In this document: positions 1 through 64,000 of the stretch, piece after piece | How positions within the stretch are numbered: position 1 is the first letter of the stretch | Layout: each line of letters starts with the position of its first letter | Source of the DNA: Ramlibacter pallidus | GTDB taxonomy: Bacteria > Pseudomonadota > Gammaproteobacteria > Burkholderiales > Burkholderiaceae_C | DNA: 64,000 nucleotides | Assembly: GCF_015070875.1 (NCBI RefSeq) | Contig: NZ_JADDIV010000002.1 | Span: 682,001 to 746,000 of the forward strand | Reading direction: 5' to 3' | Notes under the pieces: generated by a model | What the model was told of the DNA's origin: nothing | Seen by the model: only the letters and a program-made list of their open reading frames with translations | The model's database searches: none | Made by a program: the position numbers and the translations under genes

Positions 1-2
1 TG

Positions 3-716
3 AACGCGCGCGAGGCGATGCCGGCGGGCGGCACGGTGTCGATCACCGCCGAGAACGCCATCGATCCGCCCGGCCTGCTGCGCGGGGAATACGTCCGGCT
101 CACGGTGGGCGACACCGGCGCCGGCATGGCGGCGGACGTGCGCGAGCGTGCCTTCGATCCGTCCTTCAGCACCAAGGGCCAGGGCGAAGGCGGCGGCCTG
201 GCGCAGGTCCACGCCTTCGCCGAGGCGTGCGGCGGCAGTGCGGACATTGAGAGCGCCCCGGGCCGCGGCACCACCGTCACGCTGCTGCTGCCCCGTTCGC
301 AGGAACCGGTGGCGGCGCCCCCGGGCCCGTCCGCCGGCGTCGACAGCCCCCGGCGGGTGCTGGTGGTGGAGGACGACCGCGAGGTGGCGGACCTGGTGGC
401 CGAGATGCTGGACTACCTGGGCTACCAGCTGGTGCGCGCCACCACGGCGGCCGAAGCGCTGTTCACGCTGGAGCACGACCGCCGCATCGACCTGGTGTTC
501 TCGGACATCATGATGCCGGGCAAGCTGACCGGCGTGGACCTGGCGCGCCGCGTGCGCCGCGACCATCCGGACGTGCCGGTGGTGCTGACCTCCGGCTACG
601 CGGAGTCGTTCAAGCAGGAGGTGGCCAGCGAAGGCCTGCTGCTGCTGCCCAAGCCGTACGCGATGGACGAACTCGGCGCGATGGTGGAGCGGGCCTTGCA
701 GGCCAAGGTGCACTAG
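3..716 (+). CDS. Hybrid sensor histidine kinase, C-terminal part with receiver domain (cut by window edge)
   Basis: The reading frame is open to the left edge, so this is the 3' end of a longer gene. The visible part starts inside the HATPase_c domain with an N-box-like NAREAMPAGG, followed by GDTGAGM and the G2 region GQGEGGGLAQVHAF. A linker then leads to a CheY-like receiver from about base 348, with acidic residues VVEDD, the phospho-acceptor Asp in FSDIMMPG (codon 504-506) and the KPY motif near the end. The layout is that of a hybrid kinase in which the receiver takes phosphate from the catalytic core. The sensor part and the signal are outside the window. No partner regulator is visible. 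Confidence 0.9.
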   Translation, partial: NAREAMPAGGTVSITAENAIDPPGLLRGEYVRLTVGDTGAGMAADVRERAFDPSFSTKGQGEGGGLAQVHAFAEACGGSADIESAPGRGTTVTLLLPRSQEPVAAPPGPSAGVDSPRRVLVVEDDREVADLVAEMLDYLGYQLVRATTAAEALFTLEHDRRIDLVFSDIMMPGKLTGVDLARRVRRDHPDVPVVLTSGYAESFKQEVASEGLLLLPKPYAMDELGAMVERALQAKVH

Positions 717-719
717 CCT

Positions 720-1343
720 TCAGCGCAGCGCATCGAAGAAGGCGGCGATCGCTTTCGGCAGCGCCTTGCGCTGCGTGCGTTGCAGCTTCACCAGCAGTTC
801 GTGCGGCGTCGCTTCCACGCGGTACTCGCGGCGGATGTCCTGCTGGATGCGCGCCAGCAGCGCCGCGGCGACTTCGGCATCGGCCAGCGCGCGGTGGGCG
901 CGTCCCGCCGGCGCCAGCGCGTGGAACGAGGCCAGCGACTGCAGGCGGTAGCTGCCGGCCTGCGGATACAGCCGCCGCGACAGCAGCATCGTGCACGCGA
1001 AGGGATGATCGACATCGGTGTCCGGGCCGATGCGGCGCAGCTCCGCAGACCAGAAGCGCTGGTCGAACGAGGCGTTGTGCGCCACCAGCGGCACGCCGCG
1101 CACGAAGCGCGCTGCCTGCGCCATCACGTCCGCCGCCGGCGGTGCCGAACGGACCATCGCGTTGCTGATGCCGGTGTACTGCTCGATGAAGGCCGGGATC
1201 CGCACGCCGGCGTTCATCAGCGACTGGAAGCGGTCGACCACCTGGCCGTCCTCCAGCAGCACGATCGCCACCTCGGTCGCACGGTCGCCCATCGCGGGCG
1301 AAAGCCCCGTGGTCTCGAAGTCGATGACGCCGACGCGGCTCAT
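720..1343 (-). CDS. 3'-5' exonuclease, DEDDh (DnaQ/RNase T) family
   Basis: A 207-residue single-domain exonuclease. The three Exo motifs are visible: DFETTG with Asp8 and Glu10, HNASFD with Asp94, and HRALADAE with His150 and Asp155. This is the complete DEDDh set for two-metal-ion hydrolysis of DNA or RNA 3' ends. It lacks the polymerase- and tau-binding regions of replicative epsilon subunits, so it is more likely a stand-alone repair or processing nuclease. Its start codon overlaps the stop of the upstream XRE gene (ATGA), so the two are probably translationally coupled. The precise substrate cannot be read from the sequence. Confidence 0.9.
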   Translation of the reverse strand: MSRVGVIDFETTGLSPAMGDRATEVAIVLLEDGQVVDRFQSLMNAGVRIPAFIEQYTGISNAMVRSAPPAADVMAQAARFVRGVPLVAHNASFDQRFWSAELRRIGPDTDVDHPFACTMLLSRRLYPQAGSYRLQSLASFHALAPAGRAHRALADAEVAAALLARIQQDIRREYRVEATPHELLVKLQRTQRKALPKAIAAFFDALR

Positions 1344-1603
1344 GTCGCGCCGTCTTCGGGCGGCCGCACCTGCACCTGCACGCCGTACGACGCGAGCAGT
1401 CCCAGCACGTGCCCGATCGCCACGCCGGGTTCGCCGGCCTCGATGCGGCCGATGGTCTGCACGTGCACGCCCAGCCGCGCGGCCGCCGCCGCCTGGCCTT
1501 CGCCGGTGCGGGTGCGTGCGAGACGCGCGGCCGCGCCCAGGTCCTGGATCGACTGCAGGACGGCGGCGGGGATGTCGGTGGAGATGCGCTTGCCCTGGGC
1601 CAT
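1340..1603 (-). CDS. XRE-family helix-turn-helix protein (87 aa)
   Basis: A small DNA-binding protein with an XRE-type helix-turn-helix at about residues 25-80; the recognition-helix region reads LGVHVQTIGRIEAGEP. It resembles HipB-like regulators in size, but no HipA kinase gene is adjacent. It sits between an AhpD-like gene (4-base gap) and the exonuclease (ATGA overlap), so the three genes probably form one transcript read leftwards. It may regulate this operon. Its target is unknown. Confidence 0.8.
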   Translation of the reverse strand: MAQGKRISTDIPAAVLQSIQDLGAAARLARTRTGEGQAAAAARLGVHVQTIGRIEAGEPGVAIGHVLGLLASYGVQVQVRPPEDGAT

Positions 1604-1607
1604 GGCG

Positions 1608-2207
1608 CTATGCGTCCTTCCCGTGCTTGCCGGGCGACCACGTACCGTCCGGCGCCGCCTTGCGCGCCACCGCCAGCGGCACCGCTTCCAGCGGTGTGCC
1701 CATGCTGTCGTTCCAGCGGTTCAGGAAGCCGAACATCGCGACCACGCCGAGGATCTCGACGATCTCGCCGTCGCTCCAGTGCGCCCGCATGCGTTCGAAG
1801 ACGTCGTCTGTGACCGCGTTCGGCTGCGACGCGGCAGCCAGGGCGAAGTCGAGCGCGGCGCGTTCGCGCTCCGTGTAGAGCGGACTCGTCGCGTAGCTCC
1901 ACACCGCCGCCAGCTTCTCGTCGCTGACCCCGAAGTTGTGCGCGCCCAGCAGCGTGTGCGCCTGGCAATAGAGGCAGCCGCCCGCCTTGCTGGCCACGTG
2001 GCCGACCAGGCGGCGGAAGCCCAGGTCCACCTCGCCGGCGGGGTCCATCACCGCCGCGTTCAGGTCGGCGAAGGCCTTCACCAGCTTCGGCTTGCGTTGC
2101 ATGGTCAGCACGCTGTTGGGCGTGAAGCCGAGCGTGGAAAGGAAGAAGTCGAAGTGCCCCTTCAGTTCGGGCGTGGTCTCGGGCGGCAGGGGTGGCAGGC
2201 GCGGCAT
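1608..2207 (-). CDS. AhpD/carboxymuconolactone-decarboxylase-like protein
   Basis: A 199-residue protein with the alkylhydroperoxidase core motif C-x-x-C-x-x-H (Cys78, Cys81, His84, read as GGCLYCQAH). The core is embedded in a mostly helical fold, and a second helical repeat contains TSPLYTERERAALDFA, typical of peroxidase-related CMD proteins. The two cysteines would form the redox-active pair that reduces peroxides. First gene of the leftward operon with the XRE regulator and the exonuclease. True carboxymuconolactone decarboxylases lack this CxxC, so the peroxidase reading is preferred. The physiological substrate is unknown. Confidence 0.85.
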   Translation of the reverse strand: MPRLPPLPPETTPELKGHFDFFLSTLGFTPNSVLTMQRKPKLVKAFADLNAAVMDPAGEVDLGFRRLVGHVASKAGGCLYCQAHTLLGAHNFGVSDEKLAAVWSYATSPLYTERERAALDFALAAASQPNAVTDDVFERMRAHWSDGEIVEILGVVAMFGFLNRWNDSMGTPLEAVPLAVARKAAPDGTWSPGKHGKDA

Positions 2208-2253
2208 GCGGGCTCCGTTCGGGAGCCCGAGTATGCATGCCGCGCGCCGCGGG

Positions 2254-3654
2254 TCAGGCCATGAAACCGAGGTTGCGCGTCGAGAAGTTCGACAGGTTCG
2301 GCATCAGCGCCAGTTGGTCGGTCGCCGAGACCCCGAGCCAGGTCGCCAGCGTTCCGGCCAGCTGCTCCACCGCCATGGTCGGCAGCAGGCGGCCCTGGCC
2401 GACGTCGTCGGGCCCGCCGCTCGCCACCACGGGCGGCGTTCCGACGAAACGGCGGCCCTGCACCGCGCCGCCCAGCACGAAATGCATGCTGCCCCAGCCG
2501 TGGTCCGAGCCGTCGTTGTTGGACACCAGCGTGCGGCCGAAGTCCGACGCGGTGAAGGTCGTGACCTGGTCGGCCACGCCCAGGTCCACGGTCGCCTGGT
2601 AGAACGCGCCGAGCGCATTGCCCACGGCCGCCATCAGGTTCGGGTGGTTGACCGCCAGCGCGTCGTGCGTGTCGAAGCCGCCGAGCGAGACGAAGAACAC
2701 CTGGCGCCGCGAGCCCAGCGTGTTGCGCTCGGCGATCAGGCGCGCCACCGTCTGCAGCTGCGACGCCAGCCCGTTGCCGGTGGGGAAGGTCGTGGGCAGC
2801 GTGACGCCGGCGAGCGCGCTGGACAGCTGCTCGTGCGATTCCACCGAACGCCGCGTGACGGTCGCGTACTCGTTCTCCAGCAGGTGCGTGCGCGGCTGCG
2901 TGATCAGCGTGCGCATGGCCGTCGAACAGGCCGCCGACCCGAACAGCGGGCTGCGCACGCCGTTCACGGGAACGGCGCCGCCGCTGCCCACCTGGTACTG
3001 CACCGCCGACTGGCCGGTGAGGTAGACCGCGTTGCCGCTGACGCTGATGCAGGTGAAGGTGGCGTTGCCGTTGCCCGACGCGAACAGGTCGCCCAGGCGG
3101 CCGCCCCAGCCGGTGCGCGCGCCTTCCGGCAGCGAGGACTGCCAGTACGACTGCTGGTCGTTGTGCGAGAACAGCTTGGGCGGCAGGGGCACCGAGCGCG
3201 CGCTGTACTGCGCCTTCGTCGTGGGTTGCACCAGCGGGCCGACGTTCAGAAGCACCGCCATGCGGCTGGCGTCGAACACCGGCACCAGCGGCGCGAGCCC
3301 CGGCGCCAGCGCGTACTGCAGCCCGCCGGCCAGCGGCGTGGCGGGATTCAGCGCGGTGGCGGCCAGCGCGGCGCGGTCCAGCGCGAGGTTGGGCCGCAGC
3401 AGGCGATAGGCCTCGTGGCTGGCGGCGTCGTAGGGCACCAGCGTGTTGGCCTGGTCGTTGCCGCCATAGAGGAACACGCACACCAGCGCCTTGTAGTCTC
3501 CGGCGGCCTGGGCCGCCGCTTCGCCCATGGCCGCCAGGCTCATGGCCCATGGCGCGGCACCGGCGGCGATCGAGAGGGCGGCACTGCGGCGCAGGAAGGC
3601 GCGGCGCGATGCGTTGTCGGGAGGAATGTCGTCAAAGTGCATCGTGGTCCTCAC
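2254..3654 (-). CDS. DUF1501 family protein, Tat-exported
   Basis: A 466-residue protein of the DUF1501 (sulfatase-like, alkaline-phosphatase-fold) family. The N-terminus carries a twin-arginine signal (SRRAFLRR) followed by a hydrophobic stretch and an Ala-rich cleavage region near residue 36. Internal features typical of the family include VSLGGFDTHDA, FTASDFGRT and DHGWGSMHFVLGG. Its start overlaps the stop of the upstream DUF1800 gene by four bases, the standard pairing for this family. Members are found in the periplasm or on the surface, and their biochemical role is not established. The function here is therefore left open. Confidence 0.9.
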   Translation of the reverse strand: MRTTMHFDDIPPDNASRRAFLRRSAALSIAAGAAPWAMSLAAMGEAAAQAAGDYKALVCVFLYGGNDQANTLVPYDAASHEAYRLLRPNLALDRAALAATALNPATPLAGGLQYALAPGLAPLVPVFDASRMAVLLNVGPLVQPTTKAQYSARSVPLPPKLFSHNDQQSYWQSSLPEGARTGWGGRLGDLFASGNGNATFTCISVSGNAVYLTGQSAVQYQVGSGGAVPVNGVRSPLFGSAACSTAMRTLITQPRTHLLENEYATVTRRSVESHEQLSSALAGVTLPTTFPTGNGLASQLQTVARLIAERNTLGSRRQVFFVSLGGFDTHDALAVNHPNLMAAVGNALGAFYQATVDLGVADQVTTFTASDFGRTLVSNNDGSDHGWGSMHFVLGGAVQGRRFVGTPPVVASGGPDDVGQGRLLPTMAVEQLAGTLATWLGVSATDQLALMPNLSNFSTRNLGFMA

Positions 3655-5357
3655 TTCTGCGCGATGAATTCGGGAGCCGCCAGGACCAGCACCAGTGCCG
3701 CCTGCACGCGGTTGCGGCGTCCGGTCTCGGTGCCGGCATTGATGGTGTCCAGCGCGGCCTGCAGCGTCGCGATCGTCGCTGGCGCGAGCTGTCCCGCCGC
3801 GAGCACCAGGTTGATCTCGTCCAGCAGCGCGCGCGAGTTGGTCGCCAGCGCCATCAGCGGCGCGTGGTCGCCGCGCACGTCGCCGATGCCGCTGCCCGCC
3901 ACCGCGCGCTGCATGTAGTTCAGGTAGCCCGCCACCGAGGTCTCGTTGGCGATCTGCAGCTCCGGCGCCGTCAGGCCGGCGGCGGCCAGCGCGCCGCCCG
4001 GCGGCACGTAGCCCGGGCGGTAGAAGTTGAACACCGAAGGCGCGCGCATCGGGCTCTGGCCCAGGCGGCTGCCCGCGTCGGACAGGTCACCGATCGCCCA
4101 CAGGCCGGAGGGCGAGCTCGCCCGGAAGCCGCGCGCCCAGTTCAGGAAGCGGACCACCGGCTCGCGGACCTTGCCGAAGGCCGGGTTGCGGGCCGCGGCA
4201 GCGGTATCGCGCGCTTCGGGGTCGAGCAGGATCGCGCGCAGCACCGCCTTCAGGTCGCCCCGCACGCCCTGGCCGTTGTCGACGAAGGCCGCGGCCACGC
4301 GGCCCACGTACGCCGCGCTCGGGTTGCTGCTCACCAGCCGCTGGATCAGCTGGCGGCAGACGAAGGGCGGCACGTTGGGATGCCGGAACAGCACGTCGAG
4401 CGCCGTGCGCAAGGCGGCGATCGCGCTGGTGCCGGAGGGGATGGTGGTGCCCAGGAAGCTCTTGGCCCCGGTTTCGTAGCGGTTGGCCACCTGCGCCAGC
4501 GGGCGCTGGTGGATGCCGGGAGGGTAGGGCGACGTCAGGCCGGCGGTGTCGCGGTCCCAGCCGGTGAACACGCGGGCCAGGCCGCTGACGTCCTCCGGCT
4601 CGTAGGTCTCCCCGCGGGCGCCGTCGACCGTGCCGTCCGGCCGCAGGTGCAGCAGGCCGATGGTGAACAGCTGCATCAGCTCGCGCGCGTAGTTCTCGTC
4701 CGGCTGGCTGCCGCGCCCGTTGGCCTTGGCGTTGCCGCGGTAGGTGAGGTAGTAGCCCATCGCGGTGGAGAGGCTCACGTCTTCCAGCAGCTGGCGATAG
4801 TTGCCGAAAGCGTTGCGCTCCAGGATGTCGAGGTAGTGGCCGACGCAGAACTGGCGCCAGTCGGTGTCGATGCCGGAGACGGACACGGTGAGGATCTGCG
4901 ACAGCGCGAACACCATCCGCTGGCGCAGGGCGTCGGGACTGGCGATGAACTTGCGCCAGATGCTGTTGTCCAGGCCCGCGGTGTTGTTGCGGTTCGCCTC
5001 CACGCCGAACCCGTTGGCCATCATCCAGTCGAAGTGGCCCTGCGTGGGCTCGATCTGGAACTGCTCCTCGATCCAGCGGCGGGCGCCGCCGCCGGCCGCC
5101 TGCGTGATGTCGGCGCGGCTGGCCCCCAGCGTGCCCTGCGCCAGCAGGCGCGCGGCATCGTTGGTGCCCATGGGCTCCTCGGGCGGCAGCGGCGCATCGC
5201 CGAACCCCGGCAGGCCGCCGGTACCGCCGCCGTCGTCACCCCCACCTCCGCCGCAGGCCGCCAGCGCCGCGGACGCGATCAACGCGGCGGCGAACGGTGC
5301 CGTGCCGTGCGGCGGCGGTGTTTCCTCCCGCACTTCCAGGATGTTGGCTTCTCCCAC
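3651..5357 (-). CDS. DUF1800 family protein
   Basis: The conserved region begins near GTNDAARLLAQGTLGAS and contains the family signature of a helical domain with NPNFARELMELF-like text (here DENYARELMQLFTIG) and FTGWD. The open frame extends far upstream, but that part runs antisense to another gene. I chose a GTG start at 5357 because a GGAGG sequence lies five bases before it and it leaves a short N-terminus leading to a lipoprotein-like LAACGGGG. That gives 568 residues. ATGA overlap with the downstream DUF1501 gene indicates coupling. Members are probably exported and work with DUF1501 proteins; the reaction is unknown. The start is uncertain. Confidence 0.85.
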   Translation of the reverse strand: MGEANILEVREETPPPHGTAPFAAALIASAALAACGGGGGDDGGGTGGLPGFGDAPLPPEEPMGTNDAARLLAQGTLGASRADITQAAGGGARRWIEEQFQIEPTQGHFDWMMANGFGVEANRNNTAGLDNSIWRKFIASPDALRQRMVFALSQILTVSVSGIDTDWRQFCVGHYLDILERNAFGNYRQLLEDVSLSTAMGYYLTYRGNAKANGRGSQPDENYARELMQLFTIGLLHLRPDGTVDGARGETYEPEDVSGLARVFTGWDRDTAGLTSPYPPGIHQRPLAQVANRYETGAKSFLGTTIPSGTSAIAALRTALDVLFRHPNVPPFVCRQLIQRLVSSNPSAAYVGRVAAAFVDNGQGVRGDLKAVLRAILLDPEARDTAAAARNPAFGKVREPVVRFLNWARGFRASSPSGLWAIGDLSDAGSRLGQSPMRAPSVFNFYRPGYVPPGGALAAAGLTAPELQIANETSVAGYLNYMQRAVAGSGIGDVRGDHAPLMALATNSRALLDEINLVLAAGQLAPATIATLQAALDTINAGTETGRRNRVQAALVLVLAAPEFIAQK

Positions 5358-5627
5358 TCCGTCCTCCACTGATGAGTTCGGGGGGATTCCATCGCGCGGC
5401 GTGCAAAGCGTCCGCGCGTTTCGGTAAGGAGCGGTAAGAAGCTCATCCGTTGCGCAAGCGTCCGCGTCGAAATGCGCGTCTGCGTCACCGAAAGCGAGCA
5501 GGCCGTGGGCGGCGCGCGACGGTCGTCCTTGTAGGTGTGCGCCTGCTTGCGAGTCCGCCCCAGGCTGTGCCGCCGGCAGGACGCGAGGGTCTACCGTGGG
5601 CGCTCTGCCAACCAAGGAGCAACAAGC

Positions 5628-6146
5628 ATGAACGATCACAAGCGCGATTCCCTCGACAAGAAGGACCACCCGGCCGCCAAGGGCGTGGGTGCGGTGGTGG
5701 GCGGCGTCGGTGGCGGCGTCGCGGGCGGTGCAGCCGCGGGCGCGGCGGCCGGCGGCATGACCGGCCCGGTGGGTGCGGTGGTGGGTGCCGCGGTCGGCGC
5801 CGTGGTGGGCGCGGTCGCCGGCAAGGGCATCGCCAAGGCCGCCGACCCCGCCGTGGAAGACGCGTACTGGCGCGAGAACTACTCGACCCGCCCGTACGTC
5901 GACCAGAGCGCCAAGTACGACGACTACTCGCCGGCCTACCGCTATGGCGTGGAGTCGTACTCCAAGTACCCGAACCGCTCGTTCGACGACGTCGAGCCGG
6001 AACTGAGCCGCGACTGGGGCACCGCCCGCGGCAAATCCTCGCTGGAATGGGAGCGCGCCAAGCACGCTTCGCGCGACGCCTGGCACCGCGTGAGCAACAC
6101 GGTGGAACGTGCGGTTCCGGGGGATTCGGACCGCGACGGGCGTTGA
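5628..6146 (+). CDS. Glycine-zipper protein of unknown function (172 aa)
   Basis: The start follows AAGGAGC by eight bases. Residues 1-20 are charged (NDHKRDSLDKKDHP). Residues of about 22-75 form a long Gly/Ala/Val zipper with repeated GGVGGGVAGG- and GAVVGAAVGA-type units, which can insert in or span membranes. The C-terminal half is hydrophilic, rich in Tyr/Asp/Arg, with paired YDDYSPAYRYG- and SYSKYPNRSFDD-type stretches and a Trp-containing end. The zipper and the isolated position between two terminator-like regions suggest a stress-induced envelope-associated protein, which is inference. No signal peptide is seen. Confidence 0.8.
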   Translation: MNDHKRDSLDKKDHPAAKGVGAVVGGVGGGVAGGAAAGAAAGGMTGPVGAVVGAAVGAVVGAVAGKGIAKAADPAVEDAYWRENYSTRPYVDQSAKYDDYSPAYRYGVESYSKYPNRSFDDVEPELSRDWGTARGKSSLEWERAKHASRDAWHRVSNTVERAVPGDSDRDGR

Positions 6147-6162
6147 GCGTTCCGCTGGAATG

Positions 6163-6191
6163 AAAAAGAGGCGCCCTCGGCGCCTCTTTTT
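6163..6191 (+). terminator. Rho-independent terminator, probably bidirectional
   Basis: A perfect 8-base-pair stem GAGGCGCC/GGCGCCTC closes a three-base loop. It is preceded by five A and followed by nine T, so it can end transcription of the glycine-zipper gene on the plus strand and of the NHL lipoprotein gene arriving on the minus strand. Confidence 0.9.
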
Positions 6192-6208
6192 TTTTCGCTG
6201 GCCCGCCT

Positions 6209-7759
6209 TCAGGGCGACTGCAGCACGAGGACGCGGTTATTGAAGCGGTCATTCACCAGCAGCTTGTCACCGACGAACTTCACGCCGTGCGGAAGGTTCA
6301 CGCGGTCGGCCGCGGTGCCGGCAGCGTTGGTGGTGAAGTTCGCCTGCCCCAGCACGGCATCGGCGGGCTGGAAGCTGGTGGTGGGGAAGGTGTTCCACAC
6401 CAGCACCCGATGGTTGCTGGTGTCGGCGATCGCCAGCTGCATCCCGTTGGAGTCGACACCGTTGTACGGCGCGTTCAGGGTCCGCGCGGTCGGTGCATCC
6501 GTCACGCCGTCCTGGTTGTCGTCGTTCGGCGCCACACGGGTGAAGCTGCCTTGCCCGAGCACGAGGTCGGCCCGCTGGAAGTTCGCAGTGGGGAAGGTGT
6601 TCCACACCAGCGCCCGGTGGTTGGAGGAATCCAGCACCACCAGCCGCTGGCCATCGCTCCACAGGCCGGACGGGCGCCACATCGTGCGATCCGAGGGCGT
6701 CGCGTCGGCCGTGCCGTCCTGGTTGTCGTCGTTGCGGCGGCAGTGGGTGAAGTCGCCCTGGCCCAGCACGAGGTCCGGCGGGGTGGTGTTCGCGGTGGGC
6801 ACGGTGTTCCACAGCAGCACGCGCTGGTTGTTGGTGTCGGCCACCACCAGCTTGCCGTCGGGCGTGATCACCACGGATTCGGGGAAGCCGATGCGCGTCG
6901 CCGTGCAGCCGAAGGTCACCGCGGCATTGAAGTCGACCTGCCCCAGCACCACGTCGGGCAGCGCGCCGCTGGCCGAGGGCACCGTGGACCAGACCAGGAC
7001 GCGGCTGTTGTTCAAGTCGGCGACGGCCATCTTGCCGGCGGCGATCGAAACCTGCATCGGGCCGTTGAGCGAATCACGTGCCGTCGCACGCGGCGCGCCA
7101 GTCACGAAGTCCGGCTGCCCGAGCACGATGTCGGCGGCCGCGTTGCTGGTGGCCGGCACCGCCGGGAAGCCGAGGATGCGGTGGTTGTTCCAGTCGCTCA
7201 CGAACAGGCGCCCGTCGGCGACGGCGACGTTGCCCTGCGGGCTGCGCACCGTGCTGGCGGAGACGGGCTGCGCGGTGCCCGTCGCGAGGTCGGCCTGTCC
7301 GATCGCCGCGAACGCGGCCTGACCGCTGGCGAATTGCGTGGGAACGAAGAAGCTGGCGGTGGCGGCCGCGGCCATTGCACCGCCGGCCGCTCCCGTCGCC
7401 AGCACGCTCAGGGTGCCACCCTGGCCCCGGGGCCAGCCACCCGCCGGCGGCGCCAGCGTCAGCGTGGTGTTGTCGGCCGACCAGCTCGTCACCGGATTCA
7501 GCGCGGTGAAACTTCCCGCGAGTTGCAGGCTGGCTGTGGCGACCGGCGCGCTGAACTGCACCACGATCGACGTGTTCGCCGCCAGCGTCGGCTGGCCGGG
7601 GGGCGTGATGCTCGCGGTCAGCGCTTCGGGCGTTCCCGCCGGCGGAGGGTTGGTGGCCGGCGGCGGCGTGGTGCCGCCGGGCGTCACCAGGTCGGAGCCC
7701 CCGCCGCACGCGGCGAGGAACAGGGCGGCGAAACACACCAGGGGAAGCAGGCGACGCAT
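6209..7759 (-). CDS. NHL-repeat lipoprotein with a beta-propeller and calcium-loop-like motifs
   Basis: A 516-residue exported lipoprotein. The N-terminus is a type II signal peptide with lipobox LAAC (Cys18), then a Pro/Thr-rich linker and an Ig-like region at about residues 45-140. From about residue 150 the protein consists of blades with the pattern ADLVLGQ ... NHRVLVWNTFPT. The last three units have a 69-residue period. Two blades carry the insertion NDDNQDG, which resembles a DxNxDG calcium-binding loop. Likely a surface or periplasmic binding protein of propeller fold; the ligand is unknown. It stands alone, with a terminator on its 3' side. Confidence 0.85.
   Translation of the reverse strand: MRRLLPLVCFAALFLAACGGGSDLVTPGGTTPPPATNPPPAGTPEALTASITPPGQPTLAANTSIVVQFSAPVATASLQLAGSFTALNPVTSWSADNTTLTLAPPAGGWPRGQGGTLSVLATGAAGGAMAAAATASFFVPTQFASGQAAFAAIGQADLATGTAQPVSASTVRSPQGNVAVADGRLFVSDWNNHRILGFPAVPATSNAAADIVLGQPDFVTGAPRATARDSLNGPMQVSIAAGKMAVADLNNSRVLVWSTVPSASGALPDVVLGQVDFNAAVTFGCTATRIGFPESVVITPDGKLVVADTNNQRVLLWNTVPTANTTPPDLVLGQGDFTHCRRNDDNQDGTADATPSDRTMWRPSGLWSDGQRLVVLDSSNHRALVWNTFPTANFQRADLVLGQGSFTRVAPNDDNQDGVTDAPTARTLNAPYNGVDSNGMQLAIADTSNHRVLVWNTFPTTSFQPADAVLGQANFTTNAAGTAADRVNLPHGVKFVGDKLLVNDRFNNRVLVLQSP
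6381..6818 (-). repeat. Tandem 207-bp repeats inside the NHL lipoprotein gene
   Basis: The plus-strand string GTGGGGAAGGTGTTCCACAC occurs at 6381 and again at 6588, and a diverged copy (GTGGGCACGGTGTTCCAC) lies at 6795. The spacing is exactly 207 bases both times, that is 69 codons, so each unit is one propeller repeat. High DNA-level identity suggests recent duplication or gene conversion. Confidence 0.8.
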
Positions 7760-7875
7760 TCGGGGATCCTCGTTTTTCGAAGCGCCCGAATGTAGGGGAA
7801 TCGCGCAGCGGACGCTACCTTCCGATGGACCCTCCGCACCGGAATGAACGCTTTCGTATTTAGGAGGATGGCGTA

Positions 7876-8385
7876 TCAGGCGATCCGCACCGGCGTTCCC
7901 GCGGGGACGCGATCGAACAGCGCCACGAGGTCGTCGCCGCGCATGCGGATGCAGCCGTGCGACGCGGGCTGCCCGATCAGGTGTTCGTCCGCGGTGCCGT
8001 GGATGTAGACGTAGCGGCGCAAGCTGTCGACGCTGCCGCCACGGTTGTGGCCCGGCTCCAGCCCCTCGAGCCAGAGGATGCGCGTGAGGATCCAGTCACG
8101 CGCGGGGAAGCGCTGCGCGAGCTCCGGCCCGAACACTTCGCCGGTCGCGCGCCGGCCGTGGAACACCGTGCCCGGCACGCAGCCTTCGCCGATCTTCAGG
8201 CGCACGCGGTGCCGTCCGGTGGGCGTGCAGTAGCTGCCCTGTCTGCAGCCGGTGCCGTTGGCGGCGGTGGAGACCGGATAGCGGAGCACCGTTCCATCGG
8301 GCAGCGCCAGCCGCAGTTGCTGCGCACGCACGTCCACGTCGATGCGCGGCAGCGTCGCGGGCAGGGGCAGGGTCTGCAGTCGCAT
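7876..8385 (-). CDS. L,D-transpeptidase (YkuD domain)
   Basis: A 169-residue protein with one YkuD domain. The catalytic motif is complete: HGTADEHLIG, then SHGCIRM with the nucleophilic Cys and upstream His. The family forms 3-3 cross-links in peptidoglycan or attaches proteins to it. The start at 8385 was chosen because the frame further upstream is antisense to the divergent MFS gene. No convincing signal peptide precedes the domain, unusual for an enzyme that works outside the membrane; it may be exported by another route, or a start has been missed. Divergent from the MFS gene with 84 bases between them. Confidence 0.85.
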   Translation of the reverse strand: MRLQTLPLPATLPRIDVDVRAQQLRLALPDGTVLRYPVSTAANGTGCRQGSYCTPTGRHRVRLKIGEGCVPGTVFHGRRATGEVFGPELAQRFPARDWILTRILWLEGLEPGHNRGGSVDSLRRYVYIHGTADEHLIGQPASHGCIRMRGDDLVALFDRVPAGTPVRIA

Positions 8386-8469
8386 GGCGGGCAAGGGCTT
8401 GCCGCGCAGTCTAGTGCGTCCGTCCCGCGGCGCGGTACCCTCGGCACGAAACCCGCTTCCCGACCCCGC

Positions 8470-9663
8470 ATGACCGCTTCTTCGTCCGCCGGCCCCGCCG
8501 TTTCCGATTCGCTCTGGTCCGCTTTCCTCCCGCTGCTGCCCTTCATGGTGATCGTGTTCGCCGGCCTCACGGCCACGGGCATGGCGCTGCCGGTGGTGCC
8601 GCGCCATGTGCACGACACCCTAGGCCAGGGCACCGTGATGGTCGGTTTCGTGATGGGCGTGCAGTACCTGTCCTCGGTGTTCGCGCGCATGTGGGCCGGC
8701 GGGACCGCCGACACGCGCGGGCCGCGGCTGGCGGTGCTGTGCGGCTTCGGTGCGAGCTGCGGGGTCGGCCTCTTGTACCTGGCCTCCGTGCACGCCACCG
8801 ACTCGCAGCGCGGCGCGCTCGGGCTCGTGCTGGCGGCACGCATGCTGACCGGCGTGGCGGAGAGCTTCATCGTGACCGGCTCCATGGCCTGGGCGTCGGC
8901 GCGGCTGGGCCCGGCGCACACCGGCAAGGTGATCGGCTGGATTGGCATGGCGGTGTTCGCCGGGCTCGGCGCCTCGGCGCCACTGGGCACGGCGATCTAC
9001 GCCGCGCTCGGATTCGGCGGCGTCGCGGTGGCCGTCCTGGCGACGGCGCTGGCCGGGCTCGCGTTCGCGTCCTTCGTCGCCGGCGTCACGCCGAGCCCGC
9101 TGCCGAAACTGTCGCCACTGCGCGTGCTGGGCGTGGTGAAGCTGCCTGGCTTCGGCCTCACCTTGTGTTCCCTGGGCTTCGCGATGATCACCGCCTTCGC
9201 CGTGCTGCTGTTCGCGCAGCGCGGATGGGGCGGTGGCGCACTGGCCGTGACCAGCATGGGCGTGGGCTTCATCATCGGCCGGCTGCTGTTCGGGCACCTG
9301 CCGGACCGCGTGGGTGGCGCGCGCGTGTCGTTCGCGTGCGTGCTGGTCGAAGCGGTGGGGCTCGCGATGATCTGGCTGGCGCCGCATCCCGCCCTTGCGT
9401 GGGCGGGTGCCGCCCTGGTCGGGGGCGGATACGGCCTTGCTTTCCAGGGGCTCGGCGTGGAGGCGGTACGGCGCGCGCCGCCGCAAAGCCGCGGGTCCGC
9501 GATGGGCGCTTACATCGTGTTCCAGGACGTCGCGATGGGCCTGGCCCCGCCGCTGGGTGGCCTGCTGGCCGCCGGCGCCGGGCTCGAGGCCGTCTATCTC
9601 GCCGCCGCGCTCGGCGCCGTGGGATCGGCGGCGGTCGCGTGGACGCTGATGCGCCGCAGCTGA
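8470..9663 (+). CDS. MFS transporter, YhhS-like
   Basis: A 397-residue major facilitator protein with about 12 hydrophobic segments. Between segments 2 and 3 it has the MFS signature ARMWAGGTADTRGPR. The whole-length pattern, including LPVVPRHVHD near the start and VFQDVAMGLAPPLGGL near the end, resembles E. coli YhhS (UPF0226) as I remember it. YhhS-type proteins are proton-driven exporters of small molecules. Start at 8470 chosen because the upstream frame is antisense to the L,D-transpeptidase. Substrate unknown. No regulator is adjacent. Confidence 0.9.
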   Translation: MTASSSAGPAVSDSLWSAFLPLLPFMVIVFAGLTATGMALPVVPRHVHDTLGQGTVMVGFVMGVQYLSSVFARMWAGGTADTRGPRLAVLCGFGASCGVGLLYLASVHATDSQRGALGLVLAARMLTGVAESFIVTGSMAWASARLGPAHTGKVIGWIGMAVFAGLGASAPLGTAIYAALGFGGVAVAVLATALAGLAFASFVAGVTPSPLPKLSPLRVLGVVKLPGFGLTLCSLGFAMITAFAVLLFAQRGWGGGALAVTSMGVGFIIGRLLFGHLPDRVGGARVSFACVLVEAVGLAMIWLAPHPALAWAGAALVGGGYGLAFQGLGVEAVRRAPPQSRGSAMGAYIVFQDVAMGLAPPLGGLLAAGAGLEAVYLAAALGAVGSAAVAWTLMRRS

Positions 9664-10099
9664 AGCCGCGGCCCGCGATGCTGCCTCACGCGCGGCTCAT
9701 TGCACAAGGACTTCCTGGTTTTTTCGGCAGGCGTCGCGCGCGGGCGACGCGATGTCGCGCCGACGGATTTTTTTTCGGCCTGACAAGGCTGTGGATGGAT
9801 CCGGCACAACCCTTCGCTTATCCACACCGCAGGGCCTGTAGGAGAAGTTGTCCCTGTTCGTAGGACACCACCGACACCCACCTGCACACAGTCGCCCGGC
9901 ACACGCAAGTGCTTGAGCGCAAAGACGGAAAAGCGGGTTGTCCACAGAACCGGGCGATCCTTAGCTACTACGACTACCCTTGAATAAGGAATCCTAAGAA
10001 GACATCCGCGGACAAGCCGAAGGCGGCGGCAGGGGGCTGTCCAGGCCCTGGCGCAATGGCGCAGAATCCGCCGCTCGGGTCGATGGAGGGTTTTCGGAC
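9664..10099. other. Gene-free region with DnaA-box-like sites; candidate replication origin or DnaA-binding cluster
   Basis: The largest non-coding stretch in the window. It holds one perfect DnaA box TTATCCACA (9818-9826), a near match TTGTCCACA (9938-9946) and an inverted partial match TGTGGATGG (9790-9798). To their right (9957-10002) is a locally AT-richer segment beginning GATCCTTAGC that could unwind. On the left is a hairpin GCGTCGC/GCGACGC (9731-9750) and a run of eight T (9768-9775) that may terminate the MFS transcript. No dnaA or dnaN lies nearby, so the origin assignment is tentative. No open frame here looks real. Confidence 0.4.
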
Positions 10100-10681
10100 A
10101 TGGCTGCACTCGTGCTGGGGCTGGTGCTTTTCCTGGGCATGCATTCGACGCGGATCGTCGCGGACGGCTGGCGCACGTCCACGATGGAGCGCTTCGGCGA
10201 GCGCGAGTACAAGCTGCTGTACTCGCTGCTGTCCATCGCCGGCTTCGCGCTGATCGTGTGGGGCTACGGCCTGGCGCGGCAGAACCCGGTGGTGCTGTGG
10301 AATCCGCCGCCCGTGGGCGTGCGGCATGCGGTCTCGCTGCTGACGCTGGTGGCCTTCGTGCTGGTCGTCGCGGCCTACGTGCCGGGCAACCACCTCAAGG
10401 CGAAGCTGCGCCACCCGATGATCCTCGGCGTGAAGCTGTGGGCCTTCTCGCATCTGGTGGTCAACAACACGCTCGCCGACCTGCTGCTGTTCGGCAGCTT
10501 CCTGGTGTGGGCCGTGCTGGACTTCCGGTCCTCGCGCAAGCGCGATCGCACGCTGGCCACGGTGCTCGATGCTTCGACGTCGCGCACGGTGCTCACCGTG
10601 GTGATCGGCGCGGCGGCCTGGGCGGTGTTCGCGTTCTGGCTGCACCGCCTGTGGATCGGCGTCAGCCCGATGGGCGTGTGA
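10100..10681 (+). CDS. NnrU family membrane protein
   Basis: A 193-residue integral membrane protein with five or six hydrophobic segments, matching the NnrU family in length and in the early motif LGMHSTRIVADGWR and the middle motif PVGVRHAVSLLTLVAFVLV. NnrU proteins were named from nitric-oxide respiration clusters, but most homologues, including this one, are not next to denitrification genes. A related domain occurs in zeta-carotene isomerase. The function is therefore only family-level. It is preceded by GGAGG about 14 bases before the ATG and by the long gene-free region. Confidence 0.85.
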   Translation: MAALVLGLVLFLGMHSTRIVADGWRTSTMERFGEREYKLLYSLLSIAGFALIVWGYGLARQNPVVLWNPPPVGVRHAVSLLTLVAFVLVVAAYVPGNHLKAKLRHPMILGVKLWAFSHLVVNNTLADLLLFGSFLVWAVLDFRSSRKRDRTLATVLDASTSRTVLTVVIGAAAWAVFAFWLHRLWIGVSPMGV

Positions 10682-11191
10682 TCAGCAGCCGAGCCGCTGC
10701 TGTTCCCTGCGGGCGTCGTGGTGGCGATCGAGCAGCCACAAGCGCTCGGCTTCCGAAGGCGCGCTGCCGGCCTTGAGGGCGATGCGAAGGACTTCGCGCC
10801 CGACCTCCGCGCACAACTGGGCGACGGCGGCGGTCGGTGCGGAGGGTGCCGGGTCCGGGGTGACGATCAGCGGCGTGCTCGTGGCGCCGCCGGCGCAATC
10901 GCCATCGGTGTAGCGGGTGGCCCCGTCTTCCTCGCATCGTGTCACCCATTGCAGGCGAGACGCCGGCAGCGGTGCCGCGGACACCGTGCCGGTCACCGAA
11001 CGCAGGGCGATGCCCGGTGCAACGCGCGCCGCGTGCTGCAGCAGGCCGGGGAGGCCGTCGAAGGCGGTATAGACGCTGTAGGCCGCCAGCAGGCCGGCCA
11101 GCAGGGCCCAGGGACGGACGATGCGGGTGAGGTCGCGGGACGCGGGCGGCGGGACCGGCGCGAACGCCGGCGGTGGCAAGGCAAGCTGCAT
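10682..11191 (-). CDS. Single-pass membrane protein with a DUF4124-like segment
   Basis: 169 residues. A Pro-rich cytoplasmic start is followed by one hydrophobic segment (about residues 28-42, WALLAGLLAAYSVY). The middle contains CEEDGATRYTDGDC, which resembles the DUF4124 pattern of a short Cys-bounded strand pair ending in YTD. The C-terminus is helical and charged. The stop abuts the NnrU stop, so the two genes converge without a gap. No function can be assigned. A TTCTTAC motif lies about 53 bases upstream. Confidence 0.65.
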   Translation of the reverse strand: MQLALPPPAFAPVPPPASRDLTRIVRPWALLAGLLAAYSVYTAFDGLPGLLQHAARVAPGIALRSVTGTVSAAPLPASRLQWVTRCEEDGATRYTDGDCAGGATSTPLIVTPDPAPSAPTAAVAQLCAEVGREVLRIALKAGSAPSEAERLWLLDRHHDARREQQRLGC

Positions 11192-11272
11192 GAGTCCTCT
11201 CTCTTGTCGAGCAGACTCTACGGAGAGGCCTTGCTACTGTCCCGTAAGAAGTGTGTGGAGACCGCGCGCGCT

Positions 11273-11497
11273 TCAGTGGTCCACGCCGCGTCCCGTCTTC
11301 TCCTGCAGCGCGTCGATCTTCTTCGACGCCTCGGCCTTGGTCATGCCGTCGTCGATCTCCTCCCCGGCCTCTTCCGCGAGGGTGTGCAGGTAGGAGCGCT
11401 GGGCGCCCGTCATCGGCTCGTCACCGGTGACCCAGCGGTCGGGGTCCTTCTGCATGTTGGACTGCTCGGCCGTGGCTTGCGTTTGCTTGTCGGTCAT
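11273..11497 (-). CDS. DUF3072 family small protein (74 aa)
   Basis: A short hydrophilic protein. The core DRWVTGDEPMTGAQRSYLHT followed by LAEEAGEEIDDGMTKAEASKKID is the DUF3072 pattern, a compact helical domain resembling a SAP-type helix pair. The start was placed at 11497 because AAGGAGAG lies upstream at a good distance; a longer frame exists but lacks a ribosome site. Function unknown. In related genomes it is usually a free-standing gene, as here. Confidence 0.85.
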   Translation of the reverse strand: MTDKQTQATAEQSNMQKDPDRWVTGDEPMTGAQRSYLHTLAEEAGEEIDDGMTKAEASKKIDALQEKTGRGVDH

Positions 11498-11587
11498 GTG
11501 CTCTCCTTGGCTGTGGATATGCACAGTGTGGGGAGCCGGCGGCAACGCGGCTGTCGGACAGCGGCGCGTTCCCTTGCGCGACGACCC

Positions 11588-13117
11588 TCAGCGCGGCCAG
11601 GCGAGCGTCACGACGTCGAAGGGCAGCAGAGGCGGCGGATCCTTCATCTTGTCCAGTTGCGCGTTCACGACCATCAGCCCGCGCTCGGTGGCCGCCGCTG
11701 TCGTCGGGTACTTCAGCCGGGGATCGTTGATGCGTTCCGTCACACGTGCGCTGGCCCAGTCGCCGGCGAGCTGCAGGCGCACGACTTCGTCGGCCTCGTT
11801 GCGCACCACATAGAGGTCGTTCCCCCGCAGCAGCAGGCCGTCGCCATGGCGCAGGTCGCCGCCCTCCACGCGCACCGGCGTCACCGCCTTGCTGGCCGTG
11901 TCGATGCGCCAGAGTTCCCCGGTGACCATCTGGATGGCGAGCAGCATGCGGCCGTCGGGGCTCGCCACGATGCCGTTCAGGTTGATCTGGTTCGGCACGT
12001 AGCGGATCGGCGTCGACGCCAGGTCCAGCCAGGGTTCGAGTGCCAGCGGCGCCCCCGGTGCGTAGCGCGCGCGGTACAGCACGGGGCGGAAGGAGTCCGT
12101 CACGTAGACGTGGCCGTCGGCGGCGGGCACCAGGTCGTTGAGGAAGGTGTGCGTGTCGCGCGGCCCCTTCAGAATGGCCAGCGTGGCGCCGCTGGCGAGG
12201 TCGATGACGGACACCGTCCCCTGGGCGCCGCCCGCCACCCACAGGCGGTTCTGCGCATCGACCTTCATCCCCAGCGCCGCGGCGCGCCCGAACGCCCCGC
12301 CTTCCTGGAACATCTCCGCCTTCTGGGCGCCGGGCGCGATGCGCCAGATGTGTCCTTCGCTGGCCGAGCCGACATAGGCGGTCCCGCGGGCGTCGACGGC
12401 GATGCCCTCGGGGAAAGCATTCGGATGGTCGACGGTCGCGCGTCCGGCCACGGGCCCCGGCTGTGCCGGCTCGATCAGGCCGCACAGGACGCGGCCACCC
12501 GAGTTGCCGGAAGGATCGGTCTGGTAGTCGTCGGTTTCGGCGTGCACGACCAGCGTGCGGCCCATGATCGACGTGTCGCCCGGCGCCAGCGTGACATGGG
12601 CATTCACGTAGCGCAGCGTGCCGCGGCCGTCCGGGCCGATCGGGATGTTGGGCAGTTCGCCCGCATGCACCTCGGTCATCGGCCGCCCGGGCTGCCCGTG
12701 GTTGTGCGTGACGCCCGGGTCGAAGTGGCCGCCCGCCGCACCGAAGGGAACGATCCGGTTGGTGGCGGCGTCCGGTCCCGGTGCGCAGGCGCCGTTCTTG
12801 TGGACGTGGAAGCCCTTGGGGCCGGGACGTTGTCCCTGAACCTCGATCGTGATCTGCACGCCTTGGGGCGTGTCGACCAGTTCGGCCTGGCCGGCGGGCT
12901 GTCCGTCGGCGGTGAGCATCCGCGCGATCGCCGGGCTGCGGGGCGTCGCCGCCGCCATCGTCGCGGAGGGCGCGGGGCGCGGCGTCGACAGCGCGGCGCC
13001 GGGTGTCACCTGGACCTGCGGGGCGGCAGCCGCGGCGCTGCTGCGCTCCTGCGGTGCGGAGCAGGCGGCCACCAGGCCGGCGGAAAGAACGGTCAGGGCG
13101 AGGAGTCTGGCGTGCAT
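11588..13117 (-). CDS. Lipoprotein fusing a Cu/Zn superoxide dismutase domain to a beta-propeller domain
   Basis: A 509-residue exported lipoprotein (lipobox LVAAC, Cys19). Residues of about 62-215 are a SodC-like domain: GFHVHKNGAC (His104, His106, Cys111), AAGGHFDPG (His131), further histidines at 138, 140 and 151, VVHAE (His192) and GGRVLCG (Arg209, Cys212). The Zn-ligand Asp of classical SodC appears replaced by Glu154 in HAGELP. Residues of about 225-509 form an SMP-30/NHL-like propeller (HPNAFPEGIAVDARGTAYVG). Bacterial SodC proteins are normally about 170 residues, so the propeller is an addition. Ten bases separate it from the sugar dehydrogenase upstream, suggesting one operon. Confidence 0.85.
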   Translation of the reverse strand: MHARLLALTVLSAGLVAACSAPQERSSAAAAAPQVQVTPGAALSTPRPAPSATMAAATPRSPAIARMLTADGQPAGQAELVDTPQGVQITIEVQGQRPGPKGFHVHKNGACAPGPDAATNRIVPFGAAGGHFDPGVTHNHGQPGRPMTEVHAGELPNIPIGPDGRGTLRYVNAHVTLAPGDTSIMGRTLVVHAETDDYQTDPSGNSGGRVLCGLIEPAQPGPVAGRATVDHPNAFPEGIAVDARGTAYVGSASEGHIWRIAPGAQKAEMFQEGGAFGRAAALGMKVDAQNRLWVAGGAQGTVSVIDLASGATLAILKGPRDTHTFLNDLVPAADGHVYVTDSFRPVLYRARYAPGAPLALEPWLDLASTPIRYVPNQINLNGIVASPDGRMLLAIQMVTGELWRIDTASKAVTPVRVEGGDLRHGDGLLLRGNDLYVVRNEADEVVRLQLAGDWASARVTERINDPRLKYPTTAAATERGLMVVNAQLDKMKDPPPLLPFDVVTLAWPR

Positions 13118-13127
13118 GGGGATCTCC

Positions 13128-14384
13128 TCAGCGGCCGGAATAGGTGATGCGGTAGATCACGCCGTTCTGGTCTTCGGCGACCAGCAGCGAGCCGTCGGCA
13201 TGCACGGCCAGGCCGGCGAGCCGGCCGAACTGCGCGGGACGGGTGGCCTTGGCCTGCTCGGGCCCGGGCGGCGCGCTGCCGGGTTGCTGCAGGTTCGCGG
13301 GTGGCGACATCAGCCACCCGGTGACGAAGTCCTCCACCGTGGTGGGCCGGCCGTTCGCGTCGAAGCGCACGCGGGCCACGCGGTAGCCACTGGGCTGCGC
13401 GCGGTTCCACGAGCCGCGGAAGGCGACGAAGGCGTCGTTGCGGTATTCGGCGGGGAACTGGTTGCCGGTGTAGAAGGCCATGCCGATCGGCGCCGCGTGT
13501 GCCGTGTACGTCAGGGCCGGCGGCTCGGTGGTGGGGCAGAAGTCGCCCTTGGTGCTGTTCGGCGGGTCGTTGAAGACCTGTCGGTCGACCTGGCGGTCGG
13601 CGTAGCAGAACGGCCAGCCGTAGTGCTTGTTCGGCAGGATGGCGTTGAGTTCCTCCGGGGGCGTGTCGTCGCCGTGGTAATCGGAGCCATGGTCGAAGCC
13701 ATAGAGCTGGCGGCTGCCCGGGTGCCAGCCGAAGCCGATGGTGTTGCGCAGGCCGCGCGCATACACATGGCGGCCGCTGCCATCGGGCTGCGCACGCACG
13801 ATGGTCGCGTTCTCCGGGTTGGCGTCGCGGCAGTCGTTGCAGGTGGAGCCGACGGTGACGTACATCAGGCCGTCCGGCCCGAAGCCGATGGTGCGGTTGG
13901 GGTGCTGGCCGGCGTCCGGCAGGTCGTCGATCAGCACCCGCGGCAACGCGAGGTTGCCATCGGGCAGGATCTGCGCGGCCAGCACCTTCTTGTCGGCGGC
14001 GACGTACAGCTGGTCGCCGCGCAGTGCCAGGCCGTGCGCGTACTTGAGGTTCTGCGCCACGACGCGCTGCTCGTCCACCGTGCCATCCCGGTTGGTATCC
14101 CGCAGCAGCAGGATGTCGCCCTGGTCGCGGCGGCTCACGTAGACGTCGCCATTGGCCATCGGCTGCAGCCAGCGCACGTTGGCCATGTCCTTCGCATACA
14201 CGCTGATGCGAAAGCCCGGTGGCACGCGCAGCTGCGACAGCAGCCGGTCCTCGAATTTCACGGGGGACGGTTCGACGACGTTGACGGTGACGCTGAAGGG
14301 CCCGTCGCCGGGCGGCAGCTGGGCTTGCGCCGCAGTGGCGAGGAGGGCCAGCGGCAGCAGCCAGCCTGCGTTGTTCTTGTGCAT
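13128..14384 (-). CDS. PQQ-dependent sugar (sorbosone/aldose-type) dehydrogenase, periplasmic
   Basis: 418 residues with a Sec signal peptide ending near AQAQ. The propeller of the soluble glucose/sorbosone dehydrogenase family is recognisable from FRISVYAKDMANVRWLQPM, VGSTCNDCRDANPENA, GLRNTIGFGWHPGS and NKHYGWPFCYADRQ. This family oxidises aldoses or their lactone precursors in the periplasm with bound PQQ and calcium. The start at 14384 follows the signal-peptide reading; the frame upstream lacks a ribosome site. The motif TCCTAC lies about 80 bases upstream on the same strand. The downstream SOD-propeller lipoprotein is probably co-transcribed. PQQ synthesis genes are not in the window. 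Confidence 0.88.
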   Translation of the reverse strand: MHKNNAGWLLPLALLATAAQAQLPPGDGPFSVTVNVVEPSPVKFEDRLLSQLRVPPGFRISVYAKDMANVRWLQPMANGDVYVSRRDQGDILLLRDTNRDGTVDEQRVVAQNLKYAHGLALRGDQLYVAADKKVLAAQILPDGNLALPRVLIDDLPDAGQHPNRTIGFGPDGLMYVTVGSTCNDCRDANPENATIVRAQPDGSGRHVYARGLRNTIGFGWHPGSRQLYGFDHGSDYHGDDTPPEELNAILPNKHYGWPFCYADRQVDRQVFNDPPNSTKGDFCPTTEPPALTYTAHAAPIGMAFYTGNQFPAEYRNDAFVAFRGSWNRAQPSGYRVARVRFDANGRPTTVEDFVTGWLMSPPANLQQPGSAPPGPEQAKATRPAQFGRLAGLAVHADGSLLVAEDQNGVIYRITYSGR

Positions 14385-14583
14385 GACGGGTCTCTCGGGG
14401 ATGGGAGAGCCACTGTCGGCGATGCGCGCGGTCCCGCGCGGGAACAAAGGCGTGTGCCCGCGTAGGACGTTGCTGTCGGTTGGCCCTGTGCCGCGCAGCT
14501 TTGTCCGGCAGCACATTTCCCCCTGTCCGACAGGCAGCCGCGTGCGACCTTCGCAGAATGGTCCGAACGCATGGAGGTCACGC

Positions 14584-15411
14584 ATGGATGAACTGAAAGC
14601 ACCGCGGCCGCTGGCCGTGGTGACTGGTGCCTCGTCGGGCATCGGCTACCACCTGGCGCGCAGCGCCGCCGAACACGGCTTCGACCTGATCGTCGCCGCC
14701 GACACCCCGCTGGCCGATGCCGTGCGGGACTTCACCGCGCTGGGCGCCCAGGTGCAGGCGGTGCAGTGCGACCTGGCCAGCACCGAGGGCGTGCAGCACC
14801 TGCTGCAGGCCATCGGCGACCGCGAGGTCGATGCGCTGATGGCCAATGCCGGCCATGGGCTGGCCGGCTCCTTCCTGTCGCAGGATTTCAGCGCCGTGCT
14901 GCACGTGATCAACACCAACATCACCGGCACCATTCACCTGATCCAGCAGGTGGGACGCGGGATGGTGGCGCGGGCGCGCGGCCGCATCCTGATCACGGGC
15001 TCGATCGCCGGCTTCCAGCCCGGCAGCTTCCACGCCGTCTACAACGGCACCAAGGCCTTCATCGATTCGTTCTCCGCCGCGCTGCGCAACGAGCTGAAGG
15101 GCACCGAGGTGACGGTGAGCTGCCTGATGCCGGGGCCGACCGACACCGAATTCTTCGAGCGCGCAGGCATGGAGACCACCAAGGTCGCCAACGACCCCAA
15201 GATGATGATGCAGCCGGACGACGTCGCCAGGATGGGCTTCCAGGCCATGCTCAAGGGCGAGGCGGACGTGGTCGCCGGCTGGAGGAACAAGCTGCAGGTC
15301 GCCATGAGCAAGGTCATGCCTTCCCAGGCCACCGCGCAGATGCACCGCAAGCTGGCCGAGCCCGGAAAGGCCGAGCCGACGCTGCAGGACGAGCACCACC
15401 ACAAGGATTGA
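14584..15411 (+). CDS. Short-chain dehydrogenase/reductase (SDR)
   Basis: 275 residues of classical SDR type. The cofactor motif is TGASSGIG (residues 14-21), followed by NAG at 88-90 and the catalytic set Ser140, Tyr153, Lys157 (ITGS, YNGTK). The extended C-terminus is hydrophilic and ends in a His-rich DEHHHKD tail. The substrate is not predictable. It is followed after 12 bases by a small disordered protein, so both may be expressed together, perhaps under stress. Confidence 0.9.
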   Translation: MDELKAPRPLAVVTGASSGIGYHLARSAAEHGFDLIVAADTPLADAVRDFTALGAQVQAVQCDLASTEGVQHLLQAIGDREVDALMANAGHGLAGSFLSQDFSAVLHVINTNITGTIHLIQQVGRGMVARARGRILITGSIAGFQPGSFHAVYNGTKAFIDSFSAALRNELKGTEVTVSCLMPGPTDTEFFERAGMETTKVANDPKMMMQPDDVARMGFQAMLKGEADVVAGWRNKLQVAMSKVMPSQATAQMHRKLAEPGKAEPTLQDEHHHKD

Positions 15412-15423
15412 CCGGAGAACCCC

Positions 15424-15672
15424 ATGACCCATCGCTACAAGAACCATCCGCAGGACGAACAGGCCGGCCAGAGCGGCAAGAACGCCAACGACACCAACAA
15501 GCTGGGGAACCAGGCGCCGACGCAGAAGAACGAGGGCCGCCGCACGCCGGAGAGCCGGCACGACCGCGAGGATCACATCGGCGGCAAGGCCAACCAGAAG
15601 CTGGTGCGCACCGGCATGGCCGGCCAGGGCGACAAGGGCGGCCCGAACAGCCGCACGGGGCGCAAGCCCTAA
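15424..15672 (+). CDS. Small disordered hydrophilic protein (82 aa)
   Basis: The protein is almost wholly polar: rich in Asn, Gln, Lys, Gly and Asp, with no hydrophobic core (NPQDEQAGQSGKNAND-like composition). Such sequences resemble stress- or desiccation-associated hydrophilins. A ribosome site GGAGAACCC precedes the ATG. It follows the SDR gene closely and its stop overlaps the stop of a convergent small gene by four bases. No family was recognised; the role is inferred from composition only. Confidence 0.7.
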   Translation: MTHRYKNHPQDEQAGQSGKNANDTNKLGNQAPTQKNEGRRTPESRHDREDHIGGKANQKLVRTGMAGQGDKGGPNSRTGRKP

Positions 15673-15887
15673 CGCTGGACCGGTTCCAGCAGGTCGCTGA
15701 ACTGGAAGCAGCAGGACAGGCCCAGCTGGCAGCCCTGGGGGCGCCAGCGGCCGTCCGACAGCTTCACGAAGAACTGCTGGCCCTTCAGCAGGCGGCGCAG
15801 CACGGGGTCGAAACCGTCCACGGCCTGCGGCGCCAGCGAGGCGGCCACCACGCTGCCGGTGACGTATTGATCGAGGGCCAGGGTCAT
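15669..15887 (-). CDS. Hypothetical small protein (72 aa)
   Basis: A short frame with mixed composition and a plausible fold (FDPVLRRLLKGQQFFVKLSDGRW). It carries three cysteines near the C-terminus, two adjacent (GCQLGLSCCF). It converges on the disordered protein gene and overlaps its stop by four bases. No family recognised. It fills an otherwise empty stretch, which favours a real gene, but the ribosome site is weak. Confidence 0.45.
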   Translation of the reverse strand: MTLALDQYVTGSVVAASLAPQAVDGFDPVLRRLLKGQQFFVKLSDGRWRPQGCQLGLSCCFQFSDLLEPVQR

Positions 15888-15976
15888 GTTGGGCGCGATT
15901 GTGCGCCCGCGGCCCCCGTCACGCCAGTGTCACGGGCGACATTGGTGCAAGGGAGCAACGTCTAGAACTGCAGGCG

Positions 15977-16465
15977 CTAGAGCTGCACGCCCACCCGGCG
16001 GGGGAACAGCTCGCGCTCCAGCAGCGCCAGCATGTTGACCCAGCCGCGCTTGCTGGGCTCCTCCATGCTGCGCGCCATCTCGGTGTGCCCCAGTTCATGG
16101 GTCAGCACCAGCTCGCAGGCCATCGGGCCGAGCGGGACGAGGTCCACGGTGACGCGGGTCGGGTCGTCGGAGCCGAAGGTCAGCACGCTGAAGTCGAACA
16201 CCAGGCGGCGTGGCCGGTCGATCTCGAGATACTTGCCCATGTGCACGACGTCGAACACGCTTTCCTCGCCGTCGGCCGCGGGGCGGCGGTCCGTCACCGT
16301 GAAACCGCCCCCGACTTCCGGCGTGATCTCGCAGCGCATGACGTTGCCGGTGCGGGTGCGGAACAGGAAACGCGAAGCCTGACCCGGGGTGAGCCACGCG
16401 TCGAAGACGCGCTCCGCCGGCGCGCTGTACCGGTGCGTGACGCGAATGACGACGGAACTGCTCAT
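15977..16465 (-). CDS. SRPBCC (AHSA1/START-like) family protein
   Basis: 162 residues. The start of the domain VTHRYSAPAERVFDAWLTPG is characteristic of AHSA1-type SRPBCC proteins, and the C-terminal helix TKRGW-like segment (SKRGWVNMLALLERELF) completes the hydrophobic pocket fold. The family binds hydrophobic ligands, and AHSA1-type proteins are often transcribed with ArsR regulators, but none is adjacent. The start at 16465 was chosen because a longer frame would run through an inverted-repeat region that looks like promoter and operator. Ligand unknown. Confidence 0.85.
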   Translation of the reverse strand: MSSSVVIRVTHRYSAPAERVFDAWLTPGQASRFLFRTRTGNVMRCEITPEVGGGFTVTDRRPAADGEESVFDVVHMGKYLEIDRPRRLVFDFSVLTFGSDDPTRVTVDLVPLGPMACELVLTHELGHTEMARSMEEPSKRGWVNMLALLERELFPRRVGVQL

Positions 16466-16520
16466 CCGTGATTTATCTCTTGACAGGCCTTTCCCTGTCA
16501 AGCCTGTCATTGTTGACAGG
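16465..16520 (-). promoter_or_regulatory. Tandem inverted repeats overlapping the promoter of the SRPBCC gene
   Basis: Four copies of TGACAGG/CCTGTCA lie within 42 bases. They form two adjacent perfect palindromes: CTTGACAGG-6-CCTGTCAAG (16479-16502) and CCTGTCA-4-TGACAGG (16503-16520). On the minus strand a TTGACA box (16501-16496) is followed after 18 bases by GATAAA (16477-16472), which would start transcription at or very near the ATG, so the message may be leaderless. The arrangement looks like a repressor site on a promoter. The sites lie three bases upstream of the minE stop and could also affect minE mRNA ending. Confidence 0.55.
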
Positions 16521-16522
16521 TG

Positions 16523-16789
16523 TTAGCGTGCCACCTCGGGAAGCTCGATCTTGACTTCGATCACTTCCATGTTGTCCTGGCGCTCCACGTTGACCTTCAG
16601 GTGGGACGGATCGATCTTCACGTACTTGCTGATCACGGCCACCAGGTCGCGCTGCAGGGCCGGCAGGTAGTCGGGCGAGCCGCCCGGGTTGCGGCCGCTG
16701 CGCTCGTGGGCCAGGATGATCTGCAGCCGCTCCTTGGCCACCGAGGCCGTCTTCTTCTTTTCCCCGAGGAGGAAGGAAAGCAGGCTCAT
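16523..16789 (-). CDS. minE: Cell division topological specificity factor MinE
   Basis: 88 residues, the usual MinE length. The N-terminus [15 protein letters not shown] is the membrane-binding amphipathic segment, [11 protein letters not shown] is the MinD-stimulating helix, and the C-terminal dimerisation domain runs to the end. MinE activates the ATPase of MinD and drives pole-to-pole oscillation that restricts MinC to the poles. Its start overlaps the minD stop (ATGA). Last gene of minCDE. Confidence 0.97.
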
Positions 16790-17604
16790 CCTTTCCTCCC
16801 GAACAGGCGCTTGAGCAGGCCGGCCTTCTGCGGGTCGACGAAGCGCAGCGGCCTTTCCTCGCCGAGGAACCGGGCCACCACGTCCTGGTAGGCCTCGCTC
16901 ACGTCCGTGCCCTTCATGTGCACGGCGGGGGTGCCCTGGTTGCTCGCCTGCAACACCGCCTCGCTTTCCGGGATCACGCCGATCAGCGGGATGCGCAGGA
17001 TGTCCTGGATGTCCTCCAGCGACAGCATGTGGCCGGCGTCGACCCGGTTCGGGTTGTAGCGGGTGATCAGCAGGTGTTCCTTGACCGGCTCCTTGCCGTC
17101 GATGGCCCGCTTCGTCTTGCTGCTGAGCATGCCCAGGATGCGGTCGGAGTCGCGCACCGAGGACACCTCGGGGTTGGTCACGACCAGCGCCTCGTCGGCG
17201 AAGTGCATGGCCATGAGCGCGCCGGTCTCGATGCCCGCCGGCGAGTCGCAGACGATGTACTCGAAGCCCATGCCGGCGATGTCGGCGAGCACCTTTTCCA
17301 CGCCTTCCTTGGTGAGGGCGTCCTTGTCGCGCGTCTGGCTCGCGGCCAGCACGTGCAGGTGCTCGTTGTGCTTGTCCTTGATCAGGGCCTGGTTCAGGGT
17401 GGCCTCGCCCTGGATCACGTTGACGAAGTCGTAGACCACGCGGCGCTCGCAACCCATGATCAGGTCCAGGTTGCGCAGGCCCACGTCGAAGTCGATGACG
17501 GCGGTCTTGTGCCCGCGCAGGGCGAGGCCGCTGGCGAAGCTGGCGCTGGTGGTGGTCTTGCCGACCCCGCCCTTGCCGGAGGTGACGACGATGATCTTGG
17601 CCAA
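16786..17604 (-). CDS. minD: Septum site-determining ATPase MinD
   Basis: 272 residues from a TTG start. The start is fixed by the N-terminus [19 protein letters not shown], which must include the deviant Walker A motif (KGGVGKTT), and by GAAGGAA a few bases upstream. [10 protein letters not shown]-like and CDSPAGIE (Walker B) segments follow. The C-terminus [11 protein letters not shown] is the amphipathic membrane-targeting helix. MinD binds the membrane as ATP dimers, recruits MinC and is released by MinE. The upstream open frame is not real, as it overlaps minC. Confidence 0.97.
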
Positions 17605-17615
17605 GTGGTGTTCCT

Positions 17616-18368
17616 TCAGGGGTTCAGGGGCGCCATCACCAGCTTGTTGTCCTGCAGCCGGATCTGCGCCGGCTTGCCGAGGAGCTGGGGAGGCAGCGGG
17701 TTCTCGCTGGTGCGGTAGACGCCGGCGATGGAGACCAGTTCGGGCTCCAGGCACAACGTGAGGATGCGGGCCTGCGCGTCGCCCCGCGCGCCGGCGATCG
17801 CCTTGCCGCGCAGGGGTGCATAGACGTGGATGTGGCCGTCGGCGATGACTTCCGCGCCGGGGTTGACCATGGAGAGCACCACCAGGTCGCGGCCGCGGGC
17901 GTAGACCTGCTGGCCGGAGCGCAGCGGCTTGTCGATGACGAGGGCGGAGGCAGGTGGCGGCGGCACGCCCTCGGCCGGCGCGTTTTCCGCGGCCTTCTTC
18001 GGCTGTTTCTCCCTCTCCCTCTGGGAAAGGGCCGGGGTGAGGGCGGCCTCCGGCGTCGCAGCCAGCCCGGCCTGCACCGCCGCCGCCGCCAGCGCCTCGC
18101 TGCCGCCGCGCACGGCCACCGGCACCAGCTTGTACGGCCGCAGCATCGCCAGCAGCTCCGGAAAGTCCAGCGCGCCCTCCGGCACGCCAGCGAGGTCGAT
18201 CACCAGCGGGTCGTTGTCGAAGAAGTCGGGGATGTCGCCGAAGCGGTCGCGCAGTTCCTGGCCGAGCCGCGCGAGGTCGTTCGACTTGAGCAGCAGCGCC
18301 ACCAGCGGCAGGTTGGCGCTCTTGATCTCGAAGGTGGCAGGGGCGCGTCCTGCGAGGGCAACGGTCAT
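17616..18368 (-). CDS. minC: Septum site-determining protein MinC
   Basis: 250 residues with a MinC_N domain (about 1-100) and a MinC_C beta-helix (about 145-250, with [20 protein letters not shown]). MinC inhibits FtsZ assembly away from mid-cell when bound to MinD. The linker between the domains contains [13 protein letters not shown] (residues 110-122), which is encoded by a REP-like dispersed repeat. The inserted text is in frame and lies in the flexible linker, so function is probably kept. First gene of minCDE. Confidence 0.96.
18009..18043. repeat. REP-like dispersed repeat inserted in the minC linker
   Basis: The plus-strand sequence CCCTCTCCCTCTGGGAAAGG followed by GCCGGGGTGAGGG is a recognisable form of a GC-rich repeat common in intergenic DNA of beta- and gammaproteobacteria. 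It usually encodes LTPALS-x-REREKQ when it falls in a frame. Here it forms residues 110-122 of MinC. No other copy was noticed in this window. Confidence 0.7.
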
Positions 18369-18547
18369 CGGTACTGCGGGTGCAAAGCGGGGCGCAGTTT
18401 AGCAGCGGGGGTGTAACGCTGAGGTACGACACGTGTCCCTTCGTTCGCTGGCACGCGCTGCCATCGCCCTCCTACGAAGGAACGGGGCATGGCGACGACC
18501 CCGGCCCCGCGCGCGCCGCCCACACTGCTCCGATGCAGGAGTTCTCC

Positions 18548-18961
18548 ATGAAACACCATCACCCGCACCACCTCACCCACTGGATCGGCGTGGCGGCCGT
18601 CGCGGCACTGGCGCTGCTGGCGTTCGAAGCCGCCGGCCAGAACGTGCGTCCCAGCACCAATGCGCAGGCCGTGTTCGAGGGCCGGCCCGCCATGGCGGGG
18701 GCCCAGGCTGGGCTGGGCGCGATGTCCGGTCCGGCGCAGGGCGGCATCGGCCTGCAGGGCTCGGACGGCGCCGGCCTCAACCTGCGCCGCCCGCACGTGA
18801 TCGAGCAGCAGATGAATCCGCTGCCGCCCGTGGCTTGCGCCGACATCCCGCGCGTGTCATCGGCGGAACAGCCGCTGTGCCTGCCGCAGGTCCGCGACGA
18901 ACGCTTCGAACGCCGCCTCGCGAACCTCGGGATCGACGCGCAGCAGCGCGGACGGATGTAA
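18548..18961 (+). CDS. Exported protein of unknown function (137 aa)
   Basis: A Sec signal peptide (hydrophobic segment about residues 13-28, ending at AAGQ) follows a His-rich start (KHHHPHHLTHW). The mature part is Gly/Ala/Gln rich, then a Pro/Cys segment CADIPRVSSAEQPLCLP with two cysteines that could form a disulfide. GGAG lies eight bases before the ATG. TCCTAC is found 73 bases upstream. Its last 105 bases overlap the 3' end of udgX on the other strand. No family recognised. Confidence 0.65.
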   Translation: MKHHHPHHLTHWIGVAAVAALALLAFEAAGQNVRPSTNAQAVFEGRPAMAGAQAGLGAMSGPAQGGIGLQGSDGAGLNLRRPHVIEQQMNPLPPVACADIPRVSSAEQPLCLPQVRDERFERRLANLGIDAQQRGRM

Positions 18962-19468
18962 GGTCACCAGCACTTCGAGGCCGTCCGGCCGCGGCAGCCA
19001 TTGGCCGCGGTTCGCCATGACCGGCACGGCGCGCCCCAGCAGCGAACGCGCGGCGGTCGCGCCCAGCGCCACCAGAGCGGCCGGCTTCACGAGCGCGATC
19101 TCGTCCTCCAGCCAGTGATGGCAGGCGGCGATCTCGCGCACCGCCGGGCTCTTGTGGATGCGGCGCTTGCCACGCAGTTCGAACTTGAAATGCTTGACCG
19201 CGTTGGAGACGAAGGTCTGCGGGCGCGGGATCTCCGCGGCCTCGAGCGCGCGGGCGAGCAGCTTGCCGGCGGGGCCGACGAAGGGCCGGCCCTGGAGGTC
19301 TTCCTGGTCGCCCGGTTGCTCGCCCACCAGCATCAGTTTCGGCTTGAGCTTGCCCTCGCCGATGACCGACTGCGTGGCGATCTCGCCGATCGGGCACTCG
19401 CGGCACGCCATGGTGGCGGCCTTGAGCTGGTCGAGTGAAAGGATCCTGGGATCGGGCCGGTCAGGCAT
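18857..19468 (-). CDS. udgX: UdgX-type uracil-DNA glycosylase
   Basis: 203 residues. GEQPGDQED (49-57) is the catalytic motif A, and KRRIHKSP (101-108) is the UdgX-specific loop whose His105 makes a covalent bond to the uracil site. TLHPSALLR is the C-terminal motif B. N-terminal CRECP and a later Cys supply metal-cluster ligands. UdgX proteins remove uracil and stay attached to the DNA, an unusual repair chemistry. The start at 19468 overlaps the end of the DUF4130 gene, its usual companion, by eight bases. The frame further upstream is antisense and not used. Confidence 0.92.
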   Translation of the reverse strand: MPDRPDPRILSLDQLKAATMACRECPIGEIATQSVIGEGKLKPKLMLVGEQPGDQEDLQGRPFVGPAGKLLARALEAAEIPRPQTFVSNAVKHFKFELRGKRRIHKSPAVREIAACHHWLEDEIALVKPAALVALGATAARSLLGRAVPVMANRGQWLPRPDGLEVLVTLHPSALLRVDPEVREAAFEAFVADLRQAQRLFRR

Positions 19469-20144
19469 GGGGGACGGGCGTGCTGTCGTGCGCGCCGAAG
19501 ACGCGCTCGTAGCAGGCCAGCCAATCCACATCCGTGCCTTCGGGCCCCGGCAGCTCCGACGGGGCCACGCCCGGGCCGTACAGCAACCGGCCGTCCTCGC
19601 AGCGCATGCTGCGCTCCGGCGTGAAGATCGCCCAGCGCGTGGCCGGCAGGCGCTTGGCGAACCAGGGCGCCACCGCCTCCACGACGTGGTGCGCCGGTTC
19701 GTAGCAGCCGACGTGCACTTCGCGGCCGAGGGCGTCCTGCACCGCGCGCAGGCGCAGGTTGGCCTTCATCTTGTGGATGTCCCGCCGCACCGCATGCGCC
19801 ATGTGCTGCGCCTGCTGCATGTCGGCGTCGATCGGGTCGTTGCGCAGCCCCGGCTCGTGCACCAGGCGCCACAGCAGGCGGTACAGCAGCGAGAAGCGGG
19901 CGGGGTCGCGGTGCAGCACCACGAACTCGCACAGGCGCGTGAAGGAGGCGGGCACGATCGCGTTGGCGGCGCGTGCGACGTTCTTCGGCCGGCTGGCCTG
20001 CGGCGATTGCGGGTCCATGAACGGGTCGCCCGCCGGCTGCAACTGCCACTGCACTTCGTCGGGCGGCACCTGGTGCGCCAGCAACTGGCGGGCTTCGGAA
20101 CGAAAGCCCGCCAGATCGGTTTGCCCAGCCAGTTTGACTTCCAT
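19461..20144 (-). CDS. DUF4130 (TIGR03915-type) probable DNA metabolism protein
   Basis: About 227 residues. Features typical of the family: FTRLCEFVVLHRDPARF, RLLWRLVHEPGLRNDPIDADM, and RDIHKMKANLRLRAV followed by HVGCYEPAHHVVE and the C-terminal WAIFTPERS. In other bacteria this domain is fused to UdgX or lies next to it, together with a radical-SAM protein. Here it is a separate gene overlapping udgX by eight bases, and no radical-SAM gene is visible. Start at 20144 (a second Met lies at 20165). The biochemical role is unknown, but linkage points to DNA repair. Confidence 0.85.
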   Translation of the reverse strand: MEVKLAGQTDLAGFRSEARQLLAHQVPPDEVQWQLQPAGDPFMDPQSPQASRPKNVARAANAIVPASFTRLCEFVVLHRDPARFSLLYRLLWRLVHEPGLRNDPIDADMQQAQHMAHAVRRDIHKMKANLRLRAVQDALGREVHVGCYEPAHHVVEAVAPWFAKRLPATRWAIFTPERSMRCEDGRLLYGPGVAPSELPGPEGTDVDWLACYERVFGAHDSTPVPHA

Positions 20145-20330
20145 GTCCGAGCCCCGATCCTGCATGGTCAGTCCCGCCAGCGGTCGGTGCCGGCGCGGTG
20201 CGCGGGGCGTTTCGGGCCGCAGCCGGCCAGGCGGGCGAGCGGGTGGTGGGAAGGGGCGATGCGCGTGTCCATTGCTTAGGGATTTTGCGCAACTTCGCAC
20301 CCACCGTGGGGCGCGAAGTATGGAATTGCT

Positions 20331-21275
20331 TCACGCAATCGGCGCATGCCTACGCGCCTTTACTTCGACGGCGAGGTACAGCAGCGCAGCGGCGAGCAAA
20401 GGACCGATGTAGTACAGCGCACGGTAGCCCAGCAGTGCGCCGAGCAGCTGGCCTTCCGGCACCTTGTGCGACAGCAGCGCGACGAACACCGCTTCGAGCA
20501 CGCCGAGTCCTGCGGGCACATGGGTGATAACGCCGGCCACGGCGGCGATCAGCAGCACGCTGAGCACCTGCGGGTACGCGATCTTGCCCTGCAGCAGGAT
20601 GTAGACCGCGGCGGCCATGATCATCCAGTTCGCCGAGGAGATGGCGAGCTGCAGCAGCGCCATGCGGGGCCGCGGCAGGATCAGCTCGTGGCCGCGGATC
20701 GTCCAGCTGCGCTTCTTCGACCAGCCGCACAGCAGCAGGTAGGCCAGTGCCGCGGCCAGCAGGGCGATGCCGAGCAGCTGCAGGCCGTGGCTGTCCATCT
20801 TCCAGTTCGGCGGCAGTTCCAGCGGCGCCACGGTGAACACGATCCCCGCGAGCAGCAGGTAGCCGAGCCAGTTGGTCAGCATGCTGAGGGTGAGCACGCG
20901 CGTGATGGTGGCGTAGTCGAGCCCGAGCCGCGAGTACAGCCGGTAGCGGAAGGCGACGCCCCCCACCAGCGAGCCGAAGTTCAGGTTGAACGCATAGCTG
21001 ATGAAGTTGACCGACATCACCTGCGGGACGGGCAAGCCGTGGCGGGTGTAGCGCCGGCCCACGAGGTCGAAGCAGCTGTAGAGCAGGTGGCTGGCGGCGC
21101 ACAGCAGGCCGGCCTGGAACAGCACGCTGCGCGGCAGTTCCTGCACGCTCTGCCGCACCTCCTGCCAGTCCACGGTGCGCGCGTACTTCACGAGCAGCGC
21201 GACCACCAGCACCATGAAGGCGATGCCGACGGCCCGTTTCGCCCATGGCCACCATGGGCGCTCGGTCAGCTTCAT
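20331..21275 (-). CDS. ybhN: YbhN-like lysylphosphatidylglycerol-synthase transmembrane family protein
   Basis: 314 residues with seven or eight membrane segments, starting WPWAKRAVGIAFMVLVVALL. NFGSLVGGVAFRYRLYSRLGL and HVPAGLGVLEAVFVALL are typical of the LPG_synthase_TM (UPF0104) family. E. coli ybhP-clsB-ybhN has the same gene order as this locus, so it is very likely the ybhN equivalent. Role probably in phospholipid handling, but not established. ATGA overlap with clsB indicates translational coupling. Confidence 0.88.
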   Translation of the reverse strand: MKLTERPWWPWAKRAVGIAFMVLVVALLVKYARTVDWQEVRQSVQELPRSVLFQAGLLCAASHLLYSCFDLVGRRYTRHGLPVPQVMSVNFISYAFNLNFGSLVGGVAFRYRLYSRLGLDYATITRVLTLSMLTNWLGYLLLAGIVFTVAPLELPPNWKMDSHGLQLLGIALLAAALAYLLLCGWSKKRSWTIRGHELILPRPRMALLQLAISSANWMIMAAAVYILLQGKIAYPQVLSVLLIAAVAGVITHVPAGLGVLEAVFVALLSHKVPEGQLLGALLGYRALYYIGPLLAAALLYLAVEVKARRHAPIA

Positions 21276-22525
21276 GCCTTGTCCTTGATGCCTGCGAACG
21301 CGGGGGACAGCGGCTTGCCGGCGTTCGGCGCCGGCGGGATGAGGCGCGGCACGTGGCGCGGCAGCCAGCCGGCCCAGCCCGGGTAGCGGCGGGTGAAGTG
21401 GTAGGCGAGGAAGCTGCGCACCAGCGGCCAGCCCTTGAGTTCGCCCAGCGCGTCCAGCGTGATCTGGTTGCAGCTGTCGCACATCAGCTTGTCGAGGTTC
21501 TGCGACAGCGTGGCGTTGAATTCGCGGTCGCGGATGATCACGTTGGCCTCGAGGTTGAACACCAGGCTCATCGGGTCGAGGTTGCTGGAACCCACCGTGC
21601 TCCACTCGTCGTCCATCACGGCGACCTTGCCGTGCAGCGGCCGGTCGCAGTATTCGTAGATGCGCACGCCGGCGCGCAGCAGGTGGTGGTACAGCATCTC
21701 CGCCGCCGTCTTGACGAAGGCCATGTCGGGCTGGCCCTGCAGGATCAGCCGCACGTCGACGCCGCGCCGTGCCGCGCGCTTGAGCTCCTTGATGAAGCGG
21801 TAGCCGGGGAAGAAGTAGGCATTGGCGATGACGATGCGCTTCTTCGCCGCGCGGATGGCGATGCGGTAGTGGCGCTCGATGTCGTCCATGTGGCGGCGGT
21901 TGTCGCGCACCACGAACAGCGCGTCGGCGCCGCCGGCGGCCGGCGTTTCCTCCGGCGTCGTGCGCATGCGCTTGCGCCGGCGCCACCACTGGCGCTTCTC
22001 GCGCTGGTGGCGCAGGCCCTCGGCCAGCGCCGTGTGGCAGAAGCGGTGGATCTCGGCCACCAGCGGCCCGTGGATCTCCACCGAGTAGTCCTGCTTGGCC
22101 TCGGGCCCGAAGTCGCCCAGGTGGTCGGCCGAATAATTGATGCCGCCGACGAAGGCCACCTCGCGGTCGATCACCGCGATCTTGCGGTGCATGCGGCGCA
22201 GCAGGTGCGGCCGCAGGCCGAAGGGGCGGGGGCCGGGGTTGAACGCGTGGATGCGGACGCCGGCTTCCTTGAGCGCGCCCAGGAAATGCTCGGAGAACTC
22301 GGGCGAGCCCCAGTCGTCGACGGTGATGTCCACCTGCGCGCCGCGGCGGGCGGCGGCGATCAGCGCCTCCTGCAGCTGCAGGCCGACCTTGTCCTCGAAC
22401 AGGATGAAGGTCTCGACGATCACCTCGCGCCTGGCATTGGCGATCGCCGCGAACACGCGCGGGAAGAACTCCTCGCCGTTCTCGAGCAGCGTGAAGGCAT
22501 TGCCGGGGATCCAGCGCCGTTCCAT
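21272..22525 (-). CDS. clsB: Cardiolipin synthase ClsB-type (phospholipase D family)
   Basis: 417 residues. Two HKD motifs: HRKIAVID (His113, Lys115, Asp120) and HGKVAVMDD (His298, Lys300, Asp305), each with the following Gly/Ser-Asn (GGIN, GSSN). ClsB makes cardiolipin from phosphatidylglycerol by transphosphatidylation at the inner membrane. Start at 22525 (MERRWIPGN) follows the family; upstream frame is antisense. Eight bases separate it from the ybhP-like gene, and it overlaps ybhN by four, so one transcript is likely. Confidence 0.93.
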   Translation of the reverse strand: MERRWIPGNAFTLLENGEEFFPRVFAAIANARREVIVETFILFEDKVGLQLQEALIAAARRGAQVDITVDDWGSPEFSEHFLGALKEAGVRIHAFNPGPRPFGLRPHLLRRMHRKIAVIDREVAFVGGINYSADHLGDFGPEAKQDYSVEIHGPLVAEIHRFCHTALAEGLRHQREKRQWWRRRKRMRTTPEETPAAGGADALFVVRDNRRHMDDIERHYRIAIRAAKKRIVIANAYFFPGYRFIKELKRAARRGVDVRLILQGQPDMAFVKTAAEMLYHHLLRAGVRIYEYCDRPLHGKVAVMDDEWSTVGSSNLDPMSLVFNLEANVIIRDREFNATLSQNLDKLMCDSCNQITLDALGELKGWPLVRSFLAYHFTRRYPGWAGWLPRHVPRLIPPAPNAGKPLSPAFAGIKDKA

Positions 22526-22533
22526 GAGGGGCC

Positions 22534-23331
22534 TCACAGGTGGATCTCGGCCACCAGGGGGGCGTGGTCCGAGAGGTGCGACCAGGGCCGGCGCGGCAGC
22601 ACCACCGGCAGGTGCACGGAGCAGTTGCGCACGTAGATGCGGTCCAGCGACAGCACCGGGAAGATCGCGGGGAAGGTCTTGGCCGGCTCGCCGTAGGCCG
22701 TCACGAAGATCTCGCGCAGCCCGGCCTCCTTCCACAGCTTGTCGTTGGCGCGGCGGCGCCAGTCGTTGAAGTCGCCGGCGACGATCAGGGGCGCGTCGGC
22801 CGGCACCTCGCTGTGCGAGATCTTGCACAGCAGGTCCAGCTGCTGCTGGCGGTGGCTCTCGGCCAGCCCCAGGTGCACGCAGATGGCGTGGACCTGCATG
22901 GGGCAGCCGGGGATGTCCAGGACGCAGTGCAACAGTCCGCGCTTTTCCGGCCCGGCGATCGAGACGTCGTGGTTCTGGTGTTCGACGATGGGGAACTTGG
23001 ACATCACGGCGTTGCCGTGGTGCCCCTTGGGATAGACCATGTTCCGGCCGTAGGCGTACTGCGGCCAGATGCTGTCGGCGAGGAATTCGTACATCGGCGC
23101 TTCCGGCCAGCTGTCGATCTTCTTGCCGTGTTCCTCGTGGGTGCCCAGCACCTCTTGCATGAAGACCACGTCGGCCCCCACCTTGCGCACCGCATCCCGC
23201 AGCTCCGGCAGGATGAATTTGCGGTTGAAGGTGGTGAAGCCCTTGTGGATGTTGACGGTCATGACCGTCAGCTGCGCGGCCGTCGTGGACTCCCGCACGG
23301 GCGTCTGGAGGTTGTGGGCGTCGTTGTACAT
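22534..23331 (-). CDS. ybhP: Endonuclease/exonuclease/phosphatase family protein (YbhP-like)
   Basis: 265 residues with the EEP fold: TVMTVNIHKGF near the start, VFMQEV with the metal-binding Glu, VAGDFNDW, and C-terminal LSDHAPLVAE with the catalytic Asp-His pair. The family includes DNase I-like nucleases and phosphodiesterases; position before clsB and ybhN matches E. coli ybhP. Likely a phosphodiesterase linked to membrane lipids, but the substrate is unknown. TCCTAC lies about 40 bases upstream on the same strand. Confidence 0.88.
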   Translation of the reverse strand: MYNDAHNLQTPVRESTTAAQLTVMTVNIHKGFTTFNRKFILPELRDAVRKVGADVVFMQEVLGTHEEHGKKIDSWPEAPMYEFLADSIWPQYAYGRNMVYPKGHHGNAVMSKFPIVEHQNHDVSIAGPEKRGLLHCVLDIPGCPMQVHAICVHLGLAESHRQQQLDLLCKISHSEVPADAPLIVAGDFNDWRRRANDKLWKEAGLREIFVTAYGEPAKTFPAIFPVLSLDRIYVRNCSVHLPVVLPRRPWSHLSDHAPLVAEIHL

Positions 23332-23498
23332 GGGGCCATCATTTGTAAAGGCCCAGCTGTGCGGCCGGAGTAGGACGGCAGGCCATGTTCCCGTAGCGCG
23401 CGACGGCGTCCGTCGTCACCTGAAATCGCGTTTTTTCGGCACACTGCGCGAAAAGACGAGGCAGCCCTCCGCTGCCCACAACGAAGCCAGGGAAGCCC

Positions 23499-24050
23499 AT
23501 GAGATCCACCATCGCCCGCCTGTTCGCCGCCGGCCTGCTGGCCGCCACCGCCTGCTCCAGCCAGGCCTTCAACCTGCGCCCCGACGGGGTCACCGTGCGC
23601 GCGGGCGCCGGCGGCCACGGTACCGCCATGGCCGGTGTCGGCATCGTCTGGGATTGGGACTTCCAGCGCATGCGCCGCAAGGCCGAGCTGACGGCGCACA
23701 CGGAATTGATGGTGAACCACTGGCGCTACGACGCGATCGGCGGCGGTTCCGGCCAGCTGACCCAGCTGGTGCTGCTGCCGTCGTTGCGCATGCGCCTCGA
23801 GCGGGGACAGTCGCCCTGGTTCATCGAGCTGGGCATTGGCGCGAGCTGGATGGACCAGCTGCTGGAGACGCCGCGCAAGCGCTTCAGCACGCAATGGAAC
23901 TTCTACGACATGCTGGGCATCGGGTACAGCTTCGGCGAGGAACACGACCACGAGCTGGCGCTGCGCTGGGTGCACGTGTCGAATGGGGGCATCAAGAAGC
24001 CCAACCCCGGCCAGGATTTCGTCCAGCTGCGCTACGTGCGGCGGTTCTGA
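23499..24050 (+). CDS. pagL: Lipid A 3-O-deacylase PagL
   Basis: 183 residues, outer-membrane beta-barrel with a signal peptide cut near SSQA. The active site motif HVSNGGIKKPNPG gives His159 and Ser161, the catalytic pair of PagL; an acidic residue twelve positions after the Ser is Asp173 where Glu is usual in Pseudomonas as I recall. C-terminus ends LRYVRRF, the barrel-closing pattern with a terminal Phe. PagL removes the 3-O acyl chain of lipid A and alters surface charge and immune detection. Monocistronic by position. Confidence 0.9.
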   Translation: MRSTIARLFAAGLLAATACSSQAFNLRPDGVTVRAGAGGHGTAMAGVGIVWDWDFQRMRRKAELTAHTELMVNHWRYDAIGGGSGQLTQLVLLPSLRMRLERGQSPWFIELGIGASWMDQLLETPRKRFSTQWNFYDMLGIGYSFGEEHDHELALRWVHVSNGGIKKPNPGQDFVQLRYVRRF

Positions 24051-24191
24051 GCCACTGCCCTACGGTGGGCGATCCGATTCCTACGGGCGGCGGCCCCCGC
24101 GTCCGATAGGCCCTGGACGGGAGGGCTCCAAACTGTGGGACATGCACCCGGCCACGCCGGGTTTCCACAACAGATCCGTACGGAGTCCCTC

Positions 24192-24590
24192 ATGAACAAG
24201 ACCTCTCTTTCCCTCGTCCTCGCCGGTGTGTTCGCCGTGGCCGGCGCCGCTCAGGCCCAGGCCACCTTCGACACGCCGACGCGCGCCGGCGAAGCCAGCA
24301 CCATGTCGATGGGCGCGCCCAACCTCGAGACGAACGTCGAAACGCACGTGCATACGCATGTGATGGGCGCGGGCCCGTCCAGCATCTACACGCCCGACAC
24401 CGTGGTGTCCGTGCCGGCCAACCCGATGGTGGTGGACCGTGACGCCGCCGCGGCGACCTTCAACGTCCCGTCGCGCGCCGGCGAGGCCAGCACGATGACC
24501 GGTGGCGCCCCCAACGTGGCGACCGACAACGGCCGGGTGATCGTGCAGCAGCACCACCTGTACTCGGCGCCGGGCTACATCCGCTACTAA
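24192..24590 (+). CDS. Small exported protein with an internal duplication (132 aa)
   Basis: Sec signal peptide (residues 1-22, ending AQAQ). The mature protein contains two near copies of a 25-residue block: ATFDTPTRAGEASTMSMGAP and ATFNVPSRAGEASTMTGGAP. Between them is a His-rich ETHVHTHVMG stretch, and near the end QQHH. The His content might bind metal, which is speculation. It is followed by a strong terminator and faces the Spy/CpxP-like gene. TCCTAC lies about 108 bases upstream. No family recognised. Confidence 0.7.
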   Translation: MNKTSLSLVLAGVFAVAGAAQAQATFDTPTRAGEASTMSMGAPNLETNVETHVHTHVMGAGPSSIYTPDTVVSVPANPMVVDRDAAAATFNVPSRAGEASTMTGGAPNVATDNGRVIVQQHHLYSAPGYIRY

Positions 24591-24609
24591 AGGCGCAGCG
24601 CATGGAATG

Positions 24610-24637
24610 AAAAAGCCCGGGGCGACCCGGGCTTTTT
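24610..24637 (+). terminator. Rho-independent terminator, probably bidirectional
   Basis: Stem GCCCGGG/CCCGGGC (24615-24621 with 24626-24632), four-base loop, preceded by five A and followed by five T. It lies between two convergent genes, so it may stop both transcripts. Confidence 0.9.
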
Positions 24638-24658
24638 CGTTGCGAGGCCTCGCGGCGA

Positions 24659-25210
24659 TCAGCGCTGGCCGTGGTGGCCATGGTGGCCGCCACCGTGCCC
24701 GCCGCCGAAGCCGCGCTTGCCCTGGCGGAAGGCCTGCATGCCGACGGCGTCGAACACCGCCTTCTGCTCCGCGTTCAGCGTGCCGTAGAAGGTCTTCGTG
24801 GCGTCCAGCCGGCGGTCCATCTCCGCATGGCGGGCGGCACGGCGGGCCTTCATCTGGTCGATGCGTTCCGGGGTGGTCATGCGCGCCATGGCGGCACGGT
24901 CGAGCCGCTGCGGGCGGTTCGCGCTGGGCTGCAGGGCCGTGGTCCAGGCCGTCCAGGCGCCTTCCTGCGCGGGGGTGATCTTCAGCTGAGCCTTCAGCAC
25001 GCCCAGCCGCTGGGCCATGCGTTCCTGCATGCGGGCGCGCATGCGCTCGGCGCGGGCGGGATCCTGCGCGCCCTGGCCGCGCTGGCCCTGCATCATGTGC
25101 GGGGCGCCGGAGCCGGGCTGCTGCGGGGTGGGTTGGGCCTGGGCGATGGCGCCGAGGCCGAGGCCGGCGACGAGGCCGGCGGTGATCAGGTGGCGGTGCA
25201 GGGATTTCAT
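24659..25210 (-). CDS. Spy/CpxP-family periplasmic protein (LTXXQ motif)
   Basis: 183 residues. A Sec signal peptide (ending AIAQAQ) is followed by a Gln/Arg-rich helical body with ITPAQEGAW and a second LNAEQKAVFD repeat, the LTXXQ-type motifs of Spy and CpxP, ATP-independent chaperones of the periplasm. The tail is His/Gly rich (GGGHGGGHHGHHGQR), which could bind metal ions. Position between stress and copper genes fits an envelope-stress response. No CpxRA is in the window. Start at 25210 is chosen for the signal peptide. Confidence 0.85.
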   Translation of the reverse strand: MKSLHRHLITAGLVAGLGLGAIAQAQPTPQQPGSGAPHMMQGQRGQGAQDPARAERMRARMQERMAQRLGVLKAQLKITPAQEGAWTAWTTALQPSANRPQRLDRAAMARMTTPERIDQMKARRAARHAEMDRRLDATKTFYGTLNAEQKAVFDAVGMQAFRQGKRGFGGGHGGGHHGHHGQR

Positions 25211-25444
25211 GCTGGCGGTCCTTTCGGTTGACGGGGCGGGCGCTGCGGCCCGATGCATCGCAGTGTCAGCCTCGTCTGTTTCGGCCCCATCGCCCCCGCG
25301 TTGCGGGAACGTAAAGAAAAGGCGGCCGCTGGCGTCTACAGGCTGGGTCGATACGGTCCTACGGCAAGCCAGCGCCGCCAACGACGCCGGCAACGGCAGG
25401 GCAGGACCACAGTCTGGTCAACGCTTTTTTCGAAGGAGGTCACC

Positions 25445-25780
25445 ATGAGGTACCCGGCTTTCGTGCGAGCGGCAGCCACGGTGCTGTCGACCGCCCTGGT
25501 GGCAGGCACTGCATTCGCGCAGGCCACGCCACGCACCATGACCGACACGGCGCCCTTGCCGGCGACGGACCGCTCCAGCGTGGGCGCCGTGATCCTGATG
25601 GACGAACCCGTCCTGGCCCAGCGCGAGGCCATGCTGCAGGCGCAGGAGCGCAGCAGCGTGGACACGCGTTCCATGGGCGCGGGCCCGGCGCGCCTGCTGC
25701 GCGGCACGGCCGCGAAGGAAGACATGAAGCAGAAACGCGCGGAAGACGCGGCGAAGCAGCGCACCGTCACGCCGAAGTAA
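25445..25780 (+). CDS. Exported protein of unknown function (111 aa)
   Basis: A very strong ribosome site GAAGGAGGT lies six bases before the ATG. Sec signal peptide ends AFAQ (about residue 25). The mature part has two RSSV motifs and a SMGAGPARLL segment, and ends in a charged Lys-rich helix. The strong ribosome site, the TCCTAC element 83 bases upstream, and the neighbourhood suggest a highly expressed stress protein. No family recognised. It shares the short text MGAGP with the 132-residue protein at 24192, which may be chance. Confidence 0.65.
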   Translation: MRYPAFVRAAATVLSTALVAGTAFAQATPRTMTDTAPLPATDRSSVGAVILMDEPVLAQREAMLQAQERSSVDTRSMGAGPARLLRGTAAKEDMKQKRAEDAAKQRTVTPK

Positions 25781-25784
25781 GGCG

Positions 25785-26204
25785 CTATCCCGCCAGCGCT
25801 TCCAAGATCGGGCACTCGGGCCGGTCGTCGCCGTGGCAGCAGTGGATCAGGTGCTGCAGCGTGCGCTGCATCTCCTGCATGGCCTGGATGCGCTGGGCAA
25901 GGTCGTCCGAGTGCTTCTGGGCCACCTTGCGCACGCTGGCGCTGGCGCGCCGGCGGTTCTGCCACAGGCCCACCAGTTCGCCGATCTCTTCCATCGAGAA
26001 GCCGAGGTCGCGTCCCCGCTTGATGAAACGCAGCGTGTGCACGTCGGCTTCGCTGTACTGCCGGTAGCCGCTGTCGGTGCGTGCCACGCGCGGCAGCAGG
26101 CCCAGGCTCTCGTAGTGCCGCACCATCTTGGCCGACACGCCCGACTGGCGCGCCGCCTCGCCGATGTTGACCGGCCAGGCGGCGCTGGAGGCCGCTGCGC
26201 TCAC
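25785..26204 (-). CDS. cueR: Copper-responsive MerR-family regulator CueR
   Basis: 139 residues from a GTG start. N-terminal MerR helix-turn-helix VNIGEAARQSGVSAKMVRHY, long dimerisation helix, then the metal-binding loop CCHGDDRPECPIL, in which Cys123 and Cys131 match the Cu(I)-binding pair of CueR. CueR activates copper efflux genes by distorting promoters with 19-base spacers, and two such promoters exist in the divergent region. The GTG is set by overlap with the copZ stop (GTGA), so translation is coupled to copZ. Confidence 0.92.
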   Translation of the reverse strand: MSAAASSAAWPVNIGEAARQSGVSAKMVRHYESLGLLPRVARTDSGYRQYSEADVHTLRFIKRGRDLGFSMEEIGELVGLWQNRRRASASVRKVAQKHSDDLAQRIQAMQEMQRTLQHLIHCCHGDDRPECPILEALAG

Positions 26205-26401
26205 GCGGCCACCTTGTAGCCTTCCTCCTCGATGGCACGGGCGATCGCCGCCGGGTCGCCGGCGCTCTGCACTTCGACCTTGCCGCTGGCGAGGTCCACC
26301 TTGACGTCCGCCTGCGGGTCGACGGACTTGACCGCCTGGGTGACGGCGCCCACGCAGTGGCCGCAGCTCATGCCCTGGACCTGGAAAACCTGCTGGCTCA
26401 T
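26201..26401 (-). CDS. copZ: Copper chaperone CopZ-like (heavy-metal-associated domain)
   Basis: 66 residues, one HMA domain with GMSCGHC (Cys13, Cys16), the metal-binding motif of Cu(I) chaperones, and the ferredoxin-like fold ending EEEGYKVAA. It carries cytosolic copper to the CopA exporter encoded divergently. First gene after its CueR-type promoter; cueR follows by GTGA overlap. Confidence 0.93.
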   Translation of the reverse strand: MSQQVFQVQGMSCGHCVGAVTQAVKSVDPQADVKVDLASGKVEVQSAGDPAAIARAIEEEGYKVAA

Positions 26402-26431
26402 GTTCGTTCCTTTCGTGACCTTGAAGCCGCC

Positions 26432-26462
26432 ATCCTGAACCTTGCCACCATGGTAGGGTCAA
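26432..26462 (-). promoter_or_regulatory. CueR-type operator and promoter for copZ-cueR
   Basis: On the minus strand TTGACC (26462-26457) is followed by a 19-base spacer and CAGGAT (26437-26432). The spacer holds a dyad (26439-26459) whose half-sites read ACCTTGCCA and TGGTAGGGT on the plus strand. Long spacers with a central dyad are the hallmark of MerR-family activated promoters. Confidence 0.75.
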
Positions 26463-26513
26463 ACGCACCACCGGATTGACCCCGCGTGCACCGAGGTTGA
26501 TCCAGCGCAAGCC

Positions 26514-26544
26514 TTGACCTTGCCATCATGGCAGGGTCGAGGAT
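26514..26544 (+). promoter_or_regulatory. CueR-type operator and promoter for copA
   Basis: TTGACC (26514-26519), a 19-base spacer, then GAGGAT (26539-26544). The dyad (26517-26537) reads ACCTTGCCA and TGGCAGGGT in the two arms, nearly the same as the copZ site. The ATG of copA follows only six bases after the -10-like box, so the message may be leaderless or nearly so. Confidence 0.75.
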
Positions 26545-26550
26545 CACGCC

Positions 26551-28749
26551 ATGGACCACGCAACCTCCCCCATTTCCACCCTCGATCTCGGCGTCGGCGG
26601 CATGACTTGCGCCTCTTGCGTCAGCCGTGTCGAACGCGCGCTGCGCAAGGTGCCGGGCGTGACCGAAGCCACCGTGAACCTGGCGACCGAGTCCGCGCGG
26701 GTGACCTATGCGGCGACGCCGGAGGCCGAAGGGCAGATCCGGCGCGCGGTGCGCAACGCGGGTTACGAGCCGCGGTCCGTCGAGGCGGCCGCGGCCGAAG
26801 ACCTGTCGCCCTGGGCCGGCTTCGCGCCGGTGGCGATCGGCCTCGCGCTGTCCCTTCCGCTGGTGCTGCCGATGGTGGGCGACCTGCTGGGCCGGCACTG
26901 GATGCTGTCGCCCCTGCTGCAGTTCCTGCTGGCGACGCCGGTGCAGTTCGTCCTGGGTGCGCGCTTCTACCGCGCCGGCTGGCACGCGCTGAAGGCAGGC
27001 ACCGGCAACATGGACCTGCTGGTGGCACTGGGCACGTCGGCCGGCTGGGGATTGTCGATGTGGCTCTGGCTGGCGCGCGACGAGAGCCACCTGTATTTCG
27101 AGGCCTCGGCGGTGGTGGTGACGCTGGTCCTGCTGGGCAAGTGGCTGGAGGCGCGCGCCAAGCGGCAGACCACCACGGCGATCCGCGCGCTGCAGGCCCT
27201 GCGGCCGGAGACGGCGCACGTGATCCTGCGCTCGGGCGGCGAGGTGGACCTGCCGCTGGCCGAGGTGATGGCGGGCGACCAGCTCGTGGTGCGGCCGGGC
27301 GAGCGCCTGCCGGCCGACGGGGTGGTGGAGCAGGGCGAGACGCACGTCGACGAATCCATGCTCACGGGCGAGCCGCTCCCAGTGGCCAAGGCGGCGGGCG
27401 CGCGCGTCACCGGCGGAAGCATCAACGGCGAAGGCCGCATCGTGCTGCGTGCCACCGCGGTCGGCAACGAAAGCGTGCTCTCGCAGATCATCCGCCTCGT
27501 CGAGGACGCGCAGGCCGCCAAGGCGCCGATCCAGCGCATCGTCGACCGGGTCTCCGCGATCTTCGTGCCGGTGGTGCTGGTCATCGCGGCGCTCACTCTG
27601 TCCGGGTGGATGCTAGCCGGTGCCGGGGTCGAGGAGGCCCTGATCCATGCCGTCGCGGTGCTGGTGATCGCCTGTCCCTGCGCGCTGGGACTCGCCACGC
27701 CCGCGGCGATCATGGCGGGCACCGGTGTCGCCGCGCGGCACGGGATCCTGATCAAGGACGCGCAGGCGCTCGAGCTCGCGCACCGCGTCGACACGGTCGC
27801 CTTCGACAAGACCGGCACGCTCACGGTGGGGCAGCCGCGCCTGGTGGCCTTCATCGCCGTGCCGGGCGCCGACGAAGCCGCGCAGCTCGCTGCCGCCGCC
27901 AGCCTGCAAAGCGGCAGCGAACACCCGCTCGCGCGCGCCGTGGTGGCCGCCGCCCGCGAGCGCGGCATCGCGGTCGCGGCACCCGATGCGGTGCGCGCCG
28001 TCGCCGGCCGCGGGAGCGAAGGCGAGGTCGGCGCGCGCAGCTATCTGATCGGCAGCCTGCGCTGGCTCGCGGAACTGGGCGTGGACGGGTCGCCGCTCGA
28101 CGCCGACGTGCAGCGCCTGCAGGGCGAGGGCGCGACCCTGTCCGCGCTGGTGGAGCGCGTCACCGGAGGCCTGGCGCTGCGCGCGCTGATGGCCTTTGCC
28201 GACGAGCCCAAGCCCGGCGCGGACACGGCGCTGTCGCTGCTGCGGGCCCGTGGCCTGCAGCTGGTGATGATCTCCGGCGACAACCGCGCGGCCGCCCACG
28301 CGATGGCGCGGCGCCTCGGGCTGCAGCCGGGCGAGGTGCAGGCGGAGGTGCTGCCCGCCGACAAGGCGGCGCGCGTCGCGGCGCTGCGCGAGGGCGGCCG
28401 GGTGGTCGCGATGGTGGGCGACGGCGTCAACGATGCGCCGGCCCTGGCCGCCGCCGACGTCGGCATCGCGATGGGCACCGGCACCGACGTGGCGATGCAC
28501 GCCGCGGGCATCACGCTGATGCGCGGCGACGTCGGCCTGGTCGCGGGCGCGCTCGACATCTCGCGCCGCACGGTCGGCAAGATCCGGCAGAACCTGTTCT
28601 GGGCATTCGCGTACAACGTGGCCGGCATCCCGCTGGCCGCGCTGGGTTACCTCAGCCCGGTGGTGGCCGGCGCGGCGATGGCCCTGTCCAGCGTCAGCGT
28701 GCTCACCAACGCGCTGCTCCTCAAGCGCTGGCGCCTGCCCGGGCGTTGA
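26551..28749 (+). CDS. copA: Cu(I)-exporting P-type ATPase CopA
   Basis: 732 residues. One N-terminal HMA domain (GMTCASC, Cys20/Cys23), eight membrane segments, transport motif CPC (Cys375, Cys377 in [12 protein letters not shown]), phosphorylation Asp419 in DKTGT, actuator loop (TGEPLP), and the hinge [16 protein letters not shown]. It pumps Cu(I) out of the cytoplasm. Divergent from copZ-cueR and under a CueR-type promoter. One HMA domain rather than two is common in betaproteobacteria. Confidence 0.96.
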
Positions 28750-28807
28750 CGCACGTCAACCGGGGCGGCCGGCGCCCGTGCCAATCTTCGGGCAGGAGAC
28801 CAACGCC

Positions 28808-29389
28808 ATGCCCCGACCCGCCCTCCAAGTGATCCGCGACGAGCATTCCGCCGTCGCCGCCGTGCTGCGCTCGCTGCTCAAGATGATGGAGCGCGACCCG
28901 GACGAACAGCCCGAACGCTTCTTCGACGTGCTGCGCGCCATGCTGTTCTACATCGACGAGTTCCCGGAGCGGCTGCACCACCCGAAGGAATCGGACCTGC
29001 TGTTCCCGAAGATCGCGCGGCTCGCGCCGGAGCTGATGCCGGTGATCCAGCGGCTGGAGGACGACCACATGCAGGGCGAGCACCGCGTGCGCGAGCTGCA
29101 GCACCTGCTGCTGGCCTGGGAGCTACTGGGCGACGGCCGCCGCGCCGACTTCCAGGAGGCCGCGCGCCGCTACGTCGAGTTCTACCTCGCGCACATGCGC
29201 ACCGAGGAGACGGAGTTGCTGCCGGTGGCGCAGCAGCGCCTGTCGGAAGCGGACTGGGCGCAGCTGGACGCCGCTTTCCAGTCGCACCGCGATCCGCTGG
29301 CGACGGCGGACCGCGACCCGCAGTACGACCGGCTCTTCACGCGCATCGTGATGCGCACGCCGGCGCCGATCGGCGTCGGGCCGGCCTGA
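28808..29389 (+). CDS. Hemerythrin domain protein
   Basis: 193 residues of four-helix hemerythrin type. Diiron ligands are visible as DEH near residue 12, HHPKESDLLFP (His and Glu), HMQGEHRV and HMRTEETELLPVA. It may sense or store oxygen or nitric oxide, or handle iron. Start at 28808 follows GGAG. It is 58 bases from copA on the same strand, so it may be part of the copper regulon or a separate unit. No regulatory domain is attached. Confidence 0.88.
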   Translation: MPRPALQVIRDEHSAVAAVLRSLLKMMERDPDEQPERFFDVLRAMLFYIDEFPERLHHPKESDLLFPKIARLAPELMPVIQRLEDDHMQGEHRVRELQHLLLAWELLGDGRRADFQEAARRYVEFYLAHMRTEETELLPVAQQRLSEADWAQLDAAFQSHRDPLATADRDPQYDRLFTRIVMRTPAPIGVGPA

Positions 29390-29394
29390 AGCCG

Positions 29395-30495
29395 TCAGAG
29401 CGCGGGGTAGTCCGTGTAGCCCTGCGCGCCGCCGCCGTAGAAGGTCTTGCGGTCCGGCACGTTCAGCGGTGCGCCCTGGCGCAGCCGCTCCACCAGGTCC
29501 GGGTTCGCGATGTACAGCCGGCCGAAGGCGACCAGGTCGGCCCCTTCCGCCAGCGCCTGGTCGGCCAGCGGCCTGTCGTAGGCGTTGTTGACCATCCAGG
29601 CGCCCTTCGCGCCCGCGGCACGCCAGGCCTTGCGCAGCGCCTCGTATTCGAAGGGCCGGCCCTCCACCTCGCGCGGGCCGCCGGTGGAGCCCTCGATCAC
29701 GTGCAGGTACGCGAGCTGCAGCGGTGCGAGCTGGCGCACCACGTATTCGAACAGCGGCTGCGGATCCGCATCGACGATGTCGTTGGCGGGCGTGACCGGC
29801 GAGATGCGCAGCCCCACGCGGTCGGCGCCGATCTCTTCCACGATGGCGCGCATCGTCTCGAGCAGCAGCCGCGCCCGGTTCGGGATGGATCCGCCGTAGT
29901 CGTCCCTGCGCTGGTTGGTCCCGGTCTTGAGGAACTGGTCGAACAGGTAGCCGTTGGCGCCGTGGACTTCCACGCCGTCGAAGCCGGCACTGGTGACCGC
30001 ATGCCGCGCCGCATGGCGGAAGTCCTGCACGATGCCGGGCAGCTCGGAGGCATCGAGCGCGCGAGGTTCGGACGTGGGGACGAAGCCGCCGGCCCCGTCC
30101 TTCACCAGCCAGGTCTTGGTCTTCGCGGTGATGGGGGAGGGCGCCACCGGCTGCTGGTGCTCCGGCTGCAGCTCCACGTGCGAGACGCGGCCCACGTGCC
30201 ACAGCTGGCAGTAGATGCGGCCGCCGCGCGCATGCACGGCGTCGGTCACGCGCTTCCAGCCATCGAGCTGTTCGGTGCCGTAGAGGCCGGGCACGTCCGC
30301 GTAGCCCTGGCCCTGGTGGCTGACGGCGGTGCCTTCGCTGACCAGCAGGCCGGCCGAGGCGCGCTGCGCGTAGTACTCCGCCATCAGCGGCGTGGGAATG
30401 GCGTCGGGCGCGCGGTTGCGCGTGAGCGGCGCCATGACGATGCGGTTGGGCAGGCGCAGCGCGCCGACCTGAAGGGGGTCGAAGAGGGAAGCCAT
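29395..30495 (-). CDS. Alkene reductase / old yellow enzyme family (NemA-like)
   Basis: 366 residues, FMN-binding TIM barrel. The substrate-binding pair is VHGANGY with His178, Asn181 and Tyr183. FMN contacts include MAPLTRNRA and GRLYIANPDL. OYE proteins reduce activated C=C bonds and nitro groups with NAD(P)H. The start at 30495 (MASLFDP) is typical. It converges on the hemerythrin gene with a five-base gap. A GST gene lies 26 bases upstream, so the pair may detoxify electrophiles together. Confidence 0.92.
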   Translation of the reverse strand: MASLFDPLQVGALRLPNRIVMAPLTRNRAPDAIPTPLMAEYYAQRASAGLLVSEGTAVSHQGQGYADVPGLYGTEQLDGWKRVTDAVHARGGRIYCQLWHVGRVSHVELQPEHQQPVAPSPITAKTKTWLVKDGAGGFVPTSEPRALDASELPGIVQDFRHAARHAVTSAGFDGVEVHGANGYLFDQFLKTGTNQRRDDYGGSIPNRARLLLETMRAIVEEIGADRVGLRISPVTPANDIVDADPQPLFEYVVRQLAPLQLAYLHVIEGSTGGPREVEGRPFEYEALRKAWRAAGAKGAWMVNNAYDRPLADQALAEGADLVAFGRLYIANPDLVERLRQGAPLNVPDRKTFYGGGAQGYTDYPAL

Positions 30496-30521
30496 GGAGT
30501 GGACTGCGGGGCGGCCGTGGC

Positions 30522-31127
30522 TTACGCCAGCTTCTCGTGCTTCATCGCTTCCTGCACGGCCGGCCGGGCGCCGACGCGCGCGTGGTGCGCCGCCAGGTTC
30601 GGGAAGCCGGAAAGGTCGATGGCCATGGGCTTGGTCCAGCGCGTCACGGTGAAGAGGTAGGCATCGGCGACGCTGAAGGTGTCGCCCATCAGGTAGTCCT
30701 TTCCGGCGAGTTCCCTGTCGACGTAGGCCAGCCGGTTGGCGATGCGCTCGCGGTAGATCTTCTTGCCTTCCTCGGGCATCGCCGGGTTGAACAGCGGCGA
30801 GAAGCTCTTGTGCAGCTCCGTGCCGATGAAGGTGAGCCATTCCTGCAGGCGGTAGCGGGCCAGCGTGCCGTTGGCCGGCGCGAGGTTCTTCGTCGGCACC
30901 TGGTCGGCGAGGTACTGCACGATCGCCGGGCCTTCGCGCAGGCGCGTGCCGTCGTCGAGTTCCAGCATCGGAACGTAGCCGAGCGGATTGATCGTGTAGT
31001 AGTCGGTGCCGTCCTCGAGCTTGTGCGTCTTGGTGGGCGCCAGGACCGGTTCGAACGCGAGCCCGGCTTCGCGCAGCACGATGTGCGGCGACAGGGAGCA
31101 CACGCCGGGTGAGTAGTAAAGCTTCAT
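30522..31127 (-). CDS. Glutathione S-transferase, beta class (GstA-like)
   Basis: 201 residues. N-terminal thioredoxin fold with MKLYYSPGVCSLSPH; Cys10 and the Ser nearby are the beta-class active-site residues. INPLGYVPMLEL and a later AIVQYLAD bind glutathione. C-terminal helical domain contains the N-capping DTFSVADAY. It conjugates or reduces electrophiles with glutathione. Upstream partner of the old yellow enzyme; a shared transcript is plausible. Confidence 0.92.
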   Translation of the reverse strand: MKLYYSPGVCSLSPHIVLREAGLAFEPVLAPTKTHKLEDGTDYYTINPLGYVPMLELDDGTRLREGPAIVQYLADQVPTKNLAPANGTLARYRLQEWLTFIGTELHKSFSPLFNPAMPEEGKKIYRERIANRLAYVDRELAGKDYLMGDTFSVADAYLFTVTRWTKPMAIDLSGFPNLAAHHARVGARPAVQEAMKHEKLA

Positions 31128-31234
31128 GTTGTTTCCTTTTTCCTGTGCGTTCGGGCGTGAAGAAATCGATGCTAGCCAGAACCCGTTGTCCTTGCACGAC
31201 GCGGCCTGCGGAAGAGCTTCAGCACAATGGGTGC

Positions 31235-32494
31235 ATGGCGAAGTTCCTCAAATGGGCCGCGATCGCGGCCGGCGTGTTCCTCCTGGTGCTGGTGGCGGTG
31301 GCCGTGGCGCTGCAGTCCTGGCTGCGCACGGATGATTTCCGCACGCGGGTGGAGCGCGAGGCGGGCAACGCGCTGGGCGTGCCGATGAAGCTGGGCAAGC
31401 TGTCGATCGACCTGTGGCCGCTGCCGGCGGTGGCCGCCGACGACGTGCAACTGCAGACGCGGCCGGCGCTGACCCTCGGGCGGATCGAGGCGCGCCCCGT
31501 GTGGGCCGGCCTGCTGGCGGGGCGGCTGGAGATCTCCACGCTGATCGTGCGCAAGGCGGTGCTGCCGCAGGCGGCCATCGCCGCCCTGACCGCGGGCATG
31601 CAGAAGCGCTCCGCCGGCAAGAAGCCGACGCCGAAGAGTGACGCGCCCCTGCTGCTGCCGAAGCGGGCGCTGTTCGACGACATCACCTGGATCGACGAGA
31701 AGGGCCAGCGGCTGACGGCGGACGCCGAGGCGAAGCTGGGCGGCGATGGACTGCTGGACGAGGCCTCCTTCAAGATCGTGGCGGGACGCTTCGCGGGCAC
31801 GCAGGGCAAGGTGCACCGCGAGAGCGACCATTGGCCGGTGCGGGTGGACATCGGCGGCGGCCGCATCGCCGGCAAGGTGCAGCTGCAACCCGGCAAGGCG
31901 GGCGCGCAGGTGCTGTCTGGCCAGCTCACGACCGAGAACGTGGAGGTGTCCGCGCTCACCGCGCCGAGCAAGCCGCTCACCGGCAAGCTGCAGGCGAGCA
32001 CCACGCTGCGCTCCGAATTCCGCGAGGCCGGCGACGTGGTCGACCAGCTGGCGACGCAGACCCGGTTCTCCGTGCGCGATGCGCTCGTGCAGGGAATCGA
32101 CCTGAAGAAGGCCGTCGAGACCGTGGGCCTCAACCGCGGCGGCAGCACGCGCCTGGACACGCTGGCCGGCAACGTCAACACGCAGGGCAAGACGGTGCAC
32201 GTGACCAACCTCGTCGCCACTTCGGGCACGCTGGCCGCGACGGGCAACGTGACCATCCTGCCCAGCAAGGCCCTCAACGGCCGCGTGAACGTCGACGTCT
32301 CCACCAACCGCGGCGCGCTCGGCGTGCCGCTGGTGGTCGGCGGCACCCTGGACGACCCGAGCGTGACGCTCACGCGGGGAGCGATGGTGGGCGCCGCGGT
32401 GGGTACGCTGCTGGCACCGGGCGCGGGGACCGCCGCCGGCGCGTCGACGGGTGACCGCATCGGCAACAGCCTCAAGGGCCTGTTCGGCCGCTGA
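31235..32494 (+). CDS. AsmA family protein
   Basis: 419 residues. N-terminal membrane segment (AAIAAGVFLLVLVAVAVAL) followed by an AsmA-type periplasmic region: VEREAGNALGVPMKLGKLSI near the start and the C-terminal TLAGNVNTQGKTVHVTNLV, VSTNRGALGVPLVVGGTLDDPSVTL. AsmA-like proteins form long grooves and help move phospholipids to the outer membrane. This one is shorter than E. coli AsmA (617 residues). Start at 31235 chosen for the membrane segment; the frame further upstream overlaps the divergent GST gene start. Confidence 0.85.
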   Translation: MAKFLKWAAIAAGVFLLVLVAVAVALQSWLRTDDFRTRVEREAGNALGVPMKLGKLSIDLWPLPAVAADDVQLQTRPALTLGRIEARPVWAGLLAGRLEISTLIVRKAVLPQAAIAALTAGMQKRSAGKKPTPKSDAPLLLPKRALFDDITWIDEKGQRLTADAEAKLGGDGLLDEASFKIVAGRFAGTQGKVHRESDHWPVRVDIGGGRIAGKVQLQPGKAGAQVLSGQLTTENVEVSALTAPSKPLTGKLQASTTLRSEFREAGDVVDQLATQTRFSVRDALVQGIDLKKAVETVGLNRGGSTRLDTLAGNVNTQGKTVHVTNLVATSGTLAATGNVTILPSKALNGRVNVDVSTNRGALGVPLVVGGTLDDPSVTLTRGAMVGAAVGTLLAPGAGTAAGASTGDRIGNSLKGLFGR

Positions 32495-32600
32495 GCCGGG
32501 CCCGCGCGGGGCGTCCTACAAACGGCTGGGCTGCGGGATGATTCCGGGCCGGCGGTGTGGTCCTTAGCATCAAGGTTCCAACGCTTTGCCGGAGAACCGG

Positions 32601-33455
32601 ATGCACCTGTCCACGGTCGAAACGGTCCTCGAGTACCAGGTCCTTTCGCCCACCCACTTCTGCTTCAACATCGAGGCGGCGCACTGGCCGACGCAGGAGA
32701 TCCATGGGGAGCAGCTCTCCATCTCCTCCGGCGTCACGCCCCACAGCTGGGCCGATCCGCGCAGCGGCAACCGCTTCATCCGTTTCGACGCCCAGCCCGG
32801 TCCGCTGCGCGTGGCCTACAAGGCCGAAGTGGAAGTGCACACCCCGCCGCCCGACACCTCGCTGCGCGAGCAGCCGGTGGGGGAGGTGCCGGACGAGATC
32901 TTCCCGTACCTGCTGGCCACGCGTTACTGCGAGTCCGACGTGCTGTGCGGCGACGTGCTGCGCCTGTTCGGCAACCTGCCGCCGGGGTTCGCGCGCGTGC
33001 GGGCCATCGAGGAATGGATCCGCGGCGAGATCCGCTACCAGCCGGGCAGCACCAATTCCAACAGCACGGCGCAGGAGGTGTTCGAGCAGCGCGCCGGCGT
33101 CTGCCGCGACTTCGCGCACCTGGGCATCACCTTCTGCCGTGCGCTCAACATCCCGGCGCGCATCGTGGTGGGCTATGTCTGGTTCGACGAGCCGCCGCAG
33201 GACTTCCATGCGGTGTTCGAGGCCTGGCTCGATGGCCAGTGGGTCCTGTTCGACCCGACCGGCATGGCGCCGGTGGACCGGCTGGTGCGCATCGGCACCG
33301 GCCGCGATGCCAAGGACGTGGCGTTCGCGACCATGTTCGGCCAGCTGCAGATGACGCGCAAGGAAGTGACGGTGCTGGAGCACGACGCCCGGCCGACCGG
33401 CGCGCCCCGGCCGGTGGCGGCACCGGCGCTGGCACGCGTGGCCGCGCCCGCCTAG
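32601..33455 (+). CDS. Transglutaminase-like family protein
   Basis: 284 residues. Catalytic triad Cys168 (AGVCRDFAHL), His203 (QDFHAVFEAW), Asp218 (FDPTGM). An N-terminal beta domain with the bacterial transglutaminase-like N-region precedes it. Such proteins are cysteine peptidases or amidases; no signal peptide, so cytoplasmic. GGAG lies eight bases before the ATG, and TCCTAC 82 bases upstream. Stops converge with a four-base overlap on the aldolase gene. Confidence 0.88.
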   Translation: MHLSTVETVLEYQVLSPTHFCFNIEAAHWPTQEIHGEQLSISSGVTPHSWADPRSGNRFIRFDAQPGPLRVAYKAEVEVHTPPPDTSLREQPVGEVPDEIFPYLLATRYCESDVLCGDVLRLFGNLPPGFARVRAIEEWIRGEIRYQPGSTNSNSTAQEVFEQRAGVCRDFAHLGITFCRALNIPARIVVGYVWFDEPPQDFHAVFEAWLDGQWVLFDPTGMAPVDRLVRIGTGRDAKDVAFATMFGQLQMTRKEVTVLEHDARPTGAPRPVAAPALARVAAPA

Positions 33456-34207
33456 TCCTTGTACGAAGGGTCGAGCTTGTCCAGCTTGCGCAGCAGCGCG
33501 GGCCAGGCGATGTTCGCGCCCTGTCCGGCGGTGACGGTCTTCATCACCTGCGCCATGCCTTCCAGGATCTTCGGGTTGACGTAGACCAGTTCGCCGCCGG
33601 CCTGCGCATCGATCTGGATGCGGCAGGTGTTCTCGAAGGTGTACATCGAGAGGAAGGCATCGGGCACCGTGCGCCCGATCGTGAGCAGGCCGTGGTTGCG
33701 CAGCATCAGGAAGTTCTTGCGGCCCAGGGCGGCCTGTAGCCGCGGCTTCTCGTCGTCGCGCAGCGCCACGCCCTCGTACTCGTGGTACGCCAGCGAGGCC
33801 AGCACGAAGGTGCTCTGCTGCGAGATGGGCAGGATGCCGGCCTTCTGCGCGCTGACCGCCACACCGGCGCGGCTGTGCGTGTGCAGCACGCAGCCGGCGT
33901 CGTCGCGCACCTGGTGGATGCAGCTGTGGATGGTGAAGCCGGCCGGGTTCACCGGGAAGGGCGAGGCTATCAGCTTGTTGCAGGCCTGGTCGACCTTCAC
34001 CAACGAGGACGCGGTGATCTCGTCGAACATCAGGCCGTAGGGGTTGATCAGGAAGTGGTGCTCGGGCCCGGGAATGCGCGCGCTGATGTGCGTGAACACC
34101 AGGTCGCTCCAGCCGTACAACGCCACCAGCCGGTAGCAGGCGGCGAGGTCCACGCGCAGCTGCCATTCCTCGGCGCTGACGACTTCGCGCACAGACGCGA
34201 TGTTCAT
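33452..34207 (-). CDS. Class II aldolase/adducin family protein
   Basis: 251 residues. Zinc-ligand histidines of the fold: HTH (His109, His111) and RNHGLL (His172). In fuculose-1-phosphate aldolase a catalytic Glu sits about 19 residues before the first His; here that position is Gly90 by my alignment, so aldolase activity may be lost or changed (adducin-like). Overlaps the HD gene by four bases (ATGA) and ends at the transglutaminase gene. Together with the HD protein and the AraC gene it faces a transporter and aldehyde dehydrogenase, suggesting a role in a degradative pathway. Substrate unknown. Confidence 0.88.
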   Translation of the reverse strand: MNIASVREVVSAEEWQLRVDLAACYRLVALYGWSDLVFTHISARIPGPEHHFLINPYGLMFDEITASSLVKVDQACNKLIASPFPVNPAGFTIHSCIHQVRDDAGCVLHTHSRAGVAVSAQKAGILPISQQSTFVLASLAYHEYEGVALRDDEKPRLQAALGRKNFLMLRNHGLLTIGRTVPDAFLSMYTFENTCRIQIDAQAGGELVYVNPKILEGMAQVMKTVTAGQGANIAWPALLRKLDKLDPSYKD

Positions 34208-34782
34208 TTCGCTTCCTCCTTCAGGTAGATCGATTGCTTCGGCTGCGCCATCACGCGTTGCAACAGGGGCAGGAATTCCTCGATCGGCAGCGTCTCCGCC
34301 TGCGGATCGAAGGCCGGGTTGTCGTAGAGCGCGCAGAACTCCTCGGTGCGGGCGTAGTGCGGATGGTCGCGGAAGCGGTCGCGCATGTTGCGGTCGAGCC
34401 CGAGGTGGTGGAAGAAGTAGTGGCCCTGGAAGATGCCGTGGTTCTGCACCATCCAGTGGTTGGCCTCGCTCACGAAGGGCTTGACGATCGCCGCGGCGAT
34501 GTCGGGGTGGTTGAAGGAGCCGAGCGTGTCGCCGATGTCGTGCAGCAGCGCGCAGACGACGTACTCTTCGTCACGGCCGTCGCGCAGGGCGCGCGTGGCG
34601 GTCTGCAGCGAGTGGGTGTAGCGGTCGACCGGGAAGCCGCCGTAGTCGCCCTGCAGGATCTGCAGGTGCTTGACGATGCGTTCGGGCAGCGCCTGCGCGA
34701 ACGGCATGAATTCGCCGGCGATGAGCTGCCAGTCGGCGGCGGTGCTGTCCTGCATGCGGACGAACTGGGCGCGCGCGTTCAT
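34204..34782 (-). CDS. HD-domain protein resembling PhnZ/MIOX diiron oxygenases
   Basis: 192 residues. The order of metal ligands is His57, His81-Asp82 (LLHDIG), His92, His115, Asp154. His57 to His81 is 24 residues, as I recall for PhnZ, and the flanking text YTHSLQTATRAL and NHPDIAAAIVKPF fits the PhnZ/TmpB and inositol-oxygenase subgroup of HD proteins, which oxidise C-H bonds with a mixed-valent diiron centre. HD phosphohydrolases are the alternative. It is coupled to the aldolase gene (ATGA) and lies 68 bases after the AraC gene. Substrate unknown; no phosphonate genes nearby. Confidence 0.7.
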   Translation of the reverse strand: MNARAQFVRMQDSTAADWQLIAGEFMPFAQALPERIVKHLQILQGDYGGFPVDRYTHSLQTATRALRDGRDEEYVVCALLHDIGDTLGSFNHPDIAAAIVKPFVSEANHWMVQNHGIFQGHYFFHHLGLDRNMRDRFRDHPHYARTEEFCALYDNPAFDPQAETLPIEEFLPLLQRVMAQPKQSIYLKEEAK

Positions 34783-34850
34783 GGGTCGTGTCTCCTCGGG
34801 TGGATGCGCCACTGTGCGGGAACCCGCCTTCGTGCGTTGTCGCCGCCGTG

Positions 34851-35792
34851 TCAGCTGCCGCGGAATTCGCTCGGGCTCTTGCCCGTGTGGTCGCGGAACA
34901 CGCGGCTGAAGTGCGACGGGTTGCCGAAGCCCCAGGACAGGGCGATGTCGGTGATCGGCCGGGCGTGCGGGCCGCCCTGCTGCAGGTCGCGGATGCAGGC
35001 CTGCAGGCGCAGCCGCTGGATGTAGCCGGCGATGGATTCGCCCTCGCCCCCGAACGCGTTGTAGAGGTGGCGCCGGCTGCAGTTCAGCGCCCGCGCGATG
35101 GCGTCGACGGACAGGCTCGGATCGCGCAGGTGCTGCTGCACATAGGCGCGGATGCGGTCGCGCAGGGCTTCGCGCTGCGACACGCCGGTGTCCTGGCCGG
35201 CCAGCTCCATCAGCGAGAGCTTTACCAGCTGCTTGATCAGCTCGCCGGCGCCCTGCGCCGCCGCGGCGCTCATGTTCGGCAGCTCGAGATAGGTGTTGCG
35301 CATGGTCTCCAGCGCCACGCGCGAGATGCCGCTGGCGCCCAGGCGCGTGGCCATGGCGCCGTCGAAGCGCAGGCCGCGTTCGGCGACGCCTTCCTTGGGC
35401 ACCATCACGATCAGGTGGTCGACGCGCTCCGGGTTGCCGACCTGGTAGGTGCCCGTGGTGTCGTAGATGACCCAGGCGCCGTCGCGCGCGCAGGCTTCGC
35501 GGCCCTGCTGCTGCACCAGCGCGCTGCCCTGCCAGGGCGCGACGATCTTCAGGTACGCGACGTCGCTGGTGCGCACCATGGAAGCGGTGCGCACGACGCG
35601 GTGCCGGTTGGCTTCCAGCCGCGTGAGGATCACGTCGCCGGCCTGCGACGAGGCCATGTGGCCGTCGAACTCGGTGTCGCCGTACAAGTCGGACTGCAGG
35701 CCGCCGAAATGGCTGGACACCCACTCGCACCACTGCGGCGCGCGGTCGCGCGGCGTCACGATGTCGGTGCTGAGGAGGGTGGACGCGGCCAT
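34851..35792 (-). CDS. AraC-family transcriptional regulator (FeaR-like N-domain)
   Basis: 313 residues. The C-terminal third holds two AraC helix-turn-helix units (SLSVDAIARALNCSRRHLYNAF and ITDIALSWGFGNPSHFSRVFRD). The N-terminal part resembles the AraC-binding-like domain of FeaR, a phenylethylamine regulator (GDVILTRLEANRHRVVRT). Divergent from the ABC transporter operon over a 171-base gap and upstream of HD and aldolase, so it probably controls both sides. Inducer unknown. Confidence 0.9.
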   Translation of the reverse strand: MAASTLLSTDIVTPRDRAPQWCEWVSSHFGGLQSDLYGDTEFDGHMASSQAGDVILTRLEANRHRVVRTASMVRTSDVAYLKIVAPWQGSALVQQQGREACARDGAWVIYDTTGTYQVGNPERVDHLIVMVPKEGVAERGLRFDGAMATRLGASGISRVALETMRNTYLELPNMSAAAAQGAGELIKQLVKLSLMELAGQDTGVSQREALRDRIRAYVQQHLRDPSLSVDAIARALNCSRRHLYNAFGGEGESIAGYIQRLRLQACIRDLQQGGPHARPITDIALSWGFGNPSHFSRVFRDHTGKSPSEFRGS

Positions 35793-35963
35793 GGCCGGGC
35801 CATTATGGGCCGCCGTTCGGCGCGCGCCCTTGGGCCCAGCCCTTGCGGGAAAACCCTAGGCCGCTTGCACGCGCGGAGTAGTGCTTTCTGCCCGCACAGC
35901 AAAGCGGCGGCGCGCGGCCGTTCCTACCATCCCCAGCGTCTGCAACCCGCTGAGGAGACATCC

Positions 35964-37172
35964 ATGGTCCACCGCCTTTCCGGCACCAACCGCCGGCAGT
36001 TCATCCAGGGCGCCGCCGCCGTCGGCGCCGCCGCGATCGCACCGCAGCTGGCGGCGCAGAACGCCCCCGTGCGCGTGGGCTATGCCATCGCCCGCACGGG
36101 CCCGTGGACCGGCGGCGCCCAGGTGAGCCAGGAGCCGAACTTCCTGCTGTGGGCCGACCAGCAGAACGCGCAGGGCGGGCTGGACGTCAAGGGCGTCAAG
36201 CGCCGCGTGGAGCTGATCAGCTCCGATGACCGCAGCGACGTCGAGACGGTGGTGCGCACCTACGAGAAGCTGATGGGCAGCGACAAGGTGGACCTGGTGC
36301 TGCCGCCGTGGGGCAGCAACGCCAACTTCGCGGTGGCGCCGCTCGCCAACCGCTTCGGCTATCCCTTCCTTGCGCCCACCGCGCTGTCGCGCCGGCTGGT
36401 CGAGATGAAGCTGCCGTACTTCTTCCTGCTGCTGCAGCAGCCCAAGCCGATGTGCGACGCGCTGGTCGACATGCTCAAGGCCAACGGCGTGAAGACGGTG
36501 GCGGTGGTCTACGTGGACGACCTGTTCGGCCTGGAGAACTATGCGGCGCTGAAGGTGGCCCTGGCGGGCAGCGGCATCACCATGGTGCAGGACACCAGCT
36601 ATCCGGGTGGCGTGAAGGACCTGTCGCCGACGCTGCGCTCCATCAAGGACAAGAACCCCGATGCCTTCGTCGGCTTCACCTACCCGCCCGACACCATCCT
36701 GGCCAGCAAGCAGGCCAAGGAGATCGGCTTCAACCCGAAGTTCTTCTACGCGTCGGTCGGCACCGCCTTCCAGCTCTATCGCAACGTGATGACGCCGGCC
36801 GGCGCGGAGGGCGTGCTGGGCATGGGCTCGTGGAACGCCAAGACCAGCCCGGGCGCCAAGGCCTACTTCGACGCGCACACGAAGAAGTTCGGCGGCAAGG
36901 AGCCGGACCGCTGGGCGAGCGGCCATGCCTGGGCGGGGATGGAGATCCTGACCGCCGGCGTGAACAAGGTGGGCCTGGACCGCAAGGCCCTGCGCGACTA
37001 CATCGCCAACACCACGCACAAGACCATCATCGGCGACGTGAAGTTCACCGGCAGCGAGAACACGGCCACCCCGGGCACCGTGGGCCAGTGGCAGAACGGC
37101 GAGTTCGAGGTCGTCTGGCCGCCGAAGGTGGCGACGGCGAAGCTGGTGACGAACAAGCCGGCGTGGAAGTAA
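35964..37172 (+). CDS. Branched-chain-amino-acid-type ABC transporter, substrate-binding protein
   Basis: 402 residues with a twin-arginine signal (NRRQFIQGAAAV). Periplasmic binding fold type I (LivK family): VGYAIARTGPWTGG, LMGSDKVDLVLPPWGS, VAVVYVDDLFGLENYAAL. The domain binds amino acids or many aromatic and aliphatic acids, so substrate cannot be assigned. GAGGAGA precedes the ATG; TCCTAC lies about 37 bases upstream. First gene of the importer operon. A palindrome lies between it and the permease. Confidence 0.92.
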   Translation: MVHRLSGTNRRQFIQGAAAVGAAAIAPQLAAQNAPVRVGYAIARTGPWTGGAQVSQEPNFLLWADQQNAQGGLDVKGVKRRVELISSDDRSDVETVVRTYEKLMGSDKVDLVLPPWGSNANFAVAPLANRFGYPFLAPTALSRRLVEMKLPYFFLLLQQPKPMCDALVDMLKANGVKTVAVVYVDDLFGLENYAALKVALAGSGITMVQDTSYPGGVKDLSPTLRSIKDKNPDAFVGFTYPPDTILASKQAKEIGFNPKFFYASVGTAFQLYRNVMTPAGAEGVLGMGSWNAKTSPGAKAYFDAHTKKFGGKEPDRWASGHAWAGMEILTAGVNKVGLDRKALRDYIANTTHKTIIGDVKFTGSENTATPGTVGQWQNGEFEVVWPPKVATAKLVTNKPAWK

Positions 37173-37199
37173 CCCGCACCGACCCCCAACCCACCGACA

Positions 37200-37226
37200 C
37201 GTCATTCCCGCCTCCGCGGAATGACG
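37200..37226 (+). repeat. Palindromic dispersed element between binding protein and permease genes
   Basis: CGTCATTCC and GGAATGACG pair as a nine-base stem around CGCCTCCGC. It matches a widespread proteobacterial repeat with the ends GTCATTCC. As mRNA it would fold 28 bases after the binding-protein stop. Such hairpins often protect the upstream message and lower downstream expression, as in malE-malF. It also covers one possible start of the next gene. Confidence 0.7.
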
Positions 37227-37235
37227 GAACACAGC

Positions 37236-38126
37236 ATGTCCCTCGGCGCCTGGACCGAACTCATCGCCTCCGGACTCATCACCGGAGGCATCTACGCGCT
37301 CGTCGCGCTCGGCCTGAACCTGCAGTACGGGCTGATGCGCATCCTGAACATCGCGCACGGCGAGTTCCTGATGGTGGGTGCGTACCTCACGTGGATGGTG
37401 CAGACCTCCTTCGGCATCTCGCCGCTGGCGATGGTGCCGCTGTCCTTCCTCATCCTGATGGCGGCCGGCCTCGCCATCCACTGGCTCTGCTTCCGGCGGC
37501 TGACCGCCACCTCGCCCAACCTCGACATCTTCGAGGCGCGCGGCCTGATGGTGGCCTTCGGCCTGATGTTCCTGGTGCAGAACCTGGTTTCGTGGGCCTG
37601 GGGCGGTGACCTGCGCGGCTACGACTACCTGACCGAGCCGGTGAAGTTCGGCGGTGCGCAGTTCGCGGCCAACAAGCTGCTGGTGTTCGCGCTCGCGCTG
37701 CTGTTCGCCGGCGCGATGATCGTGCTGCTGCGCCAGACCCTGCTGGGCAAGGGCGTGCGCGCGCTGATGCAGTCGCCCACCGGCGCGCAGCTGGTGGGGA
37801 TCAACACCCGCGTGCTGCACCCGCTGATGTTTGGCATCGGCCTCGGACTCTCGGGCGTGGCCGGCGCGCTGCTGTCCATGGCCTACACGATCTCGCCTTC
37901 CATGGGCGAGCCCTACACCGTCACGGCGCTCATCGTCATCACGCTGGGGGGCTTCGGCAGCATGAGCGGCGCGCTGGCCGGCGGGCTGCTGCTGGGCGTG
38001 GTGGAAGCGATCGGCATGCACTTCACCAATCCCTCGCTCAAGGCGCTGCTGTCGTACAGCGTGTTCATCGCCGTGCTGCTGCTGCGGCCGGAAGGGCTGT
38101 TCGCACGCAAGGGGCGCAAGGCATGA
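37236..38126 (+). CDS. livH: Branched-chain-amino-acid-type ABC transporter permease (LivH family)
   Basis: 296 residues with about eight membrane segments; family signatures GLNLQYGLMRILNIAHGEFLM and ALMQSPTGAQLVGIN. Start at 37236 rather than 37221 because the earlier ATG lies in the arm of the palindrome. The four-base overlap with livM shows coupling. Substrate follows the binding protein and is unknown. Confidence 0.92.
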   Translation: MSLGAWTELIASGLITGGIYALVALGLNLQYGLMRILNIAHGEFLMVGAYLTWMVQTSFGISPLAMVPLSFLILMAAGLAIHWLCFRRLTATSPNLDIFEARGLMVAFGLMFLVQNLVSWAWGGDLRGYDYLTEPVKFGGAQFAANKLLVFALALLFAGAMIVLLRQTLLGKGVRALMQSPTGAQLVGINTRVLHPLMFGIGLGLSGVAGALLSMAYTISPSMGEPYTVTALIVITLGGFGSMSGALAGGLLLGVVEAIGMHFTNPSLKALLSYSVFIAVLLLRPEGLFARKGRKA

Positions 38127-39139
38127 CGTCACGTCAACTGCTCGTTCGCGACCTGCTGGTCCTGTTCGGCTTCACGGGCTGGGCGCTCGCGCTGCCGTAC
38201 TGGGGCAGCGAGTTCATCGTCTCGCTGGCGCTCACCTGCCTGATGTACGTCGCGCTGTCCTCCAGCTGGGCGCTGTTCTGCGGCACCACGCGCTACCTGT
38301 CGCTGGCCACGTCCGCCTTCTTCGGCATCGGCGCGTACACCTGCGCGCTGGGACTGGAGAAGTTCGGCTGGATCCAGTCCGTTGCCCTGGGGGCCGGCAT
38401 CGCCGTCGCCGTCGCGGTCGTGATGGGCGCCGCGGTGCTGCACCTGCGCGGCACCTATTTCGCCGTGCTCACCTTCGGCATGACGGAACTGATCCGGCAT
38501 GCGATCACCTACTGGGAGAAGAGCGTGACCGGCACCGTCGGCCGCGTGCTCGCCGTGGTGCCGGAGCGCGACACGATCTACGGCACGGTGCTGGGGCTCG
38601 CCGTACTGGCGGTCGCCGTGTCGATCGTCGTGCGCCGCACGCGCTTCGGCCTGGCGCTGGCCGGCATCGGTGCCGACGAACAGCGGGCGCAGACGCTGGG
38701 CGTGAACACGAAGTGGGTCAAGCTGGCGGGTTTCGCGATGACCGCGGCGTTCGCCGGCGCCATGGGCGCGGCGATGTCGGTGCGCTGGACCTACATCGAT
38801 CCGCACACCGTCTTCAATCCCTTCATCGGCTTCCAGACCGTGCTGATCGCCCTGATCGGCGGCGCGCTCACCCTGTGGGGTCCTCTGATCGCGGCGATCG
38901 TCTTCAGCCTGCTGGCCGAGACGCTGCGGCTGCAGGCGCCGCAGGTCTACATGATGTCGCTGGGCCTGCTGCTGATCCTGTCGGTGCTGTACCTTCCGGG
39001 CGGGCTGGCTTCGCTGCGCTGGGAGACCTTCCGCGGCTGGCGCGACGACGTGAAGGGCTGGTGGAAGGAACGCCGCCACGAGTGGAGCGGCGACAAGGAA
39101 CGCGCCAAGCGCCGTGCACGGGAGGCCCGCCTTGCCTGA
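38123..39139 (+). CDS. livM: Branched-chain-amino-acid-type ABC transporter permease (LivM family)
   Basis: 338 residues, nine or ten membrane segments, with family texts LATSAFFGIGAYTCAL, RGTYFAVLTFGMTELI and GVNTKWVKLAGFAMTAAFAG. The C-terminus is long and charged (WRDDVKGWWKERRHEW). Starts by ATGA overlap with livH, and ends inside the start of the livG ATPase gene. Second membrane subunit of the importer. Confidence 0.92.
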   Translation: MTSRQLLVRDLLVLFGFTGWALALPYWGSEFIVSLALTCLMYVALSSSWALFCGTTRYLSLATSAFFGIGAYTCALGLEKFGWIQSVALGAGIAVAVAVVMGAAVLHLRGTYFAVLTFGMTELIRHAITYWEKSVTGTVGRVLAVVPERDTIYGTVLGLAVLAVAVSIVVRRTRFGLALAGIGADEQRAQTLGVNTKWVKLAGFAMTAAFAGAMGAAMSVRWTYIDPHTVFNPFIGFQTVLIALIGGALTLWGPLIAAIVFSLLAETLRLQAPQVYMMSLGLLLILSVLYLPGGLASLRWETFRGWRDDVKGWWKERRHEWSGDKERAKRRAREARLA

Positions 39140-39916
39140 CACCCTGCTCCTCGAAGCGCGCGACGTGACGGTGCGCTTCGGCGGCCTGGTCGCCGTCGAC
39201 AACGTCAGCGCCAGCCTGCGCGCCGGCGAGCTGGTGGGCATCATCGGCCCGAACGGCGCCGGCAAGACCACCTTCTTCAACGCCGTGTCCGGCGTGCTGC
39301 AGCCGACCTCGGGCCAGCTGCTGCTGGAAGGCGACGACCTCACCGGCAGGGGCCCGCACCAGTTCGCGAAGCACGGCCTGGCGCGCACCTTCCAGACCCC
39401 GCGCGTGTTCGCCGACATGACGGTGCTGGCCAACATCGAGTTCGGCCTGAAGTTCGCCGGCCGGCGGCCGCGCAAGTACTGGCTGTGGGGCGAGGAGGCG
39501 TCGGTGCCGTGGGCGCTGCGCGACGCGCAGCGCATCCTGGAGCTGATCGGGCTGCAGGCGCAGGCGGCGCTGCCGGCCGGGTCCATCACGCCCTCGCAGC
39601 AGCGCCTGCTGGAGATCGGGATGGCGCTCGCCACGCGGCCACGGCTGCTGCTGCTCGACGAAGTGGCCGCCGGCCTGACCGAGGCGGAGATCGAGAACAT
39701 GGCGGCGCTGGTGAAGCGCCTGCGCGACGAGCTGAACCTGACCGTGGTGTGGATCGAGCACGCGGTGCGCACGCTGCTCAAGCACGTGGAGCGCGTGATC
39801 GTGCTGCACCAGGGCCGCAAGATCGCCGACGGCACGCCGGCCGAGGTCACGCGCAACCCGGAGGTGATCGAGGCCTACCTGGGCGACGAGATGGTGGAAG
39901 AGGGCGAGGTGATCGC

Positions 39917-39920
<4 letters not shown>
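39132..39920 (+). CDS. livG: ABC transporter ATPase (LivG family)
   Basis: 262 residues from TTG. Walker A GPNGAGKTT, LivG-specific loop TFQTPRVF, signature-like region SITPSQQRLLEIGMALA (in place of LSGGQ), Walker B LLLLDEVAAGL, switch His in WIEHAV. TTG was chosen because GGGAGG lies six bases upstream; a GTG at 39114 would lengthen it by six residues. Overlaps livM by eight and livF by four bases. The unusual signature (SITPSQQ rather than LSGGQ) is noted. Confidence 0.9.
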
Positions 39921-40744
<824 letters not shown>

Positions 40745-40756
40745 CCAGGAGTACCC

Positions 40757-42211
40757 ATGTCCGATCTTTCCATGCTGATCAACGGCCTCAAGGTCACCGC
40801 GGAGAAGGGCGCCTTCTTCGAGCGCCGCAACCCGCTGGACGGCACCGTCGCCACGCGCGCGCCGGCGGCCTCCGCGGCCGATGCCGTGATGGCGGTCGAG
40901 GCCGCCGCCGAAGCCTTCAAGACCTGGAGCGAGACCGGCCCGAGCGAGCGCCGCATGCTGCTGCTGAAGGCGGCGGAGAAGCTCGAGGCCAAGTTGCCGC
41001 AGTTCGTCGAGGCGGTCGCCGCCGAGACCGGCGCCACCGGCATGTGGGCCGGCTTCAACGTGATGCTGGCGGCGGGCATGATCCGCGAAGCCGCGTCGCT
41101 GACCACGCAGGTGGCGGGCGAAGTGATCCCCTCCGACATCCCTGGTTCGCTGTCGATGGGCGTGCGGCAGCCCGCCGGTGTCGTGCTCGGCATCGCGCCA
41201 TGGAACGCGCCGATCATCCTCGGCGTGCGGGCCATCGCCACGCCGCTCGCCTGCGGCAACACCGTGATCCTCAAGGGCAGCGAGAACTGCCCGCGCACCC
41301 ACCAGCTGATCGCCGAGTCCTTCGCGGAAGCGGGCTTCCCGGCGGGGGTCGTCAACTACATCACCAATGCGCCGCACGAGGCGGGCATGGTGGTGGAGGC
41401 CGTGGTGTCGCATCCCGCCGTGCGCCGCGTCAACTTCACGGGTTCCACGCGGGTGGGCAAGCTGATCGCGCAGACCTGTGCCAAGTACCTCAAGCCGGCC
41501 GTGCTGGAGCTCGGGGGCAAGGCGCCGCTGGTGATCCTGGACGACGCCGACCTCGACGACGCGGTGAACGCGGCGGCCTTCGGCTGCTTCGCCAACAGCG
41601 GCCAGATCTGCATGAGCACCGAGCGCATCATCGTCGACGAAAAGGTGGCCGACGAGTTCGCGCGCAAGTTCGCGGCCAAGGCGAAGTCGCTGCCGGTGGG
41701 CGATCCGCGCAAGCCGGACCCCGTGGTCCTGGGCAGCGTGATCGGCATGCCGACCGTGGAGCACTGCAATGCACTGCTGGAGGATGCGTTGTCCAAGGGC
41801 GCCAAGCTGCTGTGCGGCGGCAAGTCGGAGAACACGCTGATGCCGGCCACCGTGCTGGACCACGTGACGCCCGCCATGCGCATCTACCACGAGGAGAGCT
41901 TCGGCCCGGTGAAGGGCATCGTCCGCGTGCGCGGGGTGGAGGAGGCGATCGCCTGTGCGAACGACAACGAGTACGGGTTGTCGTCGGCCGTGTTCGGGCG
42001 CGACATCGCGCGCGCCTTCAACGTCGCCCGCAAGATCGACTCGGGCATCTGCCACGTCAATGCGCCGACCGTGCACGACGAAGCGCAGATGCCCTTCGGC
42101 GGCGTCAAGGGTTCCGGCATCGGCCGCTTCGGGGGCCGCGCCGGCATCGCGGAGTTCACCGAGCTGCGCTGGATCACCGTGCAGACGACGCCGCGCCACT
42201 ATCCCTTCTGA
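40757..42211 (+). CDS. NAD(P)-dependent aldehyde dehydrogenase (aromatic-aldehyde-like)
   Basis: 484 residues. Catalytic Cys in SGQICMSTER, general-base Glu in LELGGKAP, Asn in APWNAP, cofactor loop FTGSTRVGK. C-terminus PFGGVKGSGIGRFGGRAGIAEFTELRW resembles vanillin and salicylaldehyde dehydrogenases, which suggests an aromatic or bulky aldehyde. It is the last gene of the importer operon, so it probably acts on a product from the imported substrate. Substrate not proven. GAGT precedes the ATG. Confidence 0.9.
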   Translation: MSDLSMLINGLKVTAEKGAFFERRNPLDGTVATRAPAASAADAVMAVEAAAEAFKTWSETGPSERRMLLLKAAEKLEAKLPQFVEAVAAETGATGMWAGFNVMLAAGMIREAASLTTQVAGEVIPSDIPGSLSMGVRQPAGVVLGIAPWNAPIILGVRAIATPLACGNTVILKGSENCPRTHQLIAESFAEAGFPAGVVNYITNAPHEAGMVVEAVVSHPAVRRVNFTGSTRVGKLIAQTCAKYLKPAVLELGGKAPLVILDDADLDDAVNAAAFGCFANSGQICMSTERIIVDEKVADEFARKFAAKAKSLPVGDPRKPDPVVLGSVIGMPTVEHCNALLEDALSKGAKLLCGGKSENTLMPATVLDHVTPAMRIYHEESFGPVKGIVRVRGVEEAIACANDNEYGLSSAVFGRDIARAFNVARKIDSGICHVNAPTVHDEAQMPFGGVKGSGIGRFGGRAGIAEFTELRWITVQTTPRHYPF

Positions 42212-42317
42212 GCGGGGCGGCCGTCAGGCTCATCCGACGCCGCAAGCGCCGCCTGTCCTGCGCCGCTGGCGCGGCGGCGGTGCGAGCCTGAGCTTCCACA
42301 CCAGCCAGGGGAGCAAC

Positions 42318-42665
42318 ATGGCATCCAGACGCAAGCCCGCGGGCACCGCCGATCCGTCCCGCGAGGGTGACGAGGCGCTGCGCGCGCGCCGGGCGGAAGA
42401 GGATTCGCAGATGTTCGCCAGCCCGACGTCGAACGGGCAGGCGGACAGCACGGTGAGCGACAAGGCCTCGCCGGAGCCGGCGGATGCGCCGCCCACCGTG
42501 GGCAAGACCAGCGGCCGCGGCGCGCGGGCCGAGCGGCCGTCGCCGGTGAGCGAGCGCCGCCAGGCCAGGGTGTCGCCGGTGGAGAGTTCGCGCACCGCCA
42601 AGCCGCCGGCCGAAACGCCCAAGGCGGCGGCCGGGCGGGGCAAGCCTAAGGCGTCGGGGTCGTAA
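42318..42665 (+). CDS. Disordered hydrophilic protein (115 aa)
   Basis: Rich in Ala, Pro, Ser, Arg and Lys with no hydrophobic core ([20 protein letters not shown] near the start). GGGGAGC lies before the ATG. Overlaps the 3' end of the convergent YkgJ-like gene by 20 bases. Composition resembles stress-associated hydrophilic proteins. No family recognised. Confidence 0.65.
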
Positions 42666-42906
42666 GCCGTTCCAGCCGGTCGAGCCATTGCATGGCGTGT
42701 CCGGTGTCTGCTCCGCACATTTCCCTCGACGGTTGCAAGCCGCCGCAGAACGCGGGCCGCTCCGGCCGGCCGAACAGCCTGCAGCGGTTCCCGGCGTCGA
42801 GCTGCACGCAGCGGACGCCTGCGGGTTTGCCGTCCGGCATGCCGGGAATGGGCGAAGTGATCGAAGGCGCGATGCAGCAGACACCGCAGTTCGGGCGACA
42901 GTCCAC
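42646..42906 (-). CDS. YkgJ family cysteine-cluster protein
   Basis: 86 residues. CRPNCGVCC at the start and later [14 protein letters not shown] and RPAFCGG give the eight-cysteine pattern of the YkgJ (zinc/iron-chelating) family. It probably binds zinc or an iron-sulfur centre; the role is unknown. The stop overlaps a disordered protein gene by 20 bases. A FMN reductase gene lies 19 bases upstream on the same strand. Confidence 0.85.
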
Positions 42907-42925
42907 GCTTACTTCGTCGCAAGGA

Positions 42926-43507
42926 TCAGGGGGTGTGCAGGCGCGCGGCAGCGTGCAGCACCTGGTCGATCACGCCCTGGACCCGTGCGCGGGCCCGGTC
43001 GTCGACGAGCTTCCCGGCGGGATCGAAAGCGTCGCCTGCGCGGCCCAAGGCATAGGTCTGCGGCGCGACCCAGCAGTGCAGGTTGAAGAGCAGTGGGATC
43101 AAGTGGCTCTGCGAGCGAAGGCCGCCCAGTGCTCCCGGCGACGCGCTCAGCACGCCGACCACCTTGCCGCGGCTGAAGCGGAAGTCGTCGCTCCAGACCG
43201 GGTCGCCCCGCACCGGGCTGGACAGCCAGTCGAGCAGGTTCTTCAGCAGGGCGGGGTAGCTGGCGTTGTATTCGGGCGTGCAGACGATCCAGGCCGGGTG
43301 GTCGTGGAACACCTGCTTGAGCTTCATGACGTCCGGCGGCGTGGCGATCGCCTCGGCATCGGCGTTGTACATCGGCACGTCGAAGTCGCCGAGTTCGATG
43401 TGCGTGACTTCGGCGCCGGCAGCCCGTGCCATGGCCGCCGCCTCGCGGGCGAGCCGGCGGTTGAACGAGCCGGACCGCGTGCTGCCGGCGAAGACGAGGA
43501 GCTTCAT
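42926..43507 (-). CDS. NADPH-dependent FMN reductase (flavodoxin-like)
   Basis: 193 residues. Flavodoxin-like fold with [15 protein letters not shown] (phosphate loop), [20 protein letters not shown] (FMN site) and [12 protein letters not shown]. Family reduces FMN, quinones or azo dyes. Start at 43507 fits the first strand; a longer frame runs into the mnmG promoter. Divergent from mnmG, followed by the YkgJ-like gene after 19 bases. Confidence 0.9.
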
Positions 43508-43527
43508 GGGGACGGATTGCACCACAG

Positions 43528-43556
43528 GCGACAGCGCGGCGCCCCGCCCGTAAAAT
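43528..43556 (+). promoter_or_regulatory. Predicted sigma70 promoter for mnmG
   Basis: GCGACA (43528-43533), 17-base spacer, TAAAAT (43551-43556), about 50 bases before the mnmG ATG. Four of six and five of six matches to the consensus. The adjacent FMN reductase is divergent, so no other gene would use it. Confidence 0.5.
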
Positions 43557-43613
43557 CGACCCCTTCCTGCGACACGGCCCTTCCGGCCCCCGCGCCCGGT
43601 TCGGCGCTTCCCC

Positions 43614-45566
43614 ATGCTCTATCCAGAAGAATTCGACGTCATCGTCGTCGGCGGCGGCCACGCCGGCACCGAAGCAGCCCTCGCCGCGGCGCGGATGGGT
43701 TGCCGCACGCTGCTGCTCACCCACAACATCGAGACGCTGGGCCAGATGTCGTGCAACCCGTCGATCGGCGGGATCGGCAAGGGCCACCTGGTCAAGGAGG
43801 TCGATGCGCTGGGCGGCGCCATGGGCATCGCGACGGACGAGGCCGGGATCCAGTTCCGCATCCTCAACTCCAGCAAGGGACCGGCGGTCCGGGCGACGCG
43901 GGCGCAGGCGGACCGCATCCTCTACAAGGCGGCGATCCGGCGCCGGCTGGAGAACCAGCCGAACCTCACGCTGTTCCAGCAGGCCGTCGACGACCTGATG
44001 GTCGAGGGCGACCGGGTGGTGGGCGCCGTGACGCAGGTCGGCATCCGTTTCCGGGGCAGGGCGGTGGTGCTCACGGCCGGCACGTTCCTGGACGGCAAGA
44101 TCCACGTCGGCTTGAACAACTATGCCGCCGGCCGCGCGGGCGACCCGCCGGCGGTGTCGCTCTCCGCACGGCTCAAGGAACTGAAGCTGCCGCAAGGCCG
44201 GCTGAAGACCGGCACGCCGCCGCGCATCGACGGCCGCACCATCGATTTCTCCAGGTGCGAGGAGCAGCCGGGGGACCTGGACCCGGTGCCCGTGTTCAGC
44301 TTCATGGGCGATGCCGCCATGCACCCGCGGCAGGTGCCTTGCTGGATCACGCACACCAACGAACGCACGCACGACATCATCCGCTCCGGTTTCGACCGCA
44401 GCCCGATGTTCACCGGCAAGATCGAAGGGGTCGGCCCGCGCTACTGCCCGAGCGTCGAGGACAAGATCAACCGCTTCGCCGACAAGTCCAGCCACCAGGT
44501 CTTCCTGGAACCGGAGGGGCTGACCACCAACGAGTTCTATCCCAACGGCATCTCGACCAGCCTGCCGTTCGACGTGCAGCTCGGCCTGGTCCGGACGCTG
44601 CCCGGCTTGGAGCGAGCGCACATCCTGCGCCCGGGCTATGCGATCGAGTACGACTACTTCGATCCGCGAGGGCTGAAGTCCAGCTTCGAAACCCGGGCGA
44701 TCGCCGGGCTGTTCTTCGCCGGCCAGATCAACGGGACCACCGGCTATGAGGAGGCGGCGGCGCAGGGGCTGTTCGCCGGCATCAACGCGGCGCTCCAATG
44801 CCGGGGCGAAACCGCATGGCTGGCGGCGCGCGACCAGGCCTACCTGGGCGTGCTGGTCGATGACCTGATCACCAAGGGTGTGACCGAGCCGTACCGCATG
44901 TTCACCAGCCGGGCGGAGTTCCGGCTGCAGCTGCGCGAAGACAATGCCGACCTGCGCCTGACCGAAGCGGGCCGCCGGATGGGATTGGTGGACGATGCCC
45001 GCTGGGACGCGTTCTGCCGCAAGCGCGATGCTGTTTCACGTGAAACCGAGCGGTTGAAGACCACGTGGGTGAACCCCCGGATCGTGTCCGGCGCGGAGGC
45101 GCAGCGTGTCCTCGGCACCAGCATGGAACACGAGTACAACCTGGGTGACCTGCTCCGCCGGCCCGACGTGGGGTACGAGTCCTTGGTCAGCCTGGAGGGT
45201 GGGCGGTGGGCCAGCCCGGCTGTTTCACGTGAAACGCTGGGCCAGCTCTATGCGCCCGTGGTGGAGCAGATCGAGATTGCCGCGAAGTACTCCGGCTACA
45301 TCGAACGGCAAAAGGACGAGGTGGAGCGCGCGGCGCATTACGAGAATCTCCGTCTACCGGCCGAGCTGGACTACATGCAGGTCTCGGCGCTGAGCATCGA
45401 AGTCCGCCAAAAGCTCAACAAGCATCGTCCGGAAACGCTGGGCCTCGCGTCGCGGATCTCCGGCGTGACGCCGGCCGCGATCTCGCTGCTGCTGGTGCAT
45501 TTGCGCAAGAACAAGGTCAAGGGCTTCTCGGAAGCCGCGAACCAGTCCGGCCAAGCAGCGGCATGA
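43614..45566 (+). CDS. mnmG: tRNA uridine-5-carboxymethylaminomethyl modification enzyme MnmG (GidA)
   Basis: 650 residues. FAD-binding [17 protein letters not shown] (residues 12-28), then [55 protein letters not shown] and C-terminal [12 protein letters not shown]. With MnmE it modifies the wobble uridine of several tRNAs. The gene contains two parS sites. Followed by rsmG (ATGA overlap), LysE, parA and parB in the order typical for the origin region of many Burkholderiales. Confidence 0.98.
45032..45047. other. parS site 1 (inside mnmG)
   Basis: TGTTTCACGTGAAACC, 15 of 16 matches to the parS consensus TGTTTCACGTGAAACA. The central CACGTG palindrome is complete. ParB bound here nucleates the partition complex near the origin. 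It encodes mnmG residues without disruption. Confidence 0.9.
45221..45236. other. parS site 2 (inside mnmG)
   Basis: TGTTTCACGTGAAACG, 15 of 16 matches to consensus; 189 bases from site 1. Same phase in the mnmG reading frame (both encode VSRET). Confidence 0.9.
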
Positions 45567-46240
45567 GCAGCGAAGGAGACCGGGCGGACCGCCTGCGCGC
45601 GGCGGCGGCGGATCTGGGCCTGCAGCTCAGCGGGTCGCAACTGGAGCAGTTGCTGGCCTACCTCGGGCTCATCCAGAAATGGAACAAGGTCTACAACCTG
45701 ACCGCCGTCCGCGGCGCGGACGAGATGCTGGTCCAGCACTTGTTCGACAGCCTGGCCGTGGTCGGACCGCTGCGGCGGCACACCCAAGGTCGGGCGATCC
45801 GGATGCTCGACGTCGGCTCCGGGGCCGGACTGCCGGGGGTCGTCGTGGCGATCTGCCAGCCGGAGATCCAGGTCGACTGCGTCGATACGGTCGGGAAGAA
45901 GGCGGCCTTCATCCAACAGTCTGCGGCCCAGCTCCAGCTGCTCAACCTGCGCGGCGTCCACGACCGGGTCGAGAACCTGGCCGGACCGTACGACGTGATC
46001 TGCTCCAGGGCCTTCGCCTCCCTCGCGGACTTCGTGAACTGGTCCGGTGGTGCGCTGGCGGAGCAGGGGGCCTGGCTGGCCATGAAGGGGAAGATGCCTG
46101 ACGGCGAGATCGCCGAGTTGCCGCCGCAAGCCGAAGTGTTCCACGTGGAACAGCTGGCGGTCCCCGAACTGTCGGCGGAACGCTGCATCGTCTGGCTGCG
46201 CAAGCGCGCCGCCGAGGGTGCCGGACGCCCCGGACGTTAA
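45563..46240 (+). CDS. rsmG: 16S rRNA (guanine527-N7)-methyltransferase RsmG (GidB)
   Basis: 225 residues. SAM-binding [27 protein letters not shown] before it and CSRAFASL later are the RsmG family pattern. It methylates G527 of 16S rRNA; its loss gives low-level streptomycin resistance in other bacteria. Starts by ATGA overlap with mnmG. Third parS site lies near its 3' end. Confidence 0.97.
46137..46152. other. parS site 3 (inside rsmG)
   Basis: TGTTCCACGTGGAACA, a perfect 16-base palindrome and a known parS variant of proteobacteria. Encodes VFHVEQ in RsmG. Confidence 0.92.
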
Positions 46241-46265
46241 ACTCGGCCTTCACTTCGGAGGGGCC

Positions 46266-46880
46266 ATGCTTGGCGTTGCTGACTACGGCGCGTTCGTCGC
46301 CGCGATCCTGATCTTCCTGGCCATCCCTGGCCCCGGCAACCTGGCCCTCATCACCTCCACCAGCAAAGGCGGCATCCGTGGCGGACTGGCCGCCACCTTC
46401 GGCGTGATCGCCGGCGACCAAGTGCTGATGTGGGCGGCGGTGGCCGGCGTCGCGGCGCTGCTGGTCGCCTATCCCGCCGCCTTCCGTGCGGTGCAGTGGC
46501 TGGGCGCTGCCTACCTCGCCTGGCTGGGCTTCCGCATGCTGGTCGCCAAGCCCGGTGCCAAGCCCGTCCTGAACATCCAGCCGCGCCACTATTTCCGCCA
46601 GGCCAGCCTGATCACCTTGCTGAACCCGAAGGCCATCGTGTTCTACATGGCCTTCTTCCCGCTTTTCGTCGACCCGGCCCGTCATCAAGGTATGGTGACC
46701 TTCGGCCTGATGGCCGCGACCATCGCGGCGCTCACCTTCGCCTATGGCTTGGCCGTGGTGCTGCTCACGCACTTCCTGGCCGAGCGCATGCGCGCCAACC
46801 CGATCGTCGGGCGCGTGCTGGAGAAGCTCGCGGGCGTGTTCCTCATCGGCTTCGGCGTGAAGCTGGCCGTCAGCAAATAA
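46266..46880 (+). CDS. LysE/RhtB family exporter
   Basis: 204 residues, six membrane segments. GPGNLALITSTSKGG and LNPKAIVFYMAFFPLFVDP are LysE-family signatures. Members export amino acids such as lysine, threonine or homoserine. GGAGG precedes the ATG. It is inserted between rsmG and parA as in other Comamonadaceae. Substrate unknown. Confidence 0.92.
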   Translation: MLGVADYGAFVAAILIFLAIPGPGNLALITSTSKGGIRGGLAATFGVIAGDQVLMWAAVAGVAALLVAYPAAFRAVQWLGAAYLAWLGFRMLVAKPGAKPVLNIQPRHYFRQASLITLLNPKAIVFYMAFFPLFVDPARHQGMVTFGLMAATIAALTFAYGLAVVLLTHFLAERMRANPIVGRVLEKLAGVFLIGFGVKLAVSK

Positions 46881-46898
46881 GAGAGCGGTCGGCAAACG

Positions 46899-47711
46899 AT
46901 GGCCAAGATTTTCTGCGTCGCCAACCAGAAAGGTGGGGTTGGCAAGACGACCACGACGGTCAACCTTTCGGCGGGTCTGGCCAAGGTGGGCCAGCGCGTG
47001 CTGATGGTGGACCTGGACCCCCAGGGCAACGCCACCATGGGTTCCGGCGTCGACAAGCGCCAGCTGAAGCTGTCGGTCTACGACGTGCTGCTGGAATCGG
47101 CGTCGATCGCCGAGGCCCGCGTGCGCAGCGAGCGCCTGGTGGAAGCCGGCTGCAGCTACGACATCCTCGGCGCCAACCGCGACCTGGCCGGTGCCGAAGT
47201 GGAACTGGTGGATGTCGAGCGCCGCGAGAAGCGCCTGAAGGAAGCGATCGCCGCCGTCGACGCCGAGTACGACTTCGTGCTGATCGACTGCCCACCCTCC
47301 CTGTCGATGCTCACGCTCAACGGCCTGTGCGCCGCGCACGGCGTGATCGTGCCGATGCAGTGCGAGTACTTCGCGCTGGAGGGCCTGTCCGACCTGGTGA
47401 ACACCATCAAGCAGGTGCACGCCAACCTGAACAAGGACCTCGAGATCATCGGCCTGCTGCGGGTGATGTTCGACCCGCGCATCACACTGCAGCAGCAGGT
47501 GAGCGACCAGCTCAAGGCGCACTTCGGCGACAAGGTGTTCAACACCGTGATCCCCCGCAACGTGCGCCTGGCCGAGGCGCCCAGCTACGGCCTGCCTGGT
47601 GTCGCCTTCGACCCGGCGGCGCGCGGCAGCCAGGCCTTCGTCGACTTCGCGAAGGAGATGGTCGACCGCCTCGGGACGCTCAAGCCGGCCGCCATGCCTC
47701 GCGCCGCCTGA
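46899..47711 (+). CDS. parA: Chromosome partitioning ATPase ParA
   Basis: 270 residues. Deviant Walker [10 protein letters not shown] at about residues 11-19, DLDPQGNATMGSG (A' motif), LIDCPPSL (Walker B). No N-terminal HTH, so it is a chromosomal Soj-type ParA. It uses ATP-dependent DNA binding to move ParB-parS complexes. A hydrolase gene separates it from parB. Confidence 0.96.
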   Translation: MAKIFCVANQKGGVGKTTTTVNLSAGLAKVGQRVLMVDLDPQGNATMGSGVDKRQLKLSVYDVLLESASIAEARVRSERLVEAGCSYDILGANRDLAGAEVELVDVERREKRLKEAIAAVDAEYDFVLIDCPPSLSMLTLNGLCAAHGVIVPMQCEYFALEGLSDLVNTIKQVHANLNKDLEIIGLLRVMFDPRITLQQQVSDQLKAHFGDKVFNTVIPRNVRLAEAPSYGLPGVAFDPAARGSQAFVDFAKEMVDRLGTLKPAAMPRAA

Positions 47712-47736
47712 CATCCTTGCTCTTGAAACCATAGCA

Positions 47737-48276
47737 ATGAAGCCGCGCAACGTGCTCCTGCTCCCGGGGTGGGAGAACAGCGGCCCGCGCCATTGGCAGT
47801 CGCTCTGGGAAGCGCGCTTCGGCTACCGGCGGGTGGAACAGCACGACTGGATGAAGCCGCTGCGCGGCGACTGGGTCGCGCGCCTGGAGGATGTGGTGCT
47901 CACCTGCGAGGAGCCCGCGGTGCTGGTGGCCCACAGCCTCGGCTGCATGCTGGTCGCCGCATGGGCCGCGCATTCGAAGAACACGCACCGCGTGAAGGCG
48001 GCGCTGCTGGTCGCCCCCGGCGACGTGGAAAAGCCGGAGTTGCGCGAGCAGATCCCCTCGTGGAGCCCGGTCGTGCTGGACGCGTTGCCTTTCCCGGCCG
48101 TGCTCGTCGCCAGCCGCAACGACCCCTACTGCGATTTCGGGCGGGCGCGCATGTTCGCCTCGGCGTGGAACGCGCAGTTCATCGACCACGGCGACAGCGG
48201 CCACATCAACGCGGATGCGGGGCTGGCGAGCTGGCCCGAAGGACACGTCCTCCTGCAGGACCTGATGAAAGATTGA
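47737..48276 (+). CDS. RBBP9/YdeN family alpha/beta hydrolase
   Basis: 179 residues. Nucleophile elbow AHSLGCML with Ser, then SRNDPYC (Asp) and HGDSGHIN (His) complete the triad. N-terminus LLLPGWENSGPRHWQSLWE is typical of the RBBP9/YdeN family of serine hydrolases. Placed between parA and parB, as seen in some related genomes. Role unknown. Confidence 0.9.
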   Translation: MKPRNVLLLPGWENSGPRHWQSLWEARFGYRRVEQHDWMKPLRGDWVARLEDVVLTCEEPAVLVAHSLGCMLVAAWAAHSKNTHRVKAALLVAPGDVEKPELREQIPSWSPVVLDALPFPAVLVASRNDPYCDFGRARMFASAWNAQFIDHGDSGHINADAGLASWPEGHVLLQDLMKD

Positions 48277-48287
48277 ACGGAAAAGCC

Positions 48288-49220
48288 ATGGTGACGAAGA
48301 AACCCAAGGGCCTCGGCCGCGGCCTCGAAGCGCTGCTCGGACCCAAGGTCCACGAGAACGCGGCGGCCGGCAGCGACGGCAACGGCTCCAACGCGGGCAC
48401 CCCGGCGTCGCTGATGCTCACGGACATGGTGCCCGGCATGTACCAGCCGCGCACGCGGATGGACGAGGGTGCGCTCTACGAGCTGGCCGAGTCGATCAAG
48501 GCGCAAGGCATCATGCAGCCGATCCTCGTGCGCAGGCTCGGCGAGGGCGAGCACGCGGGCAAGTACGAGATCATCGCCGGCGAGCGCCGCTTCCGCGCGG
48601 CCAGGCTCGCGGGCCTGGACAGCGTGCCGGTGCTGGTGCGGGACGTGCCGAACGAGGCCGCCGCGGCGATGGCGCTGATCGAGAACATCCAGCGCGAGGA
48701 CCTGAATCCGCTGGAGGAGGCCCAGGGCCTGCAACGGCTGATCAAGGATTTCGGCCTGACGCATGAACAGGCCGCGCAGGCCGTGGGCCGCTCCCGCAGC
48801 GCCGCGTCCAATCTGCTGCGCCTGTTGAACCTGGCCGACCCGGTGCAGACCATGCTGATGGCGGGCGACATCGACATGGGGCATGCGCGCGCGCTACTGT
48901 CGCTGGAGCGCGCGGCGCAGATCACCGCCGCCAACCAGATCGCGCACAAGAAGCTGTCGGTGCGCGAGGCCGAGAGCCTGGTGAAGAAGATCGGCGCCGA
49001 GTTCAGCCTGGTCAGCCCCAAGCCGAAGAAGGAGAAGTCGCGCGACCTGCGGCGCATCGAGGAGGAGCTGTCGGACCTGCTCACCGCCGAAGTCGAAGTG
49101 CGCGTGAAGAAGCGCGTGAAGCGCCATGGACGGGTGGAGGAGCTCGGCGAGGTGAGCATCCAGTTCGGCTCGCTCGACGAACTCAATGGCCTGATCGAGC
49201 GGCTGCGCGGCGAAGGCTAG
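48288..49220 (+). CDS. parB: Chromosome partitioning protein ParB
   Basis: 310 residues. N-terminal KKPKGLGRGLEALLG (ParA contact), ParB nuclease-like CTPase domain with GERRFRAARLAGLDSVPVLVR, HTH FGLTHEQAAQAVGRSRSAASN for parS binding, C-terminal dimer domain. It binds the three parS sites in mnmG/rsmG upstream, spreads and recruits SMC and ParA. Confidence 0.97.
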   Translation: MVTKKPKGLGRGLEALLGPKVHENAAAGSDGNGSNAGTPASLMLTDMVPGMYQPRTRMDEGALYELAESIKAQGIMQPILVRRLGEGEHAGKYEIIAGERRFRAARLAGLDSVPVLVRDVPNEAAAAMALIENIQREDLNPLEEAQGLQRLIKDFGLTHEQAAQAVGRSRSAASNLLRLLNLADPVQTMLMAGDIDMGHARALLSLERAAQITAANQIAHKKLSVREAESLVKKIGAEFSLVSPKPKKEKSRDLRRIEEELSDLLTAEVEVRVKKRVKRHGRVEELGEVSIQFGSLDELNGLIERLRGEG

Positions 49221-49480
49221 CGGCCGGGGCGACCGGAGCAGGGCGCCAGCGGCGCGTCGGTGCCGCCCCTCGTGCGCACGTTCCGTCAGTTCCGAGGTGC
49301 AGGAACGGCCGGACCGGCGTGTTCGAGGACGTTTGTCTCCTTTTGCGCTCGCTTAGTAGGCACTCACCCAGGACCGGCGGCGCGCTTCGGGCGATCGATG
49401 GTCGCCGTTAACGTCTTGAAGGAACTTGGCGGGAAGCCCGCACCTAGCATGGGCTGCATCGTGCTTGCCGGAGGAATCCG

Positions 49481-50110
49481 ATGAAGATGCAGACGCTGTT
49501 CATGGTGCTGGCGCTGGCGCTCACGCCGGCCGCCTGGGCCGAGGAGGGGGACGAAGGACCCAAGCCTTCGCGCCGCAAGCGCGAGGTGCTGGAGATCACG
49601 GTGATGCTGGAGCGCTGCCGGGCGGCGCTGCCCGGGTTCGCGGAGCGCAGCGAGGAGGTCTACCGCGCCTGGCACGCGCGCCACGGCGCGACGCTGGCCG
49701 AGTTCCAGCGCTCGGTCGGCCCGCGGCTGAAGCAGGCCCGCCGCAGCACGATGCTCTCGCCGCACTGCACGGACGAGTGGCTCCAGGACATCGCGCCGAT
49801 GGCGCAGGCGCCCGACCCGCGCTTCAGTTCCGTGGAGAAGACCTGGGCGGTGTTCGTCGAGGCGCTGAAGGCCGCCGACCGCGCGACGGCGATGAACTGC
49901 CTGACGGGGCGGGCCGAGGCGCAGTGGAAGACGCGGGTGGAGAAGCTTTCCAACGAGGACCTGCGCCGCATCGGCGTGGCGATCCGCAACCTGCGCATCC
50001 AGTGGGGCGACGACTACGAGAAGGAAGGCGTCGTCGAAGGCGACGACAAGAAGATGGGAACCATCGCCTTCCGCAATCGCAACGAGGAATGGAAGATCCA
50101 GGAGCTGTGA
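49481..50110 (+). CDS. Exported protein of unknown function (209 aa)
   Basis: Signal peptide residues 1-20 (ending AWAEE). GGAGGA precedes the ATG. The mature part is charged and helical with two cysteines (LERCRAALPG and SPHCTDEW), then VFVEALKAADRATAMNCL with a third, and a C-terminal segment IAFRNRNEEWKIQEL typical of a small alpha/beta fold that ends in a Trp-containing strand. It stands alone after a 260-base gap in which no gene is seen. No family recognised. Confidence 0.75.
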   Translation: MKMQTLFMVLALALTPAAWAEEGDEGPKPSRRKREVLEITVMLERCRAALPGFAERSEEVYRAWHARHGATLAEFQRSVGPRLKQARRSTMLSPHCTDEWLQDIAPMAQAPDPRFSSVEKTWAVFVEALKAADRATAMNCLTGRAEAQWKTRVEKLSNEDLRRIGVAIRNLRIQWGDDYEKEGVVEGDDKKMGTIAFRNRNEEWKIQEL

Positions 50111-50128
50111 GGCTCCCGGGCGCCCGGA

Positions 50129-51553
50129 TCAGATCGCGAAGATCTTGCCCGGGTTCATGATGTTCTTCGGGTCGAGGGCGCGCTTGATCGTGCGCATCAT
50201 GTCGACCGCGCCGGCGCCGGCCTCGTCGACCAGGAAGCCCATCTTGTGCAGGCCCACGCCGTGTTCGCCGGTGCAGGTGCCGCCCAGCTGCAGGGCGCGC
50301 GAGACCAGCTTGTGGTTCAGGTCCTCGGCGACCGCGCGCTCCTTCGGGTCATCCGGGTCCAGCAGGTAGCCGAAGTGGAAGTTGCCGTCGCCGACGTGGC
50401 CGACCAGGAAGTACGGCAACCCGCTCGCGTCGGCTTCCGCCACCGAGTCCAGCAGGCAGTCTGCCAGCCGCGAGATCGGCACGCAGGTGTCGGTGGAGAT
50501 CGCACGGCAGCCGGGCCGTGACTGCACCGCGGCGAAGTACGCGTTGTGGCGCGCCGTCCAGAGGCGCGTGCGCTCCTCCGGCGTCGCGGCCCATTCGAAG
50601 GCGTTGCCGCCGAAGTCCTTGGCGATCTCCTGGACGGTCTCCGCCTGCTCCTTCACGCCGGCCGGCGAGCCGTGGAATTCCATCAGCAGCATCGGCTCTT
50701 CGCGCAGCCCGAGCTTGCTGTGCGCGTTCACCATGCGCACGGTGTTGTGGTCGATCAGTTCGACGCGCGCGATCGGCACGCCCAGCTGGATCACCTGGAT
50801 GGTCGCGCGCACCGCGGCTTCGATGCTGGGGAAGGAGCAGACCGCCGCGGAGATCGCTTCCGGCAGCGGGTACAGGCGCACGGTCACTTCGGTGATGACG
50901 CCCAGCGTGCCCTCGCTGCCGACGAACAGGCGCGTGAGGTCGTAGCCGGCGGACGACTTCTTGGCACGGGTGCCGGTGCGGATCACCTCGCCGCTGGCGG
51001 TGACCACTTCCAGCGCCAGCACGTTCTCGCGCATGGTGCCGTAGCGCACGGCGTTGGTCCCGGAGGCGCGGGTGGCGCTCATCCCGCCGATCGACGCATC
51101 GGCGCCGGGATCGATGGGGAAGAACAGGCCGCTGCTCTTGATCTCTTCGTTGAGCTGCTTGCGGGTGACGCCGGGCTGCACCGTCACCGTCAGGTCCTCC
51201 GCGTTGAGCGACAGGACCTTGTTCATGCGCGCGACGTCGATGCTGATGCCGCCCTGCACGGCCAGCAGGTGGCCTTCGAGCGAGGAGCCGACGCCGAACG
51301 GGATGACGGGTGTGTCGTGCGCCGCGGCCAGCCGGACGGCCTCGGCGACGTCCTCGGTGCTCTCTGCGAACACCACGGCCGCCGGAGGCGGCACCTGGAA
51401 GGAGGATTCGTCGCGGCCATGCTGCTCGCGCACCGCCATGGCGGTGGAGCAGCGGTCGCCGAACCGCGCCTTCAACGCCTGCAGCAACGCCGCGGGCACC
51501 TCCCGCTGCTGGACTTCGGGAACGAGGTGGGCAAGGGTGGCGGGTGCGTTCAT
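50129..51553 (-). CDS. FAD-linked oxidase, D-lactate dehydrogenase (cytochrome)-like
   Basis: 474 residues of the vanillyl-alcohol-oxidase/FAD-binding-4 type. PVIPFGVGSSLEGH, PVDPGADAS-like text (IDPGADASIGGM), NAVRYGTMRENVL and FVGSEGTLGVITE follow mitochondrial D-lactate dehydrogenase closely. C-terminus CTGEHGVGLHKMGFL with HGVG is the metal/substrate region. It oxidises D-lactate or a similar 2-hydroxy acid and passes electrons to the respiratory chain. D-2-hydroxyglutarate or glycolate dehydrogenase are alternatives. Monocistronic. Confidence 0.9.
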   Translation of the reverse strand: MNAPATLAHLVPEVQQREVPAALLQALKARFGDRCSTAMAVREQHGRDESSFQVPPPAAVVFAESTEDVAEAVRLAAAHDTPVIPFGVGSSLEGHLLAVQGGISIDVARMNKVLSLNAEDLTVTVQPGVTRKQLNEEIKSSGLFFPIDPGADASIGGMSATRASGTNAVRYGTMRENVLALEVVTASGEVIRTGTRAKKSSAGYDLTRLFVGSEGTLGVITEVTVRLYPLPEAISAAVCSFPSIEAAVRATIQVIQLGVPIARVELIDHNTVRMVNAHSKLGLREEPMLLMEFHGSPAGVKEQAETVQEIAKDFGGNAFEWAATPEERTRLWTARHNAYFAAVQSRPGCRAISTDTCVPISRLADCLLDSVAEADASGLPYFLVGHVGDGNFHFGYLLDPDDPKERAVAEDLNHKLVSRALQLGGTCTGEHGVGLHKMGFLVDEAGAGAVDMMRTIKRALDPKNIMNPGKIFAI

Positions 51554-51621
51554 GGCGTGCTCCGGGACAGGCCGCCAGTGTAGACGGCCTGCCCCCGGCG
51601 CACCCCCTGCGAACCCCTATG

Positions 51622-52197
51622 TCAGCGGGTCGCGTCCTGGTATTCGAAGCGCGTGATCACGCCGTCGAAGTTGCGGTCCATCTCCTCGAACGGCATGGTG
51701 CGGATGCTCAGGCGCGCGGCTTCCGCGCGGGTCAGTTCGCCGTCCTGGTTGGCGTCGGCGAAGAAGAACGAGCGGGCCTGGTCGGTGGCGTTGAAGCCGC
51801 CGGCGCCGCCGAGGTACTGGCTGGGGCCGGCCACCGTGGCGCCGGCACCCAGGACGTTGGTCGCGGGCGCGGCCGGCGGGCCGAGTTCCGGACGCACGCC
51901 CAGGCCGCCGCTGCCGCCGGTCACGGTGCCGTCGCCGGGCACCACGCTGGAGGGCACGGCGGGAGCGGTCGAAGCGGCGACCGGGTCCGTGGAGACCCGC
52001 GTGCCGCTGCCGGAACTGACGCCGGCAGGGAAGGGCGAGCTCAGGCCGGCCGGGTTGGGCAGCGCCTGCCGGGCCGGTGCCGAGGTCGTCGGCGCGGGCG
52101 ATCGGGCGGGACTGAGGCGTTGCTGCTGGGCCTGCGCTGCAGAGGCAGCGGCGGCGGCGCACAGGCCGACGGCGAAAAGGCGGGTGAGGACATGCAT
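51622..52197 (-). CDS. Exported EF-hand domain protein
   Basis: 191 residues. Signal peptide ends QAQQ; a Pro/Ser/Gly-rich region follows, and the C-terminal third has two EF-hand loops, DANQDGELTRAE and DRNFDGVITRFE, with complete calcium ligands. Likely a periplasmic or surface calcium-binding protein. TCCTAC lies about 100 bases upstream on the same strand. Start at 52197 fits the signal peptide. Confidence 0.85.
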   Translation of the reverse strand: MHVLTRLFAVGLCAAAAASAAQAQQQRLSPARSPAPTTSAPARQALPNPAGLSSPFPAGVSSGSGTRVSTDPVAASTAPAVPSSVVPGDGTVTGGSGGLGVRPELGPPAAPATNVLGAGATVAGPSQYLGGAGGFNATDQARSFFFADANQDGELTRAEAARLSIRTMPFEEMDRNFDGVITRFEYQDATR

Positions 52198-52348
52198 GGC
52201 GGACTCCTGTTCAGGTCGCCGCCTCGGCACGGGCGGCCTGATCGCATGGTGGAGCCACCCGTGGAAATGGACGAGCCGACTCTGCCGTCAATCGCTGTAG
52301 GACCGCTGCCGGGCATGGCCGACAATGGCGGCACACAGGAGCAAAGAC

Positions 52349-52915
52349 ATGGGCAAGCGGCTGACCCAGATCGCCACGCGCACGGGCGACGACGGCACCA
52401 CCGGGCTGGGCGACAACACGCGGGTGTCCAAGGACCACCTGCGGGTGCATGCAATGGGGGACGTCGACGAACTCAACTCCCACATCGGCCTGCTGCTGTG
52501 CGAGGACCTGCCGGACGATGCCCGCGTGCTGCTGGTGGAGATCCAGCACGAGCTGTTCAACCTGGGCGGCGAGCTGTCCATCCCCGGCTTCGAGCTGCTC
52601 AAGGCCGACGCGGTGGCGGCGCTGGATGCGGGGCTCGCGCACCACAACGCGCAGTTGCCGAAGCTGGAGGAGTTCATCCTGCCGGCCGGCAACCGCGCCG
52701 CGGCACAGGCGCACGTCTGCCGCACGGTGGCGCGTCGCGCCGAACGCGCCGTCGTTGCACTCGGTGTGCAGGACGCGCTGCGGGACACACCGCGCCAGTA
52801 CCTGAACCGTCTCTCCGACCTGATGTTCGTGCTGGCGCGCGTCTTCAACCGCATGAACGGCGGTGACGACGTGTACTGGAAGAGCGAGAAGCTGCGGCGC
52901 GGCGCGGCGGTTTAG
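52349..52915 (+). CDS. Cob(I)yrinic acid a,c-diamide adenosyltransferase (PduO type)
   Basis: 188 residues. N-terminal ATP loop TRTGDDGTTGLGD, then VHAMGDVDELNSHIG, and CRTVARRAERAVVAL with the conserved Arg/Glu pair of PduO-type enzymes. It converts cob(I)alamin to adenosylcobalamin. GGAGC precedes the ATG. No other B12 gene is near. Its stop overlaps the convergent thioesterase stop by four bases. Confidence 0.93.
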   Translation: MGKRLTQIATRTGDDGTTGLGDNTRVSKDHLRVHAMGDVDELNSHIGLLLCEDLPDDARVLLVEIQHELFNLGGELSIPGFELLKADAVAALDAGLAHHNAQLPKLEEFILPAGNRAAAQAHVCRTVARRAERAVVALGVQDALRDTPRQYLNRLSDLMFVLARVFNRMNGGDDVYWKSEKLRRGAAV

Positions 52916-53334
52916 CGCGGCGCCAGCACCGCCATCGTCAGCCGCGAGACGCAGGTCAGTTCGCCGGCGTCGTTGCGCATCTCGATGTGCCACACCTGCG
53001 TGCTGCGACCGATGTGCACGGGCGTCGTCCTGCCCGTGACCCACCCCGCGGTCGCGCCGCGCAGGTGGTTGGCGTTGATGTCCAGGCCCACCACGCGATG
53101 GCCGGGCGGCGCGCAGTAGATCGCGCCGCAGGAGCCCAGCGTCTCGGCCAGCACCACGCTGATGCCGCCGTGCAGCAGGCCATAGGGCTGCCGCGTGCGG
53201 TGGTCCACCGGAACCCGCCCGACGATGAAGTCGTCACCGACCTCGAGGAACTCGAGGCCGATGTGCGCGGGCGCGGTGTCCTTGTGGATGGCGGCGAGGT
53301 CCTCGACGCTGATGGGGCGGGTCCAGATCGGCAT
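52912..53334 (-). CDS. Hotdog-fold acyl-CoA thioesterase (PaaI/MenI family)
   Basis: 140 residues. LLHGGISVVLAETLGS carries the HGG-x(6)-E catalytic signature of PaaI/MenI-type thioesterases (His, Gly, Glu). It may release CoA from aromatic or naphthoyl CoA esters. The uracil permease gene ends ten bases upstream on the same strand. Confidence 0.92.
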   Translation of the reverse strand: MPIWTRPISVEDLAAIHKDTAPAHIGLEFLEVGDDFIVGRVPVDHRTRQPYGLLHGGISVVLAETLGSCGAIYCAPPGHRVVGLDINANHLRGATAGWVTGRTTPVHIGRSTQVWHIEMRNDAGELTCVSRLTMAVLAPR

Positions 53335-53344
53335 GCCGCCAATG

Positions 53345-54703
53345 TTAGCGCGGGGTGCGCGGCGTCGACGCGGTCGGCGTCTCGACCATCGGCGCGTCGG
53401 CCACCGACACGCCGGGCGACGTGTCGCGGTTCAGCAGCGCGTACAGCAGGATGGCGCCGAAGGTCGCGGTGCCGATGCCGCCGAGGGCGAAGCCACCGAA
53501 GTTGAGCGTGAAGTCGCCGGTGCCCAGCACCAGGGTGATGGCGGCGACGATCAGGTTCTTGTTCAGCGAGAAGTCGACGCGGTTGTCGACCCAGATCTTG
53601 GCGCCGGCCACGGCGATGAGGCCGAACACCACGATGCTCACGCCGCCCATCACGGGCAGCGGGATCGCCTGGATCACGGCGCCGAACTTGGGCGAGAAGC
53701 CGAGCACGATCGCGATCGCGGCGGCGAACAGGAAGATCGCAGTGGAATAGATCTTGGTGGCGGCCATCACGCCGATGTTCTCCGCGTACGTCGTCACGCC
53801 GGTGCCGCCGGCGGCGCCGCTGACCACCGTCGCCACGCCGTCGCCGATGAAGGCGCGGCCCATGTACTGGTCGAGGTTGCGGCCGGTCATGGCGGTCACC
53901 GCCTTGATGTGGCCCAGGTTCTCGGCGACCAGGATGATGGCCACGGGTGCGATCAGCAGCATGGCGCGCCCGTCGAACACCGGCGCGGCGAAGCCGGGGG
54001 CGCCGAACCAGGCGGCGTTGGCGATGCCGGAGAAGTCCAGCGGCTTGCCGAGCCCGAGGCCATTGGCGAGGACGGCGTACACGATGCTGGCGACGATCAG
54101 GCCCACCAGGATCAGCAGGCGCTGCACCATGCCGCGCGTGAACACCGCGACCAAGCCGACGCTGACGAAGGTGACGACCTGCATCCACTTGTCGAAGTCG
54201 GTCGGCGCCATGTTCTTGATCGGGATGCCGGCCAGGTTGAGGCCGATCACCGCGACGACGGCGCCGGTCACCACCGGCGGCATGAAGCGCTCGATCCAGC
54301 CGGTGCCGACCGCGTGCACGACGGCGCCGATGATGGCGTACACCACGCCGCAGGCGATGATGCCGCCCAGCGCGACGCCGATGTTCGCGTTGGGCCCCTT
54401 GCCCGCGTAGGCGGTGGCGGCGATCACCACGCCGATGAAGGCGAAGCTGGAGCCGAGGTAGCTGGGCACCTTGCCGCCGGTCACCAGGAAGAAGATGAGC
54501 GTGCCGATGCCGCTCATGAGGATCGCGATGTTGGGGTCGAAGCCCATGAGGATGGGCGCCAGCACCGTGGCCCCGAACATCGCGATCACGTGCTGCACGC
54601 CCATGACCGCGGTCTGCGGCCAGGGCAGGCGCTCGTCGGGCGCGATCACGCCCCCTTGCTGCAGCACTGCGGCGGGCCGCTCCGTCCAGTCGAACATTCC
54701 CAT
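53345..54703 (-). CDS. uraA: Uracil/xanthine permease family (NCS2)
   Basis: 452 residues, about 14 membrane segments. NCS2 signatures AENLGHIKAVTAMTGR and GTGVTTYAENIGVMA are present, the latter with the conserved Glu of the TM10 substrate site. UraA-type members import uracil by proton symport; xanthine or guanine are alternatives. Start at 54703 because AAGGAGCGAGGAA lies just upstream. Confidence 0.88.
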   Translation of the reverse strand: MGMFDWTERPAAVLQQGGVIAPDERLPWPQTAVMGVQHVIAMFGATVLAPILMGFDPNIAILMSGIGTLIFFLVTGGKVPSYLGSSFAFIGVVIAATAYAGKGPNANIGVALGGIIACGVVYAIIGAVVHAVGTGWIERFMPPVVTGAVVAVIGLNLAGIPIKNMAPTDFDKWMQVVTFVSVGLVAVFTRGMVQRLLILVGLIVASIVYAVLANGLGLGKPLDFSGIANAAWFGAPGFAAPVFDGRAMLLIAPVAIILVAENLGHIKAVTAMTGRNLDQYMGRAFIGDGVATVVSGAAGGTGVTTYAENIGVMAATKIYSTAIFLFAAAIAIVLGFSPKFGAVIQAIPLPVMGGVSIVVFGLIAVAGAKIWVDNRVDFSLNKNLIVAAITLVLGTGDFTLNFGGFALGGIGTATFGAILLYALLNRDTSPGVSVADAPMVETPTASTPRTPR

Positions 54704-54774
54704 TTCCTCGCTCCTTGTCTGTGGTGGCGGAGCGATGCTAGGTGCAATGTCCGTGCCGCGCAAGGCGACGGGAC

Positions 54775-55662
54775 TCAGGCCGCGAAGAGCGTCAGCTTAC
54801 CGATCACTTCGGCGTCCTTCAGCAGCTTGCGATGGCCGAGGCCTTCGGTGGCGACCAGCTGGGCGCCGGTGATGGCGTGGGCGAAGGCCTGGCCGTCGGC
54901 GAAGCGGTTCACGCCGTCGCCGCGGTCGTGCACCACCAGCGTCGGCACGCGGATGCGCGGTGCCACCGCGGGCGGTTCGAAGTGCTGCATCAGCATGCCT
55001 TCGCGCGACTCGATGTGCTTCTGCATGGCGGCGCGCGTGCCCTCGGTCAGGCCGAAGACCTCGGCGAAGTAGCGCGTGTAGCCTCGCGGGGATGCCGCCG
55101 GCGCCACGAGCACCAGCCGCTCGGCCGCGACGCCCCGGCTGGCCGCGTGGGCCGCCGCCGTGGCGCCCAGCGAATGGCCGACCAGCACGCCGATGCGGTG
55201 GCCCTCCTGCTGCAGGCGGCCGGCGACGTAGTCGATCGCGCGGGTGAATTGCGGCAGGCTGCTGCGGGTGCCCGCGCTGCGGCCATGCGCCGGGAGCTCC
55301 AGCAGCACCGGGCGGAAGCCGTGTTGCGCCAGCGCGGCGGCCAGCGGCAGCAGCTGTCCGGCGTGGCCGCCCCAGCCGTGCACCAGCAGGGCGACCGGGC
55401 CATGCGGCGCAGCCGGCTGGTCGTACACGGTGAGGCTGGCGTCCTCGAACCGCCAGGCCGCGATGCGCCAGCCGGCGTCCCAGCGGGTGCGCCGCTGCAG
55501 CCACTTGGGCGGCAGCGGCGTCATGAACAGGCGGGCCGCCGCGCGCACCGCGAAGGCGGGCCACAGTTTCTGGGCGGTGCCCAGCGACCAGCGGAACAGG
55601 CGCAGGCCGGCGCCCGGCTGGTAGTACCCGGGGCTGGCGGCGGCGGTGGGAGGCGTGCTCAT
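54775..55662 (-). CDS. Alpha/beta hydrolase
   Basis: 295 residues. Nucleophile GHSLGA, oxyanion VHGWGGHAG, Asp in VVHDRGDGVN, His in GLGHRK. A serine hydrolase (esterase or lipase-like). Start at 55662 keeps the domain; the longer frame lacks support. A TetR operator and a 37-residue protein gene lie upstream on the same strand, so it is probably controlled by the TetR gene at 55862. Substrate unknown. Confidence 0.88.
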   Translation of the reverse strand: MSTPPTAAASPGYYQPGAGLRLFRWSLGTAQKLWPAFAVRAAARLFMTPLPPKWLQRRTRWDAGWRIAAWRFEDASLTVYDQPAAPHGPVALLVHGWGGHAGQLLPLAAALAQHGFRPVLLELPAHGRSAGTRSSLPQFTRAIDYVAGRLQQEGHRIGVLVGHSLGATAAAHAASRGVAAERLVLVAPAASPRGYTRYFAEVFGLTEGTRAAMQKHIESREGMLMQHFEPPAVAPRIRVPTLVVHDRGDGVNRFADGQAFAHAITGAQLVATEGLGHRKLLKDAEVIGKLTLFAA

Positions 55663-55673
55663 GGCAGGGTCCT

Positions 55674-55787
55674 TCAGATGAACACGAGGTCGTTGTTGTT
55701 GCGGGGCAGCCCGCGCAGGCTGTCGTAGGCGGCGCGGCCGACGCGCCAGGTGCCGTAGAGGGCGGCGATGGAGAGGAGGGCGAACAT
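55674..55787 (-). CDS. Small hydrophobic protein (37 aa)
   Basis: Encodes MFALLSIAALYGTWRVGRAA followed by a polar tail ending NNNDLVFI. The first 15 residues are hydrophobic, so it may be a membrane miniprotein. AAAGGA lies six bases before the ATG, and a TetR-like palindrome lies 15 bases further upstream. It precedes the hydrolase gene by 11 bases, so it is probably co-transcribed with it. No family recognised. Confidence 0.6.
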   Translation of the reverse strand: MFALLSIAALYGTWRVGRAAYDSLRGLPRNNNDLVFI

Positions 55788-55801
55788 GATCGGTTCCTTT
55801 C

Positions 55802-55817
55802 TCGCACGGTCGTGCGA
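55802..55817. promoter_or_regulatory. Probable TetR operator A
   Basis: TCGCACGGTCGTGCGA, a perfect palindrome, 15 bases upstream of the 37-residue gene. The same pattern T-x-GCACG-NN-CGTGCG-A recurs upstream of the tetR gene at 56475. Confidence 0.7.
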
Positions 55818-55861
55818 AACATGGGCAAGCCAAACTGCGGCGGGTTGTCTCCGGCTTGTTC

Positions 55862-56464
55862 TCAGCTCAGGTAGGTGGAGCGCAGCCGTTCCCAGGTGCG
55901 CTGGGCACGCTCGGCGGCGCGCGGGTCGCGCAGGAAACGGGCGTCGTGCACGAGGCCCATGGCCAGGGCATAGACCTCGGCCACGAGCTGCTCGGGGTCG
56001 GTGTCGGCCTTCAGGTGGCCGGTGTCGATCGCCTGCAGCACGGTCCGGCGCAGCGCGGCGCGCCACCGGGTGACCTCGCCGTGCAGGTGTTCGCGCAAGG
56101 GGCCGTCGCGGTCATCGAGTTCGAAGGCGCCGGCCGTGAAGATGCAGCCCTGCTCGGCCTCGACGTCGCGCACGCGGATGATCCAGCGGCGCATGATCTC
56201 GTCCAGCCGCGGCAGGCCCTTGGGCTTCTGCATGGACGGCACGAACACGTCGGCGATGAAGCGGCGGCCGAACTCCTCGATCACCGCCATCTGCAGCGCC
56301 TCGCGCGAGCCCACCCGCGAGAAGACGCCGCTCTTGGACAAGCCGACGCGGTCGGCCACCGCCTGCAGGCTGATCGCCTCCAGGCCGTCGGCCGCGGCGA
56401 GGTCCAGCGCGGCGCCGACGATGGCGGCGCGCGTGAGCTCGGCTTTCTCGGTTTTGGCGTCCAT
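55862..56464 (-). CDS. TetR/AcrR family regulator
   Basis: 200 residues. N-terminal HTH (AIVGAALDLAAADGLEAIS, LSKSGVFSRVGSREAL) followed by a ligand domain with DVEAEQGCIFTAGAFELDDR typical of TetR_C_6-like proteins. Palindromes lie at its own promoter and before the downstream small-protein/hydrolase unit, so it probably represses both. Confidence 0.92.
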   Translation of the reverse strand: MDAKTEKAELTRAAIVGAALDLAAADGLEAISLQAVADRVGLSKSGVFSRVGSREALQMAVIEEFGRRFIADVFVPSMQKPKGLPRLDEIMRRWIIRVRDVEAEQGCIFTAGAFELDDRDGPLREHLHGEVTRWRAALRRTVLQAIDTGHLKADTDPEQLVAEVYALAMGLVHDARFLRDPRAAERAQRTWERLRSTYLS

Positions 56465-56474
56465 GGCGCGAGAT

Positions 56475-56490
56475 TAGCACGCGCGTGCGA
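56475..56490. promoter_or_regulatory. Probable TetR operator B
   Basis: TAGCACGCGCGTGCGA, in the same 16-base frame as operator A. It sits 11 bases upstream of the tetR start, so it is well placed for autoregulation. Confidence 0.7.
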
Positions 56491-56520
56491 AAAGGCAAAA
56501 CCGTTCGTCGCCGCGCGGGG

Positions 56521-57855
56521 TCAGCCGCGGGCAGGCAGGACGGTGCCCCGGCATTCGCCGAAGCCGATGCACTCGCGGCCGGGTGCCTCGCACCAGCCGC
56601 GCAGGATCACCGTGTCGCCGTCTTCCAGGAAGGTGCGCGGCTCGCCGGTGCCCTGGAGCACGATCGGCTCGCGTCCCCCCTTGCTCAATTCCACGATCGC
56701 GCCGGCCTCCTGCGGCGTCGGCCCCGAGACGGTGCCGGTGCCCAGCAGGTCACCGGGCTGCAGGTTGCAGCCGCCGACCGTGTGCTGCGCCAGCATCTGG
56801 GCCGGCGTCCAGTACTGGTGGCGGAAGCTCGTGGCGGCGATGCGGCTGGGTTCCAGGCCGCGCGCATGGTGCCGCGGCGTGTCCAGCCGCACTTCCAGTT
56901 GCACGTCGACGCCACCATGTTCGCGGTTGGCGCGGCCATCCAGGTATGCGAGAGGCTGCGGGTCGGCCGCGGGTCGCGTGAACGGCACGCGGAACGGCGC
57001 CAGCGCCTCCATGCCCACCAGCCAGGGCGACACGGTGGTGCAGAAGTTCTTGCCGAGGAACGGGCCGAGCGGGTTCATCTCCCAGAACTGGTGGTCGCGC
57101 GCCGACCAGTCGTTCAGCAGCACCATGCCCACGATGTGGTCTTCCGCTGCGTCGAGGGGCACCGGCTCCCCGAGCCCGTTGCCCGGACCGATGTAGAAGC
57201 CCATCTCGAGTTCGAAGTCCAGCCGCGCGCACGGCCCGTAGGCAGGCTGCCTCGCGCCGGGCGGCATCGCCTGTCCCATGGGGCGCCGGAAGCCGAAGCC
57301 GGCCTGACCGACCCGCACGCTGGACGCCCGCCCGTGGTACGCGATCGGCAGCCACTGGAAGTTGGGCGTGAGCGGGTTGTCCGGGAAGATCAGGCGGCCG
57401 ACGTTCAGCGCGTGGTGGATCGAGGTGTAGAAGTCGGTGTAGTCGCCGATGCGCGCGTGCAGGCCGTACTCCACCTCGGCCTGCGGGACGAGGCAGGACC
57501 GCACCTGCTGCTGCACGGCGGCTGCGGCGTCGCCGTGCAGCAAGGCGAACAAGCCGTGGCGCAGCGCGCGCCAGGCACCCGAGCCCATCGCCATGTAGTC
57601 GTTCAGCGCCGGTTGCGCGCAGGCAAGGCAAGCGGCCTGGGCATCGCCCTGCAGCAATCCCGAGGCGGCGAGCGCGGCGAGGTCCAGCACCTGGTCCCCG
57701 ATGGCGGCACCGCCGCGGAAAGCCTCGTCGGCGGTCTGGCGCCGGAACACCGCCAGCGGCAGGTTCTGCAGCGGGAAGTCCGTGCCGTCGGTGTTGGCGG
57801 ACGGCACCCAGCTGCGCGCGGCCGGGTCGTGCGTGGCGTTGAGCGCGATCGCCAT
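56521..57855 (-). CDS. fahA: Fumarylacetoacetase
   Basis: 444 residues, full-length with both the N-terminal SH3-like part and the C-terminal catalytic domain. Metal/active-site text DYTDFYTSIHHALNVG (catalytic His), YHGRASS, RRPMGQ, FELEMGFYIG and GFGECRGTVLP closely match animal and bacterial enzymes. It splits fumarylacetoacetate into fumarate and acetoacetate, the last step of homogentisate degradation. No homogentisate dioxygenase is near. Last gene of the TRAP operon; one base separates it from the cyclase stop. Confidence 0.95.
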   Translation of the reverse strand: MAIALNATHDPAARSWVPSANTDGTDFPLQNLPLAVFRRQTADEAFRGGAAIGDQVLDLAALAASGLLQGDAQAACLACAQPALNDYMAMGSGAWRALRHGLFALLHGDAAAAVQQQVRSCLVPQAEVEYGLHARIGDYTDFYTSIHHALNVGRLIFPDNPLTPNFQWLPIAYHGRASSVRVGQAGFGFRRPMGQAMPPGARQPAYGPCARLDFELEMGFYIGPGNGLGEPVPLDAAEDHIVGMVLLNDWSARDHQFWEMNPLGPFLGKNFCTTVSPWLVGMEALAPFRVPFTRPAADPQPLAYLDGRANREHGGVDVQLEVRLDTPRHHARGLEPSRIAATSFRHQYWTPAQMLAQHTVGGCNLQPGDLLGTGTVSGPTPQEAGAIVELSKGGREPIVLQGTGEPRTFLEDGDTVILRGWCEAPGRECIGFGECRGTVLPARG

Positions 57856-57856
57856 C

Positions 57857-58666
57857 TCAGCGGGCCGACGCCATCAGCGCGTCGTCGAAGATCGCCACGG
57901 CGCGGGTCCAGCCGGCGGAGGCGCCGCGGATCTTGTGCGGGAAGCAGCTGATGTAGAAACCGTCGGCGGGCAGCGCTTCGAGGTTGTGCAGCTTCTCCAG
58001 GTGGCAGTAGCCGATGTCGCGGCCGGCCTTGTGGCCCTCCCAGATCAGGCCCGCATCGTGCGACTCCGCGTACTTCTTGGCGGTGTGCACGAAGGGCGCG
58101 TCCCAGCTCCAGGCGTCGGTGCCGGTCAGGCGCACCCCGCGCTCCAGCAGGTACATGGTGGCTTCGTAGCCCATGCCGGCGCCGGCGGCGACGTAATCGG
58201 GATGGCCGTAGCGCGAGCCCGCCCGCGTGTTCACCACCACGATCTCCAGCGGCTGCAGCGTGTGGCCGATGCGCTTGAGCTCCTCCTCCACGTCCCGCGC
58301 CTGCACGACGTAGCCGTCGGGCCGGTCGCGGAAGTCCAGCTTCACGCCGGGCTGGAAGCACCACTCCAGCGGCACCTCGTCGATGGCGATGGCGCGCTCC
58401 TTCTCCCCCAGCTTCTGGTTCATCGTGGAGTGGAAGTGGTAGGGCGCATCGAGGTGCGTGCCGTTGTGCGTGTTCAGCTGCACGAACTCCACCGCCCAGC
58501 CCTCGCCGTCGGGCAGGTCTTCCTTCTTCAGGCCGGGGAAGAAACCGGCGATCTGTTCGGTGGTGGTGTCGTGGCGCAGGTACTCGATCTTCGGCCCGAA
58601 GCCGGGCGGGTCGGACTGCACGTCGTTTTCGAGGTAGATCGAGAGGTCGACGAACTTGCGGGGCAT
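57857..58666 (-). CDS. Cyclase family protein (kynurenine-formamidase-like)
   Basis: 269 residues. The metal motif is HNGTHLDAPYHF (H-x-GTH-x-D-x-P-x-H) of the cyclase/KynB fold. The family includes kynurenine formamidase and bacterial polyketide cyclases, and isatin hydrolase. In this context it probably hydrolyses an amide or lactone of the imported substrate. Lies in the same operon as TRAP, SMP-30 and FAH genes. Confidence 0.88.
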   Translation of the reverse strand: MPRKFVDLSIYLENDVQSDPPGFGPKIEYLRHDTTTEQIAGFFPGLKKEDLPDGEGWAVEFVQLNTHNGTHLDAPYHFHSTMNQKLGEKERAIAIDEVPLEWCFQPGVKLDFRDRPDGYVVQARDVEEELKRIGHTLQPLEIVVVNTRAGSRYGHPDYVAAGAGMGYEATMYLLERGVRLTGTDAWSWDAPFVHTAKKYAESHDAGLIWEGHKAGRDIGYCHLEKLHNLEALPADGFYISCFPHKIRGASAGWTRAVAIFDDALMASAR

Positions 58667-58691
58667 GGCGGACTCCTGTGGGTGGGCCGGT

Positions 58692-59729
58692 TCACCAGTG
58701 AACCATGGGCAGGCCGGGGACCGGCGAGCGGAAGAACGGGATGCGGGTGCCGAGCAGGCTGCCCAGGTAGACGGTGCGCAGGTCGGGGCCGCCGAAGGTG
58801 ACGCTCGCCATCCACGGCGCGATGGCGCCGTGCGCGCGCTGCATGTCTTCGGGGCGGACGGTGCCGGCGTCCATGCGCTGCAGCAGGTTGGCGCTGGCGG
58901 CGGGTTCGCCGTCGTCCAGCAGCAGGCGCTTGTCTCCCTGGGGCGTGAGCGCGATGAGCTGGTCGGTCATCACCAGCGTGCACCACAGGTTGCCATGGGC
59001 GTCGAAGGCGATGCCGTCCGGATAACCGCCCAGGTGCGAGGGGCCGAACACCTCGCGGTCGACCAGGCGCACGCGCCCGCCGGTTTCGTCCAGCCGCATG
59101 CGCGTGATGCAGGGCCCGGTGGTCTCCACGATGTAGAGCCACTCCTCGCGCGCGTCGAGGCGGACCTCGTTGGTGAAGTGGAAGCCGTCGGCCACCACGC
59201 GCAGCCCCTCCCCGTCGACGACCGCGATGAAGCCGTCGCGCACGCGGCTGGCGGCGGCAGTGGTCCACGGGTTCACGCGGGTGGAGACCGTCACCCAGAT
59301 CCGGTCGCGCGTATCGCGCAGCACGAAGTTCACCTTGCCGATCGGCAGGCCGTCGATGCGGTCAACCAGCGTGCGCGTGGCGCCGTCGCGCGTCATCACC
59401 TCCAGCAGGTCGGTGCCGAAGTTCGAGATCAGGATGTCGCCGTTGGCGGCGAAGGCCAGGCCGTTCGGCAGCGTGCCCTGCGTGTACTTGGATTCGAAAT
59501 CCTGCGCGCTCGCCGTGTCCGCCTTCGCGAAGCGGTCGTCGGCCCGCTGGCCGATGAAGCGCTGCGTGCCGTCCGGCGCGATGCGCGTCACGCCGCCGCG
59601 CGCGTCGGCGGCCCAGAGCGTCCCATCGCGTTCGGCCAGGATGCATTCGGGCCGTTGCAGGTCCGTGCCGACGTAGCCGATCGCCGCGCGGTCGACGGCG
59701 AAGCCGTCCAGGGGGTTGGGGTCGGTCAT
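58692..59729 (-). CDS. SMP-30/gluconolactonase/LRE family protein
   Basis: 345 residues. Six-bladed propeller; family texts PECILAERDGTLWAADARGG, LPNGLAFAANGDILI, EVRLDAREEWLYIVET and LGGYPDGIAFDAHGNLW. Members hydrolyse lactones, and Glu/Asn/Asp metal ligands of this type are visible (PECILAERDG, FTNEVRLD, YPDGIAFD). Starts by ATGA overlap with the TRAP large permease gene. In this operon it may open a lactone made from the imported compound. Confidence 0.9.
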   Translation of the reverse strand: MTDPNPLDGFAVDRAAIGYVGTDLQRPECILAERDGTLWAADARGGVTRIAPDGTQRFIGQRADDRFAKADTASAQDFESKYTQGTLPNGLAFAANGDILISNFGTDLLEVMTRDGATRTLVDRIDGLPIGKVNFVLRDTRDRIWVTVSTRVNPWTTAAASRVRDGFIAVVDGEGLRVVADGFHFTNEVRLDAREEWLYIVETTGPCITRMRLDETGGRVRLVDREVFGPSHLGGYPDGIAFDAHGNLWCTLVMTDQLIALTPQGDKRLLLDDGEPAASANLLQRMDAGTVRPEDMQRAHGAIAPWMASVTFGGPDLRTVYLGSLLGTRIPFFRSPVPGLPMVHW

Positions 59730-61048
59730 TTGAGCAGCACCAGGCTGAGCTGCGGGAACACCAGCAGCAGGCCGAGCACCACCAGCATGGTGAGCGTGAA
59801 GGGCGCCGTGCCGCGGAAGATGTCGCCCAGCGAGATGTCGACCGTCTTCCCGAGCGTGCTCTTGATCACGTACACGCTCAAGCCGAACGGTGGCGTCAGC
59901 AACCCTACCTCCACGGCCACCACGGTGATCACGCCGAACCAGATCAGGTTCAACCCGAACTGCTGCGCGATCGGCAACATCAGCGGCAGCACGATCAGCA
60001 TGATGGAGCTGGAGTCAATGATGGTCCCCAGCAGCAGGATCAGCAGCACGTAGAGCAGCAGGAAGGCGGCGACGCCCAGTCCGGCGGCGGCCATCCACTC
60101 GACCAGCGCCTGCGGCGTGCCGCTCATGGCCAGCATGCGGGTGTAGATGCTGGCGCAGATGATCAGGAAGCTGACCGCCACGGTGACGTGGCCGGTTTCG
60201 GTGAGCACCTCCCAGAAGCTGCGCCACGTCAGCTTGCGCCGCAGCACCGCGATGACCAGTGCCAGCAGCGCACCGACCGCGCCGGCCTCGGTGGCGGTGA
60301 AGAAGCCGGCGTAGATGCCGCCCAGCACCATGCCGATCAACAGGACGATGGGGACCATCTTCCGCAGCATCTCGCCCACGGGCATCAGCGCCTCGTCGGC
60401 GATCGGCTGCACCTCGCCGTTGCGGTACACGAGCGACGGCCTGCCCCACGCCATCAGCACGATGGCGACCGAGAACGCGAAAGCCAGCAGCAGGCCGGGA
60501 ACGATCCCCGCGGTGAACAGGTCGCCCACCGATTGCTCCGAGAGGAAGCCGTACAGGATCATCAGCAGGCTGGGCGGGATCAGCATGCCCAGCACCGACG
60601 ACCCCGCCACCACGCCGACCGCGAACTTCGGCTGGTAGCCGAAGCGCAGCATCTGCGGCACGGCGACCCGGCTGAACACCGCGGCCGAGGCGATGGAGAT
60701 GCCGGTGATCGCGGCGAACACCGCGTTGGCGGCCACGGTGGCGACGCCGAGCCCGCCGCGGATGCGGCGGAACGCCTGGTTGGCGACCTCGAATGCGTCC
60801 TTGCCGACGTCGGCCCGTGCCACCAGGAAGCCGGTGAGCACGAACAGCGGCACCACGCCGAAGATGTGGCTGGCGATGGCATCGCTGACCGCCTGCGCCA
60901 GCAGGTTGGCGGCGACGCCCGCATCGCCGCGGATCAACCAGACCCCGATGAAGCTCAGGAGCCCCAGCGTGATCGCCACGTGCAGGCCGGCGTAGATCAG
61001 CACCAGCATCAGCACCAGCGAGCCGAGCGCGATGGTGACGCTGCTCAT
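59726..61048 (-). CDS. TRAP transporter large membrane subunit (DctM type)
   Basis: 440 residues, about 12 membrane segments. GIPLFV-like region (FGVVPLFVLTGFLVA), SIASAAVFSRVAVPQM and GSSVLGMLIPPSLLMILYG are DctM signatures. It forms the sodium-driven channel with DctQ and takes substrate from the binding protein. Overlaps both neighbours by four bases, giving a tightly packed operon. Confidence 0.94.
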   Translation of the reverse strand: MSSVTIALGSLVLMLVLIYAGLHVAITLGLLSFIGVWLIRGDAGVAANLLAQAVSDAIASHIFGVVPLFVLTGFLVARADVGKDAFEVANQAFRRIRGGLGVATVAANAVFAAITGISIASAAVFSRVAVPQMLRFGYQPKFAVGVVAGSSVLGMLIPPSLLMILYGFLSEQSVGDLFTAGIVPGLLLAFAFSVAIVLMAWGRPSLVYRNGEVQPIADEALMPVGEMLRKMVPIVLLIGMVLGGIYAGFFTATEAGAVGALLALVIAVLRRKLTWRSFWEVLTETGHVTVAVSFLIICASIYTRMLAMSGTPQALVEWMAAAGLGVAAFLLLYVLLILLLGTIIDSSSIMLIVLPLMLPIAQQFGLNLIWFGVITVVAVEVGLLTPPFGLSVYVIKSTLGKTVDISLGDIFRGTAPFTLTMLVVLGLLLVFPQLSLVLLK

Positions 61049-61611
61049 GCCGCGGCCTCCCGGCGGCGCAGCATGCGGCGGATGTCCATGCCGGCCAGCA
61101 GTGCGAAGCACAGTGCCGTGGCGCACAGGCCCGCCAGCGTGATCAGGCGTACGGGCCACACCGGCGCCTGGAAATCGCCGACCGCGCCGACGTATTCGCG
61201 GATGCGCACGGCTTCCGCCAGGGGCGCCCAGCTGGCCAGCAGGATGACCACCATCAGCGCCAGCCCGACCAGGTGGAACAGCGCCTGCAGCGCATCACCC
61301 AGCGCGGGACGGGTGCGCTTCAGGCGGTCCAGCAGGATGTCGGCGCGGGTGAAGCGGCCGGTGCGCAGCGTGTCGGCCAGTTGCAGGAAGACGATGCCGA
61401 CGATCGACAGCGACACCATCTCGGTGACGCCGCGCACCGGCGCCGCCAGCAGGTTGCGGCCGAACACGTCCAGGTTGATCAGCACCATCAGCGCCAGGAT
61501 CCACAGCGTGCCCAGCACGTTCATCGCGCCGAACACGCGGTGCATCCCGAACGGGAGCGCGCGGTCGTACGAGTCGTGCACCGCCGCCGCTTCGCGGGGG
61601 GCTTCCCCCAT
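61045..61611 (-). CDS. TRAP transporter small membrane subunit (DctQ type)
   Basis: 188 residues with four membrane segments; NVLGTLWILALMVLINLDVFGRNLL and VTEMVSLSIVGIVFLQLADTL are DctQ-type. It is essential for TRAP uptake with DctM. Start at 61611 overlaps the binding-protein stop (TGATG). Confidence 0.9.
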   Translation of the reverse strand: MGEAPREAAAVHDSYDRALPFGMHRVFGAMNVLGTLWILALMVLINLDVFGRNLLAAPVRGVTEMVSLSIVGIVFLQLADTLRTGRFTRADILLDRLKRTRPALGDALQALFHLVGLALMVVILLASWAPLAEAVRIREYVGAVGDFQAPVWPVRLITLAGLCATALCFALLAGMDIRRMLRRREAAA

Positions 61612-62684
61612 CACTTCGTCCAGTCCCGCGGCATCTTGGTGCCGGCCTTGACCAGCGCGGCGCTGTAGGCATTGAGCACTTCGGAGCCGGGCAGGCCCTT
61701 GCCCTGCGCGTCGGCCGCCCAGGTCTTGCCGACCGGCGAGAGCGCGTCGGCCCAGCGCTTGCGTTCGGGCTCGCTCAGCTCGCTCACCTTGGCGCCGGCC
61801 TGCAGCATGTTCTGCATCAGCGTGGCGGCGGCCGCGGCCTGCGCCTTCGCGTACTGCGCGGTCCAGGCGTCGGCGGCGCCGCGGATGGCCGCCTGCACTT
61901 CCGGCGGCAGGCGGTCGAAGCGCGTCTTGTTCATCGCGATGCCGCCGGCGAACTGCGAGCCGATGTTCACCTTGGTGATGTAGGGCGCCACTTCGTGCAG
62001 CTTGGCGCCCCAGGCGCCCGTGACGAAGGTCAGCGCGCCGTCGGACACGCCGGACTTGATGTCCTCGTAGTAGGTGTTCAGGTTGCCCGCGACGGCGACC
62101 GCGCCGGTGCCGCGGATCCAGTTGGCGGAGGGACCGGGCGCGCTGATCTTCTTGCCCTGCAGGTCCTCCAGCTTCGTGAGCGGGAACTTGGTCCAGATGT
62201 GGTACGTGTCCAGCGACATGCCGCCCAGGTACACCAGGTTGTTCTTGGTCCAGGCGTCGGCCATCGCCGGCATGGTCCTCTGCAGGTCGGCCACGGTGCG
62301 CGACACCAGCTCCATGTCCTCGGTGCCGAAGGGCGTGTAGTACGAGACGTTCTGCAGCGGAAACTTGGGCGCCTCGAAGATCGTGCTGACGATGCCCATG
62401 TCGGCCACGCCGTCGGCGATGCCCTTCGACTCGCTGCCCAGCTTCACGAGCGTGCCGCCCCAGGCGCGCGTCCACTCTACCTTGTACTTGTTGCCGCCTG
62501 CGGCCAGGCGCTTGTCCAGCTCGGGGATGAAGGTGTCCTCGATGGTCTTGACCCAGAGGAAGGTCGGCGGGTGGCCGGCGGCGGCCGTGAGCTTGATCAC
62601 CTGCTGCGCCTGCGCGCTGCCGCCGGCGAAGGCGAGGCCCAGGGCCGCGAGCAGCAGCGATTGGCGGAAAGTGCGACGGTTCAT
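61611..62684 (-). CDS. TRAP transporter solute-binding protein (DctP type)
   Basis: 357 residues. Signal peptide ending SAQAQ, then QVIKLTAAAGHPPTFLWVKTI. The DctP motif with the conserved Arg that binds carboxylates appears as GKKISAPGPSANWIRGTG. Substrate is therefore probably a carboxylic acid. Starts by ATGA overlap with the TetR gene. GAGGAGA precedes the ATG. Confidence 0.93.
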   Translation of the reverse strand: MNRRTFRQSLLLAALGLAFAGGSAQAQQVIKLTAAAGHPPTFLWVKTIEDTFIPELDKRLAAGGNKYKVEWTRAWGGTLVKLGSESKGIADGVADMGIVSTIFEAPKFPLQNVSYYTPFGTEDMELVSRTVADLQRTMPAMADAWTKNNLVYLGGMSLDTYHIWTKFPLTKLEDLQGKKISAPGPSANWIRGTGAVAVAGNLNTYYEDIKSGVSDGALTFVTGAWGAKLHEVAPYITKVNIGSQFAGGIAMNKTRFDRLPPEVQAAIRGAADAWTAQYAKAQAAAAATLMQNMLQAGAKVSELSEPERKRWADALSPVGKTWAADAQGKGLPGSEVLNAYSAALVKAGTKMPRDWTK

Positions 62685-63385
62685 GCTTGTCTCCTCTTGG
62701 GGGTTCGGGTGGCAGTGGATGGGGCCGGCACCAGCACGGCGGCGGTGCCGGCGCTGATGAAGTCGACCAGCAGCGGGCCGGCGCCGGCATCGGCCGTGCG
62801 GTTCTGCCGGCGCGAAAGGCGTTCGACGCGGTCGTCGCTGATGTGGTGGAGCAGGGCGCCGACGGCGAACTGGTAGGCCCAGGCGGCGGCGGCGCGCGTG
62901 CTGCCGGGGCAGGCGGCATGCAGCGCGTCGATGAAGGCGTGCGCCATCGGGTCGAAGTGCTCCTCGAGCACCTGCGCCGCTTCGGGCGTGCGGTAGAACA
63001 GTTCGCGCGCCACCAGCTGGGCGTAGTACTCGCCCTCCTCGCTGGCGCGCAGGCGCAGCACCGGCGCGACGAAGGCTTCGACCACGCGCTTGAGCATCCG
63101 CGGCCCGGGCGTGCCTTCGCGCGCCACGGCCAGCAGGGCCAGGCGCTCGTCGACGGTGCTGCGCCAGTGGTCGAAGATGGCCTGGAAGAGTTCGTGCTTC
63201 TGGCCGTGGTAGTAGCTCACCAGCGCCAGCGGCACGCCCGCTTCCTCGGCGATCTGCCGGATCGACACCGCGCGGTAGCCGTGCTGCGCGAACAGCTTCT
63301 CGGCCGCCAGCAGGATGGCCTGCTGCCGGTCGGGCCGCTCGGAACGGTCGACGGCGCGGCGGGCGGTGCGGGGGCCGGGGTCCAT
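62681..63385 (-). CDS. TetR/AcrR family regulator of the TRAP operon
   Basis: 234 residues. N-terminal HTH AILLAAEKLFAQHGYRAVSIRQIAEEAGV is clear; the C-terminus matches TetR_C-type ligand domains (CecR/TetR_C_7-like). It overlaps the start of the binding-protein gene by four bases, so regulator and transporter are on one transcript. A palindrome lies ten bases upstream of its start. The inducer is probably the imported compound or its breakdown product. Confidence 0.92.
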   Translation of the reverse strand: MDPGPRTARRAVDRSERPDRQQAILLAAEKLFAQHGYRAVSIRQIAEEAGVPLALVSYYHGQKHELFQAIFDHWRSTVDERLALLAVAREGTPGPRMLKRVVEAFVAPVLRLRASEEGEYYAQLVARELFYRTPEAAQVLEEHFDPMAHAFIDALHAACPGSTRAAAAWAYQFAVGALLHHISDDRVERLSRRQNRTADAGAGPLLVDFISAGTAAVLVPAPSTATRTPKRRQA

Positions 63386-63394
63386 GGCGCCGGA

Positions 63395-63410
63395 TTGAAC
63401 GCCTGTTCAA
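63395..63410. promoter_or_regulatory. Probable TetR operator between the TRAP operon and acetoacetyl-CoA synthetase
   Basis: TTGAACGCCTGTTCAA, a perfect palindrome with a four-base centre. It lies ten bases from the tetR start and 63 bases from the divergent synthetase start, so the regulator could control both directions. Confidence 0.65.
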
Positions 63411-63472
63411 GAAAGTTGGACATGCATGCAAACCCTGAGACGCCCAGCCGGCCGCTGCAATAACCTCCGCGC

Positions 63473-64000
63473 ATGACCCCGCCCTACGTCCCCCGGATCC
63501 GCCTGTACCAGGACTGGCTGCGCGACCATCGCGGCCTGCGGTTCGACAGCTACGAGGCGCTGCGGCAATGGTCCATCGACGACCTGCCGGGCTTCTGGCA
63601 GAGCATCTGGGATCACTTCGACCTGCAATCGCCGACGCCGCACACGGCCGTGCTGGCCGAGGAGAAGATGCCCGGCGCCCGCTGGTTCGAAGGCGCGCAG
63701 GTGAATTACGCGCAGCAGGTGCTGCGCCACGTGCAGCCGGCGCACGCCGCCGGCTTCCCGGCGATCATCAGTCGCAACGAGCTGGGGGAACACCGCGAGC
63801 TGTCCTGGCCCGAGCTGCGGCGGCAGGTCGCGTCGCTGGCGCTGCACCTGCAGGCGCAGGGCCTGCAGCCCGGCGACCGCGTGGCGGCCTACCTGCCGAA
63901 CATCCCGGAGGCGATGGTTGCCTTCCTGGCCGTGGTCAGCCTCGGTGGCGTCTGGAGCATCTGCGCGCCGGACATGGGGACGCACGCGGTGCTCGATCGC
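63473..64000 (+). CDS. Acetoacetyl-CoA synthetase, N-terminal part (cut by window edge)
   Basis: The frame is open to the right edge; 176 residues are visible. The sequence PYVPRIRLYQDWLRDHRGLRF, ARWFEGAQVNYAQQVL and GDRVAAYLPNIPEAMVAFLAVVSLGGVWSICAPDMG matches acetoacetate-CoA ligases of the acyl-CoA synthetase superfamily. The AMP-binding core lies outside the window. It would activate acetoacetate, the product of the fumarylacetoacetase encoded in the divergent operon. Confidence 0.88.
   Translation, partial: MTPPYVPRIRLYQDWLRDHRGLRFDSYEALRQWSIDDLPGFWQSIWDHFDLQSPTPHTAVLAEEKMPGARWFEGAQVNYAQQVLRHVQPAHAAGFPAIISRNELGEHRELSWPELRRQVASLALHLQAQGLQPGDRVAAYLPNIPEAMVAFLAVVSLGGVWSICAPDMGTHAVLDR

Follow-up and report, generated by a model that had tools for sequence, protein, structure and literature searches.

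Does the stretch between positions 33452 and 42211 of the window (the whole 64,000-nucleotide stretch of DNA analysed here) encode one catabolic pathway, as the first-pass annotation proposed, in which a small imported compound is oxidised to an aldehyde and then to an acid? The genes look like two separable neighbouring modules, and a single pathway is unsupported. Our best reading, to which we give a probability of about 0.58, places an importer–aldehyde dehydrogenase (ALDH) unit beside a pair encoding a candidate HD-domain diiron oxygenase and an aldolase-fold protein. The analysis shows gene order, conservation, putative ligands, the fold of a model, and the separability of the modules; metal identity, O2 chemistry, substrates, regulation, and the loss of a CRP gene are inferred.

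Layout of the locus

The regulator, HD, aldolase-fold, importer, and ALDH genes named in the first-pass annotation are all present, and domain hits agree. The minus strand carries the gene for the aldolase-fold protein (33452–34207; 251 amino acids, Aldolase_II/adducin fold, Aldolase_II domain), that for the HD-domain protein (34204–34782; 192 amino acids), and, 68 bases from the latter, an araC-family regulator gene (34851–35792; AraC_binding_2 and HTH_18 domains). The HD and aldolase-fold genes overlap by ATGA at positions 34207–34204, read directly from the bases, which bears out the coupling proposed for them.

On the plus strand lie the genes for the substrate-binding protein (SBP) of a branched-chain-amino-acid-type (HAAT) ABC importer (35964–37172; Peripla_BP_6, TAT signal), the LivH- and LivM-type permeases (livH, 37224–38126; livM, 38123–39139; both BPD_transp_2), the LivG- and LivF-type ATPases (livG, 39132–39920; livF, 39920–40744; both ABC_tran), and the ALDH (40757–42211; Aldedh). 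The two sets are indeed on opposed strands; however, they do not face each other, as had been described, but diverge from the 171-base gap between araC and the SBP gene. The single tight importer–ALDH operon likewise stands, except for about 50 bases separating the SBP gene from livH.

The importer module

The araC gene, divergent from SBP-livHMGF-ALDH, recurs with it as a unit in the genus and is the usual partner of the importer block. Its product is FeaR-like, scoring 139.8 bits against the FeaR model NF007243, under the cut-off of 199. The araC–SBP gap contains a tandem AraC-type direct repeat on the plus strand (halves at 35866–35882 and, 23 bases on, 35889–35905), which may be the AraC operator; the shuffle control for this repeat overstates the case, since its half-site was taken from the same alignment. 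A scan of the gap between araC and the HD gene found no copy of the repeat.

Among solved structures, the ALDH is nearest to salicylaldehyde and vanillin dehydrogenases—the benzaldehyde-type group—over other aldehyde dehydrogenases. Its best matches are 6qhn (2e-193), 9ihb (2.6e-193), and NahF, 4jz6 (7.3e-169), all near whole-length at 566–647 bits; the next, a 4-hydroxybenzaldehyde dehydrogenase, follows at 1.3e-103. The Glu and Cys motifs, which we take to be catalytic, align with those of 6qhn, 9ihb, and 4jz6. The ALDH here differs from these enzymes in sharing an operon with a HAAT importer. From these matches, the oxidation of an aldehyde to an acid that had been proposed is probable.

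The importer module is plausibly an aromatic-aldehyde uptake operon. AraC would bind the tandem repeat and turn on the importer and the dehydrogenase, and the cell would import a small and probably aromatic compound, either an aldehyde or a source of one, which would then be oxidised to an acid. The annotated flanks of two free-standing importer blocks offered no substrate clue: eight genes beside the first (L127) comprise an amidohydrolase, NYN, DUF3025, M48, and a polar amino-acid-type ABC set, and the one annotated gene beside the second (L132) encodes a sigma-70 factor.

The HD-domain protein

The HD protein carries the putative ligands H57, H81-D82, H92, H115, and D154 in the order H-HD-H-H-D that had been read from the sequence, and each of the six residues is present in 141/141 distinct homologues (149 loci, less eight with repeated HD sequences). 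This is the six-ligand H, HD, H, H, D pattern given for HD-domain diiron oxygenases in a review that names few such enzymes, namely MIOX, PhnZ, and TmpB (PMC8177086). Structural modelling agrees: in a fold comparison, the predicted model scores 18.1 with PhnZ, 17.2 with TmpB, and 12.0 with MIOX, the next chain scoring 8.3. Profile searches favour oxygenases too, hydrolases scoring far lower, and both comparisons place PhnZ and TmpB as the closest characterised relatives. By sequence and model, the protein looks like a diiron oxygenase, as the first-pass annotation had it, in an uncharacterised clade, and groups with oxygenases and not with phosphohydrolases. In the two-module reading, it would resemble PhnZ, TmpB, and MIOX in using O2 at a diiron centre to cut the bond next to a hydroxylated carbon.

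It nevertheless differs from all three. The YxxE substrate loop described for PhnZ and TmpB (PMC8177086) is not kept among the 141 homologues—Tyr occurs in 76, Glu in none—and scores against the curated models TIGR03276 (33.7, cut-off 214.6) and NF049941 (33.5, cut-off 300) are far under threshold. Its neighbours are aldolase-fold or beta-oxidation genes, whereas PhnZ and TmpB have a hydroxylase in that place: with three query hydroxylases, none was found directly beside HD in 122 homologues of at least 54% identity, and one was found in 8/19 more distant homologues. The missing glutamate and the 0/122 count are points against the two-module reading. MIOX (myo-inositol oxygenase) is longer, at 241–258 residues in solved chains, and its sequence similarity to the HD protein is negligible (profile search, E 0.74).

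The aldolase-fold partner

Residues H109, H111, and H172 of the aldolase-fold protein, invariant in 21 aligned rows, match the metal-binding H92, H94, and H155 of FucA. The catalytic residues Glu73 and Tyr113, named for FucA in PMC11841055, correspond to Gly90 and a gap, respectively; thus, aldol chemistry is not to be assumed, and the label 'class II aldolase' holds for the fold and the three metal histidines but not for the FucA catalytic residues. The protein is possibly a three-His metalloenzyme, an Fe(II) oxygenase or a decarboxylase, either being more likely than an aldolase, and it would act before or after the HD step. Pyruvic oxime dioxygenase (POD), NovR, and TqaM are iron enzymes with this fold, but they are only 22%–26% identical to it, and adducin and 4xxf (named fuculose aldolase) are about as close to it as NovR. 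NovR converts a keto acid into an alpha-hydroxy acid.

Distribution of the two modules

Across 60 genus genomes, the importer (SBP orthologues) occurs in 24, HD in 11, and both in 5. HD was not found in 19 of the 24 importer genomes nor the importer in 6 of the 11 with HD, counts to be read in the light that many of the genomes are drafts and an absent gene may thus be unassembled. By the conservation check that had been proposed, importer and HD are separable: the divergent araC/importer/ALDH unit recurs, and HD accompanies it in only 5/24 importer genomes. In all five genomes that carry both modules, the two share one locus, with a CRP gene in between in one (G018); in four genomes of the family, both are present but far apart.

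The HD–aldolase pair occurs without an importer in flanks of up to 9 kb in Variovorax, Caenimonas, Rhodoferax, and other loci. It often lies beside a divergent CRP/FNR-type regulator gene, with no importer nearby; that regulator is absent from the window, where it may have been lost. A CRP/FNR box (TTGA-N6-TCAA, at most one mismatch) was found upstream of HD in none of 32 CRP–HD loci. Conversely, 7 genus genomes and 6/20 other-genus stretches have the aldolase-fold gene but no HD at the importer site; the aldolase-fold gene thus need not work with HD.

A single pathway, in which the HD and aldolase-fold enzymes cut the importer's substrate and the ALDH oxidises the aldehyde product, is therefore unlikely. 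The shared locus in 5/5 genomes, the short distance between araC and HD on one strand, and the HD-less aldolase-fold genes at importer sites of other genera speak for it. However, inherited synteny explains the shared locus, and the separate occurrence of importer and HD in the genus, the pair-only loci, the family genomes with distant modules, and the lack of a repeat before HD all weigh against it. An ALDH near HD was dropped as support, since its frequency (4/86 within three genes) is close to chance by our estimate.

Neighbourhoods and function of the HD clade

The HD clade was found in 72/397 sampled Pseudomonadota genomes. All neighbourhood counts come from purpose-made gene calls, which miss genes at contig ends; one locus (L087) without an HD gene call was excluded from the tally. 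Hydroxylase, CRP, FadB, and Mpo1 neighbours were sought by blastp with one to three query proteins each, and more distant neighbours are thus missed. Pairing with the aldolase-fold gene falls to 0/19 in the distant homologue band, and mapping its presence onto the HD tree gives 14 changes, of which five or more are forced (a quick tree without a mixture model, with long-branch warnings).

What the pair does may be approached through these contexts. One tentative possibility is an alpha-oxidation cassette that takes one carbon off fatty or aryl acids bearing a 2-hydroxy or 2-keto group, letting beta-oxidation or ring cleavage go on. FadB-like or thiolase genes lie directly beside HD in 17/86 loci; a gene like Mpo1, the yeast 2-hydroxy-fatty-acid dioxygenase (PMC13332142), adjoins it in 4/122; WS/DGAT and FMO genes flank the pair in one locus (L222); and NovR and TqaM are themselves aldolase-fold enzymes. 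Against this, contexts vary widely, with 59/141 HD loci in none of those named, and HD is missing from the beta-oxidation operon of the window itself. Cleavage of a C–P bond in a new phosphonate is quite unlikely: the kinship with PhnZ and TmpB and a distant relative (L251) beside a TmpA over cut-off suggest it, but HD falls far under both curated cut-offs, the YxxE glutamate is missing throughout, none of the other locus proteins scanned is phosphonate-gene-like, and FadB or thiolase genes are commoner neighbours. The phosphohydrolase of automatic annotation is less credible still, and improbable. It has a generic HD Pfam match and one homologue so annotated (L082), and PMC11203657 cautions that the two-metal motif does not identify oxygenases with complete reliability; however, the invariant H92 and H115 complete the oxygenase motif beyond its H, HD, and D residues, and hydrolases rank far lower in both profile search and fold comparison.

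Another candidate context was the Pseudomonas putida 1,4-butanediol operon PP_2047–2051, in which the hypothetical PP_2050 precedes a thiolase. It was dropped: passages of PMC7090098 and PMC3325844 do not identify PP_2050 as an HD protein, and neither of the two HD loci named as Pseudomonas chromosomal ones (L077, L081) lies in such an operon.

Implications

Within the two-module reading, the pair is of more consequence than the importer part. 'Phosphohydrolase' and 'class II aldolase' could, though this is doubtful, be misannotated iron oxygenases acting in sequence, the aldolase-fold enzyme turning a keto acid into an alpha-hydroxy acid that HD then cleaves. Such a pair would form an O2-dependent one-carbon-shortening cassette, with the aldolase-fold enzyme in place of the PhnY/TmpA hydroxylase; the PhnY/PhnZ-type pathway has four versions according to PMC10574752. 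We recognised no description of the HD–aldolase pair in the literature searched. That HD recurs coupled to a protein with the aldolase fold but not the catalytic residues of aldolases makes the two a directly testable pair. If the HD proteins form an oxygenase clade, a widespread label is mistaken, and many genome-scale models lack an O2-dependent bond-cleaving step. Annotated plasmid matches of HD are labelled 'phosphohydrolase', 'HD domain-containing protein', 'inositol oxygenase family protein', and 'hypothetical protein'.

Organisation of the locus

All of the genes named in the first-pass annotation were found in the window at their reported positions, and the locus is read here as two modules. 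The gene for the HD-domain protein (HD; 34204..34782) and that for an aldolase-fold protein (33452..34207) are joined by an ATGA overlap and lie, like araC, on the minus strand; a transglutaminase-like gene adjoins the aldolase-fold gene. The plus strand carries the genes for the importer's substrate-binding protein (SBP), livH, livM, livG, livF, and the aldehyde dehydrogenase, with the two groups diverging from a 171-base gap between araC and the SBP gene. Beyond the aldehyde dehydrogenase gene are genes that we take, from their translations, to be mnmG, rsmG, and parA/parB.

The importer block

SBP was found in 24 of 60 genus genomes (E 1e-60 or less) and in 41 of 250 genomes of the taxonomic family (E 1e-80 or less). 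Outside the genus, 20 of the 40 loci available besides the window were compared: every one yielded calls for SBP, livH, livM, livG, and the aldehyde dehydrogenase; livF was called in 14 and araC, in divergent orientation, in 17. For the window's dehydrogenase, matches to salicylaldehyde and vanillin dehydrogenases reach 2e-193. One genus genome, G022, has a second importer (locus L145, 60% identical), with no aldehyde dehydrogenase called within the fetched stretch.

In 31 of 38 loci, the araC-SBP gap contains a direct repeat spaced at 22–23 bases, against a mean of 1.28 and a maximum of 6 in shuffled gaps, the half-site having been derived from these same sequences. Single half-sites (up to three mismatches) occur in the window at chance level (18 observed, 17.8 expected), and the interval from araC to HD has none.

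One system or two

The importer and HD had been proposed to form a single pathway, a claim that the comparison does not support; the two are separable. Within the genus, 11 of 60 genomes have HD (E 1e-15 or less), 24 have the importer, and five have both; 19 of the 24 importer genomes yielded no HD, and six of the 11 HD genomes no importer, many of these assemblies being drafts. Synteny among genus genomes points to one chromosomal site, where the gene order can run mnmG, reductase-like, CRP/FNR-type regulator (CRP), HD, aldolase-fold, transglutaminase-like (for example, in G009). In some genomes, the importer block is also present at this site, where any of CRP, HD, and the aldolase-fold gene may be missing. 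The block stands with all three in G018; with all but CRP in the window, G001, G022, and G030; with CRP and the aldolase-fold gene in G008, G023, G031, and G051; with the aldolase-fold gene in G028, G046, and G059; and with the transglutaminase gene only in G032, G044, and G056. In G010, G020, G021, G037, G057, and G058, it occupies another site, and the stretch fetched around it has none of these genes. Four genomes of the taxonomic family (G263, G464, G499, and G543) carry HD and SBP on separate contigs or more than 1 megabase apart. Given these distances and the variable gene sets at the shared site, the adjacency of the modules in the window is best read as inherited synteny.

Alternatively, the modules may be functionally linked, above all the importer block with the aldolase-fold gene; in favour of this, the latter is kept at the importer site without HD in seven genus genomes and six of the 20 other-genus stretches. 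At several such sites, CRP sits between the aldolase-fold gene and araC. The separate occurrence of importer and HD bears against a single pathway, and inherited synteny remains the preferred reading.

The HD family and its neighbours

At E 1e-10 or less, HD homologues were found in 72 of 397 Pseudomonadota genomes and, in a separate set from the taxonomic family, in 29 of 200; the window's genome has one such gene. The 150 loci sampled comprised the window, 80 contig-scan loci (the best 80 of at least 590 confirmed), nine plasmid loci from 15 plasmid matches, and 60 selected from Pseudomonadota and taxonomic-family genome matches. An HD gene was called in 149, yielding 141 distinct sequences in a sample biased toward close relatives and Burkholderiales.

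Of the 86 sequences at 70% identity or more, 44 have an aldolase-fold gene as same-strand neighbour, 33 have a CRP/FNR-type gene no more than three genes away, and three have araC with SBP (the window and loci L002 and L033). The aldolase-fold neighbour falls to 6 of 36 at 54%–70% identity and 0 of 19 at 30%–54%. On a quick HD tree, this label requires 14 changes, at least five of them forced, so that the pairing arose or was lost several times. None of the named contexts surrounds 59 of the 141. No published description of the HD-aldolase pair was recognised in a literature search that covered few subscription journals.

Proposed chemistry and substrate contexts

We take HD to be a diiron, O2-dependent bond-cleaving enzyme, which would use its metal centre and O2 to cleave the bond next to a hydroxylated carbon. 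In the 30%–54% band, a TauD or PhyH hydroxylase is directly adjacent in 8 of 19. Together with the scores at locus L251, these neighbours indicate that some members of the wider family are organised like PhnY/PhnZ and TmpA/TmpB, as a hydroxylase plus an HD enzyme, a pattern from which the window's own clade departs. At L251 (6838-8576), one of these eight, a TauD-family gene scoring 448.7 bits, above the TmpA cut-off of 400, is coupled to an HD of the window's family that reaches just 41 bits versus TmpB and so, by score, is not a TmpB; it is possibly a different second enzyme of a TmpA-like pathway. A glycine-betaine-type binding protein is encoded close by. Locus L255 (7117-8591) holds a pair resembling PhnY/PhnZ, in which the start of HD is overlapped over four bases by the gene for a PhyH-family hydroxylase.

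Fatty-acid and keto/hydroxy-acid gene contexts recur around HD, as seen in same-strand FadB-like or thiolase neighbours (17 of the 86 at 70% identity or more), an adjoining Mpo1-like gene (4 of 122, three of them among the 36 at 54%–70%), and the gene row of locus L222. In the four loci with an Mpo1-like gene (L077, 8576-8911; L081; L225; L226), two of them in Pseudomonas genomes, that gene (PF06127 in L077) immediately precedes HD in the same orientation. The row at L222 (4877-10152), which belongs to a different order within the class, runs FMO, alpha/beta hydrolase, aldolase-fold, HD, WS/DGAT, an arrangement suggestive of a lipid substrate. A FadB-M20-thiolase-acyl-CoA dehydrogenase operon like the HD-bearing ones of other Burkholderiales is present in the window's genome (L218, 3362-12541), and HD is absent from it.

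On the 12.9-kb mobilizable plasmid of locus L082, from Sphingobium baderi SC-1, a strain reported to degrade 3-phenoxybenzoate (PMC11026547), genes for aldolase-fold, HD, and alpha/beta hydrolase proteins (5052-7353) lie close to an ISPme1 transposase, an arrangement suggestive of a mobile cassette.
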